This document shows, in pieces, positions 1 through 64,000 of a DNA stretch of 64,000 nt (within the stretch, counting starts at the first letter, position 1; every line of letters starts with the position of its first letter). The notes beneath the pieces are model-generated. The model was not told where the DNA came from and searched no databases. It saw nothing but the letters and a program-made list of their open reading frames with translations. The position numbers were made by a program, and so were the translations under genes. The DNA is taken from positions 248,001 through 312,000 of the forward strand of contig QGFZ01000001.1 in the NCBI GenBank assembly GCA_003149065.1, read 5' to 3'. Origin of the DNA: Ruminococcaceae bacterium R-25. Its GTDB lineage: Bacteria > Bacillota > Clostridia > Saccharofermentanales > Saccharofermentanaceae.

Positions 1-33
1 AATATCCTTTATTTCAGCGCGTCTTACATTCAT
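1..33 (-). CDS. Start of a probable GNAT-type N-acetyltransferase (truncated by window edge)
   Basis: Only the first 11 codons are inside the window. They read MNVRRAEIKDI, which resembles the usual first strand of GNAT acetyltransferases (hydrophobic-Arg-x-Ala-x-x-x-Asp). An AGGTG ribosome binding site lies about 6 nt before the ATG. The preceding gene on the same strand stops 1 nt upstream, so the two are probably one operon. The existence of a gene start is well supported; the family is a guess from eleven residues. Confidence 0.5.
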   Translation of the reverse strand, partial: MNVRRAEIKDI

Positions 34-34
34 A

Positions 35-1186
35 TCAGCACCTCGGTCCGCCGCATTCGGGACAGAATTTTCCAGTGTTTCCTTTCTGGCCACAAGGGCA
101 GTCCCAGGGGCCTGTGGGTGCTGGTTCGGATGCAGGGGAAGGTGTTTGCTGTGACGTGTTCATGTTCATGAACGTACCCATTCCCATGATCTGGTTCACT
201 GTGCCTGGCATTCCGCCAGGAGTGACAGGTGCAAGAAAAGGATTGGCGGTTGATACTTCGATATGTGCGCCGGAAGCGGCAACGCATTCTTTAATCAGTT
301 TGGATAGCTGTTTATCGACTTCGGATCCACCCGTTTTGCAGGCAGCTTCGCCGATCGAACGCTTGATTCCCGTGGCTCCTGTAATAAGGGTATCGTCATA
401 GTAGATATTGATGTTTGAACTGAATGAGTAATCAAAAACCATCTCGCGTGGACGATTGGGATCTAACGCAGCATAATTCCAGACCGGAAGATTCTCTCTG
501 TCAGAGATCTCCTGGACCTTAGAGAAGATTTCTGATTCGACTTCTATGCTGTCTGTCTGTTCAGGAAGATCTCCCTGCTTGCGCTTTAAGGTAACTTTTA
601 CAAAGCCTTCTTTATCAGGGATTTTCTCTATCGTCTGCGTGTACCAGATATTGCTGTTATACATCATGCCCATCTCGAAACTGCTGGTTTCAATGGCAAC
701 TACCGGTCCATGTTCTTCTTTAAGCTCACGGCATTCTTTCAGAGTCGGGTAGGTCTCTTCTTCGGATATCTTTTTCTCATCTTTTATGCAGGAGAAAAAC
801 AACTTTGTGAATTCAGACTCAGCTTTCTTTCCGGTCTCTTCCGGAACTTCTCTGAAAGTAACCGTTGAAGAGCTTCCGTCGTCGAATCTTAATGTCAGAT
901 AACTTTGCGTTCCGCTTGATTCGCATTCAATCTTTTTTGGAAGGGCAGGTGTTTTGCCTATCCAATCCAAGATGCCGTATTTTTCGATCAAATCTTTGAA
1001 CTGATCGATAACATCCTGTGTTTGGGCATATTTTTTGTATGTCGTATGGATCGATTCTCTTGCTATTTGGATTACGGAAAGGTCGTCACCTTCAAACGGG
1101 ATCTCTGCTTCCATTACGTGATCGAAAGTATGATCGATGCTGAAATTGATAAAGACTTTTCTGTAGTTGATGCCTGTGATATTCAT
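35..1186 (-). CDS. Protein of unknown function with C-terminal zinc ribbon
   Basis: A soluble protein of about 383 residues with no signal peptide or membrane segment. The last 25 residues form a four-cysteine ribbon (CPCG near the start, CPECG at the end) after a Pro/Gly/Met-rich linker. The 16597-17529 protein has the same kind of C-terminal ribbon, W-x-C-x-CG-x-x-N-x-GKFC-x-x-CG. I do not recognise the N-terminal 300 residues. An upstream GTG at 1195 is possible, but it overlaps the AGGTGG ribosome binding site, which is correctly spaced from the ATG at 1186, so I use the ATG. The gene follows the acyltransferase by 10 nt and precedes the GNAT-like gene by 1 nt, indicating a minus-strand operon. 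Function unknown. Confidence 0.8.
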   Translation of the reverse strand: MNITGINYRKVFINFSIDHTFDHVMEAEIPFEGDDLSVIQIARESIHTTYKKYAQTQDVIDQFKDLIEKYGILDWIGKTPALPKKIECESSGTQSYLTLRFDDGSSSTVTFREVPEETGKKAESEFTKLFFSCIKDEKKISEEETYPTLKECRELKEEHGPVVAIETSSFEMGMMYNSNIWYTQTIEKIPDKEGFVKVTLKRKQGDLPEQTDSIEVESEIFSKVQEISDRENLPVWNYAALDPNRPREMVFDYSFSSNINIYYDDTLITGATGIKRSIGEAACKTGGSEVDKQLSKLIKECVAASGAHIEVSTANPFLAPVTPGGMPGTVNQIMGMGTFMNMNTSQQTPSPASEPAPTGPWDCPCGQKGNTGKFCPECGGPRC

Positions 1187-1196
1187 AAAACCCACC

Positions 1197-2258
1197 TCAC
1201 GGAACGATTATCCTTATTACCGGTATTTTTCTTAAAAGCCATGTGACAATAACAGTAACTGCATATATAAACAGCGGGAAGAGAAGACGGTATAAAAGAT
1301 TCTTATCATCGATTGTTATAAATAAGCCGGTGATGTTAATCACAAACCAATGGAGCAGGAAAACTTCAAAGGTGTATTTCCCAAGCAGTTCAATGAATTT
1401 CCTGAGCCAGTCGATCTTTTCGATCTTTGCTGCGATATCCCTGAGTAAAACGAAGACGCCAAGACTGTAGAGAACACTTGGGAAATTGGCATATCCTTTA
1501 AGCATTTCATTAACTTCGCCGGCCTTCATGGAGAGCAGGTATGTTCCAACCATATGTACCAGTAATCCGATAACGGCAAGAATGTAAATTGCTATTTTAG
1601 CGGAACGTACAGGTGGCTTTTTATAAATATAGTATCCGAGCAACACAAATATTATGTTGCTGAAACCTATGCCGCTCGTGTCGATAACTTCAGGATACAA
1701 ACCAAACAATTTGAGAATGAAAAACAGTGTAACATTGCATATAAAGATGAAAATGATGAGATATTTGAAAACTTTGAGCTTCTGATCTTTGTCTATTGAA
1801 GCGATAAAAGGCATCAACAGATAGAATGCAAATAAAGCACCAAAGAACCAGTAATAAGCGATTATGTTACTTGTCCATATCAGCGATATGATAATCCAAC
1901 TTGGTGTTATATCTTCCGGTTTTAATGTGCCCGTAGCAAAAAGGAATACAAAGGCAAGAAGTGACCAGACTATATAGGGGATAAGGGTTTTCTCTATGCG
2001 TTTTTTGAAAAAAGTCTTAGTAGAATACCTTTCTTTGTAATCAGCAAGAGTGATGCCTGTGATCATGAAGAATACCGGTACGGCAAAGTAGAAAATGCTC
2101 TCGATTATATTGGCAGAAAACCAGTAACTTTCAGTTGCTGAAAAATCCCAAAAACGGCCATTGGTATGAAGCGTGGCAACAGCAAAAGCCGAAATGACCT
2201 GGCAGAACGTAAGAGAGAAATCTTTCTTTGTCAAAGCAGGTTCCTGGTAGCCGGTCAT
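1197..2258 (-). CDS. Acyltransferase-3 family membrane protein
   Basis: Integral membrane protein of about 353 residues with around ten hydrophobic segments, matching the acyltransferase-3 (OafA/WecH-like) family. These proteins transfer acetyl or other acyl groups to surface polysaccharides or lipids. Family signs are the early helix with a histidine (ATLHTNGRFW), a second helix PVFFMITGITL, and the basic loop FFKKRIEKTLIPYIVWSL. The ATG at 2258 follows AGGAG by 6 nt. A TTG at 2306 is in frame but lies upstream of the promoter -10 box at 2289-2294, so it cannot be the start if that promoter is used. It is the first gene of a minus-strand operon. The acyl acceptor cannot be read from sequence. 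Confidence 0.85.
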   Translation of the reverse strand: MTGYQEPALTKKDFSLTFCQVISAFAVATLHTNGRFWDFSATESYWFSANIIESIFYFAVPVFFMITGITLADYKERYSTKTFFKKRIEKTLIPYIVWSLLAFVFLFATGTLKPEDITPSWIIISLIWTSNIIAYYWFFGALFAFYLLMPFIASIDKDQKLKVFKYLIIFIFICNVTLFFILKLFGLYPEVIDTSGIGFSNIIFVLLGYYIYKKPPVRSAKIAIYILAVIGLLVHMVGTYLLSMKAGEVNEMLKGYANFPSVLYSLGVFVLLRDIAAKIEKIDWLRKFIELLGKYTFEVFLLHWFVINITGLFITIDDKNLLYRLLFPLFIYAVTVIVTWLLRKIPVIRIIVP

Positions 2259-2288
2259 GAGAAGCTCCTGAAAATAAGATTCAAAGTA

Positions 2289-2317
2289 ATTATACGCTTT
2301 AAGCAAATTGAGAGCAA
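2289..2317 (-). promoter_or_regulatory. Promoter of the acyltransferase operon
   Basis: On the minus strand a TTGCTC -35 (2312-2317), a 17-nt spacer and a perfect TATAAT -10 (2289-2294) precede the acyltransferase start by about 30 nt. The -35 matches only the TTG half of the consensus. Confidence 0.6.
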
Positions 2318-2359
2318 AAGAATGACACGATACAATTTCGGTTCTAGGTCAGCCGGATG

Positions 2360-2430
2360 AAAAAAGATATATCCCGTACGAGTTAATTGCGTTAGCAATT
2401 CCTGTTCGAAGTACGGGATATATCTTTTTT
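2360..2430 (-). terminator. Long hairpin terminator with nested stem, downstream of tRNA-Leu
   Basis: Perfect 20-bp inverted repeat: 2360-2379 pairs with 2411-2430. It ends in A6/T6, so it can terminate in either direction. Its 31-nt loop holds a second perfect 6-bp stem (2385-2390 with 2395-2400). It lies 9 nt past the 3' end of the minus-strand tRNA-Leu and is most simply its terminator. No gene converges on it from the plus strand. Confidence 0.8.
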
Positions 2431-2438
2431 CTAAATCT

Positions 2439-2523
<85 letters not shown>

Positions 2524-2535
2524 ATTTCGCCGAAC

Positions 2536-2541
2536 ATTATA
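2536..2541 (-). promoter_or_regulatory. -10 box of the tRNA-Leu promoter
   Basis: TATAAT on the minus strand, 12 nt before the tRNA 5' end. I see no good -35 at the expected distance. Confidence 0.5.
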
Positions 2542-2566
2542 ACACTTCGGTTACTAAATATCATAA

Positions 2567-2595
2567 TTGTCTCGAAAAAGATAATCTGTGATAAG
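2567..2595 (+). promoter_or_regulatory. Promoter of the M15 peptidase gene
   Basis: TTGTCT (2567-2572), 17-nt spacer, GATAAG (2590-2595) preceded by TGT, giving an extended -10. The predicted transcript begins near 2602, at a G5/C5 hairpin (2602-2606 with 2614-2618). This supports a translation start downstream of the first in-frame GTG at 2588. Confidence 0.5.
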
Positions 2596-2647
2596 ATTGT
2601 CGGGGGAAAATCGCCCCCAAAGAATGGCAACTGACAGGAGTTTAACG

Positions 2648-3748
2648 GTGTCTGAGAGAAGAAAGCGCAGAGAAACCATCATTACGGCATTCCTTATTGC
2701 GGGAATGTGCATTGTGGTAGCAGGCACCATCATATTTGTTGCCAAGTTTAATAAGAATGGTGATGAGGCTGAGGAGACAGGCGTTACTTCAGGAATAACC
2801 CTTACCTTTGCAGAGGAATCGATCGATTCAACAACAACTACTACTACCGAATCTTCTACCGCCACAACAACGACAACCGCAACGACCGGCAGTGAAACAA
2901 CCAAACCCACAGACGGCTCAACATCTGAATCCACATCAGGAACAACAGAATCCGCAGCTGAAACCACTAAGGAAGCTGCGACACCCACGCCTTCGGAATC
3001 TTCGGCTGAGACATCTGAAACAACTGAAGAGACTGATCTTGAGGAATTAAGCTTTGCATTTTCGTCTGAGCCTGACACGCTTACGAGCATTAAGGATCTG
3101 AAAGCAGGAACGATCGTAAGCAAAGAAGAGATCGATATGAAAAACCTTTCGCAGTATTTCACTTCGGTTAAGATCGAAGAGGGCGACAGCATTTATCAGA
3201 GGATCAACGGAAAGTCATATCAGAAGAACAATGACATCAAGCTCAGCGACCTGAGGTATCTCAAGATGCTTCATGTGAATTTCAAAGGCGAATATCAGGT
3301 CGGCGAAATGATAGTAAATAAAAGCATTTCAGATGAAGTTTTAGGCATCTTCAAGTCGCTTTTCCAAGACGGATACCAGATCTATTCTATGTATCTGATC
3401 GATAATTTCTGGGAAAAGAATGCCGGTACTGCTGACTGGAATTCCATTGAAGCAAATAACACTTCATGTTTCTGCTACCGCGCTGCAACAGGCGGGAGCA
3501 AGCTCTCAAAGCACGCTCTGGGAAGGGCAATAGACATCAATCCACAGCAGAATCCTTATGTTACTTTTAAAGACGGCAAGGCCCAGTATTCACATAAGAA
3601 TGCGGCTGATTACGCAACCAACAGATCCTCTAAGAAAGCTCATGTTATTACTACCAGTGATAAAGCCTATAAAGCCTTTACCAAAAAGGGCTGGACATGG
3701 GGCGGAAGCTGGTCGAGCCCGAAAGATTATCAGCATTTTCAGAAATAA
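2648..3748 (+). CDS. Membrane-anchored M15 family peptidase (D-Ala-D-Ala carboxypeptidase / CwlK-like)
   Basis: An exported cell-wall hydrolase of about 366 residues. A basic N-terminus and one membrane helix (about residues 9-35) are followed by a Thr/Ser/Glu-rich spacer of about 100 residues that would cross the wall, then the catalytic domain. The M15 zinc site is complete: SKHALGRAIDIN gives H289 and D296, and the C-terminal WGGSW...DYQHF gives H363. The WGG-x-W...HF ending is typical of CwlK-like L-Ala-D-Glu or D-Ala-D-Ala peptidases, which cut peptidoglycan stem peptides. I use the GTG at 2648 because AGGAG lies 7 nt before it; an ATG at 2624 is the main alternative. Exact bond specificity is not readable. 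Confidence 0.85.
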   Translation: MSERRKRRETIITAFLIAGMCIVVAGTIIFVAKFNKNGDEAEETGVTSGITLTFAEESIDSTTTTTTESSTATTTTTATTGSETTKPTDGSTSESTSGTTESAAETTKEAATPTPSESSAETSETTEETDLEELSFAFSSEPDTLTSIKDLKAGTIVSKEEIDMKNLSQYFTSVKIEEGDSIYQRINGKSYQKNNDIKLSDLRYLKMLHVNFKGEYQVGEMIVNKSISDEVLGIFKSLFQDGYQIYSMYLIDNFWEKNAGTADWNSIEANNTSCFCYRAATGGSKLSKHALGRAIDINPQQNPYVTFKDGKAQYSHKNAADYATNRSSKKAHVITTSDKAYKAFTKKGWTWGGSWSSPKDYQHFQK

Positions 3749-3764
3749 GGCAAATGAAAGGCAT

Positions 3765-3793
3765 TTGACTATCTGATTTTCACTTGATAATAT
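3765..3793 (+). promoter_or_regulatory. Promoter giving a probably leaderless deoR-type mRNA
   Basis: TTGACT (3765-3770), exactly 17 nt, TAATAT (3788-3793). Only 6 nt separate the -10 from the ATG at 3800, so transcription should begin at or within a base of the start codon. No Shine-Dalgarno sequence is present. Confidence 0.65.
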
Positions 3794-3799
3794 CTTTGC

Positions 3800-4576
3800 A
3801 TGAATAATCCTGACAGAAGAAAACAGATTTTGGACATTCTTGAAGCAGAGGGCGAGATCAATACGACCGTTCTCTCAACAAGACTCGGCGTTACCGGAGC
3901 GACAATAAGGACTGATATCAGAGCCCTTGAGAGAGAAGGCGCGATCGTCAGATTTCACGGCGGAATCAAGCTCCCACACAAGATGTCTTCTTACAGCGGC
4001 GAGAACTACATGGTAAGGGCCGTTACCCACGTTGATCTGAAAAATGCTATCGGTCAGAAGGCTGCGAGCCTTGTTGCAAATGGAAATACCATTTTTATGG
4101 ATGCGAGCTCAACGACCTTTCATATGATTCCTTACCTCAAGAAGGCAAAGGACGTTACCGTCATTACAAACGGAATCCATACGGCCATGGAGCTTCAGAG
4201 AAATTCCAACTTCAAGTCGATCATTATCCTGGGCGGCATGTTAAGGCCCCATTCAGGTGCGATCGAAGGTCTTTCGTCCAAAGAAATGATAGGCAGACTT
4301 TCAGCTGAGTTTTATTTCGTTTCCGGAAACGGCTTTTCTGCTGATGCCGGACTTTCAGGTGATAATTTTTTCGAACTCGAGCTTAAGAGGTTATGCGCTG
4401 ACAGGGCGAAAAAGATAGTCGCGCTGATCGATTCAACCAAGCTCGGTGCCGATTCGGCTTCTTCATTCATACCTGCTGACAGGATCGATTACCTCGTTAC
4501 CGACTCCGGAGCTTCGCCTGAGAGCGTCGCTTTGTGCCGTGCAAAGGGAATTGAAGTCCTCATAGCTGAAGTCTGA
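3800..4576 (+). CDS. DeoR family transcriptional regulator
   Basis: Cytoplasmic repressor of 258 residues, the usual length for the family. Residues 1-56 are the DeoR winged helix (RRKQILDILEAEGEI, then TGATIRTDIRALEREG). The rest is the DeoR effector domain, related to ribose-5-phosphate isomerase, with the sugar-phosphate loop MDASSTTFHMIP and SGNGFSADAGLS. Such proteins usually sense phosphorylated sugars and repress sugar or nucleoside genes. It is monocistronic between the M15 peptidase and the 4674 operon, which is a possible target. It has no ribosome binding site and appears to be expressed from a leaderless mRNA. Confidence 0.9.
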   Translation: MNNPDRRKQILDILEAEGEINTTVLSTRLGVTGATIRTDIRALEREGAIVRFHGGIKLPHKMSSYSGENYMVRAVTHVDLKNAIGQKAASLVANGNTIFMDASSTTFHMIPYLKKAKDVTVITNGIHTAMELQRNSNFKSIIILGGMLRPHSGAIEGLSSKEMIGRLSAEFYFVSGNGFSADAGLSGDNFFELELKRLCADRAKKIVALIDSTKLGADSASSFIPADRIDYLVTDSGASPESVALCRAKGIEVLIAEV

Positions 4577-4627
4577 TTGCCTAAAACGCGCCTAAATTAG
4601 AAATTTCTCTTTACTTTATTTTTAATG

Positions 4628-4664
4628 TATAATACTCGGATGAGAATAATTTTACTTTTCCGAG
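4628..4664 (+). promoter_or_regulatory. Promoter -10 and leader hairpin of the 4674-10309 operon
   Basis: TATAAT at 4628-4633; no convincing -35. The short leader contains CTCGGA (4635-4640) and TCCGAG (4659-4664), which could pair. The right arm overlaps the GAGG ribosome binding site 8 nt before the ATG, so pairing could mask translation. The hairpin's role is inference. Confidence 0.5.
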
Positions 4665-4673
4665 GTTAAGTAG

Positions 4674-6929
4674 ATGCAGATAAATCCGATTATTTTGCCA
4701 AGCTGGCTTTCGAGCAAGTGCGTTTTCCAGCAGGGAGTTGAGCATAAGATTGAGGGAATCGCGGCTCCTTCTGCAACTGTTACACTGGAGATCGTAAAAG
4801 ACCCTACCGACGGCAGAAAGGTCAGTAAGCTCGACACAGACTACGGTGTCATCTTAAGCCGTGAAGCTACGACAAATGCAAAGGGCAGATTCAGCTTTAC
4901 GATCCCGCCTTACAAGGCTTCTTCAGACGCCTATACATTCACTTTCAAGTGCTTGACTGATTCGGCAACCCTTACGGACATGCGATGCGGCGATGTCTGG
5001 GTTTTCTTAGGTTCCGATTTCCTTTCGATCCCTATGAAGGAAGCTAATGCCACAAAGGCTCCTTTGAAGAGAAAGGTCATGAATTACCTGAGATTCTTCA
5101 AGCCTGAGAGATCCGGCCTTGAAGAGGGCGAAGAGATCTATAAATACGAGGACAAGACTCACTTCAAAAAGGCTGAGTGGATCAAGGTTACTGATACAGC
5201 CAAGCTTGCTGATGTTTCTTCTTCAGCATTTGCTTTTGCTTACCGTTTGAGTGACCAGATATCTTACCCTGTAGGAATCGTTGATCTCTCATATAACGAT
5301 TCGACGATCCTTAACTGGATCGCGCCCTTCGCTTTCGACAGAGTCGAAGCGCTCAAGGATGTCGTTAAGTCGATTGGCCTTTATCTTGATGAGGATGCTT
5401 ACAAAAACCTCTTGAGGATCGATGAAAAAAAGAAGAAGGCAGCCGATCTCAAGGAAGAATACAAGGAAACGATCGAATCAGGCGATATCGATATTTCAAT
5501 GCAGGATGAGATCAAGAGATTGGAAGGCCAGGATCCTGATGACATCAAGCCCCTTGATATCGACTTCCCGACAACAGATGACAGTTCGCTCAATACTGCA
5601 AAGGGTCACAAGGAGAACATCTCATTCTCTTCCGCAAGCCAGCTTGATTTCGGCATGATCCCTGAAAAGAAGGACGACGACAAGCTCAGCAGGGCAGACG
5701 AGAGGAAGTTCATCCGTCTCAAGTACAGAATGTCGATCCTCTACAGGACAAAGCTCGTTCCCTTAAGGAACCTTGCAGTAAGAGGTTTCTGCTTCTCACC
5801 TGATAAGGGTGAGCTCGTGTTCGAGAGATACGATCTCTTCCTCATGGGACTTCTTACGACTCTGGCTGATGTTTTCGAACCGAAGGAAGTATTCGACGAT
5901 ACAGTAATGCCGTCGATCCTTTTCGTAACCATGCATCCTAACGATGTCGATTTCGAAAATCCTTACAGCGTTCTCGAATTCAATGAGAATTTCACGGCAT
6001 TTACCAAGATGCTCAGCATGCCTTCTGGTATCGTAAGCATGCACGATATGCTGCTTCCTGATAAGACCATCAGCTTCATCTTGGGCATGCGTCTTGCTAC
6101 GATCGCTCTGGGAACGCACTTCTCACCTAAGATGAGCAAGTCTTCACCTGAGCCTAACGATATCGAGATCGCAGGCAACAAGAGGATCATCAAGTTCAGC
6201 AATCTTAATTCCGGCCTTAACAGCCAGGATGCTTCAGGCGAGATCACGGGATTTGCAGTCGCAGGCGCAGACAGGATCTTCTATCCCGCGCACGCAAAGA
6301 GCCTTTACGGTATGTGCGTAATGGTATGGAGAGATGATATTGAAGATCCGCAGTCTATCACTTACGGATTTACTCCTTTCCCGCACGATGCAACGCTTAA
6401 GAACGGTGAGGATCTCCCGATACTTCCTTTCAGATTCGACAGGGATCCGGCATATTTCGCGCCCGACTTAAGCTTCACTCATTGCGACAAGTTAGAGTTC
6501 GTAGGTAAGAGAACCCCTGAATCGGATTTCGAAAATCTTGAGATCTACAGAACATTCAAGGGCAAGGGAATCATTTCCCAGGACAATATCCACAAGCTTA
6601 CCGGCAGCGCATCTTTGAGGATCCGTTATGAGACTGACAAGTCGCTTTACGGCTTCGAACCCTGCCTTGAATATGCTTCGCTCTTCTCACCGATCGAGAT
6701 CTACGGCAGATCAAAGATCCAGCTTTCGATCTTCAATCCTGACCAGAAGAAGAAAAAGCTTATCGTAGAAGACTTCGGCGAGGCCGAGATCCGTCAGCAG
6801 CTTACCTGGCAGACGATCACACTGGATTATTCCGAAGACGGACCCATCAGACTTAACAGCCTGAGAATATATATTGAGGACAAAGACCGTAACGGCGAGA
6901 TCTATATCGACGCTATCAACTTTATCTAA
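4674..6929 (+). CDS. Sialate O-acetylesterase-like protein lacking catalytic residues
   Basis: A 751-residue protein without signal peptide. Residues 1-110 follow the N-terminal beta domain of sialate O-acetylesterases, ending in the family phrase GDVW. The nucleophile motif that normally follows (GQSNM) reads GSDFL at 113-117, so the serine is gone. Later landmarks also survive in form but not chemistry: GIVDLSYNDSTILNWI (about 200) for the 'GLINSSWGGTPIEAWI' block, VRGFCFSPDKGEL (about 370) for the 'WYQGESN' block, and SFILGMRLATIAL (about 465), where the catalytic 'IHP' is missing. A charged insert sits around 250-350, and a beta-sandwich, possibly carbohydrate-binding, lies at 600-751. 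It is first in an operon with an AraC regulator and folate genes. Probably a non-catalytic binding protein; function unknown. Confidence 0.65.
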   Translation: MQINPIILPSWLSSKCVFQQGVEHKIEGIAAPSATVTLEIVKDPTDGRKVSKLDTDYGVILSREATTNAKGRFSFTIPPYKASSDAYTFTFKCLTDSATLTDMRCGDVWVFLGSDFLSIPMKEANATKAPLKRKVMNYLRFFKPERSGLEEGEEIYKYEDKTHFKKAEWIKVTDTAKLADVSSSAFAFAYRLSDQISYPVGIVDLSYNDSTILNWIAPFAFDRVEALKDVVKSIGLYLDEDAYKNLLRIDEKKKKAADLKEEYKETIESGDIDISMQDEIKRLEGQDPDDIKPLDIDFPTTDDSSLNTAKGHKENISFSSASQLDFGMIPEKKDDDKLSRADERKFIRLKYRMSILYRTKLVPLRNLAVRGFCFSPDKGELVFERYDLFLMGLLTTLADVFEPKEVFDDTVMPSILFVTMHPNDVDFENPYSVLEFNENFTAFTKMLSMPSGIVSMHDMLLPDKTISFILGMRLATIALGTHFSPKMSKSSPEPNDIEIAGNKRIIKFSNLNSGLNSQDASGEITGFAVAGADRIFYPAHAKSLYGMCVMVWRDDIEDPQSITYGFTPFPHDATLKNGEDLPILPFRFDRDPAYFAPDLSFTHCDKLEFVGKRTPESDFENLEIYRTFKGKGIISQDNIHKLTGSASLRIRYETDKSLYGFEPCLEYASLFSPIEIYGRSKIQLSIFNPDQKKKKLIVEDFGEAEIRQQLTWQTITLDYSEDGPIRLNSLRIYIEDKDRNGEIYIDAINFI

Positions 6930-6944
6930 AGAGAGGAGCACAAC

Positions 6945-7940
6945 ATGGCAAACAAGCTTTTATCTGCTATTGAAGACGACGTTTTCTTATCAGAAGGATC
7001 GGTACCGATAGTTATCGAAGGCCTTGAACATTCCTACGACAAGGAAGACTTTTTGCCTGACGAGAGTATGCATAACTCTCACGAGCTCCTTTGTCTCCGC
7101 GAAGGCAAGATCGATGCCGTTATCGGCGGCGAGACGATCACGCTCACGAAGGGTTCTGTGGTTGTTATAAGACCTCTTGTAAGACACAAGCTCATGATCA
7201 AGAGCGAAAAGGCCGATATGCTCAATCTCTATTTCGGTTTTGTTCACGATACGTCAGATTTGAAGCTCACTAAGGAATCAGGAAACTCTGCTAAAGGCAA
7301 AGAAACAAAGAACAACAGTGCAGGCCCCAGCGTTTCTATTCCGGGTTCTCTTGCAAAGATTACTCTTGAGAGCTTCCTTAAGTTCGCAGATTTAGGTATC
7401 ACAGAAGATAACGAGATGGTCAGACTTCCTTTCTTTGTCATCAAAGGAAGCGAAAAGAAAGAGATTAACGAGCTTGCAGAGCGCATCGTTGCAGAGAATA
7501 AGGAAAACCGCTATGCAAAAGACCTCATGGTCCATACCCTTACGGTAGAACTCATGATCGTCCTTTCGAGAGCATTAAGAAGCGAATGGGAAGAGAGCTT
7601 GAGCGTTAAGAACGGCAAGGCAAAAGAACTTGTTGCTATCGCCAAGCAGTATATGGATGAGAATTTCGATCAGGGAATCACGGTTTCAGAAGCTGCATCT
7701 TACGTATTCTTGAGCCAGGGTTATTTCACCAGGGCATTCAGGGATGAACTCGGCATCAGCCCTATGAACTATCTCATGAAAAAGAGGATCGAAAAGGCTT
7801 GCAAGCTCCTGCAGAACAATGAGATCAAGGTATCTGCGATCTCTTTGCAGTCGGGCTTCTCATCACCGCAGAGATTTAATGTCGCTTTCAGAAAGCAGAT
7901 GGGTATGACTCCTATGGATTACAGGAAAAAGTACCTTTGA
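6945..7940 (+). CDS. AraC family transcriptional regulator
   Basis: A 331-residue cytoplasmic regulator. Residues 1-110 look like a cupin-type sensor (HSHELLCLREGKI..., TLTKGSVVVIRPLVRH). Residues about 225-331 are the double helix-turn-helix of AraC/XylS: ITVSEAASYVFLSQGYFTRAF, then VSAISLQSGFSSPQRFNVAF, ending in GMTPMDYRKKYL. A linker of about 100 residues joins them. It begins 15 nt after the degenerate esterase-like gene with AGAGGAG before the ATG, and ends 18 nt before folE. Family members with this layout usually sense sugars; a link to the esterase-like protein is likely from position, a link to folate is not. Confidence 0.9.
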   Translation: MANKLLSAIEDDVFLSEGSVPIVIEGLEHSYDKEDFLPDESMHNSHELLCLREGKIDAVIGGETITLTKGSVVVIRPLVRHKLMIKSEKADMLNLYFGFVHDTSDLKLTKESGNSAKGKETKNNSAGPSVSIPGSLAKITLESFLKFADLGITEDNEMVRLPFFVIKGSEKKEINELAERIVAENKENRYAKDLMVHTLTVELMIVLSRALRSEWEESLSVKNGKAKELVAIAKQYMDENFDQGITVSEAASYVFLSQGYFTRAFRDELGISPMNYLMKKRIEKACKLLQNNEIKVSAISLQSGFSSPQRFNVAFRKQMGMTPMDYRKKYL

Positions 7941-7958
7941 GGAAAAGAGGAAAGATAA

Positions 7959-8582
7959 ATGTACGATTACGCTAATGACAATTCAATTCCTGAGGAAAGC
8001 CGCAAGAACATGGATCTCCCCAAGATCGAGAATGCCGTAAGGGAAATTCTTGAAGCGATCGGCGAAGATCCCAACAGGGAAGGCATTCAGGAGACTCCTC
8101 AAAGAGTTGCGAGAATGTATGCGGAAGTTTTCGCAGGCCTTCACAGGGACATCAATAAAGATATCAAGGTCTTCCACGGCGAAGGCAACGACGAGATGAT
8201 CCTTATTGGCGATATCCCGTTCTATTCAATGTGCGAGCATCACCTTCTTCCGTTTCACGGAAAAGCTCATGTGGTCTATATCCCCAGAGACGGCAAGATC
8301 TTCGGCCTTTCAAAGGTTGCGAGGATCGTTGATACATTATCAAGAAAACCCCAGCTCCAGGAAAAGCTCACATCTGAGATCGCAGATGCTATCGAGCAGG
8401 CAGTTGACGCGAGATCAGTCTGCGTTGTATTGGAAGCTGAGCACCTCTGTATGACCATGAGAGGCATAAGAAAGCCGGGTTCAAAGACAGTCACTTCAGC
8501 TATGAGAGGCGGCTGCAGGACCGACTTGAGAACAAGAAACGAAGCCTTAGCGCTCATCAACAGACAACGTTCGGGAATCTAA
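7959..8582 (+). CDS. folE: GTP cyclohydrolase I
   Basis: Converts GTP to 7,8-dihydroneopterin triphosphate, the first step of folate synthesis. The 207-residue length fits the single-domain family. Visible motifs are the zinc/active-site block [37 protein letters not shown], and the C-terminal [17 protein letters not shown], which holds the second zinc cysteine. AGAGG precedes the ATG. It is followed 11 nt later by folP and then folB-folK, so one operon encodes much of the pterin branch. Confidence 0.97.
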
Positions 8583-8593
8583 GAGAGACAACA

Positions 8594-9475
8594 ATGATCA
8601 AAGCAAGCGACGGAAGATTTACAGGAATATTTAAGTGCGGAAACAGAACTCTCGAGTTCGGCAAAAAGACGCTCATAATGGGCATCTTAAACCTTACTCC
8701 CGATTCTTTTTCCGACGGCGGAAGATATACGGACGTTGACGCAGCTGTAGACCAGTGCGCGAAGATGATCAGCGAAGGTGCTGACTGCATCGACATAGGT
8801 GCCGAATCAACAGGCCCCAGAGCAGTTCCGATCTCAGTCGAAGAAGAACTCGAAAGACTCATGCCTTCTCTTACTGCGATCAGGAACAGGTTCGATATTC
8901 CGCTCTCGGTCGACACATATAAATCAGAGACTGCAGCGCAGGCGATTTCCACAGGCGCCGACATAATCAACGACGTTAACGGGTTCCTCGCAGATCCTGA
9001 CATGGCTAAGGTCGTGGCTGACAGCGGCGCAGGCGCAATATTGATGTTCAACTGCAGGACCAGGGGAGATGACTTCCCGGCATTTGAACCTATAAGCAGA
9101 CGCTGCGTAAGAGAACTTACTGAGAGTATTGAGATCGCTAAGAAAGCAGGTATGTCTGATAATATGATCATGACTGATCCAGGCATCGGTTTCGGTACTA
9201 CAAGAGCGCAGGATGCCGAGCTCACATGTTCGCTTTTATCACTCGGCATGCAGGGTAAGCACCCTGTCCTTTATGCGGCTTCAAGAAAGCGTTATGCAAG
9301 GATCTTTGCAGGCGGTGACCAGGCAACTGAAGCGCAGCTCGACTATGCGACAGCAGGTCTTTCATTTACCGCTGCATCAGTTGGCGCTTCGATCGTAAGA
9401 GTTCATAACGTGGCTGCTTCGAGACTGGCTCTGAATACCTTTGACGAGTCATTTTACGCATTCGCAAATATCTGA
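8594..9475 (+). CDS. folP: Dihydropteroate synthase
   Basis: Joins hydroxymethyldihydropterin pyrophosphate to p-aminobenzoate; the target of sulfonamides. At 293 residues it has the TIM-barrel landmarks MGILNLTPDSFSDGG, DIGAEST, SVDTYKSETA, DIINDVNG, DPGIGFG, ASRKR and RVHNVAAS. Several conserved loops differ from the family: loop 2 reads ESTGPRA instead of ESTRPGA, the usual MHMRGTP is MFNCRTRGD, and RVHDV is RVHNV. Position between folE and folB-folK makes the assignment secure, although the enzyme is divergent. Translation is probably coupled within the operon. Confidence 0.92.
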   Translation: MIKASDGRFTGIFKCGNRTLEFGKKTLIMGILNLTPDSFSDGGRYTDVDAAVDQCAKMISEGADCIDIGAESTGPRAVPISVEEELERLMPSLTAIRNRFDIPLSVDTYKSETAAQAISTGADIINDVNGFLADPDMAKVVADSGAGAILMFNCRTRGDDFPAFEPISRRCVRELTESIEIAKKAGMSDNMIMTDPGIGFGTTRAQDAELTCSLLSLGMQGKHPVLYAASRKRYARIFAGGDQATEAQLDYATAGLSFTAASVGASIVRVHNVAASRLALNTFDESFYAFANI

Positions 9476-9496
9476 TCTTAGAAAGGATAACGGCAA

Positions 9497-10309
9497 TTGG
9501 ATAAGATAACGCTCTCGAAAATGGGTTTTGAAGGACATACCGGTTGTTTCGACTTCGAAAAGAAGGACGGCCAGAAGTTCATCGTATCCTTGGATCTTTT
9601 CGTAGACAGGATAAAGGGCTGCTATACAGACGAGCTTTCCGATACTGTTGACTATTCAAAGGTCTACGAGATCACAAAAGAGATCGTCACATCTGATTCC
9701 GGCAACCTGATCGAGTGCCTCGCACAGAAGATCGCAGACGGAGTCCTTAAATCAGACAGCCGTATCGAAAAGGTTATCGTTACGGTATCAAAGCCCGAAG
9801 CTCCTGTTAAGGGGATTTTCGAGACCATGGAAGTTACGATCGGGAGAGCTAAAAAGGAGTTCGTGATCCTTTCTCTGGGCAGCAACATGGGCGACCGTGA
9901 ATCAAACATTCTGGCAGCAGAAGAAGCCTTAAAGGCACTTCCCGGGATTGAGGGCTTTACGGAAGCTTCTATCTATGAGACAGAACCTGTAGGACTTGAA
10001 GACCAGCCGTATTTCCTTAATACATGCGTCGGGTTCTATACGGATATCGATCCTTTCGATTTGTTAGACAGAATTCATGTAATCGAGAATGATCTTCTCA
10101 GAAGAAGGGAAGTCCACTGGGGCCCCAGAACGATCGACATAGACATCATCTTCTACGGGGACAAGGTGATAATGAAGCCTGAACTTACGGTTCCCCATCC
10201 CAGATGGTATCTCAGGTCATTTGTTACCGTACCTTTGAGGGAGATCAAGGATGTAGGACAATATCACCCTGACGATAAAGAAGTGTCCCTTTATCGGAAG
10301 CGCGGATAA
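9497..10309 (+). CDS. folBK: Bifunctional dihydroneopterin aldolase / HPPK (FolB-FolK fusion)
   Basis: A fused enzyme of 270 residues for two consecutive folate steps. Residues 1-117 are dihydroneopterin aldolase (FEGHTGCFDFEKKDG, LSDTVDYSKVYE, NLIECLA, KPEAPV). Residues 120-270 are 6-hydroxymethyl-7,8-dihydropterin pyrophosphokinase (LSLGSNMGDRESNI, YETEPVG, QPYFLN, HWGPRTIDIDIIFYG, VPHPR). The start is a TTG at 9497 with GAAAGGA about 9 nt upstream; no ATG lies nearby before the aldolase fold begins. It is the last gene of the 4674 operon. FolB-FolK fusions are known elsewhere in Firmicutes. Confidence 0.95.
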   Translation: MDKITLSKMGFEGHTGCFDFEKKDGQKFIVSLDLFVDRIKGCYTDELSDTVDYSKVYEITKEIVTSDSGNLIECLAQKIADGVLKSDSRIEKVIVTVSKPEAPVKGIFETMEVTIGRAKKEFVILSLGSNMGDRESNILAAEEALKALPGIEGFTEASIYETEPVGLEDQPYFLNTCVGFYTDIDPFDLLDRIHVIENDLLRRREVHWGPRTIDIDIIFYGDKVIMKPELTVPHPRWYLRSFVTVPLREIKDVGQYHPDDKEVSLYRKRG

Positions 10310-10338
10310 TTGAGTTATCAGGTATCAAAGTTTATAAT
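10310..10338 (+). promoter_or_regulatory. Promoter of the low-complexity protein / tmk-holB-ricT operon
   Basis: TTGAGT (10310-10315) starts directly after the folB-folK stop codon; 17-nt spacer; perfect TATAAT (10333-10338). The start codon at 10370 lies about 25 nt downstream of the expected transcript start. Confidence 0.75.
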
Positions 10339-10369
10339 TAGGCACGTCATTTACGAAATGGAGGAATTT

Positions 10370-10870
10370 ATGTCAGAAAACAATTCGGGCGCATTTGTAC
10401 CGCAGCAGGACAACCGTGGCAACGAGAATAAGGAGAAGCGCCAGAGATTCGATCCTTCCAGACAGGACGGAAGAAGAAATAACTATAACCGCAATAACCG
10501 CAGAAGAAGAAATAACGGTCCAAGACAGGGCGGATATGATAACAAGAAGAGCGAAAATGCAGAGGGCCAGGCAGAAGCTAAGGTCCAGAACAAAGAGCGC
10601 TCACAGGAAAGACAGAATAACCGCGAAAAGGGCAATAAGCAGTTCAACAAGCCTCAGGGCCAGAACCAGAATCAGGGACAGGAGAAGAGAAACCAGCAGT
10701 TCTCTGGTGAGCGCAAGCCCAAGAATAAGCGTTCAAGGGAGTTAGACGCTGAGGTCGCAAAGAACGTCAAGAAGGTCGAGACCATCGAAGACATCAGAAG
10801 CGACAACGCAAGAATCACCAAAGAAATCTATCTTGAGATCGCATCCCTCAAGAATATTAATCTCAACTGA
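10370..10870 (+). CDS. Basic Asn/Arg/Gln-rich low-complexity protein
   Basis: 166 residues, mostly disordered: runs of RRNN, NRNNRRRR, QGQNQNQGQ and GERKPKNKRSR, with a short predicted helix at the C-terminus (residues about 125-166, AKNVKKVETIEDIRS...). The composition resembles RNA-binding or condensate-forming tails, but no fold is recognised. The true start is the ATG at 10370 with GGAGG 7 nt before it; earlier in-frame codons overlap the promoter. The gene overlaps tmk by one base (TGATG), so it is co-translated with DNA replication genes. Function unknown. Confidence 0.75.
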   Translation: MSENNSGAFVPQQDNRGNENKEKRQRFDPSRQDGRRNNYNRNNRRRRNNGPRQGGYDNKKSENAEGQAEAKVQNKERSQERQNNREKGNKQFNKPQGQNQNQGQEKRNQQFSGERKPKNKRSRELDAEVAKNVKKVETIEDIRSDNARITKEIYLEIASLKNINLN

Positions 10871-11493
10871 TGATGAAGGGTATATTTATTACTTTTGAAG
10901 GCATTGACGGGTGCGGTAAGAGCACGCAATGCGAGATGCTTAAGGATTACCTTAAGGATAACGGCAAGGACTTCATTTTCGTAAGGGAACCCGGCGGAAC
11001 CGTGATCGGCGAGCGTATAAGGGAGATCCTTTTGGACAAGAAGAATACTCAGATGACCGCAAGGACTGAGCTCCTTCTTTTCGAGGCAGCAAGAGCCCAG
11101 ATCACTGATGAGGTAATCAAGCCGGCATTGGAAGAGGGCAAGATAGTCCTCTGTGACAGATTTTTCGATTCGTCTTCCGCATACCAGGGAATGGCAAGAG
11201 GAATGGGAATGGACTTCGTAGCAGGTCTTAACATGGCTGCCACAGGAGGCCTTAAGCCTGATATCACCTTCTTTTTCGATATCAGCGCCGAAGAAGCACT
11301 GGAGAGAAGAGGCAAGCGCGGCGAAGCATCCGACAGGATCGAACTCGCAGGACTTAAGTTCCAAGAAGACGTAAGACAGGGATATATAGAACTCGCAAAA
11401 ACATCCGGAGGACGCATCATTACGATAGATGCGACCAAAGGGATCGAAGAGATTTTCGAAGTAGTAAAGGATTCGCTCAAAGGTAAGATCTGA
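10870..11493 (+). CDS. tmk: Thymidylate kinase
   Basis: Phosphorylates dTMP to dTDP for DNA synthesis. 207 residues. P-loop FEGIDGCGKST at about 8-18, the dTMP-binding REPGGT, the DRFFDSSSAYQG catalytic block, and a lid region with RRGKRGEASDRIE. The ATG overlaps the upstream stop (TGATG), and the gene overlaps holB the same way, so expression is coupled. tmk next to holB is a common Firmicutes arrangement. Confidence 0.97.
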   Translation: MMKGIFITFEGIDGCGKSTQCEMLKDYLKDNGKDFIFVREPGGTVIGERIREILLDKKNTQMTARTELLLFEAARAQITDEVIKPALEEGKIVLCDRFFDSSSAYQGMARGMGMDFVAGLNMAATGGLKPDITFFFDISAEEALERRGKRGEASDRIELAGLKFQEDVRQGYIELAKTSGGRIITIDATKGIEEIFEVVKDSLKGKI

Positions 11494-12503
11494 TGTCATT
11501 TACCGGGATTACAGGACAGAAGCAGATAAAGCTCAGATTAGCTGCCGAAGCTCAGAGAAGAGGCAGCGGAGCCTACATGCTCTCAGGACCTGCCGGAATG
11601 GGCAAAAGACTTATTGCAGAAGAGTTCGCAAAGGCTCTTATGTGCTCGGATGCAGGCCCTGACGGAGCCTGCGGTGTCTGCACCAACTGCAAGTATTTCG
11701 ATAACTTCACTACACCTGATATCACCAGAGTTTATGAACCTGCTGAGACCAAGAATGTTAAGGTCGATTTCATTAAGGACAACGTCGTTGCGGAATCTTA
11801 TCTGAAGCCGCAGTTCGCGAGGACAAAGACTTTCATCATCGATTTTGATTACCTTGGAGTAGAGAGTCAGAATGCGCTTTTGAAGTCTCTGGAAGAGCCT
11901 AAGAAAGATGTCGTGTTCATCTTAACCAGTTCCAATACGGACGCGGTCTTAGATACAGTTATGTCCAGAGTAACTGAGATCAAGTTAGAGCCTTATTCTG
12001 AGGATGAACTCGAACAGATAGTAAAGGCCAATTGCCCTGATCTGGATGATTCCAAGGTCAAGGCGGCAGTATACAACAGCGGAAGGATCCCCGGTAAGGC
12101 AATAAGCCTTGCGATGGAAGATTCCGGAGTGAGCATCAGACATGAGATCAACAGCATCATGATCGCAATGCCCACGAGTTCATATATCGATGTGCTCGAA
12201 GATTATGTTGAAGTCCTTACGGGCTTTAAGGACGATGCGAAGATAATCGCGTCTTCGTTCCTGTTATTTCTTGATGATGCTGCAAGACTTATCAATTATC
12301 CGGACTGCCGGAAGATCAACAACGAAGTTGACAGAGAGGCAATAGAGAATTTTGTTGCCGACAATAAACATATAACAACACTTAAACTTGGAAGATGCAC
12401 TGAGGCGGTCAATACCTTCTTAAGGGCTTTGGAAGTAAATTCGAACTTCGATTCTTCTGCCTCTGCAATGCTTCTTCGGATACATGAGGAGCTCAAAAAA
12501 TGA
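11493..12503 (+). CDS. holB: DNA polymerase III subunit delta-prime
   Basis: Clamp-loader subunit of 336 residues. The AAA+ region has the modified P-loop SGPAGMGKRLIAEEF, the four-cysteine zinc module (C-x6-GACGVCTNC), the sensor/Walker B-equivalent block VESQNALLKSLEEP, and a final helical collar domain. The SRC motif of DnaX-type proteins is SRV here. Order tmk-holB-ricT with four-base or one-base overlaps supports the assignment. Confidence 0.93.
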   Translation: MSFTGITGQKQIKLRLAAEAQRRGSGAYMLSGPAGMGKRLIAEEFAKALMCSDAGPDGACGVCTNCKYFDNFTTPDITRVYEPAETKNVKVDFIKDNVVAESYLKPQFARTKTFIIDFDYLGVESQNALLKSLEEPKKDVVFILTSSNTDAVLDTVMSRVTEIKLEPYSEDELEQIVKANCPDLDDSKVKAAVYNSGRIPGKAISLAMEDSGVSIRHEINSIMIAMPTSSYIDVLEDYVEVLTGFKDDAKIIASSFLLFLDDAARLINYPDCRKINNEVDREAIENFVADNKHITTLKLGRCTEAVNTFLRALEVNSNFDSSASAMLLRIHEELKK

Positions 12504-13390
12504 AGATCGTTAACTTAAGAACAAGAGATGCCGGCGTAACCTTGAGATTCGCCTGCGACGGATATGCGCTCGCTTTGGGCGATGCCGTCATGATCGACCT
12601 CGAGACAGGCGAAGAGATCGCCTTTGTTGCCCAGGAGCCTTACGTAGAGGACACCGCAGAGGAGATTCCTTCAATCAAGCGTATCGCGAGCGAAAAGGAA
12701 CTGGAGAAGTATTACGATATCTGCTCCAAGGAAAAAGAAGCTTTCTTCAAATGCAAGGAACTCATTGCCGCACGTTCGATCGAGATGAACCTTGTCGACT
12801 GTGAATATACTTTCGACATGAAAAAACTGACATTCTATTTCACCGCTGACGGCAGAGTCGACTTCAGAGAACTCGTAAAAGATCTCGCATATACGTTCCG
12901 TACGAGGATCGAGCTCCGCCAGATCGGTTCCAGAGACCAGGCAAAGCTCGTAGGCGGCATCGGCATGTGCGGAAGAGAGCTCTGCTGCTGCTCTTTCCTC
13001 AATAAATTCGCTCCCGTAAACCTTAAGCTTGCAAGATCCCAGGGCTTATCCCTCAATCCCGGCAAGCTCAACGGTGCCTGCGGCAGACTCATGTGCTGCC
13101 TCCAGTTCGAAAAGGAAGCTTACGACGATGCCCACAGAAGACTCCCTGAGCCCGGTGCAAGAGTAAGGACTCCTCATGGTATGGGCCAGGTTACGGACGT
13201 TAACTACATCGAAGAGACGCTTAGCGTTAAGTTCGTATCTGAGGCTGAGACAGAGATCGAGAAGTTCTCATGGGCTGATCTTGAGGATCTTAACGGCGAT
13301 ATGGTCAAGCGCAACGCAAATAAGAGCGATTTCAACGATTATCCGGACATGAACGGCTCTTACAGCGATATGGAAGGTGACGAAGTCTGA
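12500..13390 (+). CDS. ricT: PSP1-domain protein RicT (YaaT)
   Basis: 296-residue member of the PSP1/RicT family. In Bacillus, RicT with RicA and RicF forms an Fe-S complex that affects RNase Y processing and competence/sporulation phosphorelay. The PSP1 core includes LVGGIGMCGRELCCCSFLNKF and LNGACGRLMCCLQFE, the cysteine-rich segment proposed to bind Fe-S, at about residues 150-205. An acidic tail of about 30 residues follows. Overlaps holB by 4 nt (ATGA); the strong hairpin at 13434 ends the operon. Confidence 0.93.
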   Translation: MKIVNLRTRDAGVTLRFACDGYALALGDAVMIDLETGEEIAFVAQEPYVEDTAEEIPSIKRIASEKELEKYYDICSKEKEAFFKCKELIAARSIEMNLVDCEYTFDMKKLTFYFTADGRVDFRELVKDLAYTFRTRIELRQIGSRDQAKLVGGIGMCGRELCCCSFLNKFAPVNLKLARSQGLSLNPGKLNGACGRLMCCLQFEKEAYDDAHRRLPEPGARVRTPHGMGQVTDVNYIEETLSVKFVSEAETEIEKFSWADLEDLNGDMVKRNANKSDFNDYPDMNGSYSDMEGDEV

Positions 13391-13433
13391 GTTTCCGACT
13401 GATGTCGTTTTTTAGGTCATAAATAGTTGGCAA

Positions 13434-13465
13434 AAAGGGTGTTTTTTGATAAACACCCTTTCTTT
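13434..13465 (+). terminator. Rho-independent terminator of the tmk-holB-ricT operon
   Basis: Perfect 11-bp stem, AAAGGGTGTTT (13434-13444) with AAACACCCTTT (13451-13461), 6-nt loop, followed by a short T-rich run. Confidence 0.85.
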
Positions 13466-13529
13466 GACTTGTTGTATTTTGGTTTTTATGGAATAATCTT
13501 CTCATTATCTGAATAGGAGGATATTTTTT

Positions 13530-13700
13530 ATGGCATATGTAATTTCTGACGCTTGCGTTTCTTGCGGTACTTGCGCTGATGGCTGCCCCGTTGGAGCTAT
13601 CTCTCAGGGCGATACACAGTACAACATCGACGCTGATGTTTGCGTATCCTGCGGTGCTTGCGAAGCTTCCTGCCCTACAGGCGCTATCACTGAAGGCTAA
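13530..13700 (+). CDS. 2[4Fe-4S] clostridial-type ferredoxin
   Basis: A 56-residue electron carrier. It has two classical motifs: CVSCGTCADGCP (residues 9-20) and CVSCGACEASCP (38-49), eight cysteines in all, with the internal two-fold symmetry of clostridial ferredoxins. GGAGG lies 10 nt before the ATG. It is a single-gene unit between two terminators. It carries low-potential electrons for anaerobic enzymes such as pyruvate:ferredoxin oxidoreductase or hydrogenase; the partner is not in this window. Confidence 0.97.
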   Translation: MAYVISDACVSCGTCADGCPVGAISQGDTQYNIDADVCVSCGACEASCPTGAITEG

Positions 13701-13727
13701 TCGTTAATAATCGATAAGCAGATTACG

Positions 13728-13758
13728 GAGGTCATCCTTAGGGGTGACCTCTTTGTTT
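13728..13758 (+). terminator. Terminator of the ferredoxin gene
   Basis: GAGGTCA (13728-13734) pairs with TGACCTC (13745-13751), with extra C/G pairs inside, followed by TTTG TTTT. Confidence 0.8.
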
Positions 13759-13787
13759 TGGGTGTATGTACACCATTGTTGCTCAAG

Positions 13788-13821
13788 AAATCCGGCAAAT
13801 ATCAGGCACTGCCGGATTTTT
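13788..13821 (-). repeat. Interspersed hairpin repeat, copy A
   Basis: Minus-strand bases 13813-13788 begin GGCAGTGCCTGA and end in a TTTGCCGGATT-like segment that matches copies at 13868-13896 and 41555-41583. In this copy the element sits in a perfect 10-bp hairpin, AAATCCGGCA (13788-13797) with TGCCGGATTT (13810-13819), followed by T's. Confidence 0.65.
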
Positions 13822-13867
13822 AGCGGATTTTATATTGAGTAACGATAAAAAGTCAGGCTGGTAATCG

Positions 13868-13896
13868 GGCAGTGCCCGACTTTTGCACGATTGTTA
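13868..13896 (+). repeat. Interspersed hairpin repeat, copy B
   Basis: 29 nt that match the reverse complement of 41555-41583 with three differences. It begins with the GGCAGTGCC palindrome. It sits in a larger imperfect stem formed with AAAGTCAGGC near 13850. It lies about 30 nt upstream of the histidine kinase promoter. Confidence 0.65.
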
Positions 13897-13925
13897 AGTA
13901 CGGTTGCCGTATTAGGAAAGCCTGA

Positions 13926-13954
13926 TTACACTATATCTTTCAAGATAGTATAAT
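13926..13954 (+). promoter_or_regulatory. Promoter of the hybrid histidine kinase gene
   Basis: TTACAC (13926-13931), 17-nt spacer, TATAAT (13949-13954). The spacer is flanked by ACTAT and ATAGT, a small inverted repeat that may bind a regulator. Confidence 0.65.
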
Positions 13955-13990
13955 TTAAAGATAAGTATAAGGATCGGAGGCGGGCAGACC

Positions 13991-16396
13991 GTGTTATCTA
14001 AACGAAGTCTTTCAACAAAGATAATACTGATGGTTGAGTGCATTCTGCTTATCTCGAGTATCCTTTTCTGCTCGGTTTCCATCTACAGGTCCAGAGTAGG
14101 TATCCGCAAGTCCATCCAGCAGCGCATGCTCGATATCGCTAACTGTGCTTCTGGCTCTGTCAGTGGTGAGGTTATGAAGAAACTGTCCGAAGATACTGTC
14201 GGAAGTATTTCCTATACCAAGATCTACGATACTCTGGCGGTATTCAGAGATAACGTTGAACTTGAATATGTATACTGCATTAAGCAGGTCGGTGAAAAAG
14301 AATTCATCTTCACGATAGACTTAGACCAGGTAGCGCCTGCTAAATATGGCGATCCTGTTAAATATACTGACGCTCTGGCGCTTGCAGCAAAGGGCAGGGC
14401 ATCAGTAGATGAGGTGCCTTATACTGACCAGTGGGGAGAATTTTACAGCGCGTACAGCCCGGTATTTGATGCTGAAGGCAATGTGGCCGGAATCGTGGCG
14501 GTGGACTTTTCAGTGGACTGGTTTGAGGACCAGCTGTCTTCTCAGACACGTTCTACGGTTATTGGTTATATAATCGTTCTTTTTATATCGCTACTTGTAG
14601 GTGCTGTCCTGTCTTTTACTACTGTAAGGCCTTATGTTAAAGCGCAGGCACAGCTCATTACCGAGAAGATCCGTGCCGAGAGCGCAAATAATGCAAAGAG
14701 CGACTTCCTCGCAAACATGTCTCATGAGATCAGAACACCGATCAATGCGGTCCTCGGCATGAATGAGATGATCATACGTGAGAACCATAAGGCTATGGAT
14801 CTTGCAGCGAGCGATCCGATGCTGGTTCAGGACTCTTTGGAGAATATCAGCGTTTATGCAGGCGACGTTAAAAAGGCCGGGCATAATCTTCTTGCAATCG
14901 TTAACGATATCCTTGATTTTTCGAAGATCGAGGCGGGCCGTATGGACCTTTTAGAAGCGCCTTACCAGTTAAGTTCGCTCCTTAACGACATCAATAACAT
15001 GGTCCTTTTCAAGGCTCAGGATAAGGGCCTCAAGTTTACAGTCGAAGTCGATCCTTCGATCCCTGATGAACTGTCGGGCGATGAGGTCAGGATCCGTCAG
15101 ATCTTTACGAACCTTTTAAATAACGCCGTAAAGTATACTGACAAAGGTTCTGTAAGCCTTAAGATCAGGAGTAAAAAGCTCGAAAACAATAAGCTTAACC
15201 TGGTGATAATCGTTTGGGATACCGGCATCGGCATTAAGCCTGAAGACAGGGAGGTGCTTTTCAATAAGTTCGAGCGCCTTGAGATGGATCGAAACAGCAC
15301 GGTTGAAGGAACCGGCTTAGGTCTTGCAATCACTAAGCGTCTTATTGATCTCATGGGCGGAACTATCGAAGTTGAGAGCGAATACGGCAAAGGTTCTATT
15401 TTCACTGTTACCATTCCTCAGGCGGTCGTTTCCGGAGAGCCTATAGGCGATTTCCAGACGCGCCTTAAAGAGCGCCTGCCGGGCGACAGGCCTTACAGGG
15501 AATCTTTCAGGGCACCTGATGCCAATATCCTGATCGTTGATGATACGAGGATCAATCTGACGGTTGCCGTTAACCTCCTGAAAAACACGAAGATTAAGAT
15601 CGATACTGCAACGTCCGGCGCTGAAGCTGTTGAGAAGGCTTCGAAGACCGGATATGACATTATCTTTATGGACCAGCGTATGCCTGAGATGGACGGAACG
15701 GAAGCTTTCCATAAGATCCGTGATGACGAAAACGGAGCGAGCAAAGATGTTCCTGTAGTCTGCCTTACAGCAGATGCCGTAATCGGCGCAAAGGAAAAGT
15801 ATCTTGCTGAGGGCTTTTCTGATTATCTTACAAAGCCTATCGATAACTATGCGCTCGAAAAGATGATCATGAAATACCTGCCTGAAGATAAGTTTGAGCG
15901 CGTCACAGATGATCCGCTCACATCTGCGATGAAAGAAGAAGCAGGTGATGATGAATTTGCAATCCTCCGTTCAGTCGGAATCGAGCCTAAGGCAGGACTT
16001 AAGTACTGCCAGGACGATGAGGAGTTGTACCGTTCACTCCTTTCTGAATATGCGTATGGCGAGATCGAGAAAGCCCATAATCTCCAGAAGAGCTACGATA
16101 ATGAGAACTGGAACGATTATTCGATCTATGTGCATGCTTTGAAGAGCTCATCGAAGATGATCGGAGCATCAGCACTTTCTATGCGTGCGGCAAAATTGGA
16201 GGCCGCTGCAAATGCTGAAGACGGCGGAACGATAAAGACAGAACACAGCAGCCTTATGGAAGAATATGAGGTAGTAACTGCAGTTATAAGATCTGTTTTC
16301 CCTAAGCCTGAACTGATGAATGAAGACAGCAATATAACGGAATTCCCGGCTGATGATGAGATCATGGAATTTCTGCCGAGCGAAGACAACGATTAA
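13991..16396 (+). CDS. Membrane hybrid sensor histidine kinase with receiver and HPt domains
   Basis: An 801-residue sensor. A first membrane helix (about 10-32), an extracytoplasmic sensor region of about 150 residues and a second helix (about 184-210) lead to HisKA (SHEIRTPINAVLG, phospho-His H245), HATPase (WDTGIGI, GTGLGLAI), a receiver (VDDTRINL, FMDQRMPEMDG, phospho-Asp D561) and an HPt-like domain (YVHALKSSSK, phospho-His H715). This is a complete internal phosphorelay, but no DNA-binding regulator lies next to it. Start is GTG at 13991 with GGAGG 10 nt upstream. It is followed 14 nt later by the small Cys protein. The signal is unknown. Confidence 0.93.
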   Translation: MLSKRSLSTKIILMVECILLISSILFCSVSIYRSRVGIRKSIQQRMLDIANCASGSVSGEVMKKLSEDTVGSISYTKIYDTLAVFRDNVELEYVYCIKQVGEKEFIFTIDLDQVAPAKYGDPVKYTDALALAAKGRASVDEVPYTDQWGEFYSAYSPVFDAEGNVAGIVAVDFSVDWFEDQLSSQTRSTVIGYIIVLFISLLVGAVLSFTTVRPYVKAQAQLITEKIRAESANNAKSDFLANMSHEIRTPINAVLGMNEMIIRENHKAMDLAASDPMLVQDSLENISVYAGDVKKAGHNLLAIVNDILDFSKIEAGRMDLLEAPYQLSSLLNDINNMVLFKAQDKGLKFTVEVDPSIPDELSGDEVRIRQIFTNLLNNAVKYTDKGSVSLKIRSKKLENNKLNLVIIVWDTGIGIKPEDREVLFNKFERLEMDRNSTVEGTGLGLAITKRLIDLMGGTIEVESEYGKGSIFTVTIPQAVVSGEPIGDFQTRLKERLPGDRPYRESFRAPDANILIVDDTRINLTVAVNLLKNTKIKIDTATSGAEAVEKASKTGYDIIFMDQRMPEMDGTEAFHKIRDDENGASKDVPVVCLTADAVIGAKEKYLAEGFSDYLTKPIDNYALEKMIMKYLPEDKFERVTDDPLTSAMKEEAGDDEFAILRSVGIEPKAGLKYCQDDEELYRSLLSEYAYGEIEKAHNLQKSYDNENWNDYSIYVHALKSSSKMIGASALSMRAAKLEAAANAEDGGTIKTEHSSLMEEYEVVTAVIRSVFPKPELMNEDSNITEFPADDEIMEFLPSEDND

Positions 16397-16410
16397 GGAA
16401 AGGATAGAAT

Positions 16411-16584
16411 ATGGCCAGTTGTGAAACATGCCAATATGCATATTTAGATGAAGAAACAGGCGAAGCTGTCTGCGATCTTGATCTTGATGAAGATGAAGTT
16501 ATAAGACTCTCGCGATATAAGAGCAAAGAGTGCCCTTTCTATAAAGACGGCGACGAATATAAGACCGTAAGACATCAGATGTAA
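16411..16584 (+). CDS. Small four-cysteine protein, DUF6472-like
   Basis: 57 residues with cysteines at 4, 7, 21 and 41 (MASCETC...VCDLDLDEDE...KECPFY...YKTVRHQM), spaced for one metal site. The acidic centre and the ending resemble the small clostridial family catalogued as DUF6472, whose function is unknown. AAAGGA lies before the ATG. It sits between the hybrid kinase and the double zinc-ribbon protein with 14 and 12 nt gaps, so probably one transcript. Confidence 0.8.
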   Translation: MASCETCQYAYLDEETGEAVCDLDLDEDEVIRLSRYKSKECPFYKDGDEYKTVRHQM

Positions 16585-16596
16585 GGAAGAAACATA

Positions 16597-17529
16597 ATGA
16601 AAGTAGTATCAGGCACCAAAGAACATGTCCACTTCCACGAAGCTGACGAGACATACAGATATACGGATATTGTCCTTGAAGCAATGGTCGGATGTATCAG
16701 CATAGTATATGATTACGACAAAGAAAAATATAACTCTGACGACGATGTAAATCTCGCTATTAAGGAAAACTGCACAGCGCTGATTCAGAAGTGCCTTGAT
16801 TCGCTTCCGGAAAACAGATCAGTAATGAAAAGCGATAAGCAGCAGATCGCAGAGAAGTTCGATCAGGAACTCTCTTTGATGGGAATCACAGCCAGCACTC
16901 AAGTAAGGCAGTTTGCGCTTAAAGGTGATTCTAGGGAAATATATGAACGCGCAATGAAAATGGAAGACCTTTGCGGCGCATTGATCACGTCTGATGTCGG
17001 TGATCCCCTTGACGGGCCCATGAAGGCAGCAGGCAAGTACAAAGTCAATTACCCAAAGGGAATGCTGGGCTTTACGTCAGATTTTATATATTATTCACCG
17101 GGTGATAACGTAGTGGTTTCTTTTGATAATGTAATGACTGATACCGTATATGAATTCTTCTGCACCGCTGAAAACTATGAGGTCAAGCGTGATGATTGCG
17201 GTAGGGCAAAGATAATGTTTGTAATGCCTGAACATGATGTCCAGGTCTCAGTCAGCGCCGAGCAGCTAAGATTTGGTCCGACCTCATACGAGAAGACTGA
17301 TAACGGTTTTATGGGCTTTGCCGGGTTTGCAAAGATGATGGAAGACAAAAGATCCGCACCTGTTGAGACTCAGGCTCCCGCAGATTGGTGCTGCCCTAAC
17401 TGCAACGCGGTAAATAAGGGCAGGTTCTGCTCTGAATGCGGTACGCCCAAGCCTTCCGGATGGACATGCGAATGCGGAACCACAAACGCCGGAAAGTTCT
17501 GTGCCAACTGCGGAAAAACGAAGCCATAA
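16597..17529 (+). CDS. Protein with two C-terminal zinc ribbons
   Basis: 310 residues, soluble. Two four-cysteine ribbons close the protein: WCCPNCNAVNKGRFCSECG (about 258-278) and WTCECGTTNAGKFCANCG (about 285-305). The N-terminal half alternates strands and helices (GITASTQVRQFALKGDSREIY) in a way that recalls SPFH-type proteins ending in double ribbons, but I cannot confirm that. The last ribbon matches that of the protein at 35-1186. AAGGAAG lies 8 nt before the ATG. Function unknown; a metal-dependent scaffold or binding role is inference. Confidence 0.75.
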   Translation: MKVVSGTKEHVHFHEADETYRYTDIVLEAMVGCISIVYDYDKEKYNSDDDVNLAIKENCTALIQKCLDSLPENRSVMKSDKQQIAEKFDQELSLMGITASTQVRQFALKGDSREIYERAMKMEDLCGALITSDVGDPLDGPMKAAGKYKVNYPKGMLGFTSDFIYYSPGDNVVVSFDNVMTDTVYEFFCTAENYEVKRDDCGRAKIMFVMPEHDVQVSVSAEQLRFGPTSYEKTDNGFMGFAGFAKMMEDKRSAPVETQAPADWCCPNCNAVNKGRFCSECGTPKPSGWTCECGTTNAGKFCANCGKTKP

Positions 17530-17629
17530 ATAGCTTTGTTCCTCGAAAATGGTGTTGTTTTCAGCTTTGCATCGATAGTTCTATATCTCGAAAACCGAGA
17601 GAAAAATATCGAATAACAATAAATTTATA

Positions 17630-17658
17630 TTGAAATGCAAAATGTGATGTGTTACTAT
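17630..17658 (+). promoter_or_regulatory. Promoter of the 17710 gene
   Basis: TTGAAA (17630-17635), 17-nt spacer, TACTAT (17653-17658). It shows that the in-frame ATG at 17635 lies inside the promoter and is not the start. Confidence 0.65.
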
Positions 17659-17709
17659 ACAACCATCGGGGAGACCTGGGAACAAATACATTTTGAGGGG
17701 GATATCATA

Positions 17710-18462
17710 ATGCAGGACAGTAATTCATTAATAATGCTTGCATCTCTGGGTGTAATGACCTGCGCTTTAGTCTGGCTGATCATATCAATAGTATTGACGG
17801 CTAAAGGCAAGAAGAAAAACATAATAGGTATCATTGCAGGTGCAATACTCTGCGTTGGAGGCTTATATTTCTTCGCTTCTTCATTGCTTGTTAAGGCTGT
17901 TGATTATGGCGCAAAAGCGGTTGACTCAATGACGGCTAAATTCACTGTAGATCCTGAATCCAAACCAATCTCAGGAACGCTTATGATAAATGATACCGAG
18001 ATCAAACTTCCGTGTACTGTCGGTGATCTGAAGAAAAACGGTTTGGCTGCAAGCAATGCATGGGATGGCGAAGAGCTATATCTGTGGCCCGAAGATAATG
18101 TAAACGGAAGAAACGGAACTCCGTGTTTCTGCGCTTACAGACAGAAGGCTTCGGAGGGGGAAGAATCAGCAGAAGTAAAAGACAGTGATGTAATCGTTGC
18201 CTTATATTTCCCGGCTGACAAGGAACTGGAGTTCAAATACTCTGAAATCAAATATTACATTCCGTTGGACGATTTCCAGAAGAAATACGGAAAGGCAGCT
18301 TACAACATTAACGATACTTATCGTGGCGTCAGGCTCTTTTATTTAGGAGATAACGATCTCATTGTCGAAGTAACTTTTACTCCGAGTAGCCGAGTGCTAG
18401 ACGGATTTATGATAGGTACATCTGAATATATGAAAAAGGATGCTACAAAGATCAGATTCTAA
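17710..18462 (+). CDS. Two-helix membrane protein of unknown function
   Basis: 250 residues. Two hydrophobic helices near the N-terminus (about 6-30 and 36-60) flank a basic loop, KGKKKN, which should be cytoplasmic; the remaining 190 residues would follow the second helix on the outside or as a peripheral domain. The soluble part has no motif I recognise. GAGGGGG lies about 8 nt before the ATG at 17710; the longer reading from 17635 overlaps the promoter. It is a single gene with its own promoter. Confidence 0.7.
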   Translation: MQDSNSLIMLASLGVMTCALVWLIISIVLTAKGKKKNIIGIIAGAILCVGGLYFFASSLLVKAVDYGAKAVDSMTAKFTVDPESKPISGTLMINDTEIKLPCTVGDLKKNGLAASNAWDGEELYLWPEDNVNGRNGTPCFCAYRQKASEGEESAEVKDSDVIVALYFPADKELEFKYSEIKYYIPLDDFQKKYGKAAYNINDTYRGVRLFYLGDNDLIVEVTFTPSSRVLDGFMIGTSEYMKKDATKIRF

Positions 18463-18474
18463 TCTCCGTTTTAT

Positions 18475-18508
18475 GGCAACTCATGTATCTTAAACGGCAA
18501 CTCGCGTA
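18475..18508 (+). promoter_or_regulatory. Direct repeats, candidate LytTR operator
   Basis: GGCAACTCATGTA (18475-18487) and GGCAACTCGCGTA (18496-18508) match at 11 of 13 positions and start exactly 21 bp apart, two helical turns. This spacing is typical of LytTR-domain regulator sites, and the operon just downstream encodes one (20115). An ACCGTTGAA half-site resembling the LytTR consensus follows at about 18512. Binding is inference. Confidence 0.5.
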
Positions 18509-18575
18509 AAGCACCGTTGAATGCTCCTTTGGACTTTGTTAGTTTTGTGCCAGCAAAGAACAAAGGAGTTTTGAC

Positions 18576-19439
18576 ATGATCAGTGCAAACGGAATATGCA
18601 AGAGTTTTGCTGACAAAGAGGTCCTCTCAGGTATTGATCTTGATATCAAGCCCGGCAAGATCTTCGGCCTTTTAGGACCTTCAGGAGCCGGTAAGACAAC
18701 GCTCATAAAGATAATCACAGGACAACTCGGGTACGATAAAGGCGAGATCAATGTGCTCGGAAAACCCGTTAATGAACTTACAGGAAACGACAAAAAGCAG
18801 ATCGGCATCATGATGGATGATCACGGCGTGTATGACAGGTTATCCTGCATGGACAACCTTAAGATATTCGCCGATATCTACGGCGTTCCTTATTCTGAGA
18901 TTGGAAAAGCTCTTAAGGAAGTAGGTCTTGAAGATGCCGCGAAAAAGCCGGCGATGAAATTATCCAAAGGCATGCGCGCAAGGCTCCAGCTCGCAAGAGT
19001 CTTCATGATCCGTCCGAAGATCTTATTTCTTGATGAACCTACGAGCGGCCTCGACCCCATGACAATGAAATATATCCATAAGCTCATTACATCCCGGAGA
19101 GATGAGGGCTGCACGGTCTTTCTTACTACGCACAACATGGAAGAAGCAACAGTGCTCTGTGATGAGGTCGCGCTCCTGAATGAGGGAAAGATCGTTGACC
19201 GCGGAGCACCGGCTGAGATATGCAGAAGATATAACCATCAGAAGACGATCAATATCCATCTCAAAACAGGTGAGGATATATCTTTCGCGCATGGCGTTGA
19301 ATCTGCAGAAAAGATCAGCAGCCTTATTAAGCAGGGAAAGGTTGAGACGATACATTCTTCTGAACCTACCTTGGAGACCGTGTTCATTGAACTGACAGGA
19401 AGAAAGCTCGAAGCGGAAGAGGAGATCAGATATGCATAA
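18576..19439 (+). CDS. ABC transporter ATP-binding protein
   Basis: 287-residue ATPase. Walker A GPSGAGKTT (K40), signature LSKGMRARLQLAR, Walker B ILFLDEPTSGLDP, and the H-loop TTHNMEEA. The C-terminal 70 residues are an accessory region typical of exporters of the multidrug/lantibiotic type. AGGAG lies 7 nt before the ATG. It overlaps the permease gene by 8 nt and shares an operon with a LytTR regulator and a DUF3021 protein. Substrate unknown; export of a drug, peptide or lipid is the usual role. Confidence 0.93.
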   Translation: MISANGICKSFADKEVLSGIDLDIKPGKIFGLLGPSGAGKTTLIKIITGQLGYDKGEINVLGKPVNELTGNDKKQIGIMMDDHGVYDRLSCMDNLKIFADIYGVPYSEIGKALKEVGLEDAAKKPAMKLSKGMRARLQLARVFMIRPKILFLDEPTSGLDPMTMKYIHKLITSRRDEGCTVFLTTHNMEEATVLCDEVALLNEGKIVDRGAPAEICRRYNHQKTINIHLKTGEDISFAHGVESAEKISSLIKQGKVETIHSSEPTLETVFIELTGRKLEAEEEIRYA

Positions 19440-20118
19440 TGTCGGCGTTATTTTCAAAAAACAGCTTAAGGATACATTGAAGAACAAGACTGTTCTTATC
19501 CAGTTCATTATGTTCCCGTTAATGACTCTCATAATGGAGCATGCGATATCACTTCCGGACATGCCGGAACTGTTCTTTACGAAGCTCTTTTCGGTAATGT
19601 ATATGGGAATGGCGCCGATGACATCAGCTGCAGCCATCATCTCGGAAGAGAAAGAGAAGAACACATTAAGAGCTCTCATGATGGCTAATGTTAAACCGTG
19701 GGAATATCTTCTCGGTGTCGGCGCTTATGTCTGGACTCTCTGCATGGCAGGTGCGGGAATTATGGCGACAGGTCTTCCGGCATCGGATGTTCCGTTCTAT
19801 CTTGGTGTTATGGCAGCAGGCTTTGTGATCTCCATCTCTTTGGGTGCATGCATCGGTATCTTTTCATCAAACCAGATGACTGCGACATCGCTCTTTGTAC
19901 CTGTAATGCTTGTTTTCTCGTTTTCGCCCATGCTTGCGATGTTCAATGATAAAATAGAAAAGGTCGCCAGGATCTTTTATACGCAGCAGCTGCGTGTCCT
20001 GATGAACCGGATGTCTTTCGAAGGAATAAAGCCGGAGAGCATAATGATCCTTATTGTTAATGCAGTGTTGGCCATAGCGCTCTTCTTTGTGGCTTTCAAG
20101 CGAAAAGGACTTGAATGA
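19432..20118 (+). CDS. ABC-2 type transporter permease
   Basis: 228 residues, six hydrophobic segments. After a cytoplasmic start (VIFKKQLKDTLKNKTVLIQF) come the ABC-2 landmarks ISEEKEKNTLRALMMANVKPWEYLLG before the central helices. Length and layout fit half-transporter permeases that pair with the preceding ATPase. The coding regions overlap by 8 nt, and the stop overlaps the LytTR start (ATGA). Confidence 0.88.
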   Translation: MHNVGVIFKKQLKDTLKNKTVLIQFIMFPLMTLIMEHAISLPDMPELFFTKLFSVMYMGMAPMTSAAAIISEEKEKNTLRALMMANVKPWEYLLGVGAYVWTLCMAGAGIMATGLPASDVPFYLGVMAAGFVISISLGACIGIFSSNQMTATSLFVPVMLVFSFSPMLAMFNDKIEKVARIFYTQQLRVLMNRMSFEGIKPESIMILIVNAVLAIALFFVAFKRKGLE

Positions 20119-20558
20119 TGAAGATCAATCTTGACATAGACGGCAAATACGATGACACCGAAGTCATTATCCGCGCGCCGCATCTGAACAACGACATCGA
20201 GAGGATAGTCGCGATGATGCGCATGATCGACATGCAGATCGCAGTGCGCCGCGACAATGAGACTTATCTCCTGGAGACGGATAAGATCCTTTATGTGGAA
20301 GCGGTGGACAGGAAGACTTTCGTATATACAAATGCCGATACATACGAATCAGAATTAAAGCTTTATGAACTTGAGCAGCAGCTTGTTGAACGTGATTTCT
20401 TAAGGATCAGCAAGCAGAGCCTCGTGAACTTAAGGAAGATAAAGAGCCTTAAGACAGACGTTAACCGCAAGATCAGGATCACTTTGCAGAACGGCGAACA
20501 GATAGTCGTATCGCGCATGTATTCTGATGAGCTCAGAAGAAAGTTGGGGTTAAGATAA
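20115..20558 (+). CDS. LytTR-domain DNA-binding regulator
   Basis: 147 residues with no receiver domain. The C-terminal 95 residues are a LytTR domain: LLETDKILYVEAVDRKTFVYT, LEQQLVERDFLRISKQSLVN, and a closing block with SRMYSDELRRKLGL. LytTR proteins bind direct repeats about 21 bp apart and often control their own operon. Such repeats are found at 18475-18508. It overlaps the permease by 4 nt and the DUF3021 gene by 1 nt. A second copy of this pair is at 60739-61627. Confidence 0.92.
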   Translation: MMKINLDIDGKYDDTEVIIRAPHLNNDIERIVAMMRMIDMQIAVRRDNETYLLETDKILYVEAVDRKTFVYTNADTYESELKLYELEQQLVERDFLRISKQSLVNLRKIKSLKTDVNRKIRITLQNGEQIVVSRMYSDELRRKLGLR

Positions 20559-21022
20559 TGGAAGAAAGAAAAAGTGTTTTCGAATATATAAAAGAACTCT
20601 TTACCTGCTACGGAATAGTTATATTGATCTTCATAGCGATCAACTTTTTTATCGGTGATGAGGCAGGAACTGTATCAACATTATTTGCTCTGGGCTCCAA
20701 GGGCCTCTCGTCAGCAATGCTCCTTCAGCTGTTCCTGATGGGTGTTATTACCACGATCGCACAGAATATCTTCCTGACGGATCTTCTGATAAAGAACATG
20801 TCTCTGATCGTAAGGCATATCCTGTTCTTCATGACTCTCATGTTAGCGATAATTGTTTTCGCAGTATGCTTTGGATGGTTCCCTCTGAACGATCCCGCTG
20901 CATGGATCGGATTCATAGTATCGTTTTCTGTATGTTCGGTAATGAGCGCATTTATCATGAGGCTGGAAGAGAAAGCAGAGAACAAGAAGATGCAGGAAGC
21001 ACTTAACAGACTGAAGAAATAA
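20558..21022 (+). CDS. DUF3021 family membrane protein
   Basis: 154 residues with four membrane helices and a charged C-terminal tail (RLEEKAENKKMQEALNRLKK). DUF3021 proteins are encoded next to stand-alone LytTR regulators and are thought to control them as membrane inhibitors; this position fits. Last gene of the operon that starts at 18576. No clear terminator follows. Confidence 0.85.
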   Translation: MEERKSVFEYIKELFTCYGIVILIFIAINFFIGDEAGTVSTLFALGSKGLSSAMLLQLFLMGVITTIAQNIFLTDLLIKNMSLIVRHILFFMTLMLAIIVFAVCFGWFPLNDPAAWIGFIVSFSVCSVMSAFIMRLEEKAENKKMQEALNRLKK

Positions 21023-21077
21023 GGGCTTTATAAGGTCGACTCTTTTCGAAAAATCCCCCACAAAATAAAAATATTTG

Positions 21078-21083
21078 TATAAT
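21078..21083 (+). promoter_or_regulatory. -10 box upstream of the zinc-ribbon paralogue array
   Basis: TATAAT preceded directly by TTG, about 63 nt before the first gene of the array. No -35 match is visible 16-18 nt upstream. The leader contains CCGG-TTCATT-CCGG. No similar promoter lies between the four genes, so they are likely one transcript. Confidence 0.5.
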
Positions 21084-21146
21084 ATAAATTGTGGTGTTGG
21101 ATTGCCGGTTCATTCCGGGGTTATAGGGTATAAGGGTTGATCAGAA

Positions 21147-22679
21147 ATGGCATTGCTTAAAAGTTATTCCTGCGTTAAGTGCGGGGGTGTCCTGAATTTC
21201 GATGAGAATCAGGAAGTATTCGGTTGTCCTTTCTGCGGCGGCGAATTTGCATTTACGGATTTCCACAGAGGAGATCTGATCAGACAGGGAAATATCAGCC
21301 TTAACAGAGGCAACTATTCTACTGCAAAAGATAAATTTCAGGCGATACTTAACAGGAATCCCAGAGACTTTGAAGCTCTTCAGGGTATGATCCTTGCTGA
21401 AGGCAGGATCACTGCTGTAAACAGACTTTGCAGGATCGAGTATCTGGAAGATTCGGATCTTAAAGCCGCGATCTATGCTGCTAAGAAAGCAGGGGAGGCC
21501 CTGCCGGAAGAAAACGAGTATTTCGGTCTGCTTGTCAGGATGTTTGAAATTGCCCGTGATTATTTAGAGAGCGGTGCTGAAGCAAATGAGGCTTCAGAAA
21601 AACAAAACATGCATTTCAGAAACATGAGCTATCAGATCATGAGTGTCGAAGAGGAGGAGGAAGCTACTTTCGACGGGTATAAGAAGGCCCTCGGAATCTT
21701 AGCTTCAAGATTCCTGCCTGTCATATTTGCTGTTTCGCTCGTATTTCAGATGTGGTGGATAACCATTGCTTTTGTTGTGATCGTCGCAATCGTCGGCATT
21801 TGCATGAAGGTCCATTATGCTTCTGCGAAAAAGAATATTGAAACGAGTCTCGATGATAAGATGAAGACCCAATTCAAGATAGATGATGCGGCAGTCGCCA
21901 AGATGAAGGAAACCAGACATGAGTACATGAATACATATATCAAGCTCAAGAAGATCGTTCCTGATCCCAAGGCTTATGAGAAACCCTTGCCGCAGCCAAA
22001 GCATGATAATTCAGTCGTAAATGATCCTTTCATCGATATTGAGAAGACTGTCATCTGCAATAAGTGCGGCGGCCTTTTGACTCTGGATAAAGAGAAGAAT
22101 CTTTACGAGTGCAGATCATGCGGCGTTGCTTATGGTGCTTCGCTGTTCTTCGGCAATCCTTTTGAGAAGGCGAAAAAAGCGATCGAGGAGAACGATTTTG
22201 CTGAAGCAGATCAGAGGTTCTCTCATATGCTGATGACCGATCCTAAGTCCTTTGATGCGCTGCTTGGAAGGATACTTTGTGCCGGAAGATGGAAGACCGT
22301 CAGTGAGATCAATCTGACTGACCTCGCCGTCTCGGATGTCAGATTGAATAATATCATGGAACGTGCTGATGATGCCGTTTCCCATGCTGTCGAAGAGGAT
22401 AAGCCCATTTTTGAAGATATCCGCAAACTGGCCGTATTTTATATTGATTATGTGAAGGCCACACAGGCAGCTAATGTCTTCAGCAGCAAGCTTGAATACA
22501 TTTCGAAGAACAGACTGACGTTCCTCAAGAACAATGATGATTCCGAACTTAAGAATCAATCTGTTTACATAAAGTGGAGAAAAGAAGAACTTTTGAAAAA
22601 GCATAATGCAAAGACCGGATTTGATGAGCTGAAAGCAAAGGTCGTAACAGATTACCGCAAACGCACATTCATAAGATGA
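21147..22679 (+). CDS. Double zinc-ribbon, TPR-like membrane protein, paralogue 1
   Basis: 510 residues. N-terminal ribbon with C9, C12, C27 and C30 (CVKCGGVLNFDENQEVFGCP). Then a TPR-like helix pair (NYSTAKDKFQAILNRNPRDFEALQG), a two-helix membrane hairpin at about 188-222, and a second ribbon at about 303-325 (CNKCGG...YECRSCG). A second TPR-like pair follows (DFAEADQRFSHMLMTDPKSFDALLGRILC). The protein is thus two copies of a ribbon-plus-TPR unit on either side of a membrane hairpin, with both halves expected in the cytoplasm. First of four tandem paralogues and the most divergent. The first ribbon resembles proteins labelled TFIIB-type zinc ribbon; the function is unknown. Confidence 0.8.
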   Translation: MALLKSYSCVKCGGVLNFDENQEVFGCPFCGGEFAFTDFHRGDLIRQGNISLNRGNYSTAKDKFQAILNRNPRDFEALQGMILAEGRITAVNRLCRIEYLEDSDLKAAIYAAKKAGEALPEENEYFGLLVRMFEIARDYLESGAEANEASEKQNMHFRNMSYQIMSVEEEEEATFDGYKKALGILASRFLPVIFAVSLVFQMWWITIAFVVIVAIVGICMKVHYASAKKNIETSLDDKMKTQFKIDDAAVAKMKETRHEYMNTYIKLKKIVPDPKAYEKPLPQPKHDNSVVNDPFIDIEKTVICNKCGGLLTLDKEKNLYECRSCGVAYGASLFFGNPFEKAKKAIEENDFAEADQRFSHMLMTDPKSFDALLGRILCAGRWKTVSEINLTDLAVSDVRLNNIMERADDAVSHAVEEDKPIFEDIRKLAVFYIDYVKATQAANVFSSKLEYISKNRLTFLKNNDDSELKNQSVYIKWRKEELLKKHNAKTGFDELKAKVVTDYRKRTFIR

Positions 22680-22689
22680 GGAAGCAGAA

Positions 22690-24225
22690 ATGGCAATGTT
22701 AAAGAGTTATACATGTTCAAAATGTGCAGGCGTCCTGCTTTTTGATTCCGATCAGGAGTTCTTTGACTGTCCTTTCTGCGGAACAAAATTCAGTGCTGCT
22801 GATTTCCATGGTAATGAGATCATGGATCAGGCAAAAGAATGCCAGAGAAAGCGGTCTTTCGATGCGGCAAAAGAGAAATACTATGCCGTGCTTGAGAATG
22901 ATCCTGATAACTTCGATGCACATTTGGGAATTGTACTTTGCGAGCTGAAGGTGATTTCGGTTGATGATCTCAAAGACCGCAAAGTCTTGGACGGCAAGGA
23001 ACTGACAAATGCCAGAAGAGCTCTCATGAGCGCGAAAAGGCAGCTCCATAAAGACCAGGCAGCATATTTCAACAAGATAAACGATCTTGTCAATATTCAG
23101 GTAAAGATTAACAGATTTGAGAATGAGAAAAACGAACTTCTGAAATCAGAAGAAGCACAGGATATGATCAACAGGAAGCTCCTTGAGATTCACCAGGAGC
23201 AAAGGTCAAATGACAGGTATGAACTGCTTAAAGGGTGGCCTGTGGTATTGATCCTTCTTCCTTTTTTAGCATTGACCGAGCTCTTTGAAAATCCTGCGAC
23301 TATAGCTATCTTTTTTGTAACCCTTGTTGGTATCGTTATCCTCGTGATAGTAGGTGTTAACCGCAGTGACGAGGAAGAAGACGAGCAATATAAGCCTGCT
23401 CTTTATATTGAGCGTAGCCTTAAGGGAAAGATAATGGAATTAGATAGAAACTATAATGCTGAATACCGTAAACTGGACGGCTTATATCCTAAACTTCCGG
23501 AGAGTAAGAATACCCGGAGCGAACAGGCTGAGACTAAAGAGAACAGTTCTGTATCTGACAGCGATATAAAGACCGATGAGATGATCATCTGCTCGAAATG
23601 CGCTGCAAAGCTTTTTCTCGATAAGAAAAAGCGAGTTTACGAGTGTGACCACTGCGGCGTGGCTTACGGCGTGTCACTGTTCTTTGGAATGCCGATGGAA
23701 AAGGCCCTTAATTCAATTAATACAGGTTTTTACGGTGATGCCGAAAAGAGATTTGACAGCATTCTCATGGTGCATCCTTCTGATTTCGAAGCAAATCTCG
23801 GCCGCATCCTTTGCGAAGGCAGATGGTCGAAGATAAGTGATATCGACCTTACAGACGATGTCTCTCCTTCCAGAGTAAAAGAGATCAAGCAGAGGATCGC
23901 TGATGCTTCGCAGCACACCTCATTTGAGAACAAGCCGTATTTTGAGAATCTGAATAAACTGATTGCTTTGTTCGAAACTTATTCAACTAACAGCCGGATG
24001 CTCGACGTGATCAATAATGCGGTCGAAGAGTTTGATGCGAAAACTGAAGTGTTCTCGATGGCATTTTCAGGTCCTGATTTCAGGGAAAAGAGTGAAGCCG
24101 AGAGAAAATCTATCATAAGCAGATCATATGCTTACCAGGCTCAAAATAAGAAGATTACTGCAGATTTTTCGACCCTTCGCAAAACTATCATTGATATGAG
24201 AAGCGATTCGCCACTGACTAAGTGA
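22690..24225 (+). CDS. Double zinc-ribbon, TPR-like membrane protein, paralogue 2
   Basis: 511 residues with the layout of paralogue 1: ribbon CSKCAGVLLFDSDQEFFDCP, TPR-like FDAAKEKYYAVLENDPDNFDAHLG, membrane hairpin at about 178-220, second ribbon CSKCAAKLFLDKKKRVYECD, then YGDAEKRFDSILMVHPSDFEANLGR. A charged Glu-rich segment separates the hairpin from the second ribbon. It starts 10 nt after paralogue 1. Its last nine codons (MRSDSPLTK) are the same as those of paralogue 3, and the DNA there is nearly identical too. Confidence 0.8.
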   Translation: MAMLKSYTCSKCAGVLLFDSDQEFFDCPFCGTKFSAADFHGNEIMDQAKECQRKRSFDAAKEKYYAVLENDPDNFDAHLGIVLCELKVISVDDLKDRKVLDGKELTNARRALMSAKRQLHKDQAAYFNKINDLVNIQVKINRFENEKNELLKSEEAQDMINRKLLEIHQEQRSNDRYELLKGWPVVLILLPFLALTELFENPATIAIFFVTLVGIVILVIVGVNRSDEEEDEQYKPALYIERSLKGKIMELDRNYNAEYRKLDGLYPKLPESKNTRSEQAETKENSSVSDSDIKTDEMIICSKCAAKLFLDKKKRVYECDHCGVAYGVSLFFGMPMEKALNSINTGFYGDAEKRFDSILMVHPSDFEANLGRILCEGRWSKISDIDLTDDVSPSRVKEIKQRIADASQHTSFENKPYFENLNKLIALFETYSTNSRMLDVINNAVEEFDAKTEVFSMAFSGPDFREKSEAERKSIISRSYAYQAQNKKITADFSTLRKTIIDMRSDSPLTK

Positions 24226-24279
24226 TCTTGGGGGAGATTAAGATGGCAATACTTAAGAGCTATACATGTTCAAAGTGCG
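24196..24279 (+). repeat. Junction repeat between paralogues 2 and 3
   Basis: 84 nt covering the end of paralogue 2, the stop, the GGGGGAG ribosome binding site and the first 12 codons of paralogue 3. It is nearly identical to 25779-25863: I see one single-base insertion and one substitution. Confidence 0.85.
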
Positions 24280-25808
24280 CGGGCGTCCTGAACTTCGATT
24301 CTGATCAGGAGTTTTTTGAATGTCCGTTCTGCGGTACGGCGTTTGATGTGCTGGATTTCCATGGCGATGAAGTAATGGAGCAGGCCAGATCCTTGCTTAA
24401 GAACGAGTCTTTCGATGCGGCCAGGGAGAAATACAAAGCCATTTTGAAATATAACCCCAAAAACTTTGAAGCGAATCTGGGAGTTGTTCTTTGTGATCTT
24501 AAGGTCACTTCTGCAGACAGGCTGGAATTCCCCGATCTCCTTCCTGAATATGATGTTGTTAATGTCAGAAAATCGATCCTGAAGGCGAAGAGGAATACCG
24601 GTAAGAACGGATCTTCATACTTTGGAAAGATGTATGAACTTATCTCTGTCAAAGAGGATGTGGCCAGGCTCCGGAAAGAGGAATCCGAACTGTCATCTGA
24701 ACAGATCGGACGTAAGGTAAACGATAAGCTCGTTGAGGATTATAAGACTACGAGAACTATAAACAGAAGCAGTACGGTTCCCGTGATCCTTTCATGGGTG
24801 GCTATTGCCGTCATGCTCCTGGTAATGCTCGGGATGAACGGGAAATTTGACGATGAAAAGTCATTGCTTGTACCGTTTCTGGTTCCGCTCGCAGTCGTGG
24901 CTATCATCATTATTTTTATGGTCATTGTGGATAAAATACATGACCGGGATTTTAAACCCGTTGATGATATTACAAATTCTTTCAGTGGCAGGATAAAAGA
25001 GAGATTTAACAGATACGATGAAGAATACCGTAAGATGAGAACTCTTTATCCGACTGCGGAAAAGAAACGCAAGATCCAAGATCAGGAGAGCGTTGTTTCC
25101 GGCAAAGAGAGTGCTTCTTTGAAGGAACCGCAAATCGATTACAGTAATATAGATCCTTCCGAGATCGTTATTTGTTTGAAGTGTGCTGCCAGACTGACTT
25201 TGAATAAAGATAAGCGTGTCTATCAGTGTGACCACTGCGGTGTTGCATACGGCATCTCGCTGTTCTTCGGCATTCCTATGGAAAAGGCTCTGAATTCGCT
25301 TAATACAGGTTTTTACGATGATGCCAACCAGAGATTCGGCAGCATCCTTATGGTACATCCGTCTGATTTTGAAGCGCTTCTCGGTCGCGTCCTCTGCGAG
25401 GGTGGATGGACTAAGATCAGTGATATCGATCTTACTGATGATGTTGACGTATCTAGCTATAAAGCAGTCAGGAGACGTTTGGGAGAGGCAAAAGAGCATG
25501 CATCTGTACATAATGTGCCTTTTTTCGAGAACGTCGAAAAGATGGTCGGCTATTGCGAAGAGTACAAGAGAAACATGCAAAAGATCAATGAGAACGAACT
25601 CGAGGTCAAAGCTTTTGACGCCGGTACAGCAGTGATGGATGTTGCTTTCCATGGCAAGGATTTCAGCATCGAAAGGGAACAGAAGAGAACTAAGCTCCTC
25701 AGCGAGGCTTACCCGTACCGGGTAAGCAATAAGAAGATCGAAGCAGAATTCTCAAAAATGCGCGATCATATCCTTGGTATGAGAAGCGATTCGCCACTGA
25801 CTAAGTGA
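24243..25808 (+). CDS. Double zinc-ribbon, TPR-like membrane protein, paralogue 3
   Basis: 521 residues. Ribbon CSKCAGVLNFDSDQEFFECP, TPR-like FDAAREKYKAILKYNPKNFEANLG, membrane hairpin at about 175-225, second ribbon CLKCAARLTLNKDKRVYQCD, then YDDANQRFGSILMVHPSDFEALLGR. Closest relative in the window is paralogue 2. The ATG at 24243 has GGGGGAG 6 nt upstream; an in-frame GTG at 24222 overlaps the end of paralogue 2 and is not used here. Function unknown, as for the other copies. Confidence 0.8.
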   Translation: MAILKSYTCSKCAGVLNFDSDQEFFECPFCGTAFDVLDFHGDEVMEQARSLLKNESFDAAREKYKAILKYNPKNFEANLGVVLCDLKVTSADRLEFPDLLPEYDVVNVRKSILKAKRNTGKNGSSYFGKMYELISVKEDVARLRKEESELSSEQIGRKVNDKLVEDYKTTRTINRSSTVPVILSWVAIAVMLLVMLGMNGKFDDEKSLLVPFLVPLAVVAIIIIFMVIVDKIHDRDFKPVDDITNSFSGRIKERFNRYDEEYRKMRTLYPTAEKKRKIQDQESVVSGKESASLKEPQIDYSNIDPSEIVICLKCAARLTLNKDKRVYQCDHCGVAYGISLFFGIPMEKALNSLNTGFYDDANQRFGSILMVHPSDFEALLGRVLCEGGWTKISDIDLTDDVDVSSYKAVRRRLGEAKEHASVHNVPFFENVEKMVGYCEEYKRNMQKINENELEVKAFDAGTAVMDVAFHGKDFSIEREQKRTKLLSEAYPYRVSNKKIEAEFSKMRDHILGMRSDSPLTK

Positions 25809-25863
25809 TCTTTGGGGGAGGTTAAGATGGCAATACTTAAGAGCTATACATGTTCAAAGTGCG
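25779..25863 (+). repeat. Junction repeat between paralogues 3 and 4
   Basis: 85 nt, the partner of 24196-24279, in the same position relative to the genes on each side. Confidence 0.85.
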
Positions 25864-27344
25864 GCGGCATCCTGAATTTCGATTCCGATCAGGAATTCTT
25901 CGACTGCCCTTTCTGCGGCAATAAATTTGACATCGTGGATTTCCACGTGGATGAGATCATGTCACAGGCTGAAGAGAGTTTGAAGCAGGAGGCATTTTCT
26001 TCTGCCAAGGAGAAGTTCTTTTCCATTTTGGATAAGGACCCCGCAAATTTTGAAGCGCTTAAAGGTCTTATCTTATGTGAGCTCAAATCACCGGCATTGG
26101 GAAACCTCAGTACACCCGGCATTTTTGATTCTGTTGACGTTGATTCTCTGAAGAAACTTATCAGCATGGCGAAAAAGCAGGATCCTGATGATGCAGAATT
26201 CTTTAACAAGATATTGGTCCTGCGAGATCTCAGCGACAAATTGAAAGGATTTAAGTACAGAAGCGAGGCGCTTACTTCAGAAAGTACAAGAAATGCAGTT
26301 GACACCGGCTTGGCTAAAGCGAGACAAAGAAGGATAGAAGAAGCCAAAGACGATTTCCATTTCGGATATGTTTTTTGTATTGTCGGCGTTATTATAGGAA
26401 CTTTGATAATCTGCCATGACGAAGACTGGATCGGCTTGGGAGTTCTTATCATGATGGTTGGCGCGATCGCTGCTATGGTTGCGGAGGCTTCGCATAAAGA
26501 AGAGGTTTTTAAGGCTAATCCGAAGCGGAATGCCTGGGAAATGAAAAGTCAAATGGATAGCGAGTACAACCGTTATAAGAAAATGTACGGTACGGAATTC
26601 AACAAGATCCTAGAGATGAACCGCACCAAGAAAAAAGAAAGAACCGAAACATCGAATCCTGTTGAAACTGCAAATGAACCATGCGTTATTGATACAGAAC
26701 ATCAGGAGACTGTCATTTGTTCTAAATGTGCCGCACAGCTCTATCTTGATAAGGAAAGAAGAGTTTACGAGTGCAAGTCCTGCGGCGTGGCATATGGAAT
26801 ATCCCTTTTCTTCGGAATGCCTTTTGAGAAAGCTCTGAATTCCATGAATATCGGTAATTACGGAGATGCTGAAAAGCGATTCGAAAATATCCTTATGGTC
26901 GAGCCCTCAAGTTTTGAAGCTCTTTTAGGTCAGATCCTTTGCGTGGGCAGGTGGTCCAGGGTAAGTGATATTGCCTTTACCGATGTGATAAGCAAAGAGG
27001 ATTCTTCTAAATTCCGCAGCTTATTCAGTGATGCCAAAGAGCGTTTAACTGAAGCTGATAAGGTGTTTTTTGAAAAGTTTGAAGAACTTCTGGCAATGCT
27101 CGAAAAGATCAGTACCAACAGCGCAAGACTTGGTGAGCTGAAAAAAGAAAACGAAAAGCTCGAATCAGATAAGCGAGTCCGAGCCATGGCTGAAGCAAGT
27201 ACTTACGGCAATTGGCGTGAAATGAAAAATATCAATGATGAAATCGAGCAATTGGAAAAAGATAACAGGCAGCTGAATCATGACTTCCTTGCGCTTAAGA
27301 GGGAACTTGTGAAAATGAAGCTCGACTGTGTGCTCGTCAAATAA
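25827..27344 (+). CDS. Double zinc-ribbon, TPR-like membrane protein, paralogue 4
   Basis: 505 residues. Ribbon CSKCGGILNFDSDQEFFDCP, TPR-like FSSAKEKFFSILDKDPANFEALKG, membrane hairpin FGYVFCIVGVIIGTLIICHD and following helix (about 170-215), second ribbon CSKCAAQLYLDKERRVYECK, then YGDAEKRFENILMVEPSSFEALLGQ. It differs from copies 2 and 3 by ending in a longer charged coiled coil (ELKKENEKLES..., NDEIEQLEKDNRQL). Start is the ATG at 25827 with GGGGGAGG upstream. Last gene of the array. Confidence 0.8.
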   Translation: MAILKSYTCSKCGGILNFDSDQEFFDCPFCGNKFDIVDFHVDEIMSQAEESLKQEAFSSAKEKFFSILDKDPANFEALKGLILCELKSPALGNLSTPGIFDSVDVDSLKKLISMAKKQDPDDAEFFNKILVLRDLSDKLKGFKYRSEALTSESTRNAVDTGLAKARQRRIEEAKDDFHFGYVFCIVGVIIGTLIICHDEDWIGLGVLIMMVGAIAAMVAEASHKEEVFKANPKRNAWEMKSQMDSEYNRYKKMYGTEFNKILEMNRTKKKERTETSNPVETANEPCVIDTEHQETVICSKCAAQLYLDKERRVYECKSCGVAYGISLFFGMPFEKALNSMNIGNYGDAEKRFENILMVEPSSFEALLGQILCVGRWSRVSDIAFTDVISKEDSSKFRSLFSDAKERLTEADKVFFEKFEELLAMLEKISTNSARLGELKKENEKLESDKRVRAMAEASTYGNWREMKNINDEIEQLEKDNRQLNHDFLALKRELVKMKLDCVLVK

Positions 27345-27376
27345 AACAGTGGGATCCTGTGCCCGCCAAATAAATG

Positions 27377-27382
27377 TATAAT
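27377..27382 (+). promoter_or_regulatory. -10 box of the trmN6-rsmI operon
   Basis: TATAAT preceded by ATG, 34 nt before the TTG start. No -35 match is seen. Confidence 0.4.
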
Positions 27383-27416
27383 AACTTGTAACTTTTAAGA
27401 TTGGCGGTAAGGACAA

Positions 27417-28223
27417 TTGGCTGATCCATTAGTGGTTAATATCGGAGGCTGTGATATCGTGCCTGAAGATCTGGGGCGCGACGGCCTTCTGTTGCTGCAG
27501 CATAAAGACTGCTATAAGCTTGATACTGCAAGCGTGCTTTTGGCCTGGTATGCTTCCTGCTTTGTCCGTAAGGGAAAGCCCTGTGAGATGCTCGAATTAG
27601 GGAGCGGCACGGGCGGAGTCAGTCTGCTTGCTTCCGCACGCTGTAAAAACGCCCATATTGACGGCGTAGAGCTTTTAGAACTTCCGTTTAAGGTGTTTTG
27701 CGAGAACATTAAGCTCAACCATTTAGAGGAGCGCTTGAGCGCGTTTAACTGTGATATACGGGATCTGCCTGCATCCGTTAAGGACAAGGCCTACGATGTG
27801 GTCTTTATGAATCCGCCTTTTTATGACGGCACTAAGGGATCTTCTGTTGATCCTTTGGTTAAATCCGAGCATATGGCAGCGGCGCGTTTTGCCGGCTTAG
27901 GTGTTCTGGAGGATTTTGTCCGCGTACAGTCTTTAAGGACCAGGACCAGCGGCGGATATGCGGTGATGTGCATAAATCCCGAGCGTGTGCCCGAGTGTTT
28001 TGCTTTATACTCGAAATATAAGATCACACCTGTTAGACTTCTTACTGTTCATGCAAATGCAGGAAAACCTGCCTTCCTGGCTTTGATCGCAGGGAAGAAA
28101 GGCGCGCCCAATGCTGAGTTTAAGGTTCTGCCGCCATTGTTCATTAACGAAGAAGGATCTAATGCATTGACGGATAAGGCCCGCCATATATACGAGGAGG
28201 AACAAACAGATTGCTTTATCTAG
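27417..28223 (+). CDS. tRNA1(Val) (adenine37-N6)-methyltransferase-like protein (YabB family)
   Basis: 268-residue class I SAM-dependent methyltransferase. SAM-binding loop LELGSGTGGVSLL at about 60-72 and the N6-adenine catalytic motif NPPFYDG at about 139-145. In Firmicutes this family (YabB, related to TrmN6) lies next to rsmI, as here. TTG start with TAAGGA upstream. The end overlaps rsmI by 13 nt. Target base is inferred from family only. Confidence 0.85.
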   Translation: MADPLVVNIGGCDIVPEDLGRDGLLLLQHKDCYKLDTASVLLAWYASCFVRKGKPCEMLELGSGTGGVSLLASARCKNAHIDGVELLELPFKVFCENIKLNHLEERLSAFNCDIRDLPASVKDKAYDVVFMNPPFYDGTKGSSVDPLVKSEHMAAARFAGLGVLEDFVRVQSLRTRTSGGYAVMCINPERVPECFALYSKYKITPVRLLTVHANAGKPAFLALIAGKKGAPNAEFKVLPPLFINEEGSNALTDKARHIYEEEQTDCFI

Positions 28224-29029
28224 TTGGAACACCTATCGGAAATCTTGATGATATGTCGCCCAGAGCATGTGAAGTGCTCAAAAGCGTTGATGTTATTGCC
28301 TGTGAGGATACGAGAGTTACGGGCATTTTATTGTCGAACCTTGGTATTACGGGAAAGAGGCTGATCGCTTACCATGAGCACAATAAGGCTGCAAGCGGCA
28401 ACGGAATAATCGATCTTTTAAAGCAGGGCCTTAATGTCGCAGAAGTGTCCGATGCCGGAATGCCGGCAATAAGCGATCCCGGAGCTGATCTGGCGCAGCT
28501 TGCTGCTGCAAACGGCATTGAGATATCAGTGATTCCAGGTCCCTCTGCTGTTACTGCGGCGCTTAGCATCTCAGGACTTGATACGAGATATTTCCATTTT
28601 GAAGGATTCCTTCCTTCCGAAGGATCAAAGAGGAGAGAAAGGCTTAAGGCTCTCACACTTATAGGCGAGACCATCGTTCTTTATGAAGCTCCTCACCGTC
28701 TGAAGAAGCTTTTGGATGAACTTGTTGAAAACGGCTTTGGTTCCAACAAGATCGCTTTATGCCGTGAACTTACGAAGAAATACGAAGAAGTGCTCCGCAT
28801 GACTGTATCTGAAGCTTGCGAATACTATAAAACGACTGAGCCACGCGGCGAGTTCTGCATCTGCTTAGAACCCATGGAGCAGCAGACAATGGTTGCTGCA
28901 GGAGACGGCACCAGGCTTATCGCTTTGTTAAAAGAGAAGGATATGTCTTCCAAGGATATTTCTTCTGTCGTGTCTGAATATACCGGCATGAACAAGAAAG
29001 AAGCTTATAAGATAGCCAGCGAATCCTGA
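28211..29029 (+). CDS. rsmI: 16S rRNA (cytidine1402-2'-O)-methyltransferase
   Basis: Methylates the 2'-OH of C1402 in the ribosomal decoding centre. 272 residues: N-terminal LVGTPIGNLDDMSPRA, CEDTRVTG, SDAGMPAISDPG, VIPGPSAVTAALSISG, YEAPHRL and ALCRELTKKYEE, all characteristic of the tetrapyrrole-methylase fold of RsmI. TTG start with GAGGAGG about 10 nt upstream, inside the preceding gene. A strong terminator follows. Confidence 0.96.
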   Translation: MLYLVGTPIGNLDDMSPRACEVLKSVDVIACEDTRVTGILLSNLGITGKRLIAYHEHNKAASGNGIIDLLKQGLNVAEVSDAGMPAISDPGADLAQLAAANGIEISVIPGPSAVTAALSISGLDTRYFHFEGFLPSEGSKRRERLKALTLIGETIVLYEAPHRLKKLLDELVENGFGSNKIALCRELTKKYEEVLRMTVSEACEYYKTTEPRGEFCICLEPMEQQTMVAAGDGTRLIALLKEKDMSSKDISSVVSEYTGMNKKEAYKIASES

Positions 29030-29043
29030 AATTTATATAAGTA

Positions 29044-29124
29044 GCACCTGCTTTTACCGGCCGTCAAGGCACGCTTTGGCTTGCCTTTGGCAGCCTTGAC
29101 TGCCTTAAAAGCAGGCGCTTTTTT
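29044..29124 (+). terminator. Terminator after rsmI
   Basis: Outer stem 29044-29056 with 29106-29118 (12 of 13 paired), inner stem GTCAAGGC (29063-29070) with GCCTTGAC (29093-29100), followed by six T's. Confidence 0.85.
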
Positions 29125-29131
29125 GTGTTCA

Positions 29132-29152
29132 AGAGGCGGATACCCCGCCTCT
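29132..29152. other. Short perfect hairpin after the rsmI terminator
   Basis: AGAGGCGG (29132-29139) pairs with CCGCCTCT (29145-29152) around a 5-nt loop. No T-tract of note follows. It may be a second terminator or a barrier to readthrough. Confidence 0.5.
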
Positions 29153-29213
29153 CATCTTACGATGGAGGAAAAACGATTTTAGATCCTAATGGGCCTCGTC
29201 GGGTGCTGTCCGG

Positions 29214-29520
29214 AAACTATAGTTTGATGTCGGTTATTTTAGGGATTTTCGGAGCTCTTTTGATATATTTTTGCAGGTTTTTGTCGGTAAAGAGCCTGCT
29301 TTGTCGGTTTTTCGGAGTTATCTTGTCGGAAAGCTTTTAGAGATTTGCAGGGTTTTGTCGGCTCCGATGGATTTCGAACGTTGCCGACAAAACCGGTGAA
29401 AGCACCAAAGGATTTATTACAAGATTTCATACAAAAACCTGCAAAGGCAGGGGATTGCCGGCAAAAACCGACAGATAACGGGATAAAAACCTGAGAAAAG
29501 CCGGCAAAAAACCTGCAACG
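29214..29520. repeat. Non-coding region rich in TTTTGTCGG motifs with inverted symmetry
   Basis: No gene is supported between 29030 and 29734. Here TTTTGTCGG-like motifs recur on the plus strand in the left half (near 29227, 29280, 29304, 29325, 29355) and as their complement in the right half (near 29383, 29460, 29500). The centre is a perfect 12-bp inverted repeat, GGTTTTGTCGGC (29351-29362) with GCCGACAAAACC (29383-29394). TTGCAGGTTTTT on the left has a matching complement near 29505-29516. A 12-bp palindrome AAACTATAGTTT starts the region (29214-29225). Confidence 0.6.
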
Positions 29521-29656
29521 AACTATATATTCTGGGCATTAGGGCTGGACGGGTACTGCGAGGGGCGATAGATTGAACGATACGGGGGGGGAGGGGATGG
29601 TGGCACCTCGCGGCGTGGAATTTGACGTACAGATTTGAGGGGGTAACAGCCCCTTC

Positions 29657-29685
29657 TTGAAAACATTGGGATAAATAACTATAAT
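29657..29685 (+). promoter_or_regulatory. Promoter of metG
   Basis: TTGAAA (29657-29662), 17-nt spacer, perfect TATAAT (29680-29685), 49 nt before the metG start. The leader is too short for a riboswitch. Confidence 0.8.
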
Positions 29686-29734
29686 CTTTTAATTACGCGC
29701 AGACTAATAATATATACGCGCGAGGAGGAACATC

Positions 29735-31675
29735 ATGGCAGAAAAGAAGACATTCTACATCACGACACCGATCTATTATCCGTCGGGCAATCCGCATATC
29801 GGACATTGCTATTCGACTCTCGCATGCGATGCTATCGCGAGAATGAAGCGAATGCAGGGCTATGATGTAATGTTCTCCACAGGTACAGACGAGCACGGTC
29901 AGAAGATCGAGAAGAAGGCTCAGGAACTCGGCATTACACCTAAGGCTTATGTCGATGACATAGTTGCTAACTTCAAGAAGCTTTGGAAGACTCTTGATAT
30001 CCAGTACGACAGATTTGTAAGAACTACTGACGAATACCATATCAAGACAGTTCAGAACATGTTCGAGAAGCTCTATAAGGATGGCTACATCTATAAGAGC
30101 GAGTACAAGGGCAAGTACTGCACACCTTGTGAATCTTTCTGGACAGAGAGCCAGCTCGTTGACGGCAAGTGCCCTGACTGCGGCAGAGAAGTTACAGAAG
30201 CTTCAGAAGAGGCTTATTTCTTCAAGCTCTCAGAGTTTGCTCCCAAGCTTGAGGCACTGCTCCTTGATCCTGAGAAGAATTTCCTTGAGCCTAAGTCCAG
30301 AGTTAATGAGATGATCAACAACTTCATCAAGCCGGGCCTTCAGGACCTCTGTGTATCCAGAACGAGCGTTAAGTGGGGTATTCCTGTAACTATTGATAAA
30401 GGTCACTATGTATATGTCTGGATGGACGCTCTTACGAACTATATCTCGTTGCTCGGCTTCATGAACGACACATATAACGACTATGAGAAGTACTGGCCTG
30501 CTGATATGCACGTAATGGCTAAGGAGATCGTAAGATTCCATTCACTCATCTGGCCTGCATTCCTTATGGCATTGGGTGAACCCCTTCCGAAGAAAATCTA
30601 CGGCCATGGCTGGATCACTTTCGGTGACGGAGGAAAGATGAGCAAGTCCAAGGGCAACGTTATCGATCCTTTCGTACTCTGCGAGAGATACGGCGTTGAC
30701 GCTTTAAGATATCACCTCTTAAGAGAGATGGTATTCGGTTCTGACTGCCCTTATTCCAACGAGCAGATGTTCTCAAGGATCAATTCAGACCTTGCAAACG
30801 ATCTCGGAAACCTCGTTTCCAGAACTGTTGCAATGGCTATCAAGTATTTTGACGGCACTCTTCCTGAAGAAAAGGTATTTACTGATGCCGATAACGAGCT
30901 TTTGGAGCAGCTTGACGCACTTCCGGATTATGTTTCCGAGACATTTGAGACAATGCGTTTCTCAGACGGTCTTGCAAAGATCTTTACTGTAATCGCAAGA
31001 GCCAACAAGTATATCGACGAGAACGAGCCCTGGAAGCTTGCTAAGGACGAGACAGCTAAGCCCCGTCTTGCAGCAGTTCTTTATAACCTATTGGACTGCA
31101 TCAGAAGAGTTGCTATCCTGCTCGATCCTGTTATGCCTCATACATCACCTAAGATCTTTGAGCAGATCGGCGCTGATGAGACAAATACAACATGGGATTC
31201 TGCAAGCGTAAGACACGCTCTCGCTTCTACAGTTACTGTTAAGAAGGGAGAGGTTCTTTTCCCGAGAATCGACATCGAGAAGGAAGTAGAAGAGCTTAAT
31301 AAGCTTTTCCCTGCGGAAGAGCCTAAGGGCAAGGATTTAGAGCCCTTAAAGCCCCTTACGAAGTTCGATAACTTTGCAGCATTGGACTTAAGAGCCGTTA
31401 AGGTTCTTGAGTGCGAGAATGTTCCGAAGTCTGATAAGCTCTTGAAGTTCAAGGTCGATGACGGATTCGGTGAAAGACAGGTTCTTTCCGGCATCGCTAA
31501 GTACTATAAGCCTGAAGACCTTATCGGAAAGACTCTGGCTATGATCGTTAACTTGGAGCCCAGAAAGATGATGGGCTATGAGAGCAACGGCATGATCCTC
31601 TCTGTTAAGTACGGAGACGGTTACCGCGTTGTCGAGTTCGACGATTCAGTTCTGCCGGGTTCAGATATCTCGTAA
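29735..31675 (+). CDS. metG: Methionyl-tRNA synthetase
   Basis: Charges tRNA-Met. 646 residues. Class I motifs are HIGH at 21-24 and KMSKS at 301-305. A zinc knuckle uses C129, C132, C146 and C149. After the helical anticodon domain comes a C-terminal EMAPII/Trbp111-like tRNA-binding domain (about 540-646: FDNFAALDLRAVKVLECENV, GERQVLSGIAKYY, PRKMMGYESNGMILS), the form found in dimeric bacterial enzymes. GAGGAGG lies before the ATG. tatD follows after 5 nt, as in many Firmicutes. Confidence 0.98.
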   Translation: MAEKKTFYITTPIYYPSGNPHIGHCYSTLACDAIARMKRMQGYDVMFSTGTDEHGQKIEKKAQELGITPKAYVDDIVANFKKLWKTLDIQYDRFVRTTDEYHIKTVQNMFEKLYKDGYIYKSEYKGKYCTPCESFWTESQLVDGKCPDCGREVTEASEEAYFFKLSEFAPKLEALLLDPEKNFLEPKSRVNEMINNFIKPGLQDLCVSRTSVKWGIPVTIDKGHYVYVWMDALTNYISLLGFMNDTYNDYEKYWPADMHVMAKEIVRFHSLIWPAFLMALGEPLPKKIYGHGWITFGDGGKMSKSKGNVIDPFVLCERYGVDALRYHLLREMVFGSDCPYSNEQMFSRINSDLANDLGNLVSRTVAMAIKYFDGTLPEEKVFTDADNELLEQLDALPDYVSETFETMRFSDGLAKIFTVIARANKYIDENEPWKLAKDETAKPRLAAVLYNLLDCIRRVAILLDPVMPHTSPKIFEQIGADETNTTWDSASVRHALASTVTVKKGEVLFPRIDIEKEVEELNKLFPAEEPKGKDLEPLKPLTKFDNFAALDLRAVKVLECENVPKSDKLLKFKVDDGFGERQVLSGIAKYYKPEDLIGKTLAMIVNLEPRKMMGYESNGMILSVKYGDGYRVVEFDDSVLPGSDIS

Positions 31676-31680
31676 AAGCC

Positions 31681-32526
31681 GTGAGAGAGCCCGTTTATTA
31701 CAGCGGAAGCGCCAAGTTCTTTGATACTCACGCGCACATCTACGACAGTAAATTTGACGCAAATAATGTAACTGCGGAAGATATCCTCAAAAGATGCATA
31801 TCTTCCGGTGTTACGAGCGTGCTTATTCCTGCTGACTCGGAAGAGACCAGCAGGATTGCTGTTGATATGGCAAATAAATATGACGGCTTTGAAGGGATCG
31901 CTCTGTATGCCTCTGTAGGCGTCCATCCGCACGAAGCAAAGACATACTCTAAAGATACCGAAGAGTACTTAAGAAGCGCTCTGGAGGGTCGTAGAGAGCA
32001 TAAGATAATGGCTTTGGGCGAGATAGGACTGGACTATTACTATGATCTGTCCGAAAGATCCGTTCAAAGGGACGTTTTCGAGAAGCAGTTAGAGCTCTGC
32101 TATGAATACGATGTGCCGATGATCCTTCACGAGAGGGAGGCGACAGGCGACTGCCTGGATATCTTAAGGCGCTTTTATAAAGAGGGGAGACTGAGAAGCC
32201 TTCCCGGAGTATGCCACTGCTGCTCGTGCTCGAAAGAGGCTGCAGAGGAGCTGGTTAAGATGGGCTTCTATATAGGCTTCGACGGACCGGTAACATTTAA
32301 GAACAATAAAAAGGGTCCTGAGGTGGCATTAAATACGCCGTGGGACCGTATCGTGATCGAAACTGACAGCCCTTATCTTACGCCGGAACCCAACAGGGGA
32401 CTTGTTAACGAACCCTGTCATGTTCCTTTCGTATGCGCCAAGATAGCCGAGATAAAGGGCGTTACTATTGATGAAGCGGCGCAAATAACCTATGATAACG
32501 GCAAGAAGCTATACGGAGTGGATTGA
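31681..32526 (+). CDS. tatD: TatD family metal-dependent hydrolase/DNase
   Basis: 281-residue TIM-barrel hydrolase of the TatD/YabD family, implicated in DNA end processing. Metal-binding residues are seen in DTHAHIYD (about 15-22), ALGEIGLDYYYD, ILHERE, GVCHCC, and the final ETDSPYLTPEPNRG. The start is a GTG at 31681, 6 nt after the metG stop, with no ribosome binding site, so translation is probably coupled to metG. The metG-tatD order is conserved in Firmicutes. Confidence 0.93.
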   Translation: MREPVYYSGSAKFFDTHAHIYDSKFDANNVTAEDILKRCISSGVTSVLIPADSEETSRIAVDMANKYDGFEGIALYASVGVHPHEAKTYSKDTEEYLRSALEGRREHKIMALGEIGLDYYYDLSERSVQRDVFEKQLELCYEYDVPMILHEREATGDCLDILRRFYKEGRLRSLPGVCHCCSCSKEAAEELVKMGFYIGFDGPVTFKNNKKGPEVALNTPWDRIVIETDSPYLTPEPNRGLVNEPCHVPFVCAKIAEIKGVTIDEAAQITYDNGKKLYGVD

Positions 32527-32529
32527 TTT

Positions 32530-33003
32530 ATGAAGGGTAAGAAAGACATTATTCTGATTGTTGTTACTGTCATTCTCGTGATAGTTCTGATCGTAGGATT
32601 TATTTACGACAGGAACAGCGCAGTGCTCTCAAGAACCAATATCTATGATGTCAGCATCGATGATAACCTTGAGCTCGTAAAGATGAACAAGGTAGGTTTC
32701 TTATATATGCGCGCGGCATATGAAGCTAAAATGAAGATAAAGAAAGATAATGCCGAAGATTATATTATTACTTTGGCAAGCGTTTACGGCGGTCTGGGCC
32801 AGATGTTTGACTATACGCAGTATAAACAGTATGAAGCAGATGTCTTGACCAATGTTTCGATCAAGCCGAATCCGAGAGAAGATTCGTTTATTTGGGTGCT
32901 CGGAACCAAATTAAAGGAGAATTCTAACGAGAATATCGTATATATCATATCTATTGAGGGCGAAGGCGAGGCCTACATGTACTTGTATTACTCAAGAAAA
33001 TAA
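32530..33003 (+). CDS. Small single-helix membrane or secreted protein, unknown
   Basis: 157 residues. One N-terminal hydrophobic helix (IILIVVTVILVIVLIVGFIY, about 6-25) followed by about 130 soluble residues of mixed alpha/beta character that would lie outside. No cysteine for a lipid anchor and no motif I recognise. It begins 4 nt after tatD and is likely co-transcribed with it. Confidence 0.7.
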   Translation: MKGKKDIILIVVTVILVIVLIVGFIYDRNSAVLSRTNIYDVSIDDNLELVKMNKVGFLYMRAAYEAKMKIKKDNAEDYIITLASVYGGLGQMFDYTQYKQYEADVLTNVSIKPNPREDSFIWVLGTKLKENSNENIVYIISIEGEGEAYMYLYYSRK

Positions 33004-33041
33004 GGGTTTTGCAGGTTTTTTAGGATTTTTGAAAATAGTTG

Positions 33042-33071
33042 TTGACATATCTTCGGTATTCGGTTTATAAT
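33042..33071 (+). promoter_or_regulatory. Promoter of the tRNA-Val/Asp/Phe cluster
   Basis: Perfect TTGACA (33042-33047), 18-nt spacer, perfect TATAAT (33066-33071), 32 nt before the first tRNA. This is the strongest consensus promoter I saw in the window. Confidence 0.85.
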
Positions 33072-33103
33072 TCATTCGCGCTTTGAATAAAGGTGTGGCT
33101 AAC

Positions 33104-33179
33104 GGAAGCTTAGCTCAGCTGGGAGAGCATCTGCCTTACAAGCAGAGGGTCACAGGTTCGAGCCCTGTAGTTTCCACCA
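33104..33179 (+). tRNA. tRNA-Val (anticodon UAC)
   Basis: 76 nt including encoded CCA. Acceptor GGAAGCT with AGTTTCC (one G-T pair), D-arm TAGCTCAGCTGGGAGAGC, anticodon loop CTTACAA (TAC), T-arm CAGGTTCGAGCCCTG. Confidence 0.95.
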
Positions 33180-33186
33180 ATGGTAC

Positions 33187-33264
33187 GGCGCAGTAGTTCA
33201 GCCTGGTTAGAATGCCAGCCTGTCACGCTGGAGGTCGAGGGTTCGAGCCCCTTCTGCGTCGCCA
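33187..33264 (+). tRNA. tRNA-Asp (anticodon GUC)
   Basis: 78 nt including encoded CCA. Acceptor GGCGCAG with CTGCGTC (one G-T pair), anticodon loop CTGTCAC (GTC), T-loop GTTCGAGCC. 7 nt after tRNA-Val. Confidence 0.95.
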
Positions 33265-33270
33265 TTAACT

Positions 33271-33304
33271 TTAGGCCGAACACTTTATAAGGTGTTCGGC
33301 CTAA
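33271..33304 (+). other. Perfect 13-bp hairpin between tRNA-Asp and tRNA-Phe
   Basis: TTAGGCCGAACAC (33271-33283) pairs with GTGTTCGGCCTAA (33292-33304), 8-nt loop, no T-tract after it. Could be a processing signal, a weak terminator that lowers tRNA-Phe output, or an imperfect terminator of the first two tRNAs. Confidence 0.7.
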
Positions 33305-33309
33305 CTCTT

Positions 33310-33385
33310 GCTCAGATAGCTCAGTCGGTAGAGCAGGGGACTGAAAATCCCCGTGTCGGCAGTTCGATTCTGTCTCTGAGCACCA
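33310..33385 (+). tRNA. tRNA-Phe (anticodon GAA)
   Basis: 76 nt including encoded CCA. Acceptor GCTCAGA with TCTGAGC, D-arm TAGCTCAGTCGGTAGAGC, anticodon loop CTGAAAA (GAA), T-loop GTTCGATTC. Confidence 0.95.
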
Positions 33386-33399
33386 AAACGCTTTAGGAG

Positions 33400-33441
33400 C
33401 TCTTTCTTTTGCCAGATATCTTTGCAAAAGAAAGAGTTTTT
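33400..33441 (+). terminator. Terminator after the tRNA cluster
   Basis: Perfect 13-bp stem CTCTTTCTTTTGC (33400-33412) with GCAAAAGAAAGAG (33424-33436), then five T's. Confidence 0.85.
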
Positions 33442-33460
33442 GCATATAGGGAGAATAATG

Positions 33461-34135
33461 ATGACGATCAGGAAGAGACTGACACCTGCATTATCCACGT
33501 TGCTGTTCTTACTTGTAGCAGTAGCGTGCCAGGTCGTTGCAATTAAGATCTTCCCTTATGTTGTTGGTTCACCGCTTGTAGAAGATAACGCATATATCCT
33601 TACCAGGATGATGGAAGGATATCTTCTCCTTCTTACGGTTATTTTCGCGGTATTTACTAAATTCAAGATCCATTTCGAGTGCTTGAATCCAGGAAAAGAG
33701 AGAGTAAAGAAAGACCTCATAGTCAGCGGCATTATCAGCGTAGGACTCATTGCAGGTCTTATCGTAGTCCGTCTGTGTCAGAATATATTCGTTCCGGGTT
33801 ATGCTGAAAAACCCTGGTTCGGACTTTATCTCGGCACATATATGCGCTGGTTCTATCCTATCAGTGCAGTACTGCAGGAGATCTTTGTTAAGGGTGTAGT
33901 CGAGGATAACATCACTGCTTCATGCAAGAAATACAATAAGCACTTCACGGTCTGGATGACCGCTCTTTTCTTCTTCGTTATCCACATGGGTTATGAGCTC
34001 CCGATGATGTTCGGCGCAGCGATCCTCTGTGCTCTGACGGGATATCTTTATGAGAAAAACAAGTCTGTCTGGGGCAGCATCCTGATCCATTTTGTAATCG
34101 GCTTCGTACCCAAGATAGTCGGTGTATCCCGCTGA
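33461..34135 (+). CDS. CPBP-like intramembrane protease family membrane protein with altered first motif
   Basis: 224 residues with about six membrane helices. The layout follows CPBP (CAAX/bacteriocin-processing) proteins: a first conserved motif, QEIFVKG at about residue 138; a second, FFVIH, about 27 residues later; and LIHFVIGF near the end. The usual first motif is EExxxR; here the first Glu is Gln and the Arg is Lys, so activity is uncertain. AGGGAG precedes two adjacent ATGs (33458 and 33461); I use the second for spacing. A TTG at 33422 lies inside the tRNA terminator and is rejected. Confidence 0.7.
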   Translation: MTIRKRLTPALSTLLFLLVAVACQVVAIKIFPYVVGSPLVEDNAYILTRMMEGYLLLLTVIFAVFTKFKIHFECLNPGKERVKKDLIVSGIISVGLIAGLIVVRLCQNIFVPGYAEKPWFGLYLGTYMRWFYPISAVLQEIFVKGVVEDNITASCKKYNKHFTVWMTALFFFVIHMGYELPMMFGAAILCALTGYLYEKNKSVWGSILIHFVIGFVPKIVGVSR

Positions 34136-34168
34136 TACCAAAGCTTTGCTTAACAATGTTACAAACCT

Positions 34169-34189
34169 TGTAATATAAGGCATATTACA
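34169..34189. other. Palindrome downstream of the CPBP-like gene
   Basis: TGTAATAT (34169-34176) pairs with ATATTACA (34182-34189) around a 5-nt loop, just before a TTGACA (34195-34200). It may be an operator or the end of the upstream transcript; no T-tract of note follows. Confidence 0.4.
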
Positions 34190-34233
34190 GTTTCTTGACA
34201 TTACGTTTTCGCGCGGCTTTTATTATAAATGCT

Positions 34234-34244
34234 TATGCTATACT
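34234..34244 (+). promoter_or_regulatory. Extended -10 promoter of the NAGPA-domain gene
   Basis: TATGC directly followed by TATACT (34239-34244), a perfect TRTGN extended -10. The TTGACA at 34195 is too far away to pair with it. Confidence 0.6.
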
Positions 34245-34296
34245 CCAAAATATCTGATCAAAAAGAAATGCGATTTTGCATGTCATTGAGGTATTT

Positions 34297-35829
34297 ATGG
34301 AGACTGACAATCTTACTAAATTTCGCAAGATAGTAGCCGGTCTGGAGCCAGAGAAAAGAGAGGCTCTTATGGCTCGTATGAAGGGCATGTCCAAAGAAGA
34401 GGCCATGGTTATGGTTGACCGTATGGTCGAACTTTCCGAGCAGCGCAAGATCGAGATCACAGCAAGACCCAAGGTCCTTGCCGGAAGCGGACGTGAAGTT
34501 GAAGCTTCAAGAATTGATTATGAGGTCAGAAGACCCTCAACATATACTGAGATACCTGAAGACAGAAATATCGAGATCGTAAAAAATCCCGGCAGGAGAG
34601 TTGCTGCTCCTTCGAATTTCAAGCCCGCTCAGCATCCTGTAAAAAGAGTTGAGCCTGCTGTCGCAAGAGCAGGAAGAGACCAGGTCGCAAGACAGATCGA
34701 ATACAGACAGCGTTTTGCCCTGTTAGAGCAGGAGAAAAAAGCCAGAAAGAATGCCCTCGTAAAGAAGGTCCTCAGGATCTCCGGAAAGTATCTCGGAAGA
34801 GCTATGGCTACAGTTTTGCTCACTCTTGTTCTCGTATTTGCAGGATTTTATGTATTTCTCGGAATCATCATGAAGGGACCTTCACCGCATCTCAGGAACC
34901 AGTTCGTTCCTTCTGTTATGGAATCTTCAGCAGGCGGCGTTCTCGCCAGAATGATCCTCACAGACGAAGAGATCGATTCTATTATGAACAGCAATAAGAC
35001 ACAGGTTTTTGACGAGATTACGGACACTACCCTCGTTAACGCCATGGCAGCTGAGCAGAAAAAGAAGGCTGAAGCTAATGCTGCTGCAGTAAACGAGCTC
35101 GATCCTGACGGCGACGGCATTGAAGTTCACGATGTATCTGGCCCGATGTATCACGGCAAGATGCTCGTTATCTATGATCCTTCCAGAATCATGGTAGCTA
35201 CGATCGACAACTATAACCACAACGGCGCAGGCTTAACGCTCAAGCAGCTTATCGATAAGTACGGTGGTGTCGGCGGAATCAACGGCGGACAGTATGAAGA
35301 TAAGAACGGCATGGGCATTGGCGGATGGCCTGAAGGTATCGTTATCTCCGAAGGTAAGCTCCGTATGGGCAGCAAGAACGGCACATATGATGTTTACGGA
35401 CTTACAAATGAGAATGTCCTCGTCGTAGGCAGAATGACAGCCCAGAAGGCTCTTGATATCGGCGTAAGAGACGCAGTCTCATTCGGACCTGCTCTTATCG
35501 TTAACGGTGTTGCAGCTAAGTATTCCGGTGCAGGCGGCGGTCTTAATCCCAGAACTGCAATCGGCCAGAGAGAAGACGGCGCGATCCTCCTCCTTGTTAT
35601 CGAAGGAAGAAAGACATCTTCAATGGGCGCTACAATGGCTGACCTTATCAAGGTCATGCAGGACTACGGCGCAGTTAATGCAGCAAACCTTGACGGCGGT
35701 ATGTCTTCTGCAATGTGGCTTTACGATGATGAACTCGTATCAAGTTCTTCCGTAAGAGTCTCACGCCAGATGCCTACTGCATTCATTATCCTGCCTCAGA
35801 AGAACGATGCTTCTAATGCAGGCCAGTAA
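34297..35829 (+). CDS. Membrane-anchored phosphodiester glycosidase (NAGPA) domain protein
   Basis: 510 residues. Residues 1-165 are a charged, probably cytoplasmic region; one membrane helix at about 168-192; then an extracytoplasmic NAGPA domain (about 275-505). Family motifs are GGINGGQYED, MGIGGWPEGIVISEGK, SFGPALIVNG, NPRTAIGQREDG, and NLDGGMSSAMW. NAGPA domains uncover N-acetylglucosamine phosphodiesters in animals; in bacteria the role is linked to wall polysaccharides and is poorly known. GAGG precedes the ATG at 34297. The next membrane protein follows after 12 nt. The long cytoplasmic head is unusual. Confidence 0.85.
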   Translation: METDNLTKFRKIVAGLEPEKREALMARMKGMSKEEAMVMVDRMVELSEQRKIEITARPKVLAGSGREVEASRIDYEVRRPSTYTEIPEDRNIEIVKNPGRRVAAPSNFKPAQHPVKRVEPAVARAGRDQVARQIEYRQRFALLEQEKKARKNALVKKVLRISGKYLGRAMATVLLTLVLVFAGFYVFLGIIMKGPSPHLRNQFVPSVMESSAGGVLARMILTDEEIDSIMNSNKTQVFDEITDTTLVNAMAAEQKKKAEANAAAVNELDPDGDGIEVHDVSGPMYHGKMLVIYDPSRIMVATIDNYNHNGAGLTLKQLIDKYGGVGGINGGQYEDKNGMGIGGWPEGIVISEGKLRMGSKNGTYDVYGLTNENVLVVGRMTAQKALDIGVRDAVSFGPALIVNGVAAKYSGAGGGLNPRTAIGQREDGAILLLVIEGRKTSSMGATMADLIKVMQDYGAVNAANLDGGMSSAMWLYDDELVSSSSVRVSRQMPTAFIILPQKNDASNAGQ

Positions 35830-35841
35830 CCGGAGGGGTAG

Positions 35842-36990
35842 ATGAAGTCCTCTAAAGGCGCTGAGAATACGAATGATACCGAACAGAAAAATGGGAAGGG
35901 GAAATTAAACTACTTCCTCATTTTTCTTGTATGCTGGCTTGTAGTTGTTACCGGATTCATCGCATGGTTCCTTTTAAGGTTCAATGATTTCGCAGCTAAA
36001 TATGAAGAGCAGTATCAGGCAACACTGCCTATCCATACAGCAGAAAAGGTAACAGAACATTTCAACGCACACGATGTTGAATATATCTGGAACAACATGT
36101 CTTCAAGGCCCCAGGTTACTGCATTTGAAGATGAGACCGTAGTCAAGAATTACATCACAAAGCTTATTTCCGACAAGTCCTTTATCTGCGCAGAAGCCGA
36201 AGGCTCAACTGACAGCGATCCCGAGTTTTACGTAAAGACATCCGACGGCCTTGTAGTAGCCAAGATCGAACTTGATGAAGATACAACCAAAAAGCTCCCT
36301 TACGGAAACAAAGCCTGGAAAGAGGGAAGACTTGAGTTCTACACTGCAGCTGTTTTCGAAGCTAATATCTCGGCACCTGCAACATATAAGGTTTTCGTAA
36401 ACGGCAAGGAATTGAATGCATCACATCTTTCAGGAGACATCGCTGAATCTGAATTAAACCAGTATGTAACGCCTTATGCGGAGATCCCGGGCACAGCTAA
36501 TTATCAGATCACAGGCCTTTACGAAAAGCCTGTCGTAACAGCCAAGGATTATCTCGGAAACGACTGTGAGTGTGTATATGATGAGAACAAGGATACATAT
36601 ACCGTAAACTTCATCAAGGATTTTGACGGTAAAGATGAGCTCTCCGAATATGCTCTGAAGTTTACTTCGACTTTTGCAAACTACGTATCACAGGATGCAG
36701 GCGCTTATGCTCTTGATAAGTATTTCCCGAGCGGAAGCAAGCAGTTAAGCTACATCAAGCGCAACTCTTCAAGACAACTCTATACCAAGCACGGCAAGGT
36801 TGAGATCAAGAACGGCGAGATCAAGGATATTACGGTCTTTTCAGACGATGTAGTCTATATGGAAGTCTATGTCGAACAGCACATGCAGATGTATTTCGGT
36901 TCCAAAGAGCCTGAGGTGCTTAAGACAGATGCCCGCGTATATTTCGTCAAGATAAAAGGCAAATGGTACGTCGGCGGAATCCAGTACTGA
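35842..36990 (+). CDS. Single-pass membrane protein of unknown function
   Basis: 382 residues. A charged N-terminus (about 25 residues), one helix (YFLIFLVCWLVVVTGFIAWF, about 24-46), then about 335 extracytoplasmic residues that are strand-rich and without cysteine pairs of a known pattern. No domain is recognised; the C-terminal part (EVLKTDARVYFVKIKGKWYV) looks like an NTF2-like or cystatin-like sheet, which is a weak impression. GGAGGGG precedes the ATG, 12 nt after the NAGPA gene, suggesting a shared envelope role. Confidence 0.7.
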   Translation: MKSSKGAENTNDTEQKNGKGKLNYFLIFLVCWLVVVTGFIAWFLLRFNDFAAKYEEQYQATLPIHTAEKVTEHFNAHDVEYIWNNMSSRPQVTAFEDETVVKNYITKLISDKSFICAEAEGSTDSDPEFYVKTSDGLVVAKIELDEDTTKKLPYGNKAWKEGRLEFYTAAVFEANISAPATYKVFVNGKELNASHLSGDIAESELNQYVTPYAEIPGTANYQITGLYEKPVVTAKDYLGNDCECVYDENKDTYTVNFIKDFDGKDELSEYALKFTSTFANYVSQDAGAYALDKYFPSGSKQLSYIKRNSSRQLYTKHGKVEIKNGEIKDITVFSDDVVYMEVYVEQHMQMYFGSKEPEVLKTDARVYFVKIKGKWYVGGIQY

Positions 36991-37006
36991 TTTAAAGCTT
37001 TAGAAG

Positions 37007-37029
37007 AGGTGCCATACGGCACCTTTCTT
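37007..37029 (+). terminator. Terminator after the 35842 gene
   Basis: AGGTGCC (37007-37013) pairs with GGCACCT (37018-37024), 4-nt loop, then TTCTT. Confidence 0.75.
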
Positions 37030-37176
37030 ATTGCCCAAATGAGGGGTGTTTTAGCAATATTTCAGCAATGGTGCGTTAGGGCTTATCCGGAGAAAAAGCA
37101 CTGCTGTTTGCCGTAGTTTTACCACAGAAATACTTCGTTTTTGTAACGCTCCTGAAACTTTGTCCTTTCTTTTAAA

Positions 37177-37185
37177 TGATACAAT
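37177..37185 (+). promoter_or_regulatory. Extended -10 promoter of the GH2-like gene
   Basis: TGATACAAT: TG (37177-37178) one base before TACAAT (37180-37185). No good -35. The rest of the 36991-37230 gap holds only this and the terminator. Confidence 0.5.
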
Positions 37186-37230
37186 CACAGTAGCGTATTA
37201 TCGGACAATTATCGAAGGGGGTACTTTGTC

Positions 37231-40200
37231 TTGGAATTTACATATTCGAATGACGGCTTTTTGCCTTATTCATCTTTTGACTATATCTTCAGCGAACGAC
37301 AGATGCCGGAGTTCGGCAAAGTAGCTTCACCTTTTATGAAGCCGCTTAAGACCTGGAAGTTCTATTTGGCGAACGGACAGTCTGAGATTCCTTTCGGAGT
37401 TATGAATTCGTCTTTTGATGATTCAGACTGGCCTTTGGTAAACTGTCCTTCCACATGGCAGACAGAAGGTTTCGGACTTCCTCAGAACCTTATCTACGAT
37501 TATCCTGAAAGACTTGCTCAGGATGTTGCAAGAAAAGAAGAGACAATAAGCGACAAGTATGTGCTTAAGTCTGTCGGAAATGATGACGATGAAGTCGGTA
37601 TCTACAGAACCACAGTCGTATTTAATCCTTCCGATATCGACAGAGCTCTTTACCTTGAGACATCAGGTATCTGCGGAAGCTTCAAGGTCTTTATAAATGA
37701 CAAGCTGTTATGCAATTCCCACGCAGTCTTCACGAGAAAGAGACTTCTTATCTCCGGCCTTGTAAGGGCAGGCGTCAACCAGATAACGATAATCGTTAAC
37801 CGTTATGACAGGGACGATGACGGCCATATTATCCTCGACATGATGAACTTCGGTTTTTCAGGTATCTTCAGACCGATAATGATCGTTGAAGATTCTTTGC
37901 TCGAATTATCGAACCTGCATCTTCAGTTGGAATACGTTCCTTCGGCTTATATCTCAGAAGTAGCGAAGATGGGGCAGATAGCTACACGTTCATCTGTATC
38001 CCGTGTCCCTCACGGCGACTTCATGATCAAGGTCGACTTTGCGATGAGAAATCATACAAATTATATGATCCCTTATTCTGTCCGTATTTCGCTCCTTGAG
38101 GCGAGGGCAGAGTACGATCCTTATAAACTACCGTTCGTTAACATTAAGGGCCAGAGTGAGCCTGTAGTGGGCGTTGTCGATGCATTGAAGGAAACGCGTG
38201 CGAGCACGGACTTCGTAGCTATTGACGTTGCACAGTGGTCTGACTGCACACCTGTACAGTACGACATCGTTTTCGAAGTAATGGACTCCGAAGGAAAAGT
38301 CATCTGCGCGAAGAAAAAGAGATTCGGTTTCAGAACAACAGAGATCGTTCAGGACAAGCTCAATATCAACGACAGAAGAGTAAACCTGATGCTCGTTAAA
38401 TACTATGAATTCGATCCGCAGAACGGTATTGCCGTATCTTTGGACCGTATGCGCCAGGACATCATCCTCATGAAGCGTGCGGGAATCAACGGCGTTATCG
38501 CTGACGGTATGCCTTTATCGGACGAGTTCTTAAACCTCTGCGACCAGTACGGTATGTATGTCATCGCGACATCTGCTGATTTCTATATGAGAGATTATGT
38601 CGAATCTGCGATGAATCACCCTTCAGTCGTAATGTGGGGCTTCCAGAAATATCACTTCAACTATGAGCTTGCTCACAGAGTAAAACATGAGTGCTTAAGG
38701 ATCGATAACACAAGGCCGTGGTATTGTGAGGCTGTTATCGCATCTGCTGCAAACAAGAAGGCAAAGCCTGTTGACAGGATCTCTGATATCAAGCCTCTTC
38801 CGAGCGAAGCAGGTGCTGTTTTCGGACCTTGGGAAGACCTTTGTCTTGATAGAAAAAAGATCTTTGACCTTAACAGGACTGGAAGAAATCTTTTCGAGAC
38901 GATCCCCGGAAGAACCAGATTTACTGATGATGACACACCTTATAAGTGGATCCATCACGCAGACCTGGTCGGCGGAAAGCAGAAAGAAAATTCCTGTATC
39001 GGACAGGGAATCGTTGACGCTGAGCGTAACCCGCATCCTATCTATCTTGATATCAAGAAGCAGTGCCAGTCGATAGCGATCTTTGCTACAGCCGGCGATC
39101 CTGCAACTCTTACGATGCGCAACTCCAACCAGTTCGGATATACAGATGAGCTCGATCTTGAGTGGAAGATATTGCTCGGCGGAAGAGCGATCATGTCCGG
39201 CAGGGGAATGATCCCTGAGATAGAACCCTTTGGTTCCAGGACATTGAAGTTCCCGTTTGCAACGGAAGTATTTACTACACCCGGCTGGGCACAGGGCAAG
39301 GCAGAGTTTATCGAGATGTATATGAACGCACTTTCGAAGGAAGTCGTTTTCGACATCACGTTAAAGCTCCACAAAGACACCTATTACGCAAAGGCTGGAT
39401 ATGAAGTGGCATTCTATCAGGATGTCCTTACTGACAATATCGCAAGCCCTGTAGCAGAGCCTGCTGATCTTGCCATGGGTCTTAGAAGCGGCGAAAAGGC
39501 ACCTTCTAATGAATCTGCAATGCAGCTCGGTTCAGGAAAGAAGGATCCTGATAGTGCGCTTCTCGATACCGGCGTTGACTTAGACCAGGCGCTTCTTACT
39601 GAAGAAGACAGCGGCAGGGTAGAGCGAATGACTGATAACAAGGAGCTCACAGGCTTTACAGAGAGATTTGACAGCTCAGATGCTCCTATGGATGAAAAGC
39701 TTGTTGACGTTATCACCCATAATGCTGTTTATACTGTTCCTCACGGACTTTATGTCGGTAAGGGCGATCTGAAGATCGGTTTCGGCAGAAATCCCGGAAG
39801 CTTAGAGAGCCTTGAGATCGCTGGATATAACTTCCTTAAGGGACCTCTCGCACCAAGCTTTTACCGTTGTCCTTCCAATATCGACAGAACGGACAGGAGC
39901 TTCGTTCTTGCAAGGACCGTTTTCTCAAAAGAGAGCGATTACGAGCATATCCAGGAATCCATTAAGTTTGTAGGTTCGGAATATGGCTCAAGGGACGGCG
40001 AATTTACCATGATCTCACGCTATAAGTCCTTTGCGATGCATGGCGAGGTTATCGTTTTCTATGAAGTGCCCAGAGCTGATACATTGAGAGTCACACTGGA
40101 CTTCAAGCCCAAGTACGATATGGTCAGATACGGAATAAGATTCCCGATCGTAAAAGACGACTGCGTATGCTCATGGTACGGCAGAGGCCCTGGTGAATCT

Positions 40201-40605
40201 TATGTTGACCGTAAGAATGCAGCAAGGTTAGGCGTTTATTCTGCAGGTGCAGGAAAGATCTATCACCCGTATGCAAGACCTGCCGAGAACTCATCTCACA
40301 CGGATACACAGGTCGTTAAGATCACGAACGGCGACGGCGACTCGATCGAGATCAGAAGGATCGGTTATAACCCGAAGTTTGACTTTACGGTCCTTCCTTA
40401 TACACCTGAGCAGATGAACGAGTTCTTACACGAAGAGCAGTTAATGAATAACGATTTTTGCGAATTCTTCTGCGACTTCGCTGCTAAAGAGATCGAGCGT
40501 ACAAAAGACAATATCACATCACAGCCCGTCAAGAAGGATGTTAAGTACAGAGAGACATTTGAGATCCGCCTTGTACCCGGGCAGCGCGTTATAGGAGAAG
40601 CATGA
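37231..40605 (+). CDS. Glycoside hydrolase family 2 (LacZ-type) protein without recognisable catalytic motifs
   Basis: 1124 residues, no signal peptide. The N-terminal sugar-binding domain (WPLVNCPSTWQTEGFG, VGIYRTTV), immunoglobulin-like domains and C-terminal beta-galactosidase small-chain-like domain (WYGRGPGESYVDRKNAARLG at 982-1001, YARPAENSSHTD) follow LacZ. The central barrel does not: the acid/base block NHPSVIIWSLGNE reads NHPSVVMWGFQKY (about 461-473), and nothing resembles the nucleophile block CEYAHAMGN before GQGIVDAERNPHP at about 590. The barrel also seems about 30 residues short. An inserted acidic linker lies at about 745-830. TTG start with AGGGGG 9 nt upstream; followed by a sugar acetyltransferase after 1 nt. 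Probably not a normal beta-galactosidase; binding or another chemistry is inference. Confidence 0.75.
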   Translation: MEFTYSNDGFLPYSSFDYIFSERQMPEFGKVASPFMKPLKTWKFYLANGQSEIPFGVMNSSFDDSDWPLVNCPSTWQTEGFGLPQNLIYDYPERLAQDVARKEETISDKYVLKSVGNDDDEVGIYRTTVVFNPSDIDRALYLETSGICGSFKVFINDKLLCNSHAVFTRKRLLISGLVRAGVNQITIIVNRYDRDDDGHIILDMMNFGFSGIFRPIMIVEDSLLELSNLHLQLEYVPSAYISEVAKMGQIATRSSVSRVPHGDFMIKVDFAMRNHTNYMIPYSVRISLLEARAEYDPYKLPFVNIKGQSEPVVGVVDALKETRASTDFVAIDVAQWSDCTPVQYDIVFEVMDSEGKVICAKKKRFGFRTTEIVQDKLNINDRRVNLMLVKYYEFDPQNGIAVSLDRMRQDIILMKRAGINGVIADGMPLSDEFLNLCDQYGMYVIATSADFYMRDYVESAMNHPSVVMWGFQKYHFNYELAHRVKHECLRIDNTRPWYCEAVIASAANKKAKPVDRISDIKPLPSEAGAVFGPWEDLCLDRKKIFDLNRTGRNLFETIPGRTRFTDDDTPYKWIHHADLVGGKQKENSCIGQGIVDAERNPHPIYLDIKKQCQSIAIFATAGDPATLTMRNSNQFGYTDELDLEWKILLGGRAIMSGRGMIPEIEPFGSRTLKFPFATEVFTTPGWAQGKAEFIEMYMNALSKEVVFDITLKLHKDTYYAKAGYEVAFYQDVLTDNIASPVAEPADLAMGLRSGEKAPSNESAMQLGSGKKDPDSALLDTGVDLDQALLTEEDSGRVERMTDNKELTGFTERFDSSDAPMDEKLVDVITHNAVYTVPHGLYVGKGDLKIGFGRNPGSLESLEIAGYNFLKGPLAPSFYRCPSNIDRTDRSFVLARTVFSKESDYEHIQESIKFVGSEYGSRDGEFTMISRYKSFAMHGEVIVFYEVPRADTLRVTLDFKPKYDMVRYGIRFPIVKDDCVCSWYGRGPGESYVDRKNAARLGVYSAGAGKIYHPYARPAENSSHTDTQVVKITNGDGDSIEIRRIGYNPKFDFTVLPYTPEQMNEFLHEEQLMNNDFCEFFCDFAAKEIERTKDNITSQPVKKDVKYRETFEIRLVPGQRVIGEA

Positions 40606-40606
40606 T

Positions 40607-41221
40607 ATGGATAACAAAGAAAGAATGATAGCAAACCTGCCTTATAAGTCCTGGATGGACGGCTTAAACGAAGAACGCATGGAGTGTAAAAAGAAGCTCT
40701 ACGAGTACAACAATATGCGTCCTGATATGCAGGCAGAAAGAGAAAAGCTCCTCCGCGAGATCTTAGGAAAGACCAAGGAAGGGTATCTTTGCATCGAATC
40801 ACCGTTCCACTGCGATTACGGATATAACATTGAAGTCGGCGCAGACTTTTTCGCCAACTACAACTTTATAGTGCTCGATGTGGGCAAGGTTAAGATCGGC
40901 GACCACTTCATGTGCGGCCCTAATGTACAGATCTGCACAGCAGGACATCCTATCCATCCGGAGTCCCGTAACTCAGGCTATGAGTACGGAATCGATATAA
41001 CTATCGGCGAGAATGTTTGGATCGGAGGCAATGTTCTCGTCTGCCCGGGCGTTACTATCGGCAATAATGTCGTGATCGGCGGCGGAAGCGTAGTAACCAA
41101 GGACATTCCCGACAATGTGGTCGCTGTAGGCAATCCCTGCCGTCCTGTAAGGGAGATCACGGAAGCTGACAGAGACTTCTATTTCAAGGACAGAAGATTC
41201 GACGTCGACGACTATAAGTGA
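40607..41221 (+). CDS. Maltose/galactoside O-acetyltransferase family protein
   Basis: 204 residues of left-handed beta-helix type. Typical N-terminus (MIANLPYKSWMDGLNEERM) of the maa/lacA group, hexapeptide repeats through IGDHFMCGPNVQICTAGH and VTIGNNVVIGGGSVVTKDIP, and the catalytic histidine in TAGHPIHPE. Acetylates a sugar from acetyl-CoA in the cytoplasm. It begins 1 nt after the GH2-like gene, the same pairing as lacZ and lacA in the classical operon, although order alone does not show a galactoside substrate. Confidence 0.92.
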   Translation: MDNKERMIANLPYKSWMDGLNEERMECKKKLYEYNNMRPDMQAEREKLLREILGKTKEGYLCIESPFHCDYGYNIEVGADFFANYNFIVLDVGKVKIGDHFMCGPNVQICTAGHPIHPESRNSGYEYGIDITIGENVWIGGNVLVCPGVTIGNNVVIGGGSVVTKDIPDNVVAVGNPCRPVREITEADRDFYFKDRRFDVDDYK

Positions 41222-41245
41222 TTTAGTTTGAATTTTGCATTTGCG

Positions 41246-41290
41246 ATACGGCAATCGGTAAGGGTATAGCCTTATTGGTTGCCGTATTTT
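41246..41290 (+). terminator. Terminator of the GH2-like/acetyltransferase operon
   Basis: ATACGGCAA (41246-41254) pairs with TTGCCGTAT (41279-41287), and the stem continues inward through GGTAAGG and CCTTATT with G-T pairs, then four T's. Confidence 0.85.
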
Positions 41291-41367
41291 ATGCCGTTTT
41301 TGCCCAAAATGCAGGCGTTGGATGCGGCTAATGCCGTATTAGCTGCCGTATCGGTATATGTTTTGGG

Positions 41368-41550
41368 GGACGGTAAAATGGGCGGTAATAGCCGTTCGTT
41401 TTACCGGCATTTTTGCGGTTTTAACGTGTTTGGGCGGTAATTTGGACGGCTATTGCCGTTCGTTTTACCGGCATTTTTGCTGCTTTAGGCTGTTTGGACG
41501 GTATTTTGGGCGGCAGTAGCCGTTCATTTAACCGCCCATTTGCTGTTTGG
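41368..41550. repeat. 64-bp tandem repeat in the 41222-41712 gap
   Basis: GCCGTT marks the unit at 41391, 41455 and 41519, exactly 64 bp apart. Each unit carries GCCGTTCGTTTTACCGGCAT or a variant followed by GGACGGTA/GGGCGGTA. About two full and two partial units are present. CGGTAAAA (41371-41378) can pair with TTTTACCG (41399-41406), and ACGGC-TATT-GCCGT lies at about 41446. No gene is supported in this stretch. Confidence 0.75.
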
Positions 41551-41554
41551 GTTT

Positions 41555-41600
41555 TAATAATCGGGCAAAAGTCAGGCACTGCCTTAATTTTTGCCTGATT
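41555..41600 (-). repeat. Interspersed hairpin repeat, copy C
   Basis: Minus-strand 41583-41555 matches copy B (13868-13896) in 26 of 29 positions and copy A at 13788-13813. ATCGGGCAAAA (41560-41570) pairs with TTTTGCCTGAT (41589-41599) with one G-T pair, so the copy lies in a hairpin, as copy A does. Confidence 0.65.
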
Positions 41601-41674
41601 TACGGGCTTCTTTACTCCTGACATATCCATATCGCCAACTAATAAAATTTACCTTATTGCTTTAGTCGATTAAA

Positions 41675-41683
41675 TGGTACACT
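41675..41683 (+). promoter_or_regulatory. Possible extended -10 of the MFS gene
   Basis: TGGTACACT: TG one base before TACACT (41678-41683), 30 nt before the ATG. No convincing -35. Confidence 0.4.
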
Positions 41684-41712
41684 TAATTCATAACGCTTAG
41701 GGAGGGTGAGCT

Positions 41713-42909
41713 ATGAATAAATGGACCAGAGCGGCTATACCGGCATTGTTGATTCACTGTTCTATCGGTACGGTCTATTGTTGGAGCACTTTTAAGCAGT
41801 CTATTGCTAATGCTATTGAGATGACCCCGTTTGCCGTGGGCTGGGCATTCAGCTTTGCGATCTTCTTCCTGGGAATGTCCGCTGCTTTTGCAGGCAAGAT
41901 AGTTGAGCAGAATATTCACAGGTCATCTTTGATCTCGGCTATATGTTTTACGACAGGTATGCTCGGAACAGGCGCAACGATCCATTTCTTTAAGGGACCT
42001 TTGGCGCTTATCCTGATCTACATTTTCTACGGATGCATAATGGGCATCGGCTTAGGTATAGGTTACTTAACGCCTGTAAAGACCCTGATGCTATGGTTTA
42101 AGGACAACAAGGGCCTTGCAACAGGTATCTCGATCATGGGATTCGGACTTGCAAAGGCTATTGCTACTCCGATAATGGAGTTCCTGCAGAATCAGTTCGG
42201 CATAGCTCCGATGTTCTTTATCCTCGGATGCGTTTATTTTGTCATGATGTTTGCAGGCCATCTCCTTCTTAAGAAACCTGAGGGATGGGTCGAGGATAAG
42301 GCTGTTAACAACAGCTTTAAGGCTACATCGATGTTTAAGGACAAGACCTTCATCGGTATCTGGCTCATCTTCTATATCAATATCCACTGCGGTCTTATGC
42401 TTATCACCTATGAAAAGCAGCTCTTAAATGAGAAGTTCGCAGGACTTGCGATTCTTGCGACGATCGTTGCCGTAGTCCCTTCGATCACGGCTGTATGCAA
42501 CGCTTTGGGACGCATAGGTTATTCCACTGTTTCAGATAAGATGAAGGACAGGGCAACCGTATATGGAATTATCTTCCTGTCATGCGTTTTGCTCTGCGGC
42601 CTCAGTGCTGTTGCAGGCAATGGTTGGGTCATCATTGTGTTACTCATGGTGATCAACCTGGGTTATGGCGGCGGTTTCTCAACATTGCCGGCGCTTTTGG
42701 AATCAAGATTCGGCATGAAGAATATTTCAAAGATCCACGGCCTTTCATTGTCTGCATGGGCTGTTGCCGGAATTACAGGCAATAATCTTTCTGAGATCAT
42801 TTTGCAGAACACGAATAACAACTACACGGTAATAATCATTACTGCCATGATCCTTTACGCTGTTGCAGGCGTTATCTATTTCACGATGGTAAAGGCGAAG
42901 AAATCCTGA
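41713..42909 (+). CDS. MFS transporter, OFA (oxalate/formate antiporter) family
   Basis: 398 residues, twelve membrane helices in two halves. The start IHCSIGTVYCWSTFKQSIA and the block GLGIGYLTPVKTLMLWFKDNKGLATGISIMGFG are typical of the OFA family, which carries oxalate, formate or other small organic acids. GGAGGG lies before the ATG. nnrE follows 1 nt after the stop. Substrate cannot be read from sequence. Confidence 0.9.
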   Translation: MNKWTRAAIPALLIHCSIGTVYCWSTFKQSIANAIEMTPFAVGWAFSFAIFFLGMSAAFAGKIVEQNIHRSSLISAICFTTGMLGTGATIHFFKGPLALILIYIFYGCIMGIGLGIGYLTPVKTLMLWFKDNKGLATGISIMGFGLAKAIATPIMEFLQNQFGIAPMFFILGCVYFVMMFAGHLLLKKPEGWVEDKAVNNSFKATSMFKDKTFIGIWLIFYINIHCGLMLITYEKQLLNEKFAGLAILATIVAVVPSITAVCNALGRIGYSTVSDKMKDRATVYGIIFLSCVLLCGLSAVAGNGWVIIVLLMVINLGYGGGFSTLPALLESRFGMKNISKIHGLSLSAWAVAGITGNNLSEIILQNTNNNYTVIIITAMILYAVAGVIYFTMVKAKKS

Positions 42910-42910
42910 C

Positions 42911-43534
42911 ATGCCTATTGCAGTATCGACAGAAGTAATGAGAGCAAGCGATAAGTGGACTATCGAAAACCTTGTCCCGTCCAAAGAATTAATGGCAAGA
43001 GCAGGTAGGGCTATTTTCGAACAGGTGGACTGGAAAGGTCCTGTCGGAATTATCTGCGGAAAAGGAAATAATGCCGGTGACGGATTTGTAGTCGCATCGC
43101 TCCTTAAAGATCACGGGATCGACTGTGAGATCGTCCTGCTCTTCGAGGATGCCTTCTCGGAGGACGGCAGGTATTTCTATGACAAGTGTCTCGAAAAAGG
43201 CGTCAGGACTGTATCTGAGGGTAATTACGGCGCTTATAACACCATTCTCGATTGTATTTTCGGAACAGGATTTAAGGGCGAGGTCAAAGAACCTGCGAAA
43301 TCTGCCATAGAAAAGATCAATGCTTCCGGTGCGTATGTGGTCTCAGCCGACATCAACAGCGGGCTTAACGGCGATACTGGTTTGGGTGACCTCTATGTCA
43401 TTTCCGACATGACAGTATCTATCGGCACGTTTAAATACGGCCATTTTTTGGGGAATGCTAACGCTGCGATGAAGAATAAGGTAAACTGTGATATAGGAAT
43501 AAAGATAATAGGCGAGACAAAAGAATTGTCTTGA
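42911..43534 (+). CDS. nnrE: NAD(P)H-hydrate epimerase
   Basis: 207 residues, the YjeF N-terminal domain alone. It interconverts R and S forms of damaged NAD(P)H hydrate so that the dehydratase can repair them. Motifs are CGKGNNAGDGFVVA (about 49-62), DCIFGTGFKGEV and ADINSGLNGDTG. The kinase-like NnrD domain often fused to it is absent and not found elsewhere in the window. No ribosome binding site is seen; it starts 1 nt after the MFS stop and is probably translationally coupled. Confidence 0.92.
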   Translation: MPIAVSTEVMRASDKWTIENLVPSKELMARAGRAIFEQVDWKGPVGIICGKGNNAGDGFVVASLLKDHGIDCEIVLLFEDAFSEDGRYFYDKCLEKGVRTVSEGNYGAYNTILDCIFGTGFKGEVKEPAKSAIEKINASGAYVVSADINSGLNGDTGLGDLYVISDMTVSIGTFKYGHFLGNANAAMKNKVNCDIGIKIIGETKELS

Positions 43535-43556
43535 TGGAAGGTTAATACTAAGGAAT

Positions 43557-45275
43557 ATGACAGATATAAATGCGCGGAATAATTCGAAAAGAATAGTACC
43601 GATACTTATATTTAATGCTGTATTGGTTGTTTTGGCGATGTTAAGGGCCGGCCTTTGTATCACTACTACTGACGAGGTGTTTAATATCGGTCAGTCATTC
43701 AGAACTATACAAGGAAATCTTTTTCTCGTTGAGAACTGGGATTATTTCCAGACAGGCGATTCTTTCCTTACTCCATTCCTTTACGTTTTTTATAGGATAA
43801 CGGGTTCTACTGAAGGGATAGTTTTATTTTCAAGGATCGTATTCATAGTCCTCCAGGTTCTGCTGTCGGTGTTAATGTATAAGATACTTTCCAGGTTCTT
43901 TGAACGTATCGGAGCCTTCTTTGCAGCAGCGATCTATTCGACGGCTGTTTCATTTCTACTCTTTTACATGTGGTACGACAACTGGGAGATCTACTTCAGA
44001 TTGATTGGTTTATTTCTGGTCTTCTATGTAATAGCCGGTGAAAAGGCAGATAATAAGAATTCATATATCCTGGTATTCATTGCAGGTATTGTACATGCCT
44101 TTATGGTATTTGCTTATCCGACGATGGTGGCTGTTTTCATCTATGTTTTGGTTTTGCTTTTCGCTTATAAGAGAAAGCAATCAGCAAGAGCAAATACTTT
44201 CAGGGCAGTAGCTTATATTTCGGGAGCTGCGCTGGTTTTTGCAGTTTTCGTGGTATACGTGCTTATAAACGGAGTCGGTAATCTCTTTATTTTTAATAAT
44301 GTTATGTCTGAAGCCGGCCTGTCTTCAACAGGAAGGTCAGGATTCTTTGCTTTTGCGAGTACAATTTCGAAGATAAAAGCTCTTATCGTTGAGAATGTTA
44401 TCCACTATATGTTTGCATTGCTCTTGTTTGCTGTTGATATCGTGATCTTATATGTTTTCCGTAAGAGCAAAAAGTGTGTGCTGCTTTTCTGCACGATAAT
44501 GATCGCAGGCTGCATAGTGCTCCTTCTGATGACAGTTTTCCGTTCAGACAGCCTTAATACATTAATGACTTATCTGTCGATCTATACGATCCCTCTTTAT
44601 ATTTTGATCAGAAAGAAATCTGAAAGGACAGGAAAATATAAAGATCTCATAATGGTTCTTTCTGTATCTTCTTTGATAGCAGGCATTGTCTATTCAATGA
44701 CAGCTTTGGACGGAGCGATCAAGTTTTCTGCCGGAGCTAGAGCCGGCGCCATAGTAACCGTGGTCATGCTCTTTGAAGTAATAAAGATGAGTGATTTGAA
44801 AATCGGCAATAAGACTGCTTTTGGAATAATTGCTTCACTGATGATGATACTGAATGTTTTTGCATTGTATTCATTTTCGTTCGAGGGACTAAAGCCATAT
44901 GACTGCAATACTATGATCAAGTCAGGAATATATAAGGGCATTATTGATATCCCGGTAAGTGCTAAGAGATATGAGACTGTCGAAAAAGATCTTGCATCAG
45001 TTATAACTGAAGGCGACAAGACGATCACATGCGGTCCTTATGCAATGGAGTTCTATCTGATGTCTGATCTGAAACCCAATGCGGCTAACCTTTGGGGTGT
45101 TAACAATACAGCGCTGTTATTTGCATATTATGAAAAGTATTACGGAGAACCCGACATAATAGTCTTACATGATTCTGCTTGGGATGAGACTAGTCCGGAG
45201 TTTATCAACTTTGTTGATGAAAAATATAATCTTGTGAAATACACTGACGGATTCTTGATCTATCATCACAATTAA
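43557..45275 (+). CDS. Multi-pass membrane protein, GT-C glycosyltransferase-like
   Basis: 572 residues with about twelve membrane helices and a C-terminal extracytoplasmic domain of about 110 residues. The first outside loop holds an acidic pair (TTTDEVFNIGQSF) at the position of the catalytic Asp/Glu of GT-C (family 39-like) enzymes, which transfer sugars from polyprenyl-phosphate donors. The match is to topology and one motif. AAGGA lies before the ATG; a HAD phosphatase gene follows after 12 nt. Confidence 0.65.
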   Translation: MTDINARNNSKRIVPILIFNAVLVVLAMLRAGLCITTTDEVFNIGQSFRTIQGNLFLVENWDYFQTGDSFLTPFLYVFYRITGSTEGIVLFSRIVFIVLQVLLSVLMYKILSRFFERIGAFFAAAIYSTAVSFLLFYMWYDNWEIYFRLIGLFLVFYVIAGEKADNKNSYILVFIAGIVHAFMVFAYPTMVAVFIYVLVLLFAYKRKQSARANTFRAVAYISGAALVFAVFVVYVLINGVGNLFIFNNVMSEAGLSSTGRSGFFAFASTISKIKALIVENVIHYMFALLLFAVDIVILYVFRKSKKCVLLFCTIMIAGCIVLLLMTVFRSDSLNTLMTYLSIYTIPLYILIRKKSERTGKYKDLIMVLSVSSLIAGIVYSMTALDGAIKFSAGARAGAIVTVVMLFEVIKMSDLKIGNKTAFGIIASLMMILNVFALYSFSFEGLKPYDCNTMIKSGIYKGIIDIPVSAKRYETVEKDLASVITEGDKTITCGPYAMEFYLMSDLKPNAANLWGVNNTALLFAYYEKYYGEPDIIVLHDSAWDETSPEFINFVDEKYNLVKYTDGFLIYHHN

Positions 45276-45287
45276 TTTGGGGATAGG

Positions 45288-46127
45288 ATGCCTGTGAAAA
45301 CATTGTTTGTTACTGACCTTGACGGAACGCTTATGAGGAGCGATCTGACGATATCGGATTTTTCTGTAAAGACTATAAACAGATTAGTAGAGCAGGGGAT
45401 AAGCTTTACTTATGCGACTGCAAGATCGATAGTGAGCGCTAGAACGATTACTTCTGAACTGAAACTTGATCTTCCGGTTATTACCAGAAACGGAGCCGTA
45501 CTCGCGGAAAACAACACAGGAAATATTTTTGAGAAGGCACTGTTTACAAAAAGGGAAGTTGAACTTCTTAAGGAACTGCTGACAGAGCTTCCAAAAGCAG
45601 GCTTTGTATCCTGTTATTTCGGTGATGACATGATCAAGACCTTTGCTGATACCTGGCATACGGAAGGCCTTCAGGGTTATCTCGATTACTACAAAGATGA
45701 TCCTGCTACGGTAATCGTTCCTGATATAAACGGGATGTTCACGGGCGACCCTGGTTACGTTACCCTGATAGGTGATAAGGACGAGATAGAGCCAATATAT
45801 AAAATAGCATCTGAGTATACGGGCTGGGAATGTATTTTCCAGAAAGACATTTACAGGGATGAATTCTGGCTCGAGATCTGCCCTCAGAACTGTACAAAAG
45901 CAAAATCCATACTCAAGCTGAAAGAAGAGTATGGATTTGATAAGCTTGTTGTTTTCGGCGATTCGGTAAATGACCTGCCGATGTTTAAGATCGCTGATGA
46001 ATCCTATGCGGTAGCAAACGCGATAGATGAATTGAAGGCGCAGGCCACAAAAGTCATCGGAAGCAATGAGGAAGATGCTGTTGCAAGATTCCTTATTGAT
46101 TATTTGGATTCGTCTATTACGGTCTGA
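45288..46127 (+). CDS. Cof-type HAD-superfamily phosphatase
   Basis: 279 residues. HAD motif I DLDGT (about 10-14), motif II ATARS, the C2 cap typical of Cof/YidA proteins, and motifs III-IV in VVFGDSVNDLPMF. These hydrolyse small phosphorylated sugars or cofactors in the cytoplasm. The 3' end overlaps the convergent lipoprotein gene by 28 nt. Confidence 0.9.
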   Translation: MPVKTLFVTDLDGTLMRSDLTISDFSVKTINRLVEQGISFTYATARSIVSARTITSELKLDLPVITRNGAVLAENNTGNIFEKALFTKREVELLKELLTELPKAGFVSCYFGDDMIKTFADTWHTEGLQGYLDYYKDDPATVIVPDINGMFTGDPGYVTLIGDKDEIEPIYKIASEYTGWECIFQKDIYRDEFWLEICPQNCTKAKSILKLKEEYGFDKLVVFGDSVNDLPMFKIADESYAVANAIDELKAQATKVIGSNEEDAVARFLIDYLDSSITV

Positions 46128-48445
46128 AGGCGCTTCTGCATAACAGTGATAACGTCATCCAATGATTTCTGACCGTTAAAGTATGCAGAAGATTCTTCTC
46201 TTAAAATGCTTTCGATTGAGCTTCCTGCGCTTATTCCGCCATATGAGGAAGATAAGATCTCCTCATATTTATCGATGGCTTCAGGACCGAGTTTTGCTTT
46301 CTTGACGGAACGATCGGATTTGCTCTCTTCGTCGATACTTGAGTTATAGTAGTCAAGTTTCTTTTCAGCTATGTAGCGGAGTGCCTTGCGGTTGATCGGA
46401 TTGGATTCCTTATGACACTGGACATCGTAAGAGAGAAGGAGCTTTACGAAATCTGCGCAGGCATCAGGGAATTTCGTGTCAAGTGAGACGCTTACGAATT
46501 CGCTTGATACAGTTAAGGGACCTCTGCCGTCGTAGGAAGGGAGGCCGTAAACGCCGATGTTGCTGCCGAAGAGCCTATATCTGTCCAAATAGTTTTCGAA
46601 AGAATAGAAATTGCCGTAAACTGCTCCGATCTTTCCTTCAATCTCTGCTGACTTGCCGGAGAGAACTGCATCTATTTCCATTTCGGCTTCGTAAACAGAA
46701 CGGTTGTGTTCAGTGACATAACCGAACCCAAGGCCATTTGAACCGGCAGAAATATCACTTCCGTATTCATCAACGAACAACATGAGATTTCTGAAATCTT
46801 CACCTTCGAGATTAACTTTCCCGTCCTTAATGAAAACATCACTCATGTTGAGGAAAAGCTTTGTGAAGTATTCCTGCTTACTCATCTCAAAGCCTTTGGT
46901 CTTGCTTATCGGATCGGTGCCGTTGCATTTGTCATTTAAGAATTTCTTATATTCATCGAATGTGAATCCCTGTTTTCCTGAAGGAACGTTGGAGACATCG
47001 GTGATGATTCCGGATGCGCTGATATCCAAAGGTATACGGTATATAGAACTGCCTGACTTAGCTGCATCCAATGCATTGGAAAAATATTCCTGCTTATAGG
47101 ATGCATCGCTGAAGTTGAAGTACGGTGCAAGATCAAGATAACGGCTGCTGTCAGATGGGTCAGCTACAGGGTTATAAAGCAGCAGAATGTCAGCATTTAC
47201 GTCCTGGTATTCGCCTGATTCATCGTAGGGCATAACGAACTTGATAAAGCAGGGATTATCCTGTCTGTTATAGATCTTTGCCGCATAGAGATCCGAATAC
47301 TCGGGATATGCATCTTCACCAAGCGACAGCGTTAATACCGTCTTGCCGGCGTTGGGATTTCTGTCAGCTCTCTTCAGATGCATTATCTTATAAACATCAC
47401 CCGAATAATAATATGAGTTGTCGTAAACATATCCGCCTAAGACAATATCGTTACCGTCATCTGAAACATAAAGAGTCTGGGTGTCAATGACATCGTAAAA
47501 TGATTCATCAACATTACTGTAATCGAATAACTGTTTCAGAGTTCCTGATTCAGCATCAACCAAATTCAGACCCTTAAGGTCACGTGATACGGTCTTGCCG
47601 TTGCAGTATTCGAGCATGTATGTATCTTCGCTGCCGTAAAGACCTTTGAGTTCGGATGCTTCGCCGGTAGCAAGATCCATCTTTACATATGAGAGTTCAT
47701 TCTGTAATAATACTTGGAAAATGACTTTGCCGTTTTCCGCCGGAATCATCTCACCAATGCCGGATATACCATACTGGAAAATATTGCTGAAGTCCGGTTC
47801 ATATTGACTGCCGTCAGGTTTTACGACTACTAAAAATTCGTCATTCCATTTGTCATCGTATAAAGAGAATACCTTGTAATCATTTGTTGTATAGATATCA
47901 CTGATGGACGTTTTTTCTGCTACGTGCCAGCTGGACTCGGGAATTGTTAATTCTTCGCCATTTAACAGATAGCCTCTGTCGCTTTCTGTATTGTCTTTGT
48001 TTCTCTCAATGATACGTTCCAGAAGATTCATCCTGCCGTCTGATATCCACGCCTTCTGGACTGTTCTGAACTTTCCGTCCTGATAAGAAATAGCATTTGT
48101 CTTTTCCAGGAGTTCGCCATCGAAAGAGTATCTCAGAATGGACTGTTCATATAATTGGAGAAGTTCCTCATCTGTAAGTTTATTATAATCTCCATCGTAA
48201 TACTTCGAAGCTTCGGCCATTAAATAGACTGAGTCTTCAGTCGCTCCGACAACCTCAAACCATGAGTATTCATATTTGTTGGAGGGATAGAGATTGGCTG
48301 TTTCAAACGAAGTTACTTCAAACCAGGGATCGGTTTCCTTGATGACTTCGTATTTTTTCTTTTTTGAAGAGCATGAAGATGCAGGCAATGCAATGAGCAA
48401 TGCCAAAAGAGCAGAAATGAGTTTTAGGTCTTTTCTAGTTTTCAT
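46100..48445 (-). CDS. Large lipoprotein with solute-binding-like C-terminal domain
   Basis: 781 residues. Lipoprotein signal peptide (KLISALLALLIALPASSC, lipidated Cys at about 25). Residues about 60-360 have repeated strand patterns like a beta-propeller; residues about 380-770 resemble extracellular sugar-binding proteins (DLAPYFNF, KQEYFTKLFLNM, GPLTVSSEFVSVS, ACADFVKLLLS). No ABC permease partner is adjacent. It has no ribosome binding site: a -10-like TAGAAT lies 6 nt before the ATG. It diverges from the response regulator gene and may be linked to that system. Ligand unknown. Confidence 0.75.
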   Translation of the reverse strand: MKTRKDLKLISALLALLIALPASSCSSKKKKYEVIKETDPWFEVTSFETANLYPSNKYEYSWFEVVGATEDSVYLMAEASKYYDGDYNKLTDEELLQLYEQSILRYSFDGELLEKTNAISYQDGKFRTVQKAWISDGRMNLLERIIERNKDNTESDRGYLLNGEELTIPESSWHVAEKTSISDIYTTNDYKVFSLYDDKWNDEFLVVVKPDGSQYEPDFSNIFQYGISGIGEMIPAENGKVIFQVLLQNELSYVKMDLATGEASELKGLYGSEDTYMLEYCNGKTVSRDLKGLNLVDAESGTLKQLFDYSNVDESFYDVIDTQTLYVSDDGNDIVLGGYVYDNSYYYSGDVYKIMHLKRADRNPNAGKTVLTLSLGEDAYPEYSDLYAAKIYNRQDNPCFIKFVMPYDESGEYQDVNADILLLYNPVADPSDSSRYLDLAPYFNFSDASYKQEYFSNALDAAKSGSSIYRIPLDISASGIITDVSNVPSGKQGFTFDEYKKFLNDKCNGTDPISKTKGFEMSKQEYFTKLFLNMSDVFIKDGKVNLEGEDFRNLMLFVDEYGSDISAGSNGLGFGYVTEHNRSVYEAEMEIDAVLSGKSAEIEGKIGAVYGNFYSFENYLDRYRLFGSNIGVYGLPSYDGRGPLTVSSEFVSVSLDTKFPDACADFVKLLLSYDVQCHKESNPINRKALRYIAEKKLDYYNSSIDEESKSDRSVKKAKLGPEAIDKYEEILSSSYGGISAGSSIESILREESSAYFNGQKSLDDVITVMQKRLQTVIDESK

Positions 48446-48451
48446 GAGTTT

Positions 48452-48459
48452 ATTCTATA
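48452..48459 (-). promoter_or_regulatory. -10 region of the lipoprotein gene, probably leaderless
   Basis: On the minus strand GGTATAGAAT contains TATAGA (with TGG extension) and TAGAAT. Either reading puts the transcript start within three bases of the ATG at 48445. No -35 match and no Shine-Dalgarno sequence. Confidence 0.45.
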
Positions 48460-48511
48460 CCAATCCGGCAAATAAAAGAGTTAAGATTCAGGTAACATTT
48501 ATGTCCTCAAA

Positions 48512-48540
48512 TTGATTTGGGAAAGGTTTAGGAATAAGAT
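48512..48540 (+). promoter_or_regulatory. Promoter of the response-regulator operon, probably leaderless
   Basis: TTGATT (48512-48517), 17-nt spacer, TAAGAT (48535-48540), 6 nt before the ATG at 48547. The nearest AGGA is 13 nt from the ATG, too far for normal use. Confidence 0.55.
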
Positions 48541-48546
48541 TTTGAC

Positions 48547-49215
48547 ATGAGCAGAATATTGATCGTTGAAGATGATGAAGATATCGGTGCAGTCCTTCAA
48601 AAAGAACTGATGAAGGACGGCTATGAAGTCCTGCGCGCCGTAACGGGAACGGAAGGCCGCATGATGCTCGGCACTAATCCTGATCTGATCCTTATGGATC
48701 TCATGCTGCCGGGTCTTACGGGCGAAGAACTCCTTACGCATATCCCTAAGGAAACTCCCGTAATAGCAGTAAGCGCAAGGTCTTCGATCGATGACAAGGT
48801 ATCCCTCTTATCCAGCGGATGCGTTGACTATATAACCAAACCCTTTGATATTAAGGAGCTCAAAGCGAGGGTAATAGCAGCGCTTCGTACAGTGGAGAAT
48901 AAGAAGAGTTCGAATGTCATCACATGCGGTGATATGACCATCGATACCGACAAGCATGAAGTAAAGATAGAAGGTAAAGAATTAAAGCTTACGAGGACAG
49001 AATACGCGATATTGAAGATGCTGGCATCAGGTGACGGACGCGTAATATCCAAGTCGGAGCTCTTAGACCTTATAAAGAGCGAGACTCCCGATTGTACGGA
49101 GAGCTCGGTCAAGGTTCATGTAAGCAACTTAAGAAAGAAGATAAAAGAAATTACCGATATTGAATATGTGGAAGCAGTATGGGGCATAGGCTTCAAGCTG
49201 AAAGGAGACACTTAA
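48547..49215 (+). CDS. OmpR/PhoB family response regulator
   Basis: 222 residues. Receiver with acidic pocket VEDDED, phospho-acceptor D51 (ILMDLMLPG) and K98 (TKPFD); winged-helix domain at about 125-220 (TRTEYAILKMLAS, SSVKVHVSNLRKKI, VWGIGFKL). Its gene overlaps the ABC ATPase by 1 nt. The cognate kinase is likely 55650-56576 at the far end of the same operon. It probably controls this operon in response to an antimicrobial or envelope signal (inference from the arrangement). Confidence 0.93.
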   Translation: MSRILIVEDDEDIGAVLQKELMKDGYEVLRAVTGTEGRMMLGTNPDLILMDLMLPGLTGEELLTHIPKETPVIAVSARSSIDDKVSLLSSGCVDYITKPFDIKELKARVIAALRTVENKKSSNVITCGDMTIDTDKHEVKIEGKELKLTRTEYAILKMLASGDGRVISKSELLDLIKSETPDCTESSVKVHVSNLRKKIKEITDIEYVEAVWGIGFKLKGDT

Positions 49216-50132
49216 TGGAAAACGTACTCTCAGTAAAGGACCTTTGTAAGAATTACGGCAAGAACCGTATCCTTAAGAACGTTACGATGGATATCCCGAA
49301 AGGTTCCATCTTCGGTCTTGTCGGCAGGAACGGCGCAGGTAAGACCACGCTCATGAGGATAGTAACAGGTCTTGCAGCTCCTACATCCGGCACTTACAGT
49401 ATCGGAGGCGTAAACAGCAGCGACAAGAAGATCCTGGCTGTCAGAAGACGTATGGGTTCGATCATTGAGAGTCCTGCTATCTACAAAAATCTTTCGGCTT
49501 ATGACAACATTAAGCTCCAATACATTAATCTCGGAATGACCTCATATGACACCATCCAGGATCTTTTGGAACTTGTAGAACTTCAAGATACCGGAAAGAA
49601 GAAGGCTGGTAAGTTCTCACTCGGTATGAGACAGAGATTGGGAATCGCAATCGCTCTTTGTGGTTATCCTGATATCCTGGTTCTTGATGAACCTATCAAC
49701 GGCTTGGATCCCCAGGGTATCATCCAGATGCGTGAGATCCTTTTAAGGATCAACCACGAAAAGCATGTGACGATCCTGATCTCGAGCCACATTCTTGAGG
49801 AATTATCAAAGCTCGCGACTCATTATGCATTCATCGAAAAAGGTGAGATATTGCAGGTGTTGAGCAGCCACGAACTTATGAGCAAAGTAAGAAAGGCATC
49901 AAGACTTAAGACAACATCAACAGAACTCCTGTGTCCTGTATTCGACCGTGAGGGAATCGAATACAAAGTCGAGGATGAAGAAAATATCGATATCTATACT
50001 GATATTACCGCGAGCAAGATATTCAATCTTGCAAACGAAGCAGGTGCTGAGGTCATCAGCATAAATGAGAATAATGAGAGCCTTGAAGGATACTTCATGA
50101 ATCTCGTTGCCAAGAAGGATGGAATCTCATGA
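49215..50132 (+). CDS. ABC transporter ATP-binding protein (BcrA-like)
   Basis: 305 residues. Walker A GRNGAGKTTLM (about 39-49), signature FSLGMRQRLGIA, Walker B ILVLDEPINGLDP, H-loop ISSHILEE, and a C-terminal extension typical of peptide-antibiotic exporters. AGGAG lies 7 nt before the ATG at 49215, which overlaps the regulator stop (TAATG). An in-frame ATG at 49179 inside the regulator gene is rejected. It would energise the five permeases that follow. Confidence 0.93.
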   Translation: MENVLSVKDLCKNYGKNRILKNVTMDIPKGSIFGLVGRNGAGKTTLMRIVTGLAAPTSGTYSIGGVNSSDKKILAVRRRMGSIIESPAIYKNLSAYDNIKLQYINLGMTSYDTIQDLLELVELQDTGKKKAGKFSLGMRQRLGIAIALCGYPDILVLDEPINGLDPQGIIQMREILLRINHEKHVTILISSHILEELSKLATHYAFIEKGEILQVLSSHELMSKVRKASRLKTTSTELLCPVFDREGIEYKVEDEENIDIYTDITASKIFNLANEAGAEVISINENNESLEGYFMNLVAKKDGIS

Positions 50133-50980
50133 TCCGCGCATTAAGATCATCTTTTTTCAGGTTCTTCAGGACGGGACTCTTTTTCAAGAGCCTTGTATTT
50201 ACTGCTGTCCTGGCATTCTTTCTTATCTTCAGGACTTGTACTGAAGATATGAATCTCCTGCCGTTTCAGCAGCCGAGATTTATAAATAACAATTTTATAA
50301 TGACTACACTTGTCACACTTGTTTACGTAGTCCCGTTCGGCACTGCGATCTTTGCGACTATCCATACAGGATCAGACGTGTCATTCAGGTCGATCAACAA
50401 CAAGATCGCAACAGGTATCTCAAGAACACAATTATTCCTGGCTGATCTGACAGTTACACTTCTGACGACCGAGCTCTCGGTTATTATTCAGTCTGTGATA
50501 ATCTGTCTTTTCGCAAGATTTGCACCTGTTAAGCAGAGTATCAGGATCAACAGCACGATCATTAATATCGTGCTCTGCATCATGGTGATATGTGCAGCTT
50601 TCAGCGCCGTTTATGTCTGCCTGCAGTATTTCAGCAGCAATAAGCTCCTGGCACTTATCATCTCGCTCTTGATCATTCCGGCACTCGTTGTTTCAACTCA
50701 ATTGGTCGAGGGAAAATTAGATGAGCCTTACAGACTGTATCAATATGAATATATTGAGGGTGAAGAGCCGAAAGTCACCGGGTGGGAAGTCAATCCTGCT
50801 TATGTCAGCGGAACATCAAGAGAAGTGCTGACATTTATATATAACACGACTCCTTATACTTATAAGTTTGCTGAAGCGGATAAAGGTGCTCTTAAATCCG
50901 AAACTATTGCATCAGGAATTGTATTTTTGACAGCTACAGCTCTTGGCCTTCTCAGCATAAACAAAAAGGAGTATCAGTAA
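50129..50980 (+). CDS. ABC-2 type permease
   Basis: 283 residues, six membrane helices. The cytoplasmic loop after helix 2 reads SFRSINNKIATGISRTQLFLADL, the ABC-2 pattern for membrane components of peptide or lantibiotic exporters. It differs from the four longer permeases that follow and may be the common partner. Overlaps the ATPase gene by 4 nt. Confidence 0.85.
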   Translation: MIRALRSSFFRFFRTGLFFKSLVFTAVLAFFLIFRTCTEDMNLLPFQQPRFINNNFIMTTLVTLVYVVPFGTAIFATIHTGSDVSFRSINNKIATGISRTQLFLADLTVTLLTTELSVIIQSVIICLFARFAPVKQSIRINSTIINIVLCIMVICAAFSAVYVCLQYFSSNKLLALIISLLIIPALVVSTQLVEGKLDEPYRLYQYEYIEGEEPKVTGWEVNPAYVSGTSREVLTFIYNTTPYTYKFAEADKGALKSETIASGIVFLTATALGLLSINKKEYQ

Positions 50981-50983
50981 TCT

Positions 50984-52120
50984 ATGAAGAAGATACTAGC
51001 AGGCATGCTTTACAGGCTTTTCAAAGGCTTTGAGATCTGGGCACTCCTGGCTTTGTTTATCCTGATCTCCGGATATTTTACCTTTGTGGAAATATCGACA
51101 ATTCGTTATGTGGCTGTAAAACACGATCTTACCAATACCATTTATTTTGAACTCGAAGATACTGTAATAACAAAGGATAATGCCGATCAATTCTGTTATA
51201 AGGGCTCCGGTATCAAGGCCTATGACCTTTACAGGTACAGGATAGAGAAGATCCCGCAGGATGAATTCGACAAGATACACGAAGATATGGACGGTGAACC
51301 GGCAGAGGAAGTAGATACGATATTCTCTTTGGTATTACGAGCTTACCTTGTTCCTTCTGTCCTGATGGTTATATTTATTCCGGTATTCTTTGGAAGACTG
51401 TTCAGTGACGGGACTATCAAGAACCTGGTTTCCAGTGGGTTCAGTAAGAGCCGGATCTATCTTGCATCACTCTTATTGACGTTTGCAATCGATATCATTC
51501 TTATTTTATTCAGTTTGTTGATAATTGCTGCCCAATGCCTGATCCTGCAGTGGCTGCCGCCGGTATATCTTCCTGTATTGTTACTGGCATTAGTTGTTTC
51601 TGTTTTACTTTCATTTACCGTAACTTCTGTCAGCGTCGGTGCTTTGTTTGCAGGCGGGAAAAAGACGGTAGCGTTTATTTTGGGCTTTGTGATGATAGCA
51701 GCACGCTTTTTCTCCGTTTCCTGTTTAGCAGCAGGACTGATATGGTCAGCACAGGCACAAAGTATTTATGATATGAGTCCCGAGACAAAAGAGCTTCTTA
51801 AAGAAAGCGGCCCGAACAGCCTGGAGAGAAAGATAGATCTGTCGCAGTTCATTGAAACCTACTATGTTAACGAAAAACAGATAACGTATTTGTTTGCAGA
51901 AAAGAATGGTTATCCGCCGGCTGTTGTAAAGACACTTCTAGTATTTATCTATAGTGATCCGTATTTGATCGATTCATCCGATACGTATATGGGTTTCGAG
52001 CCATATCAGATGGCCCGTGACGGTCTTATGACGATCAATATTGCAGCAAATGTTTTCTGGATCGTGATTTTCAACGGCGCCGCAGTATTTATCTTGAATA
52101 AACGTGAACTTCATTGCTGA
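50984..52120 (+). CDS. ABC-2 type permease, tandem paralogue 1
   Basis: 378 residues. N-terminus MKKILAGMLYRLFKGFEIW, a first helix, an outside domain of about 90 residues, then five helices. Family hallmarks shared by all four copies: FSDGTIKNLVSSGFSKSRIYL before helix 3 (about 140), LPPVYLPVLL, and a final KRELHC. The long outside loop between helices 1 and 2 and a second before the last helix may bind substrate. Starts 4 nt after the previous permease. Confidence 0.85.
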   Translation: MKKILAGMLYRLFKGFEIWALLALFILISGYFTFVEISTIRYVAVKHDLTNTIYFELEDTVITKDNADQFCYKGSGIKAYDLYRYRIEKIPQDEFDKIHEDMDGEPAEEVDTIFSLVLRAYLVPSVLMVIFIPVFFGRLFSDGTIKNLVSSGFSKSRIYLASLLLTFAIDIILILFSLLIIAAQCLILQWLPPVYLPVLLLALVVSVLLSFTVTSVSVGALFAGGKKTVAFILGFVMIAARFFSVSCLAAGLIWSAQAQSIYDMSPETKELLKESGPNSLERKIDLSQFIETYYVNEKQITYLFAEKNGYPPAVVKTLLVFIYSDPYLIDSSDTYMGFEPYQMARDGLMTINIAANVFWIVIFNGAAVFILNKRELHC

Positions 52121-52141
52121 AGATAAGGATAACTGAACCAT

Positions 52142-53284
52142 ATGAAAAAGATCATTACAGGAATGATATATAACATGTTCAGGAGCTTTGAGATATGGGC
52201 TCTGTTGATACTTGTCCTTCTGACTTCTGCATTATACGATTTCAGCAGCCTGAGAGACCTTGACTGTGTTAAAGCAAGTGTTTTCGGCGAGACCATAACT
52301 TATAACGAAGACGATCCTGAAATAGACACAGTAATAATCACGCCTGAAAATATATCTCAGTACACGTTTAAAGACAGCGGCATAAGTGCTTCTGATGTTT
52401 ACAGGATGGGTGTTGAGCCTTTCTCAAAAGATGTATACAGTAAGATCTCCGATGATATGTTTAATGAACCTCGTAGTGAGATGTGGAGTGTTTTCGAATC
52501 GATCCGCAACCTGGATATTCTGCCGGCAGTACTGATGGCAATATTCATTCCGATATTTTTCGGCAGGCTGTTCAGCGACGGTACGATAAAGAATTATCTT
52601 TCCTGCGGCTTTAGCAAGGCGAAGATCTATCTGTCATCTTTGGTGCTTACGTTGGTTATTGATATTGCAGTATTTATCATAAGATTTTTGATGTTCTTGT
52701 TGATGTGCTGCATTCTGCACTGGCAGCCGCCGGTTTATCTGCCTGTCCTGATCCCGGCTGCGATATTGTCACTTCTTATTTTATTTACTCTGACATCTGT
52801 CTGCCTTGCATCACTTTTTATCAGCACTAAGAGAACTATAGCTTTTATAGTAGGTTTCGTGATGGCATTCTCGTTTTATATTTCTGTCTCGGAAGTTGCC
52901 ATGATGCTTTTGTGGAATTATGAAGAGCTCGCAATCAATGAAGTTCAAACCGATGAGTATAAAGAAATATTAAAAGAGCATGGCAGAAGCTTAACATATG
53001 AAAAGTTCAATTACGCAACAGTTTCGTCTGACTACTATTATGACGGAAAAGTTATCTTAGGTTTTGGTTTTGACGAGAATTTTCCGGAAGCGTTCAGATA
53101 TGTTATGCTCGCAGCGATCTATGCCGATCCCGTAATGGTCAAGAGTATGCGTTTATCATTTGTACCATATCTTCTTGCCAGGGATGGTGTTTTGTATCTC
53201 TCAATGGGGGTTAATGTATTTTGGACAATTCTGGCTACGGGAATAGGAGTAAGTGTATTTAGAAAACGCGAGATTCATTGCTGA
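52142..53284 (+). CDS. ABC-2 type permease, tandem paralogue 2
   Basis: 380 residues, same layout as paralogue 1. MKKIITGMIYNMFRSFEIW, FSDGTIKNYLSCGFSKAKIYL, QPPVYLPVLIP, KREIHC. Closest to paralogue 1. It begins 22 nt after it. The outer loops differ most, which would fit divergence in what is recognised. Confidence 0.85.
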   Translation: MKKIITGMIYNMFRSFEIWALLILVLLTSALYDFSSLRDLDCVKASVFGETITYNEDDPEIDTVIITPENISQYTFKDSGISASDVYRMGVEPFSKDVYSKISDDMFNEPRSEMWSVFESIRNLDILPAVLMAIFIPIFFGRLFSDGTIKNYLSCGFSKAKIYLSSLVLTLVIDIAVFIIRFLMFLLMCCILHWQPPVYLPVLIPAAILSLLILFTLTSVCLASLFISTKRTIAFIVGFVMAFSFYISVSEVAMMLLWNYEELAINEVQTDEYKEILKEHGRSLTYEKFNYATVSSDYYYDGKVILGFGFDENFPEAFRYVMLAAIYADPVMVKSMRLSFVPYLLARDGVLYLSMGVNVFWTILATGIGVSVFRKREIHC

Positions 53285-53317
53285 TAAAGAAAACGGCCGC
53301 AATATCGGGGATTGGGT

Positions 53318-54475
53318 ATGAGGAAGCTTTTGTCAGGATATTTATTCAGATTGATCAAGAGCATAGATAAATGGGTGCTCATATTTTTATATGCATTGGC
53401 ATCGTCGTATTTGATCTATACATTTGTCAGTTCTAAGAGCTTTATAACAATGACGCGTGGAAACCATACGCTGCCTTGGGGCGAGCATGGTGAGATCACC
53501 ATCAGCAAAGACAATGTCAAAGATTATAAGTTCGAAAGCCTTGGTGTCAGCGAATATAACTTGTATAGAGTTGACAGTGAACCGATCCCGCAGGAGGAAT
53601 ACGATGCGATCTTCGATAAGTGCGGCAGCATAGCTACTGGTGAGAAAGAGATATTGTTCGGATTAATAGAGTTTTTGCATGTCGTTCCTGCTGTTATCGT
53701 TCTGATCCTGATCCCGGATTTCTTCGGAAGCATGTTCAAGGACAGAACAATAAAGAATCTTATTGCCTGCGGTTACAGTAAAGGCAAGATTTATCTGTCT
53801 TCTCTTGTTTTTTCATTCCTTTTGAATCTTGCCATGATCCTTGCGAATATTATTATTTATATTTTGCTGTGTATATTCTATATGTGGAAGCCGCCGGTAT
53901 ATCTGCCTGTCGTGATAGTAATGCTCCTTGTTGAGATATTAATTACATTTACGCTCTCTTCAATCAGTCTCGCTTTTGTATTTATAAGTGGAAAAAGAAC
54001 AGTTGCATTTATTGCAGCGTTCCTGATGATATGGGCGGTGATCGGTGTATACATAAGCAAATATGAAAGCGGTGGAACTTTAATAATAGATTCGGTTTAT
54101 TACGAGGTGAATGACTACGAAAACACTGATAGAGCAGCCTGGGAGGAATACATGTATATTTTGGAGCATGAAGGCTCAAATGTGTTTGAAGAAAGGTTTG
54201 ATATTTTTACATTCCGTCATAAAACGTATTACAAGGGAAGAGAACTGAAGTTGACTATTGATGGCTATATGCCTCCTGTTAAAAAGTTTGCAGGGATGGC
54301 CATTATATATTTGGATCCGTTAGTTGTTGAGAGGTTTGAGAGTTTTGGTTTAGGACAATATGTTGCCTGCCGGGACGGAATAATGGCGATAGAATTGGCA
54401 AATAATGTGTTCTGGATATTTGCCGTCACCGCAATCGGAATCATTGTCTTCAAAAAGAGGGAAGTGCGAGGATGA
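53318..54475 (+). CDS. ABC-2 type permease, tandem paralogue 3
   Basis: 385 residues, same layout. MRKLLSGYLFRLIKSIDKW, FKDRTIKNLIACGYSKGKIYL, KPPVYLPVVIV, KREVRG. Closest to paralogue 4. The ATG at 53318 is chosen because all copies begin M-(K/R)-K; a TTG six nt upstream is in frame. The ribosome binding site is weak (GGGG). Confidence 0.85.
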   Translation: MRKLLSGYLFRLIKSIDKWVLIFLYALASSYLIYTFVSSKSFITMTRGNHTLPWGEHGEITISKDNVKDYKFESLGVSEYNLYRVDSEPIPQEEYDAIFDKCGSIATGEKEILFGLIEFLHVVPAVIVLILIPDFFGSMFKDRTIKNLIACGYSKGKIYLSSLVFSFLLNLAMILANIIIYILLCIFYMWKPPVYLPVVIVMLLVEILITFTLSSISLAFVFISGKRTVAFIAAFLMIWAVIGVYISKYESGGTLIIDSVYYEVNDYENTDRAAWEEYMYILEHEGSNVFEERFDIFTFRHKTYYKGRELKLTIDGYMPPVKKFAGMAIIYLDPLVVERFESFGLGQYVACRDGIMAIELANNVFWIFAVTAIGIIVFKKREVRG

Positions 54476-55599
54476 GAAAGCTGCTGTCAGGTTATTTATT
54501 CAGAACGATTAAGAGCCCTGTGATGTGGGCTCTGCTGGCTTTAGCTGTAATTGTCTCAGTTTACTTTACGTCTCTTATATTTGCAGATGACATGGCTGTC
54601 ACAGTTATCCGTTCTGAGGATTTCTTTTATTTGGGTGATAACGATGAAGTCTATGTAGATGCAGGCAATATTAAGCAGTATAGATTCGAGAGTCTTGGCA
54701 TAAGTGCTTCTGATCTTGAAAAGGCTAATGTTGTGCCGATCGATCAGGAAGTCTATGATGTGTTGGATAAAGGAGTACACACAGCTTATCGTGAAGAGTT
54801 GGTGCTTAATACTTTTCCTCCAACCCTTCACTACGCTTCCGCTATAGTGATCGCGATAATAATACCTTTCTTTTTTGGCAGTCTCTTTAGTGACGGAACG
54901 ATGAAGAATCTTGTTGCCTGTGGTTACAGCAGGCGTACAATATATCTTTCTGCCTTGATCTATTCTTTTATTATTGACTCGATAATGATCCTTCTTAACT
55001 TAATCGTTTTTGCCGGTTTTTGTATCTACTATGAGTGGAAACCACCTGTATATATTCCGATGTTCCTGGTATCGATACTTGTTGAAATGTTTTTGGTCTT
55101 TAATGTATCGGCAGTTTTTGTTTCTGCACTCTTTGCAAGTGCCAGGAAAACAGTAGCTTTTATTGTAGGTTTCCTGATGCTTACTTTTGTTTATTTAGAA
55201 GCTAATCCGCTCTTAGGGATTTATGAAAAACACATTGTTGACTCGTATAAGTCGGATACTGAATACACGGAGTATTCCAGTCTTGCTAAACAGTACGGGT
55301 TTAATGTGTTTGATGATAAGATTGATCTTCCGACCTTGGGTTATGAGGTTTATTTCAATGGCAGGAAGGTTATATCTTCATATAGATTAGATCTGCCTGC
55401 GCCATTGAGGGCAGCGCTGGTGACATCGATCTACCTTGATCCCGCCTTCCCGGTAAGAGGTGGCATCGGGATTGCCGTTATTGATTATCTTTTCTATAAA
55501 AGTGGAATTTATGCAATAACTTTGGCCTGTAATGCTCTATGGATAGCTGCCAGTACCTGTATAGGAATAGCCTGTTTTAAGAAACGCGAACTGCACTGA
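54472..55599 (+). CDS. ABC-2 type permease, tandem paralogue 4
   Basis: 375 residues, same layout. MRKLLSGYLFRTIKSPVMW, FSDGTMKNLVACGYSRRTIYL, KPPVYIPMFLV, KKRELH. Overlaps paralogue 3 by 4 nt (ATGA). It lies 50 nt before the histidine kinase gene. Confidence 0.85.
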   Translation: MRKLLSGYLFRTIKSPVMWALLALAVIVSVYFTSLIFADDMAVTVIRSEDFFYLGDNDEVYVDAGNIKQYRFESLGISASDLEKANVVPIDQEVYDVLDKGVHTAYREELVLNTFPPTLHYASAIVIAIIIPFFFGSLFSDGTMKNLVACGYSRRTIYLSALIYSFIIDSIMILLNLIVFAGFCIYYEWKPPVYIPMFLVSILVEMFLVFNVSAVFVSALFASARKTVAFIVGFLMLTFVYLEANPLLGIYEKHIVDSYKSDTEYTEYSSLAKQYGFNVFDDKIDLPTLGYEVYFNGRKVISSYRLDLPAPLRAALVTSIYLDPAFPVRGGIGIAVIDYLFYKSGIYAITLACNALWIAASTCIGIACFKKRELH

Positions 55600-55649
55600 T
55601 ATCTGTTGTGGTATCATTGTTCTTATCTTGAATTAAGGAAAATCTGAAT

Positions 55650-56576
55650 TTGCCTGTACTTATCATTATCTGCATTCTGCTTGCAATAGCTTTAGTTTTA
55701 GCGGTCATTAAGATCGTTTTGTTAAGACGCGGCTTTGATGAACTTACAGATAATATCGAAGACCAGGTGAACGGGAAGACCCAGATACCGATTACACTTA
55801 CGACTGCCGATCCCCATGCGAGAAAGGCTGCAGAGACTATCAACCGTGAGCTCAAAAATCTTGACAGAGAGCGCAATGAATATTTGGACGGCAACCGTAA
55901 AGTCGCAGAAGCAGTTACTGGAATTTCCCATGATATAAGGACGCCTCTTACTGCGATCAACTCTTATCTGGACCTGATGGCAGATGAGGAGGATGAGGAA
56001 TTAAAAGTCCAGTATCTGGAGCGTATCAAGAGCCGTACGCTTTCTTTGAGCGATCTGGCAGACGAACTTTTCAAATACAGTACTTCCACAGATCCCGAGA
56101 GATATCCTGTTCAGACAGAGAAGGTGTCTTCTGAACCTATCGACATCTGCCGAGTCTTGGAAGAGTGTATGCTCTCTTTTTATGCAGCGTTTAAGAAGAA
56201 GGGTATAGAGCCTGATATTGAGATACCTGATGAGCCTGTATATGTTTTGTGCGATAAGAAGAGCGCCAACCGTATTTTCGAGAACATTATAGGCAATGCT
56301 ATAAAGTATGCCGACAACGATCTTGAAGTAAAGCTCGATTCTAAAGGCCAGGTTATCTTCAGCAATCCTGCGCCTGACCTGACTCCCGTGTCGGCAGCCA
56401 AGCTTTTCGACCGTTACTTTACGGTTAAAGAGGGCAATGCTTCCACAGGACTTGGCTTTTCTATTGCGAAAGAACTGATAACCAGAAACGGCGGAACGAT
56501 CGAATCTGCTCTTATAGACGGGGTCCTTCAGATAATCGTTAGTTTTAAGGTAAAGGACGAAGAAGCATCCGTTTGA
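55650..56576 (+). CDS. Sensor histidine kinase of the ABC-permease operon
   Basis: 308 residues. One N-terminal helix (about 2-24), a short linker, then HisKA (GISHDIRTPLTAINSYLDL, phospho-His H94) and HATPase (FENIIGNAIKYADN, GLGFSIAKEL). There is almost no outside domain, so it probably senses within the membrane or through the transporter, as kinases of bacitracin/lantibiotic systems do. TTG start with AAGGAA 9 nt upstream. It ends against the convergent GT-C gene: the two stop codons form TGATCA. Confidence 0.9.
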   Translation: MPVLIIICILLAIALVLAVIKIVLLRRGFDELTDNIEDQVNGKTQIPITLTTADPHARKAAETINRELKNLDRERNEYLDGNRKVAEAVTGISHDIRTPLTAINSYLDLMADEEDEELKVQYLERIKSRTLSLSDLADELFKYSTSTDPERYPVQTEKVSSEPIDICRVLEECMLSFYAAFKKKGIEPDIEIPDEPVYVLCDKKSANRIFENIIGNAIKYADNDLEVKLDSKGQVIFSNPAPDLTPVSAAKLFDRYFTVKEGNASTGLGFSIAKELITRNGGTIESALIDGVLQIIVSFKVKDEEASV

Positions 56577-58619
56577 TCAGCTGATCTTTTCAAAATGCCA
56601 GATCATGCCATCGTCCAGTCTTGAGTGCATGAGTGTTCCGAAAAGAACGTATTTGACACTGGGTTCTCCTTGCGAAAAGTAAAAGACATAATCATCATTG
56701 CTTACTATAGCTAGCTTGTCTCCGTCCGTATAGAATTTGAATGCTTGAGAAACATAGTCTTCCTGTTCACTCCAACTGAACGCAAATGAAACAGAGCTGT
56801 TCATTTTTACTGTAAGATAACGGTTGGTCTCTGCATCCTTTATGAATGTCTTATCTCCTTTGTTGATCAGCTCGCATTCGATTTTGGTATCACCATTAGT
56901 GAGAATGTATCTGCCGTTACTTAAAGGATTCCAGGATTCTTTGTAACCCTGACTGACATATGCTTTATACAGGGCGCGGTCTTGCGGGAACTGAAGTCTT
57001 AATGTTGAAAGTCCTAAGACTTCACCAAACACCAGAACTGTTGCAGCTGCGGCTAGCGTGAATGAGAATGACCAGGTCAGTCTGGTATTGTTAAGTTTAT
57101 GGAGTTTTTCTTTTACAGGTGTCTTATCCCGTGCGACAAACCATTCTTTGAAGGATCTCCAGCCCAATAAACAAACAGGGAACAGGATAACAAAGTAGGA
57201 AAAGACATATTGTGACTTGGCTTCCCAGAATGTATGGAAGATAAAGCCGCCTACAAAGATCATTGGCAAAATGAGGGCCTCGTCCATTTGCTTCAGCTTT
57301 CTGCCAAGCCAGATGAAAAGCACAGCGCCTGCCCAGACGATCAGCTGGAAGAGAGAGAAGAATATCAGCACAGGATATACATGATTCGGTCTTAAGAATT
57401 CGCAGAACCACTGAGCTGTATCATGCTGCGGACAGGTCTGGATGCACATATATGCCTTGTATACGGGATCTGCCCACTGATGGAGCTGCTTTCTGGTAAA
57501 GAAGTTGAAGAAGAAACCAGGCTCGGAGATCATCTCTGCCAGAGTCTCTTTGTATACTTCAGTGGCATAAGCAGACTGCGCAGCCTTATCTCCGCCAAAT
57601 TCCTCATAAGTCTCAGCATTAAAGCCGTTATAGCCGCCCGGATAGTTCTGGTCATTTTCCTGGACGCCCATGGCAAGATAAGACATATAGCTTACGCCGC
57701 CATTCAGCGGGAGACCTGTCAGATTCCTCATAACTAGTGTGGGAATAAACGAAGACATCCAGACGCTTAAGATCAGGGCAGGAATCAGAACTAGCTTTTT
57801 GTATTTTTTTGTTGCAACTGATTTGAACAGGCAGTAGATGATGATGCCTACTGCAAAGATCAGCTGGTTGCTTTTGAAAATGCAGGAAAAGAACATTGCT
57901 ACAGCGGAGAGGATACCATATAAGAACTTGTCTTTTTCGAAAGCCTGAATGATCAGCCTGACCGCTAAGACTGAAAGCGCGAGCGCGGAAATATTGCCAT
58001 ATACATAAAGAGCATAGAGCGTAGACGGCATATAGAAAACGCCGGTAAGAAGGATCAGAAGTTGTGATGTCTTGCCCAATCCTATCTGTTTTCCAATCAG
58101 TGATAACTCACTGTACAATAATACCAGGAATATAACGTTTACTAATCTGAAAAAGGTAAAGTTATAGGTTCCGACAACAAAACTTGCCAGATATGACAGC
58201 AGTTCCAATCCGTATTGGTTGGGGTAGATGTCCATATACTTGGTCGGCATGAAAGAATCAATGATGCCATTTCTTAACTCCGCCACACTGTTCTGGACAT
58301 CGATCTGGTCAGCAGTAGCGCCCAGACCGCATGAGAGTGTGAACACGACTCCTATGACCGCGATAAGCGACAGGAGAACCAGTTTTATTGCTGTGAAGTG
58401 CTTGTTTGCAAATTCTCTTATCTTTGTTTTGTCGCAAAAGATAACGCTCAAAACTGCAAGAGCAATGGTGAGCAGGTTAATCGGAATAATATCTCCGCTG
58501 AAGTAGTTCATTTGGAATCTGTCACCTGTCGTAAAACACGTGCAGAACAGGTTCAATATCAATATGTAAACCGATATTGCAAATGAAAAGACTGAAATTA
58601 TGTTGCGGTAGATCTTCAT
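56577..58619 (-). CDS. GT-C type membrane glycosyltransferase-like protein
   Basis: 680 residues with about twelve helices in the first 510 and a C-terminal outside domain of about 150 residues that looks strand-rich. The outside loop after helix 3 has the acidic ATADQIDVQN and, further on, IYPNQYGLELL, a phrase typical of clostridial family 39-like glycosyltransferases that use polyprenyl-phosphate sugars. The ATG lies 6 nt after a TATAAT with no ribosome binding site, so the mRNA is probably leaderless. Acceptor unknown; wall or membrane glycans are likely. Confidence 0.75.
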   Translation of the reverse strand: MKIYRNIISVFSFAISVYILILNLFCTCFTTGDRFQMNYFSGDIIPINLLTIALAVLSVIFCDKTKIREFANKHFTAIKLVLLSLIAVIGVVFTLSCGLGATADQIDVQNSVAELRNGIIDSFMPTKYMDIYPNQYGLELLSYLASFVVGTYNFTFFRLVNVIFLVLLYSELSLIGKQIGLGKTSQLLILLTGVFYMPSTLYALYVYGNISALALSVLAVRLIIQAFEKDKFLYGILSAVAMFFSCIFKSNQLIFAVGIIIYCLFKSVATKKYKKLVLIPALILSVWMSSFIPTLVMRNLTGLPLNGGVSYMSYLAMGVQENDQNYPGGYNGFNAETYEEFGGDKAAQSAYATEVYKETLAEMISEPGFFFNFFTRKQLHQWADPVYKAYMCIQTCPQHDTAQWFCEFLRPNHVYPVLIFFSLFQLIVWAGAVLFIWLGRKLKQMDEALILPMIFVGGFIFHTFWEAKSQYVFSYFVILFPVCLLGWRSFKEWFVARDKTPVKEKLHKLNNTRLTWSFSFTLAAAATVLVFGEVLGLSTLRLQFPQDRALYKAYVSQGYKESWNPLSNGRYILTNGDTKIECELINKGDKTFIKDAETNRYLTVKMNSSVSFAFSWSEQEDYVSQAFKFYTDGDKLAIVSNDDYVFYFSQGEPSVKYVLFGTLMHSRLDDGMIWHFEKIS

Positions 58620-58625
58620 AAAAAG

Positions 58626-58649
58626 ATTATACGCTAAAACATGTTTTAG
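58626..58649 (-). promoter_or_regulatory. Promoter and operator-like palindrome of the GT-C gene, probably leaderless
   Basis: TATAAT on the minus strand (58631-58626), 6 nt before the ATG. Directly upstream is the perfect 16-bp palindrome CTAAAACATGTTTTAG (58634-58649), where the spacer should be. The -35 position reads GAGCAC, not a consensus, so a bound regulator is plausible. Confidence 0.6.
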
Positions 58650-58699
58650 TGCTCGTGTATAACTGTTTGCAAAAACTTCAGGCGCAAGTTAATAAAATA

Positions 58700-58732
58700 A
58701 ATAAGCACGCAGCCCATGACTGCGTGCTTATT
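58700..58732 (-). terminator. Terminator of the AGCS symporter gene
   Basis: Perfect 13-bp stem AATAAGCACGCAG (58700-58712) with CTGCGTGCTTATT (58720-58732), 7-nt loop. On the minus strand it is followed by a T-rich run (TTTATTTTATT). Confidence 0.85.
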
Positions 58733-58757
58733 GGATAGAACAAAATTAACCGAACTA

Positions 58758-60332
58758 TCAGTCTTCCTGAGTCTCTTTAATGAGCTTTGCGTTCTCTTCC
58801 TGGATCTTCTTATCGAAAGAGAGCATAGGCTCAATATCTTTGCCGTGGAGTCTTCTGTCAACATAGTTCTTGGTGAGCTTCATTACGACAGGACTCATAG
58901 CGAGGACGCCGATGAGGTTAGGGATCATCATGAGACCGTTAAAGGTATCGGAGATATCCCATGCGATCGAAGATGTCATGAGGGCGCCTGATAAGATCAT
59001 GATAACGAATAATACCTTATAGATCTTTGTTACTACAGGAGCGTGCCTGCCGGCTAAGTATTCGACAGCCTTTGAGCCGTAGTGTGACCAGCCGAGGATC
59101 GTAGTGAATGCGAAAGCAAGGATAGCGAGGGCAATGAAGACCCTTCCGAACTCTATGCCGCCGAACTTGAATATCGTGTTGAAAGCTTCAGCTACGAGTG
59201 TAGCATCAGAAGCAGTATCCGTAGCACCGGTCGTAAGATCGATAACGCCTGATGTAAGGATGGTAAGAGCTGTCATTGAGCAGACGATGATGGTATCGGC
59301 GAATACTTCGAAGATGCCCCAGAGACCCTGCTTAACAGGTTCTTTGACGTTGGAGTTACTGTGGACCATAACTGAAGAACCAAGACCTGCTTCGTTTGAG
59401 AAGACGCCTCTCTTGCATCCCTGTGTGATGATCGTCTTGAAAGCAACACCGGTTGCGCCGCCCCAGGCTGCCTGCTTGGAAAATGCCATAGTGAAGATAG
59501 CCTTGAAAGCTGGGAGGATCCCCTTAAAGTTTGCAACGATGATGATCAAGCTTCCGAGTACGAAAAGTACGACCATGACAGGAACTATTGTCTCAGCAAC
59601 AGATGCTATTCTCTTAAGTCCGCCAAGTACTACGAAGCCTACGAGCACCATGAGAACGATTCCTACGATGAGCATGTAGAGCGTTACGTCAGTGTCGCCT
59701 GAAGAATAGAGTACTCTGGAAGACAGTGCTTTTATATCAAATGCTGAAGTGAAGTTGATAACGATCTTATTGACCTGGCCCATGTTTCCGATGCCGAAAG
59801 CTGCGAGTGCTGCGCATACTGCGAAAACAATGGCGAGGACCTTTCCTACAATCTTCATATGCGGATATCCGCCCAGGCCGTCCTGGAGATAGTACATAGC
59901 GCCGCCTGACCATTCTCCTTCGAGGTTCTTTCTTCTGTAGTAGATACCAAGGATATTTTCGGAATAGTTAGTCATCATTCCGAAGAATGCTGCAACCCAC
60001 ATCCAGAAGACAGCGCCCGGACCGCCTGTCATAATGGCTGCCGATACGCCTGCGATGTTGCCGACACCTACTGTAGCTGCCAAAGCAGTGCAGAGGGCCT
60101 GGAACTGTGAGATCGAAGCTTTTTCTTTTGTGTGCGAGATTACTTTCTTATCAAACAGGCTTCCGATGGTCTTTTTCCACCAGTGTCCGAAATGTGTGAT
60201 CTGGAAAAAACCTGTTAATACCGTCATGAGGATACCGGTGCCTATAAGAAGTATGATACCGATTTTTACCCATACGAATTCATTGATCACATCGTTGATG
60301 CCTGCGAGTGAGTCCAAAAAAGTGTTATTCAT
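58758..60332 (-). CDS. Sodium:alanine symporter (AGCS family)
   Basis: 524 residues, about eleven membrane helices. AGCS hallmarks are GVGNIAGVSAAIMTGGPGAVFWMW (split here as GNIAGVSAAI and GGPGAVFWMW), NYSENILGIYYR, CKRGVFSNEAGLGS, and LGWSHYGSKAVEYL. Imports alanine or glycine with sodium or protons. AGGAG lies 7 nt before the ATG. It is a single gene with its own terminator. The 180-nt divergent gap contains two copies of TTTTATACTTTT, 46 bp apart. Confidence 0.93.
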   Translation of the reverse strand: MNNTFLDSLAGINDVINEFVWVKIGIILLIGTGILMTVLTGFFQITHFGHWWKKTIGSLFDKKVISHTKEKASISQFQALCTALAATVGVGNIAGVSAAIMTGGPGAVFWMWVAAFFGMMTNYSENILGIYYRRKNLEGEWSGGAMYYLQDGLGGYPHMKIVGKVLAIVFAVCAALAAFGIGNMGQVNKIVINFTSAFDIKALSSRVLYSSGDTDVTLYMLIVGIVLMVLVGFVVLGGLKRIASVAETIVPVMVVLFVLGSLIIIVANFKGILPAFKAIFTMAFSKQAAWGGATGVAFKTIITQGCKRGVFSNEAGLGSSVMVHSNSNVKEPVKQGLWGIFEVFADTIIVCSMTALTILTSGVIDLTTGATDTASDATLVAEAFNTIFKFGGIEFGRVFIALAILAFAFTTILGWSHYGSKAVEYLAGRHAPVVTKIYKVLFVIMILSGALMTSSIAWDISDTFNGLMMIPNLIGVLAMSPVVMKLTKNYVDRRLHGKDIEPMLSFDKKIQEENAKLIKETQED

Positions 60333-60514
60333 AAACCTTCTCCTATGTGGAATGGTACTATTTTATACTTTTCTTTTTTATTGAAAAAGTGCGAGGGCCT
60401 AGATTGTTTTATACTTTTTTTGCATTTCACCTATGTTTTTTTGCCACTTACCCCGTTTTCGGACACAGTATCATTAAGCTTTGCTACTATGAGGCCACGA
60501 AGGAGGTGATCAGC

Positions 60515-60709
60515 ATGATCAAGAGATTTATGAAAAGCAGATGGTGGAATCTGACATGTGCCATAACAGCTCTTGCGACAGTCGGATATGTCATCTACAT
60601 GGCTTATGCATTCCATATACTGATGGTTTGGTTTCTGTTAGCTTCAGCATTCATTACAGTCTATGAGTTCTGGAAGTTCGCAACAATCAAGAAGAATGAG
60701 GTAACATAA
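60515..60709 (+). CDS. Small two-helix membrane protein
   Basis: 64 residues: MIKRFMKSRWW, then two hydrophobic stretches (about 13-32 and 34-52) and a basic tail. An almost complete anti-Shine-Dalgarno match (AAGGAGGTGATC) precedes the ATG at 60515, so the longer in-frame reading from 60347 is rejected. It is followed 29 nt later by a LytTR regulator and a DUF3021 protein, and may act with them. Function unknown. Confidence 0.7.
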   Translation: MIKRFMKSRWWNLTCAITALATVGYVIYMAYAFHILMVWFLLASAFITVYEFWKFATIKKNEVT

Positions 60710-60738
60710 GGATATCTTTTCCGGGAGGCTTACTCAAA

Positions 60739-61176
60739 GTGAAGGTAAGTATAGACATTTCAGCAGAATATAAGGAGCCTTTTGCGGTGATCCACACCGA
60801 TAAGGTTACATCTGAGATACAGCGCGTGATCGATGTGCTGGGCACTTCGGAAACGCCGGTCACTGCATTTCAGAACGAGGAAGACATCGTCGTACTGCAG
60901 CCTAAGGATATTTACATGATCAGGGTGGAAGACGGTGATACGATCATCTACGGTGCCAGATCTCAGTACCGCTCGCGAAAAAGACTCTACGAACTTGCTG
61001 AACAGCTGGGTAAGCAGTTTATGCAGATATCCAAGACAACACTTATCAACCTGTCCTACATGGACAGTATCGAACCCGGATTCTCAGGCACGCTCCTTTT
61101 GAAGCTTAAGAACGGAAGCAAGGACTACGTGTCGAGAAAGTACCTGCCGGAGTTCAAGAAATATCTGGGATTATAA
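60739..61176 (+). CDS. LytTR-domain DNA-binding regulator
   Basis: 145 residues, GTG start with GGGAGG about 10 nt upstream. No receiver domain. C-terminal LytTR domain: LQPKDIYMIRVEDGDTIIYG, LAEQLGKQFMQISKTTLINL, VSRKYLPEFKKYLGL. Similar in size and layout to the regulator at 20115. Here it pairs with a small membrane protein and a DUF3021 protein but no ABC transporter. Confidence 0.92.
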   Translation: MKVSIDISAEYKEPFAVIHTDKVTSEIQRVIDVLGTSETPVTAFQNEEDIVVLQPKDIYMIRVEDGDTIIYGARSQYRSRKRLYELAEQLGKQFMQISKTTLINLSYMDSIEPGFSGTLLLKLKNGSKDYVSRKYLPEFKKYLGL

Positions 61177-61189
61177 GGAGATGATAGCA

Positions 61190-61627
61190 ATGAGAAATGT
61201 GATTAAAGATCTTTTGAAGAGCACAGTAATAAGCATCGGCATGGCGCTTACGATATTCTGCCTTATCGGAGTCTTTTTCGATATCTATTACGGAGGGAAT
61301 TTCAGCCTCGAAAATTATGGCTACACCAAGATGGCATTAGGCAGCATTATCGTAGGCCTTGGCTTCGGTGTTCCGACTGTCGTTTATAACAAAGACAGCC
61401 TCCCCATGCCGGTCAAGGTGATCATCCACATGGGAATCGGCTGCGCAGTATATACGGCTGTTGCATTTGCGGTAGGCTGGTTCGGAGCTTCAACTACTGT
61501 CAGCCAGGGAATCGTGATCGCGGCAATCCAGCTCCTGGTAGCGTTTGTGATCTGGTTTTGCTTCATGCGTTACTACAGGAAAGAAGCAAAAAAGATGAAT
61601 GAGAAGATCCAGGCCATGAAGAAGTAA
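61190..61627 (+). CDS. DUF3021 family membrane protein
   Basis: 145 residues with four helices and a basic/charged tail (RYYRKEAKKMNEKIQAMKK). Start is the ATG at 61190; AGGAG at 61176-61180 abuts an earlier ATG at 61181 but is correctly spaced (9 nt) from 61190. It probably inhibits the LytTR regulator encoded just before it. Confidence 0.85.
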   Translation: MRNVIKDLLKSTVISIGMALTIFCLIGVFFDIYYGGNFSLENYGYTKMALGSIIVGLGFGVPTVVYNKDSLPMPVKVIIHMGIGCAVYTAVAFAVGWFGASTTVSQGIVIAAIQLLVAFVIWFCFMRYYRKEAKKMNEKIQAMKK

Positions 61628-61666
61628 ATTACCTAACTTTTGCCGAATTTTTGATGCTTTTAGTTT

Positions 61667-61702
61667 AATTCCCCTTCTGTATAATCGCACGGAAGGGGAA
61701 TT
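61667..61702 (+). promoter_or_regulatory. Promoter -10 enclosed by an inverted repeat, upstream of the transglutaminase-like lipoproteins
   Basis: TATAAT at 61680-61685 lies between AATTCCCCTTC (61667-61677) and its perfect complement GAAGGGGAATT (61692-61702). The right arm also contains the AAGGGG ribosome binding site. A regulator bound to the palindrome would cover the promoter. Confidence 0.65.
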
Positions 61703-61705
61703 ACT

Positions 61706-62779
61706 ATGAAAAATAAGAGAGTTTTATGCCTGGTACTTGCGGCTGCATTCCTTTTGACAGGATGCAATGTTGGCAAGGCTGAAACAACAGAACAGACGGT
61801 TTTAAGCGGTGTTGCCGGACAGACGGCGACATCTGACGTAACAGAAACCTCTGTAACGGAAACTACGGCTTCCGAACCCTTTGAATTCAATCCGCATGTA
61901 TATTCAAGAAAAATCGCAGAAAGGGTCCCTCAGGATTACTGGAATTCATTCTATAATCTTTGCGATGCCTTGAGAAAAGGCGAGGATACATTCCAATGTT
62001 CAAGTCAGGAAGCCTATAACTGGGCTACTGACGTGGGTGTATTATGTGATCTTTTCCCGCCGGCAGGTGCGAAGATAGAAGGAAAGAGCACCGACGGTTC
62101 TCCTGCTTTCGAGAACGGAACAGGAAAGATCCTTTATAAAATGCCTGTTGAAGATTTTCTCAAGAGAGAATCTGATTTTGAAGTCCTGATAACGGATATC
62201 CTTAACAGCACGATAGAGAAAGACGACTCGGAATATGAGAGAGCCCTTAAGCTGTATCTTTACGTGGCGAAGAACTATGTTTACGATACCTCGCTCATAG
62301 ATAAAATGGGTGATGATGAGAACTATGTATATGCGTGTTTCATGGAGAAGAGGGGACAGTGCGTTAATTTCGCTTCTGTCTATGCCTATCTTCTCCTTCA
62401 GGCTGATATCGATGCAGTAAGTTACCGCATCTACGAGGATCTTTGCCATGCCTGGACATATGCCGTGATAGACGGCAAGGGATATCATATCGATACCACC
62501 TGGGCGCTTCAGGCTGACGGAGCAGACGGTATCTACCTGGATTATTTTATGATGAGTGACAAGGAAAGGATCGCTGACGGATGCACGTTAACTGATCCTG
62601 ATGTAACTCTGCTGCCCGAATGCAATGTGAATAAGACCAATGTTAAGTTCGAAGCGACTGATGATCATTACTGCATCAGGGATTACTGCAGATTCGTGTC
62701 TCTTGATGAAGAGAAGAAGATCGTTCACTATGTAACCATGTATGATGAACAAAAAGAATTCTACTACGGGGATATTTGA
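61706..62779 (+). CDS. Lipoprotein with transglutaminase-like domain, paralogue 1
   Basis: 357 residues. Lipoprotein signal with lipobox LLTGC (C20), a Thr/Glu-rich linker to about residue 55, then a transglutaminase-like cysteine protease fold. The catalytic triad is visible: C219 in RGQCVNFASVYAYL, H248 in CHAWTY, D263 in HIDTTW. Such exported proteins may cross-link or cleave wall or surface proteins. It is followed 22 nt later by a close paralogue of equal length. Confidence 0.88.
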   Translation: MKNKRVLCLVLAAAFLLTGCNVGKAETTEQTVLSGVAGQTATSDVTETSVTETTASEPFEFNPHVYSRKIAERVPQDYWNSFYNLCDALRKGEDTFQCSSQEAYNWATDVGVLCDLFPPAGAKIEGKSTDGSPAFENGTGKILYKMPVEDFLKRESDFEVLITDILNSTIEKDDSEYERALKLYLYVAKNYVYDTSLIDKMGDDENYVYACFMEKRGQCVNFASVYAYLLLQADIDAVSYRIYEDLCHAWTYAVIDGKGYHIDTTWALQADGADGIYLDYFMMSDKERIADGCTLTDPDVTLLPECNVNKTNVKFEATDDHYCIRDYCRFVSLDEEKKIVHYVTMYDEQKEFYYGDI

Positions 62780-62801
62780 GTTTTCGGGGAAGAGAGAATA
62801 A

Positions 62802-63875
62802 ATGAACACTAAGAAGATAATAGGAATAATACTTGCAGCATCAATACTGCTTTCCGGCTGTAATACCGGAAAGACTTTGCCGAGCGCATCAAGTTCGGAA
62901 GAAACGTCTCAGACATTAGACAGGATAGTTTTCACAGACGCAGAAACTGAGTCTGAAACAACGCCATCTGAGACAAAAGGCGTTTTCGAGTTTAATCCGC
63001 ATGTTTATTCAGGACAGCTCTCAAAGACCATACCCCAGGAATACTGGGATGCCTTCTATAATCTTTGTGACGCATTAAGAAAAGGTGAGGATACTTTCGA
63101 TTGTGCGACTGAGGAAGCATATAAGTGGAGTACTGACTCTACAACTCTTTGCTGCCTTTTCCCGGCAGCAGGCTTAAAGGTCGAGGGCAAGACTGAAGAC
63201 GGATCTCCTGCTTTTGAAAACGGCAAGGGAAAGATCACCTATAAGATGTCCAAAGAAGACTGGCTCAAGAGGCAGGCTGATTTTGAAGCCATGATCGTAG
63301 ATATCATCAACAGCAATGTTGAGACTGATGATACCGATTATGAAAAGGCATTAAAGCTCTATTTGTATATAGCAAATAATTACGATTACGAATATGAGGT
63401 CATACAGGAAGATAACTATGTCTATAAGACCTTTACCAAGAAAGTAGGGCAGTGCATCAATTTTGCAGCCGTATATGGTTATCTTCTTCTGCAGGTAGGT
63501 GTTGACGGTCTGGCCTGCGGAACCTATGACGGAACGTGCCATGCGTGGACCTATGTCGTAATCAACGGCAAAGGCTACCATATTGATACGACATGGGCTT
63601 TGAAATCGTGCTATCCGGGCGTTGAACATATCTATCTGGATTACTTCATGATGAGTGACGAGGAAAGAAATAATGACAACTGCCTTATCAAAGACCTGAC
63701 TGTCGATGTCCTCCCGGGCTACTGGGTAAGCCGTACTAATGCTTCCTATGTTGCAACGGACAACCATTACAACATAAGATCATACTGCGGCTTCATATCA
63801 CTCGATGAAGAAAACAAGATCGTCCATTATGTCGATATGAATAATGAACCTCACGAGTTCCATTACGACATCTGA
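62802..63875 (+). CDS. Lipoprotein with transglutaminase-like domain, paralogue 2
   Basis: 357 residues, co-linear with the preceding protein. Lipobox LLSGC (C20), Ser/Thr/Glu-rich linker, shared block FEFNPHVYSGQLSKTIP, and triad C218 (VGQCINFAAVYGYL), H247 (CHAWTYV), D262 (HIDTTWAL). The catalytic region is better conserved than the linker. It ends 11 nt from the convergent gene at the window edge. Confidence 0.88.
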   Translation: MNTKKIIGIILAASILLSGCNTGKTLPSASSSEETSQTLDRIVFTDAETESETTPSETKGVFEFNPHVYSGQLSKTIPQEYWDAFYNLCDALRKGEDTFDCATEEAYKWSTDSTTLCCLFPAAGLKVEGKTEDGSPAFENGKGKITYKMSKEDWLKRQADFEAMIVDIINSNVETDDTDYEKALKLYLYIANNYDYEYEVIQEDNYVYKTFTKKVGQCINFAAVYGYLLLQVGVDGLACGTYDGTCHAWTYVVINGKGYHIDTTWALKSCYPGVEHIYLDYFMMSDEERNNDNCLIKDLTVDVLPGYWVSRTNASYVATDNHYNIRSYCGFISLDEENKIVHYVDMNNEPHEFHYDI

Positions 63876-63886
63876 CAGATCAGGAT

Positions 63887-64000
63887 TTACTCGTAGTCAC
63901 TGAATGAATTCTTGTAGATAACGTTCTTTCCGTCGCCCGCGATGCCGAAAATAGGGTCGCTGGAAGTGCCGGCTGTCATATCCTTGAAGTTATCTTCGTA
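63887..64000 (-). CDS. C-terminal end of an unidentified protein (truncated by window edge)
   Basis: An open frame enters from the right edge and ends at TAA (63887-63889), giving 37 residues: it includes TSSDPIFGIAGDGKNVIYKN and ends SFSDYE. Codon use matches its neighbours and it converges on the lipoprotein gene. The fragment is too short to name. Confidence 0.5.
   Translation of the reverse strand, partial: YEDNFKDMTAGTSSDPIFGIAGDGKNVIYKNSFSDYE

Follow-up and report, generated by a model that had tools for sequence, protein, structure and literature searches.

Four adjacent paralogues lie in the chromosome of Ruminococcaceae bacterium R-25, which is related to rumen Saccharofermentans bacteria. 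Do they encode the dedicated subunits of one membrane complex, or a repertoire of largely interchangeable proteins? A first-pass annotation of the 64,000-nucleotide stretch that we analysed (hereafter, the window) had suggested the former, and had pointed out that the architecture of these proteins is not known to have a described function. Indeed, we found neither such a function nor a published description of the family in the literature searched, and searches with Pfam, NCBIfam and PADLOC did not yield a name for the array proteins at the family level.

Architecture of the array proteins

The genes follow each other on the forward strand, as originally described, with gaps of 10, 17 and 18 nt: copy 1 (P1, 21147..22679, 510 aa), copy 2 (P2, 22690..24225, 511 aa), copy 3 (P3, 24243..25808, 521 aa) and copy 4 (P4, 25827..27344, 505 aa), which fall in subtypes A, B, B' and C of our tree. 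For copies 3 and 4 we used the ATG starts at 24243 and 25827; the list of open reading frames has GTG/TTG starts 21 and 15 nt further upstream, respectively. Pairwise identity between the copies is 33-47%, and by their sequences they are old, diverged subtypes.

All four proteins consist of a ribbon-TPR unit with a membrane hairpin followed by a ribbon-TPR unit lacking a membrane segment. Both four-cysteine ribbons, putative zinc ribbons with two CxxC knuckles each, are intact in every copy. In copy 3 numbering, the first comprises C9, C12, C27 and C30 (24267..24332, forward strand) and the second C311, C314, C329 and C332 (25173..25238, forward strand); the eight cysteines are invariant across the 61 hand-chosen rows of alignment A2, and the AlphaFold model of copy 3 has predicted strands at both ribbons. 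The internal duplication noticed earlier greatly exceeds chance similarity: comparisons between halves scored 128-154, against means of 28-30 (sd ~5) and top scores of 51-63 in 500 shuffles, and hhalign aligned unit 1 with unit 2 at 99.8% over 143 columns.

The helices that follow the ribbons are probably TPR-like. TPR_16 matched 22 of 61 family members (E<=1e-3) and copy 3 scored 32.2 bits for a cut-off of 32.7, the ribbon and TPR models being under the Pfam cut-offs for all four array proteins. The model of copy 3 has a pLDDT of 82.8 (92.4 for the C-terminal half alone). Its residues 35-139 aligned by VIA-align with SycD (4am9; Z 9.8, rmsd 2.1, 88 aligned) and its residues 343-440 with another SycD structure (2vgy; Z 9.8, rmsd 2.5, 82 aligned), a Z of ~9.8 being a level common for helical folds. 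These and the MamA matches (Z 9-10) uphold, at the level of the model, the TPR-like fold that had been proposed for the helices between ribbons. The TPR domains of SycD, MamA, Sgt1 and Tom70 resemble the array units over ~80-110 residues (VIA Z ~8.5-10), but they lack the ribbon and are anchored to membranes in other ways, so that the likeness is one of fold only. The listed fold matches were mainly TPR and coiled-coil proteins, and a sequence search of the PDB returned TPR consensus proteins along with helical proteins whose matches were unconvincing. No Foldseek match reached E<=0.001, either for the whole model against the PDB or for its C-terminal half against the PDB and viral structures.

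The matches to ribbon profiles include RPB9 and TFIIB ribbons, which might suggest a membrane-tethered transcription regulator. None of the four proteins reaches the Pfam cut-off of any listed ribbon model, however, and the listed matches include no DNA-binding domain; in particular, the cyclin-like core that follows the ribbon in TFIIB is missing from the listed Pfam rows. Given that these ribbon families are generic, and that the array proteins carry duplicated TPR-like units instead, we regard such a regulator as very improbable.

The predicted two-helix membrane hairpin was supported for copy 3 (residues ~176-228, 24768..24926, forward strand) by hydropathy, by model helices 153-199 and 210-236, and by topology. 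Its placement was not: instead of lying between the two units, it forms the tip of unit 1's own coiled coil in the model, where the equivalent helical hairpin of unit 2 is soluble and devoid of membrane segment. Among the 74 rows with a hairpin, lysine and arginine are richer in its flanks than in its loop in 67 and show the opposite pattern in 3, which is why both units are predicted to face the cytoplasm. As for the C-termini, copies 2 and 3 share the same end (MRSDSPLTK). That of copy 3 is modelled as a helical hairpin, and the coiled coil ascribed to copy 4 comes down to weak coiled-coil-type matches.

The units also occur in other arrangements. In six fetched loci they are encoded by adjacent genes, with hydrophobic segments in the first partner only. 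The host genome also encodes single-unit proteins of ~300 aa, which have unit 1 with its membrane hairpin, as in the array proteins, but lack unit 2. One 608-aa relative consists of two hairpin units.

Genomic context and transcription

The array is flanked by ABC-LytTR-DUF3021 genes on one side and by trmN6-rsmI on the other. The upstream neighbours, all on the forward strand, start with the first part of a LytTR-system operon (18475..20118), in which LytTR-type 9-bp direct repeats (18475 and 18496, 21 bp apart) precede an ABC ATPase (18576-19439, recognized by inspection, through its P-loop and signature motifs) and a permease (19432-20118, Pfam). They continue with a LytTR regulator (20115-20558) and a DUF3021 membrane protein (20558-21022), a pairing defined in PMC6193735. 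Before copy 1 we read a -10-like element, TGTATAAT (21076..21083, forward strand), whose GTATAAT is conserved in 10 of 13 aligned leaders. It was not flagged by a consensus promoter scan, and is probably the array's own promoter. Co-transcription with the LytTR operon is disfavoured by this conservation and by the position of the LytTR repeats, before the ABC gene and not before copy 1; we thus treat the array as a putative separate unit. Between 13000 and 34000, Rfam models matched three tRNAs only (33104-33382).

We also considered whether a 310-aa protein of the window with two C-terminal ribbons (16597-17529) could be a decayed SPFH protein. This is unproven, because its match to the SPFH profile is confined to the terminal ribbons (E 0.03). 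The protein is missing at the syntenic place in locus L057.

A variable locus in a lineage-restricted family

Within the order, 81 of the 188 genomes, belonging to two genera, carry the family, which was absent from 397 other genomes sampled across the phylum; it is thus lineage-restricted within this sample. No member turned up in the phages, plasmids and viral contigs searched. The mapped genes revealed no constant neighbour across paralogues. In five loci (L066-L069, L071) a family gene lies directly 5' of ylxM-ffh, and the fold matches include SRP72 TPRs, as might be expected of a protein-targeting factor working with the SRP or the translocon. Yet, this neighbourhood is not family-wide and the fold matches are those of generic TPRs, and we find this function hard to credit.

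At the trmN6-rsmI locus, the number of family genes varies from one to four across the 17 loci compared (16 of them distinct) and the subtypes come in varying combinations; the subtype make-up shifts between species. At least two copies occur at 8 of the 17 loci and four solely in the window (although the arrays of L058 and L059 start close to the end of a contig and could be longer); elsewhere the genes are mostly single.

These patterns bear on the initial suggestion that the four proteins assemble, as dedicated subunits, into a single hetero-oligomeric complex in the membrane. The tight spacing on one strand (10-18 nt), the co-occurrence in the window of four distinct and long-separated subtypes, and the P1 clade (6 rows), never alone at the locus, would all fit such a complex. 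However, subtype B, that of copy 2, stands alone there in L062, L063 and L064, as does the wider clade of copy 4 in L083/L118, and across the species of the 17 loci the four subtypes are not kept together. The reading is weakened because other species hold one to three genes in other combinations at trmN6-rsmI, and also by the independent exchange of single subtypes described below. We consider it improbable.

Exchange between species

The host genome and a related genome (G019) differ little in P1 (dS 0.12) and P3 (dS 0.15), compared with a median dS of 1.22 for 47 other open reading frames of the window. Likewise, a family gene has a dS of 0.03 between L060 and L061, against 0.97 in the flank, and of 0.08 between L059 and L060, against 1.10. 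Two of the four array genes have thus, by their synonymous divergence, recombined between species apart from most flanking genes. Strong codon constraint was rejected as a cause of the low dS, since comparisons of these genes between other pairs of species are near saturation. Since most relatives are MAGs, strain mixing or chimerism could mimic some of the exchanges. The dN/dS of 0.28-0.33 exceeds that of nine neighbours, a value with few substitutions behind it.

Ribbon-TPR proteins and SPFH genes

Possible partners of the array proteins are suggested by the TIR proteins of other Clostridia. The ribbon-TPR module of the family matches the N-terminal module of such proteins outside the genus (hhalign 98.7%, E 4e-16, 121 columns): both have a four-cysteine ribbon, then the TPR and the next helix. 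Like the array proteins, these proteins are sometimes in tandem and many have a membrane segment, though usually a single one. Unlike them, they carry a TIR domain (~158-282; TIR_2 in 10 of 12 proteins scanned), often end in a DUF6273, RCC1, WG or LRR domain, and have a second profile match (near 320-410) without ribbon. A Glu at the putative catalytic position is aligned in all 28 rows. At 11 of 14 ribbon-TPR-TIR loci an SPFH/band-7 gene lies within the fetched stretch, an association for which we found no published description in the literature searched.

No SPFH gene was found beside the array. An SPFH protein of the host genome (L168, 8037-9353) is preceded by a 274-aa ribbon-membrane protein (7193-8017 of that locus). 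The three Band_7_1 genes of the host genome lie elsewhere, none with a ribbon-TPR gene in the fetched stretches, and none of six close-type SPFH loci (L178, L179, L184-L187) adjoins one. The family is carried by 30 of the 33 genomes of the genus with a close SPFH gene and by 24 of the 52 without, a comparison that ignores kinship; the distant SPFH type co-occurs with it in just two of seven genomes. The SPFH type co-occurring with the family thus differs from the type adjoined by ribbon-TPR genes, which slightly lowers our confidence in the adaptor explanation given below. Furthermore, the module common to the family and the TIR proteins may simply be the generic order of a ribbon and a TPR.

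Another possible connection to SPFH proteins is YdjG, encoded by the pspA-ydjGHI operon of Bacillus subtilis. As described in two articles (PMC8581546, PMC11237479), YdjG is, like the array proteins, a membrane protein with an N-terminal TFIIB-style ribbon, and has an SPFH context; according to the former, the SPFH protein YdjI and PspA require both YdjG and YdjH for their recruitment to the membrane. The array might then encode a YdjG-like anchor for an SPFH/PspA-type envelope-stress complex. The array ribbon does match a profile of relatives judged YdjG-like, not of B. subtilis YdjG itself (hhalign 97.1%), but homology ends after the ribbon (38 columns): YdjG has two adjacent N-terminal ribbons and then an NTF2/YpeB-like domain, where the array proteins have one ribbon and then TPR-like helices. 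Moreover, pspA, ydjH and ydjI are not among the mapped neighbours of the array. Such an anchor is unlikely, if slightly less so than the subunit complex.

Discussion

The explanation that we favour, while holding it tentatively, is that the array encodes diversifying, lineage-restricted, cytoplasm-facing docking adaptors, tethered to the membrane, that serve a network linked to SPFH and concerned with the envelope or with defence. The ribbon-TPR units would be protein-docking sites, and each protein would therefore present a pair of docking modules at the inner surface of the membrane, anchored by the predicted hairpin at the tip of unit 1, unit 2 having no membrane segment. The likeliest partner would be an SPFH-type membrane platform, or clients of that platform, in a network for envelope stress or defence, given that TIR proteins with this module at their head are encoded close to SPFH/band-7 genes in other Clostridia. 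The four copies would form a largely interchangeable repertoire, possibly differing in client specificity, and not a set of obligate subunits; by the comparisons above, subtypes come and go at a single locus of the chromosome and pass between species.

Two readings closer to immunity seem to us less plausible than these adaptors. The array could be a defence repertoire facing phages or other elements, made of cytoplasmic membrane-tethered recognition proteins evolving by birth-and-death and recombination. The variable copy number, the exchange of genes at one fixed locus, a dN/dS above that of nine neighbours, and the homologous module at the head of TIR proteins with an aligned putative catalytic Glu are all consistent with this. 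Yet, no effector domain was found in the four array proteins with Pfam and NCBIfam, and TIR is missing both from the matches listed for them and from the list of families for 61 members. In addition, PADLOC gave only short partial matches for the two window proteins scanned (the best to PDC-M14A, residues 26-69, E 1e-5), and the named neighbours of the array are housekeeping genes. A broader version, which we rate no higher, sees the array as a recombining chromosomal repertoire of intracellular recognition proteins tethered to the membrane, sharing a ribbon-TPR docking code with SPFH-linked TIR receptors. It would serve an immunity-like or envelope surveillance in which the exchange of single genes among rumen species reshuffles specificity.

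Overall, our results define an apparently undescribed protein family, unnamed in the family libraries searched. They indicate that a reusable ribbon-TPR module, with or without a membrane hairpin or a TIR domain, connects several clostridial membrane systems that are uncharacterised. Experiments on these proteins could start directly from the separate-gene form, from the transfer of single subtypes between species, or from the SPFH/TIR context.

Architecture and topology of the array proteins

The four tandem genes on the + strand of the window encode P1 (21147-22679, 510 aa), P2 (22690-24225, 511 aa), P3 (24243-25808, 521 aa) and P4 (25827-27344, 505 aa), separated by 10, 17 and 18 nt, as the first-pass annotation had described them (505-521 residues, 10-18 nt apart). 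The proteins are 33-47% identical in pairs and share one order: a four-cysteine ribbon at about residues 9-30 is followed by a TPR-like stretch and then, at about 176-228, by a hydrophobic hairpin; another ribbon (about 300-332) and a second TPR-like region come next. The internal duplication claimed earlier is borne out by half-against-half alignments within P1-P4 (scores of 128-154; shuffle means of 28-30) and by the comparison of profiles for the two homologous ribbon-TPR halves, units 1 and 2 (99.8% over 143 columns).

In the AlphaFold model of P3 (61 alignment rows, pLDDT 82.8, pTM 0.57; C-half alone, 76 rows, pLDDT 92.4, pTM 0.85), both halves have the same succession of a ribbon, three helices, one more helix and a long helical hairpin. 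The hairpin of the first half is long (helices 153-199 and 210-236) and carries the membrane segment at its tip; that of the second half is shorter (425-465 and 472-513) and has no membrane segment. The first-pass picture of two units on either side of a membrane hairpin thus holds for the two units and the single hairpin, but the modelled hairpin would belong to unit 1, because its tip is the membrane segment, and would not be a separate linker between the units. TPRs are protein-docking repeats, and the TPR-like helices that had been proposed after the ribbons found support in VIA-align, where both units rank with SycD, MamA and other TPR proteins (Z 9-10), with coiled-coil proteins also among the matches. 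Since helical repeats often score at this level, we call the modelled units TPR-like and claim no more. Foldseek returned nothing at E<=0.001 for the whole P3 model against the PDB, or for the C-half against the PDB and viral structures. The flanks of the hairpin were richer in K+R than its loop of about 10 residues in 67 of the 74 family rows with a clear hairpin (8 of 82 had none at the threshold used), with the opposite in 3; this charge bias therefore places both units, as predicted, in the cytoplasm.

Forms of the family

The closest named locus comes from the 'Ruminococcaceae' MAG RUG11004 (91% to P3), and many other loci are labelled Saccharofermentans. A 14-member profile (E<=1e-10) picked out the family in 81 of the order's 188 genomes, all within 2 of its 30 genera, and in none of 397 genomes sampled elsewhere in the phylum. 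At E<=1e-20, 54 of the 85 genomes in the genus match. The window's genome has the highest match count, 16, followed by genomes with 12 (at most 17 candidates scored per genome), and contains at least 14 family ORFs. Among them are a 449-aa protein that lacks the hairpin (L041), proteins with a single unit (about 300 aa; L042, L043), one of 608 aa that has two hairpins (L044), and an adjacent gene pair in which unit 1 with the hairpin and unit 2 are separate (L040). Separate genes for the two units occur at six fetched loci (L040, L112, L124, L127, L129, L131), with hydrophobic segments confined to the first partner. Some paralogues (L159 6523-8271, L039 6296-8242, L120 6001-7860) have weaker third-unit matches after the second unit, and the number of units may therefore range from one to three. 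By-eye gene naming puts a lone family gene directly 5' of ylxM-ffh in L066, L067, L068, L069 and L071, and a single-copy one after larB-larC in L078, L080 and L084.

Variation of the array and its neighbours

The array sits before trmN6-rsmI, a place that we compared across 17 loci (16 distinct, L083 and L118 being identical). There are four copies in the window, three in L058 and L072, two in L057, L060, L061 and L096, at least two in L059, and one in nine loci; the arrays of L058 and L059 begin near a contig end. In a quick maximum-likelihood tree of 82 ORFs (440-700 aa with both units, excluding fragments and split pairs), P1 groups with the first genes of other arrays, P2 with the single-copy genes of L062-L064, P3 with the second genes of L057-L061, and P4 with the third gene of L058 and the first of L072, then with a wider clade including the sole gene of L083. 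P1-P4 are, by these placements, old subtypes combined differently from locus to locus, although the P1 clade was never seen alone at this locus, which counts against such free combination. The earlier idea of subunits of one hetero-oligomeric assembly is weakened by these 17 loci with one to four copies in variable combinations.

Upstream of the array lie ABC-permease-LytTR-DUF3021 genes (18576-21022), which fit the LytTR regulatory systems described in PMC6193735. Direct repeats of 9 bp, 21 bp apart from start to start (12 bp between them) and with one mismatch, lie 5' of the ABC gene (system with repeats, 18475-21022), where the scan gave three overlapping matches against 0.03 expected in shuffles. 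The array has a conserved -10-like element of its own in front of it, and we therefore treat this operon as a neighbour. Further upstream, a 310-aa protein with two C-terminal ribbons (16597-17529) is identical at 284 of 310 residues to the syntenic copy in L061 (294-1226) and is missing at the syntenic place in L057. Two related-looking two-helix membrane proteins near family genes (L040 7971-8750 and window 17635-18462) have in common, by eye, a PISGT...LPCTV stretch.

Exchange between species

Between the window's genome and another genome, G019 (on the contig that holds L057), dS is 0.12 for P1 and 0.15 for P3; the median is 1.22 for 47 other window ORFs, taken with their best match within 100 kb of G019. 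Only three of these 47 fall below 0.3: the DUF3021 gene adjoining the array, the gene at 61706-62779, and one antisense ORF that we regard as spurious. Nucleotide identity is 74-85% upstream, 90-98% over P1 and P3, and 72-83% just downstream. Similar cases, which have L060 in common, are L060-L061 (P1-type dS 0.03, flank 0.97) and L059-L060 (P3-type 0.08, flank 1.10), and L057-L059 is the reverse (flank 0.38, P3-type 0.99). Flank dS exceeds 0.5 in 134 locus pairs; in 11 of these the most similar family genes have less than half of the flank dS, some measured against saturated flanks, and in the other 123 they do not. On few substitutions relative to G019, dN/dS is 0.28 for P1 and 0.33 for P3; nine neighbours have 0.05-0.11. 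The family was not found in any phage, plasmid or viral contig searched, so the likely route of exchange is ordinary homologous recombination. The 357-aa gene at 61706-62779 (dS 0.23 to G019, neighbours near 1-3) is perhaps another recently exchanged gene.

Relatives outside the genus and a possible link with SPFH genes

Searching 291 genomes of the class with unit 1 of P3 gave matches in 45, 39 of them outside the genus. Fourteen of the 39, mostly picked for ribbon and TPR coverage, supplied the loci that we fetched; most matches in the remainder are limited to the ribbon. The family profile spans ribbon and TPR in 12 of the 14 and the ribbon alone in L154 and L155, and the family and outside ribbon-TPR modules match at 98.7% over 121 columns in hhalign. 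The outside proteins are mostly of 530-1256 aa, some in tandem, and 10 of the 12 ribbon-TPR proteins scanned have a Pfam TIR domain, often together with a membrane segment, after which come DUF6273, RCC1 or LRR repeats, or WG repeats in L151. Ribbon-TPR-TIR-TPR proteins lie near SPFH genes in L145 (7274-16518), L149 (6941-9139), L157 (1101-3731) and L151 (4704-7085). Some are tandem; most have one membrane segment (none seen in L151 by the scan) and end in BspA-type LRR with Flg_new repeats, RCC1, DUF6273 or, in L151, WG repeats, a receptor-like layout in which the TIR would be cytoplasmic. The glutamate within a GxxYE stretch, which we take by analogy with SARM1 to be the putative NADase residue, aligns in 28 of 28 rows, including a few in which Pfam saw no TIR domain.

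An SPFH gene lies within the fetched stretch of 11 of the 14 outside loci (two of the other three lie on contigs of 3.3 and 5.5 kb), as judged by a profile built partly from the same loci; Pfam Band_7_1 directly confirms three, and one within the genus. In the reverse sampling, we fetched 20 of the order's 62 SPFH-positive genomes, a set weighted towards distant SPFH types. In 10 of the 20 a ribbon-TPR gene lies no more than a few genes away from the SPFH gene, but in none of the six with the close type. Within the genus, the family occurs in 30 of 33 genomes with a close SPFH gene versus 24 of 52 without (Fisher p 2e-5), and in 20 of 21 versus 13 of 28 at >=90% completeness, both uncorrected for kinship. 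Several observations count against a link: the distant type, the one that adjoins ribbon-TPR genes, accompanies the family in just 2 of 7 genomes, no SPFH gene adjoins the array, and the stretches fetched around the three Band_7_1 genes of the window's genome contain no ribbon-TPR gene.

Titles and abstract openings on ribbon and TPR, TFIIB-type ribbon, and TIR and SPFH, covering few subscription papers, gave no description of the family. In B. subtilis, the SPFH protein YdjI and PspA form foci at the membrane with the help of two membrane proteins, YdjG and YdjH, on which these foci depend (PMC8581546); the domains of YdjG are described in PMC11237479. Proteins that we judged to be YdjG-like have only a 38-column ribbon in common with the family (hhalign). 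We infer that P1-P4 are two-site docking proteins: they would offer two docking sites on the inner face of the membrane, and these would serve SPFH-type platforms or their clients.
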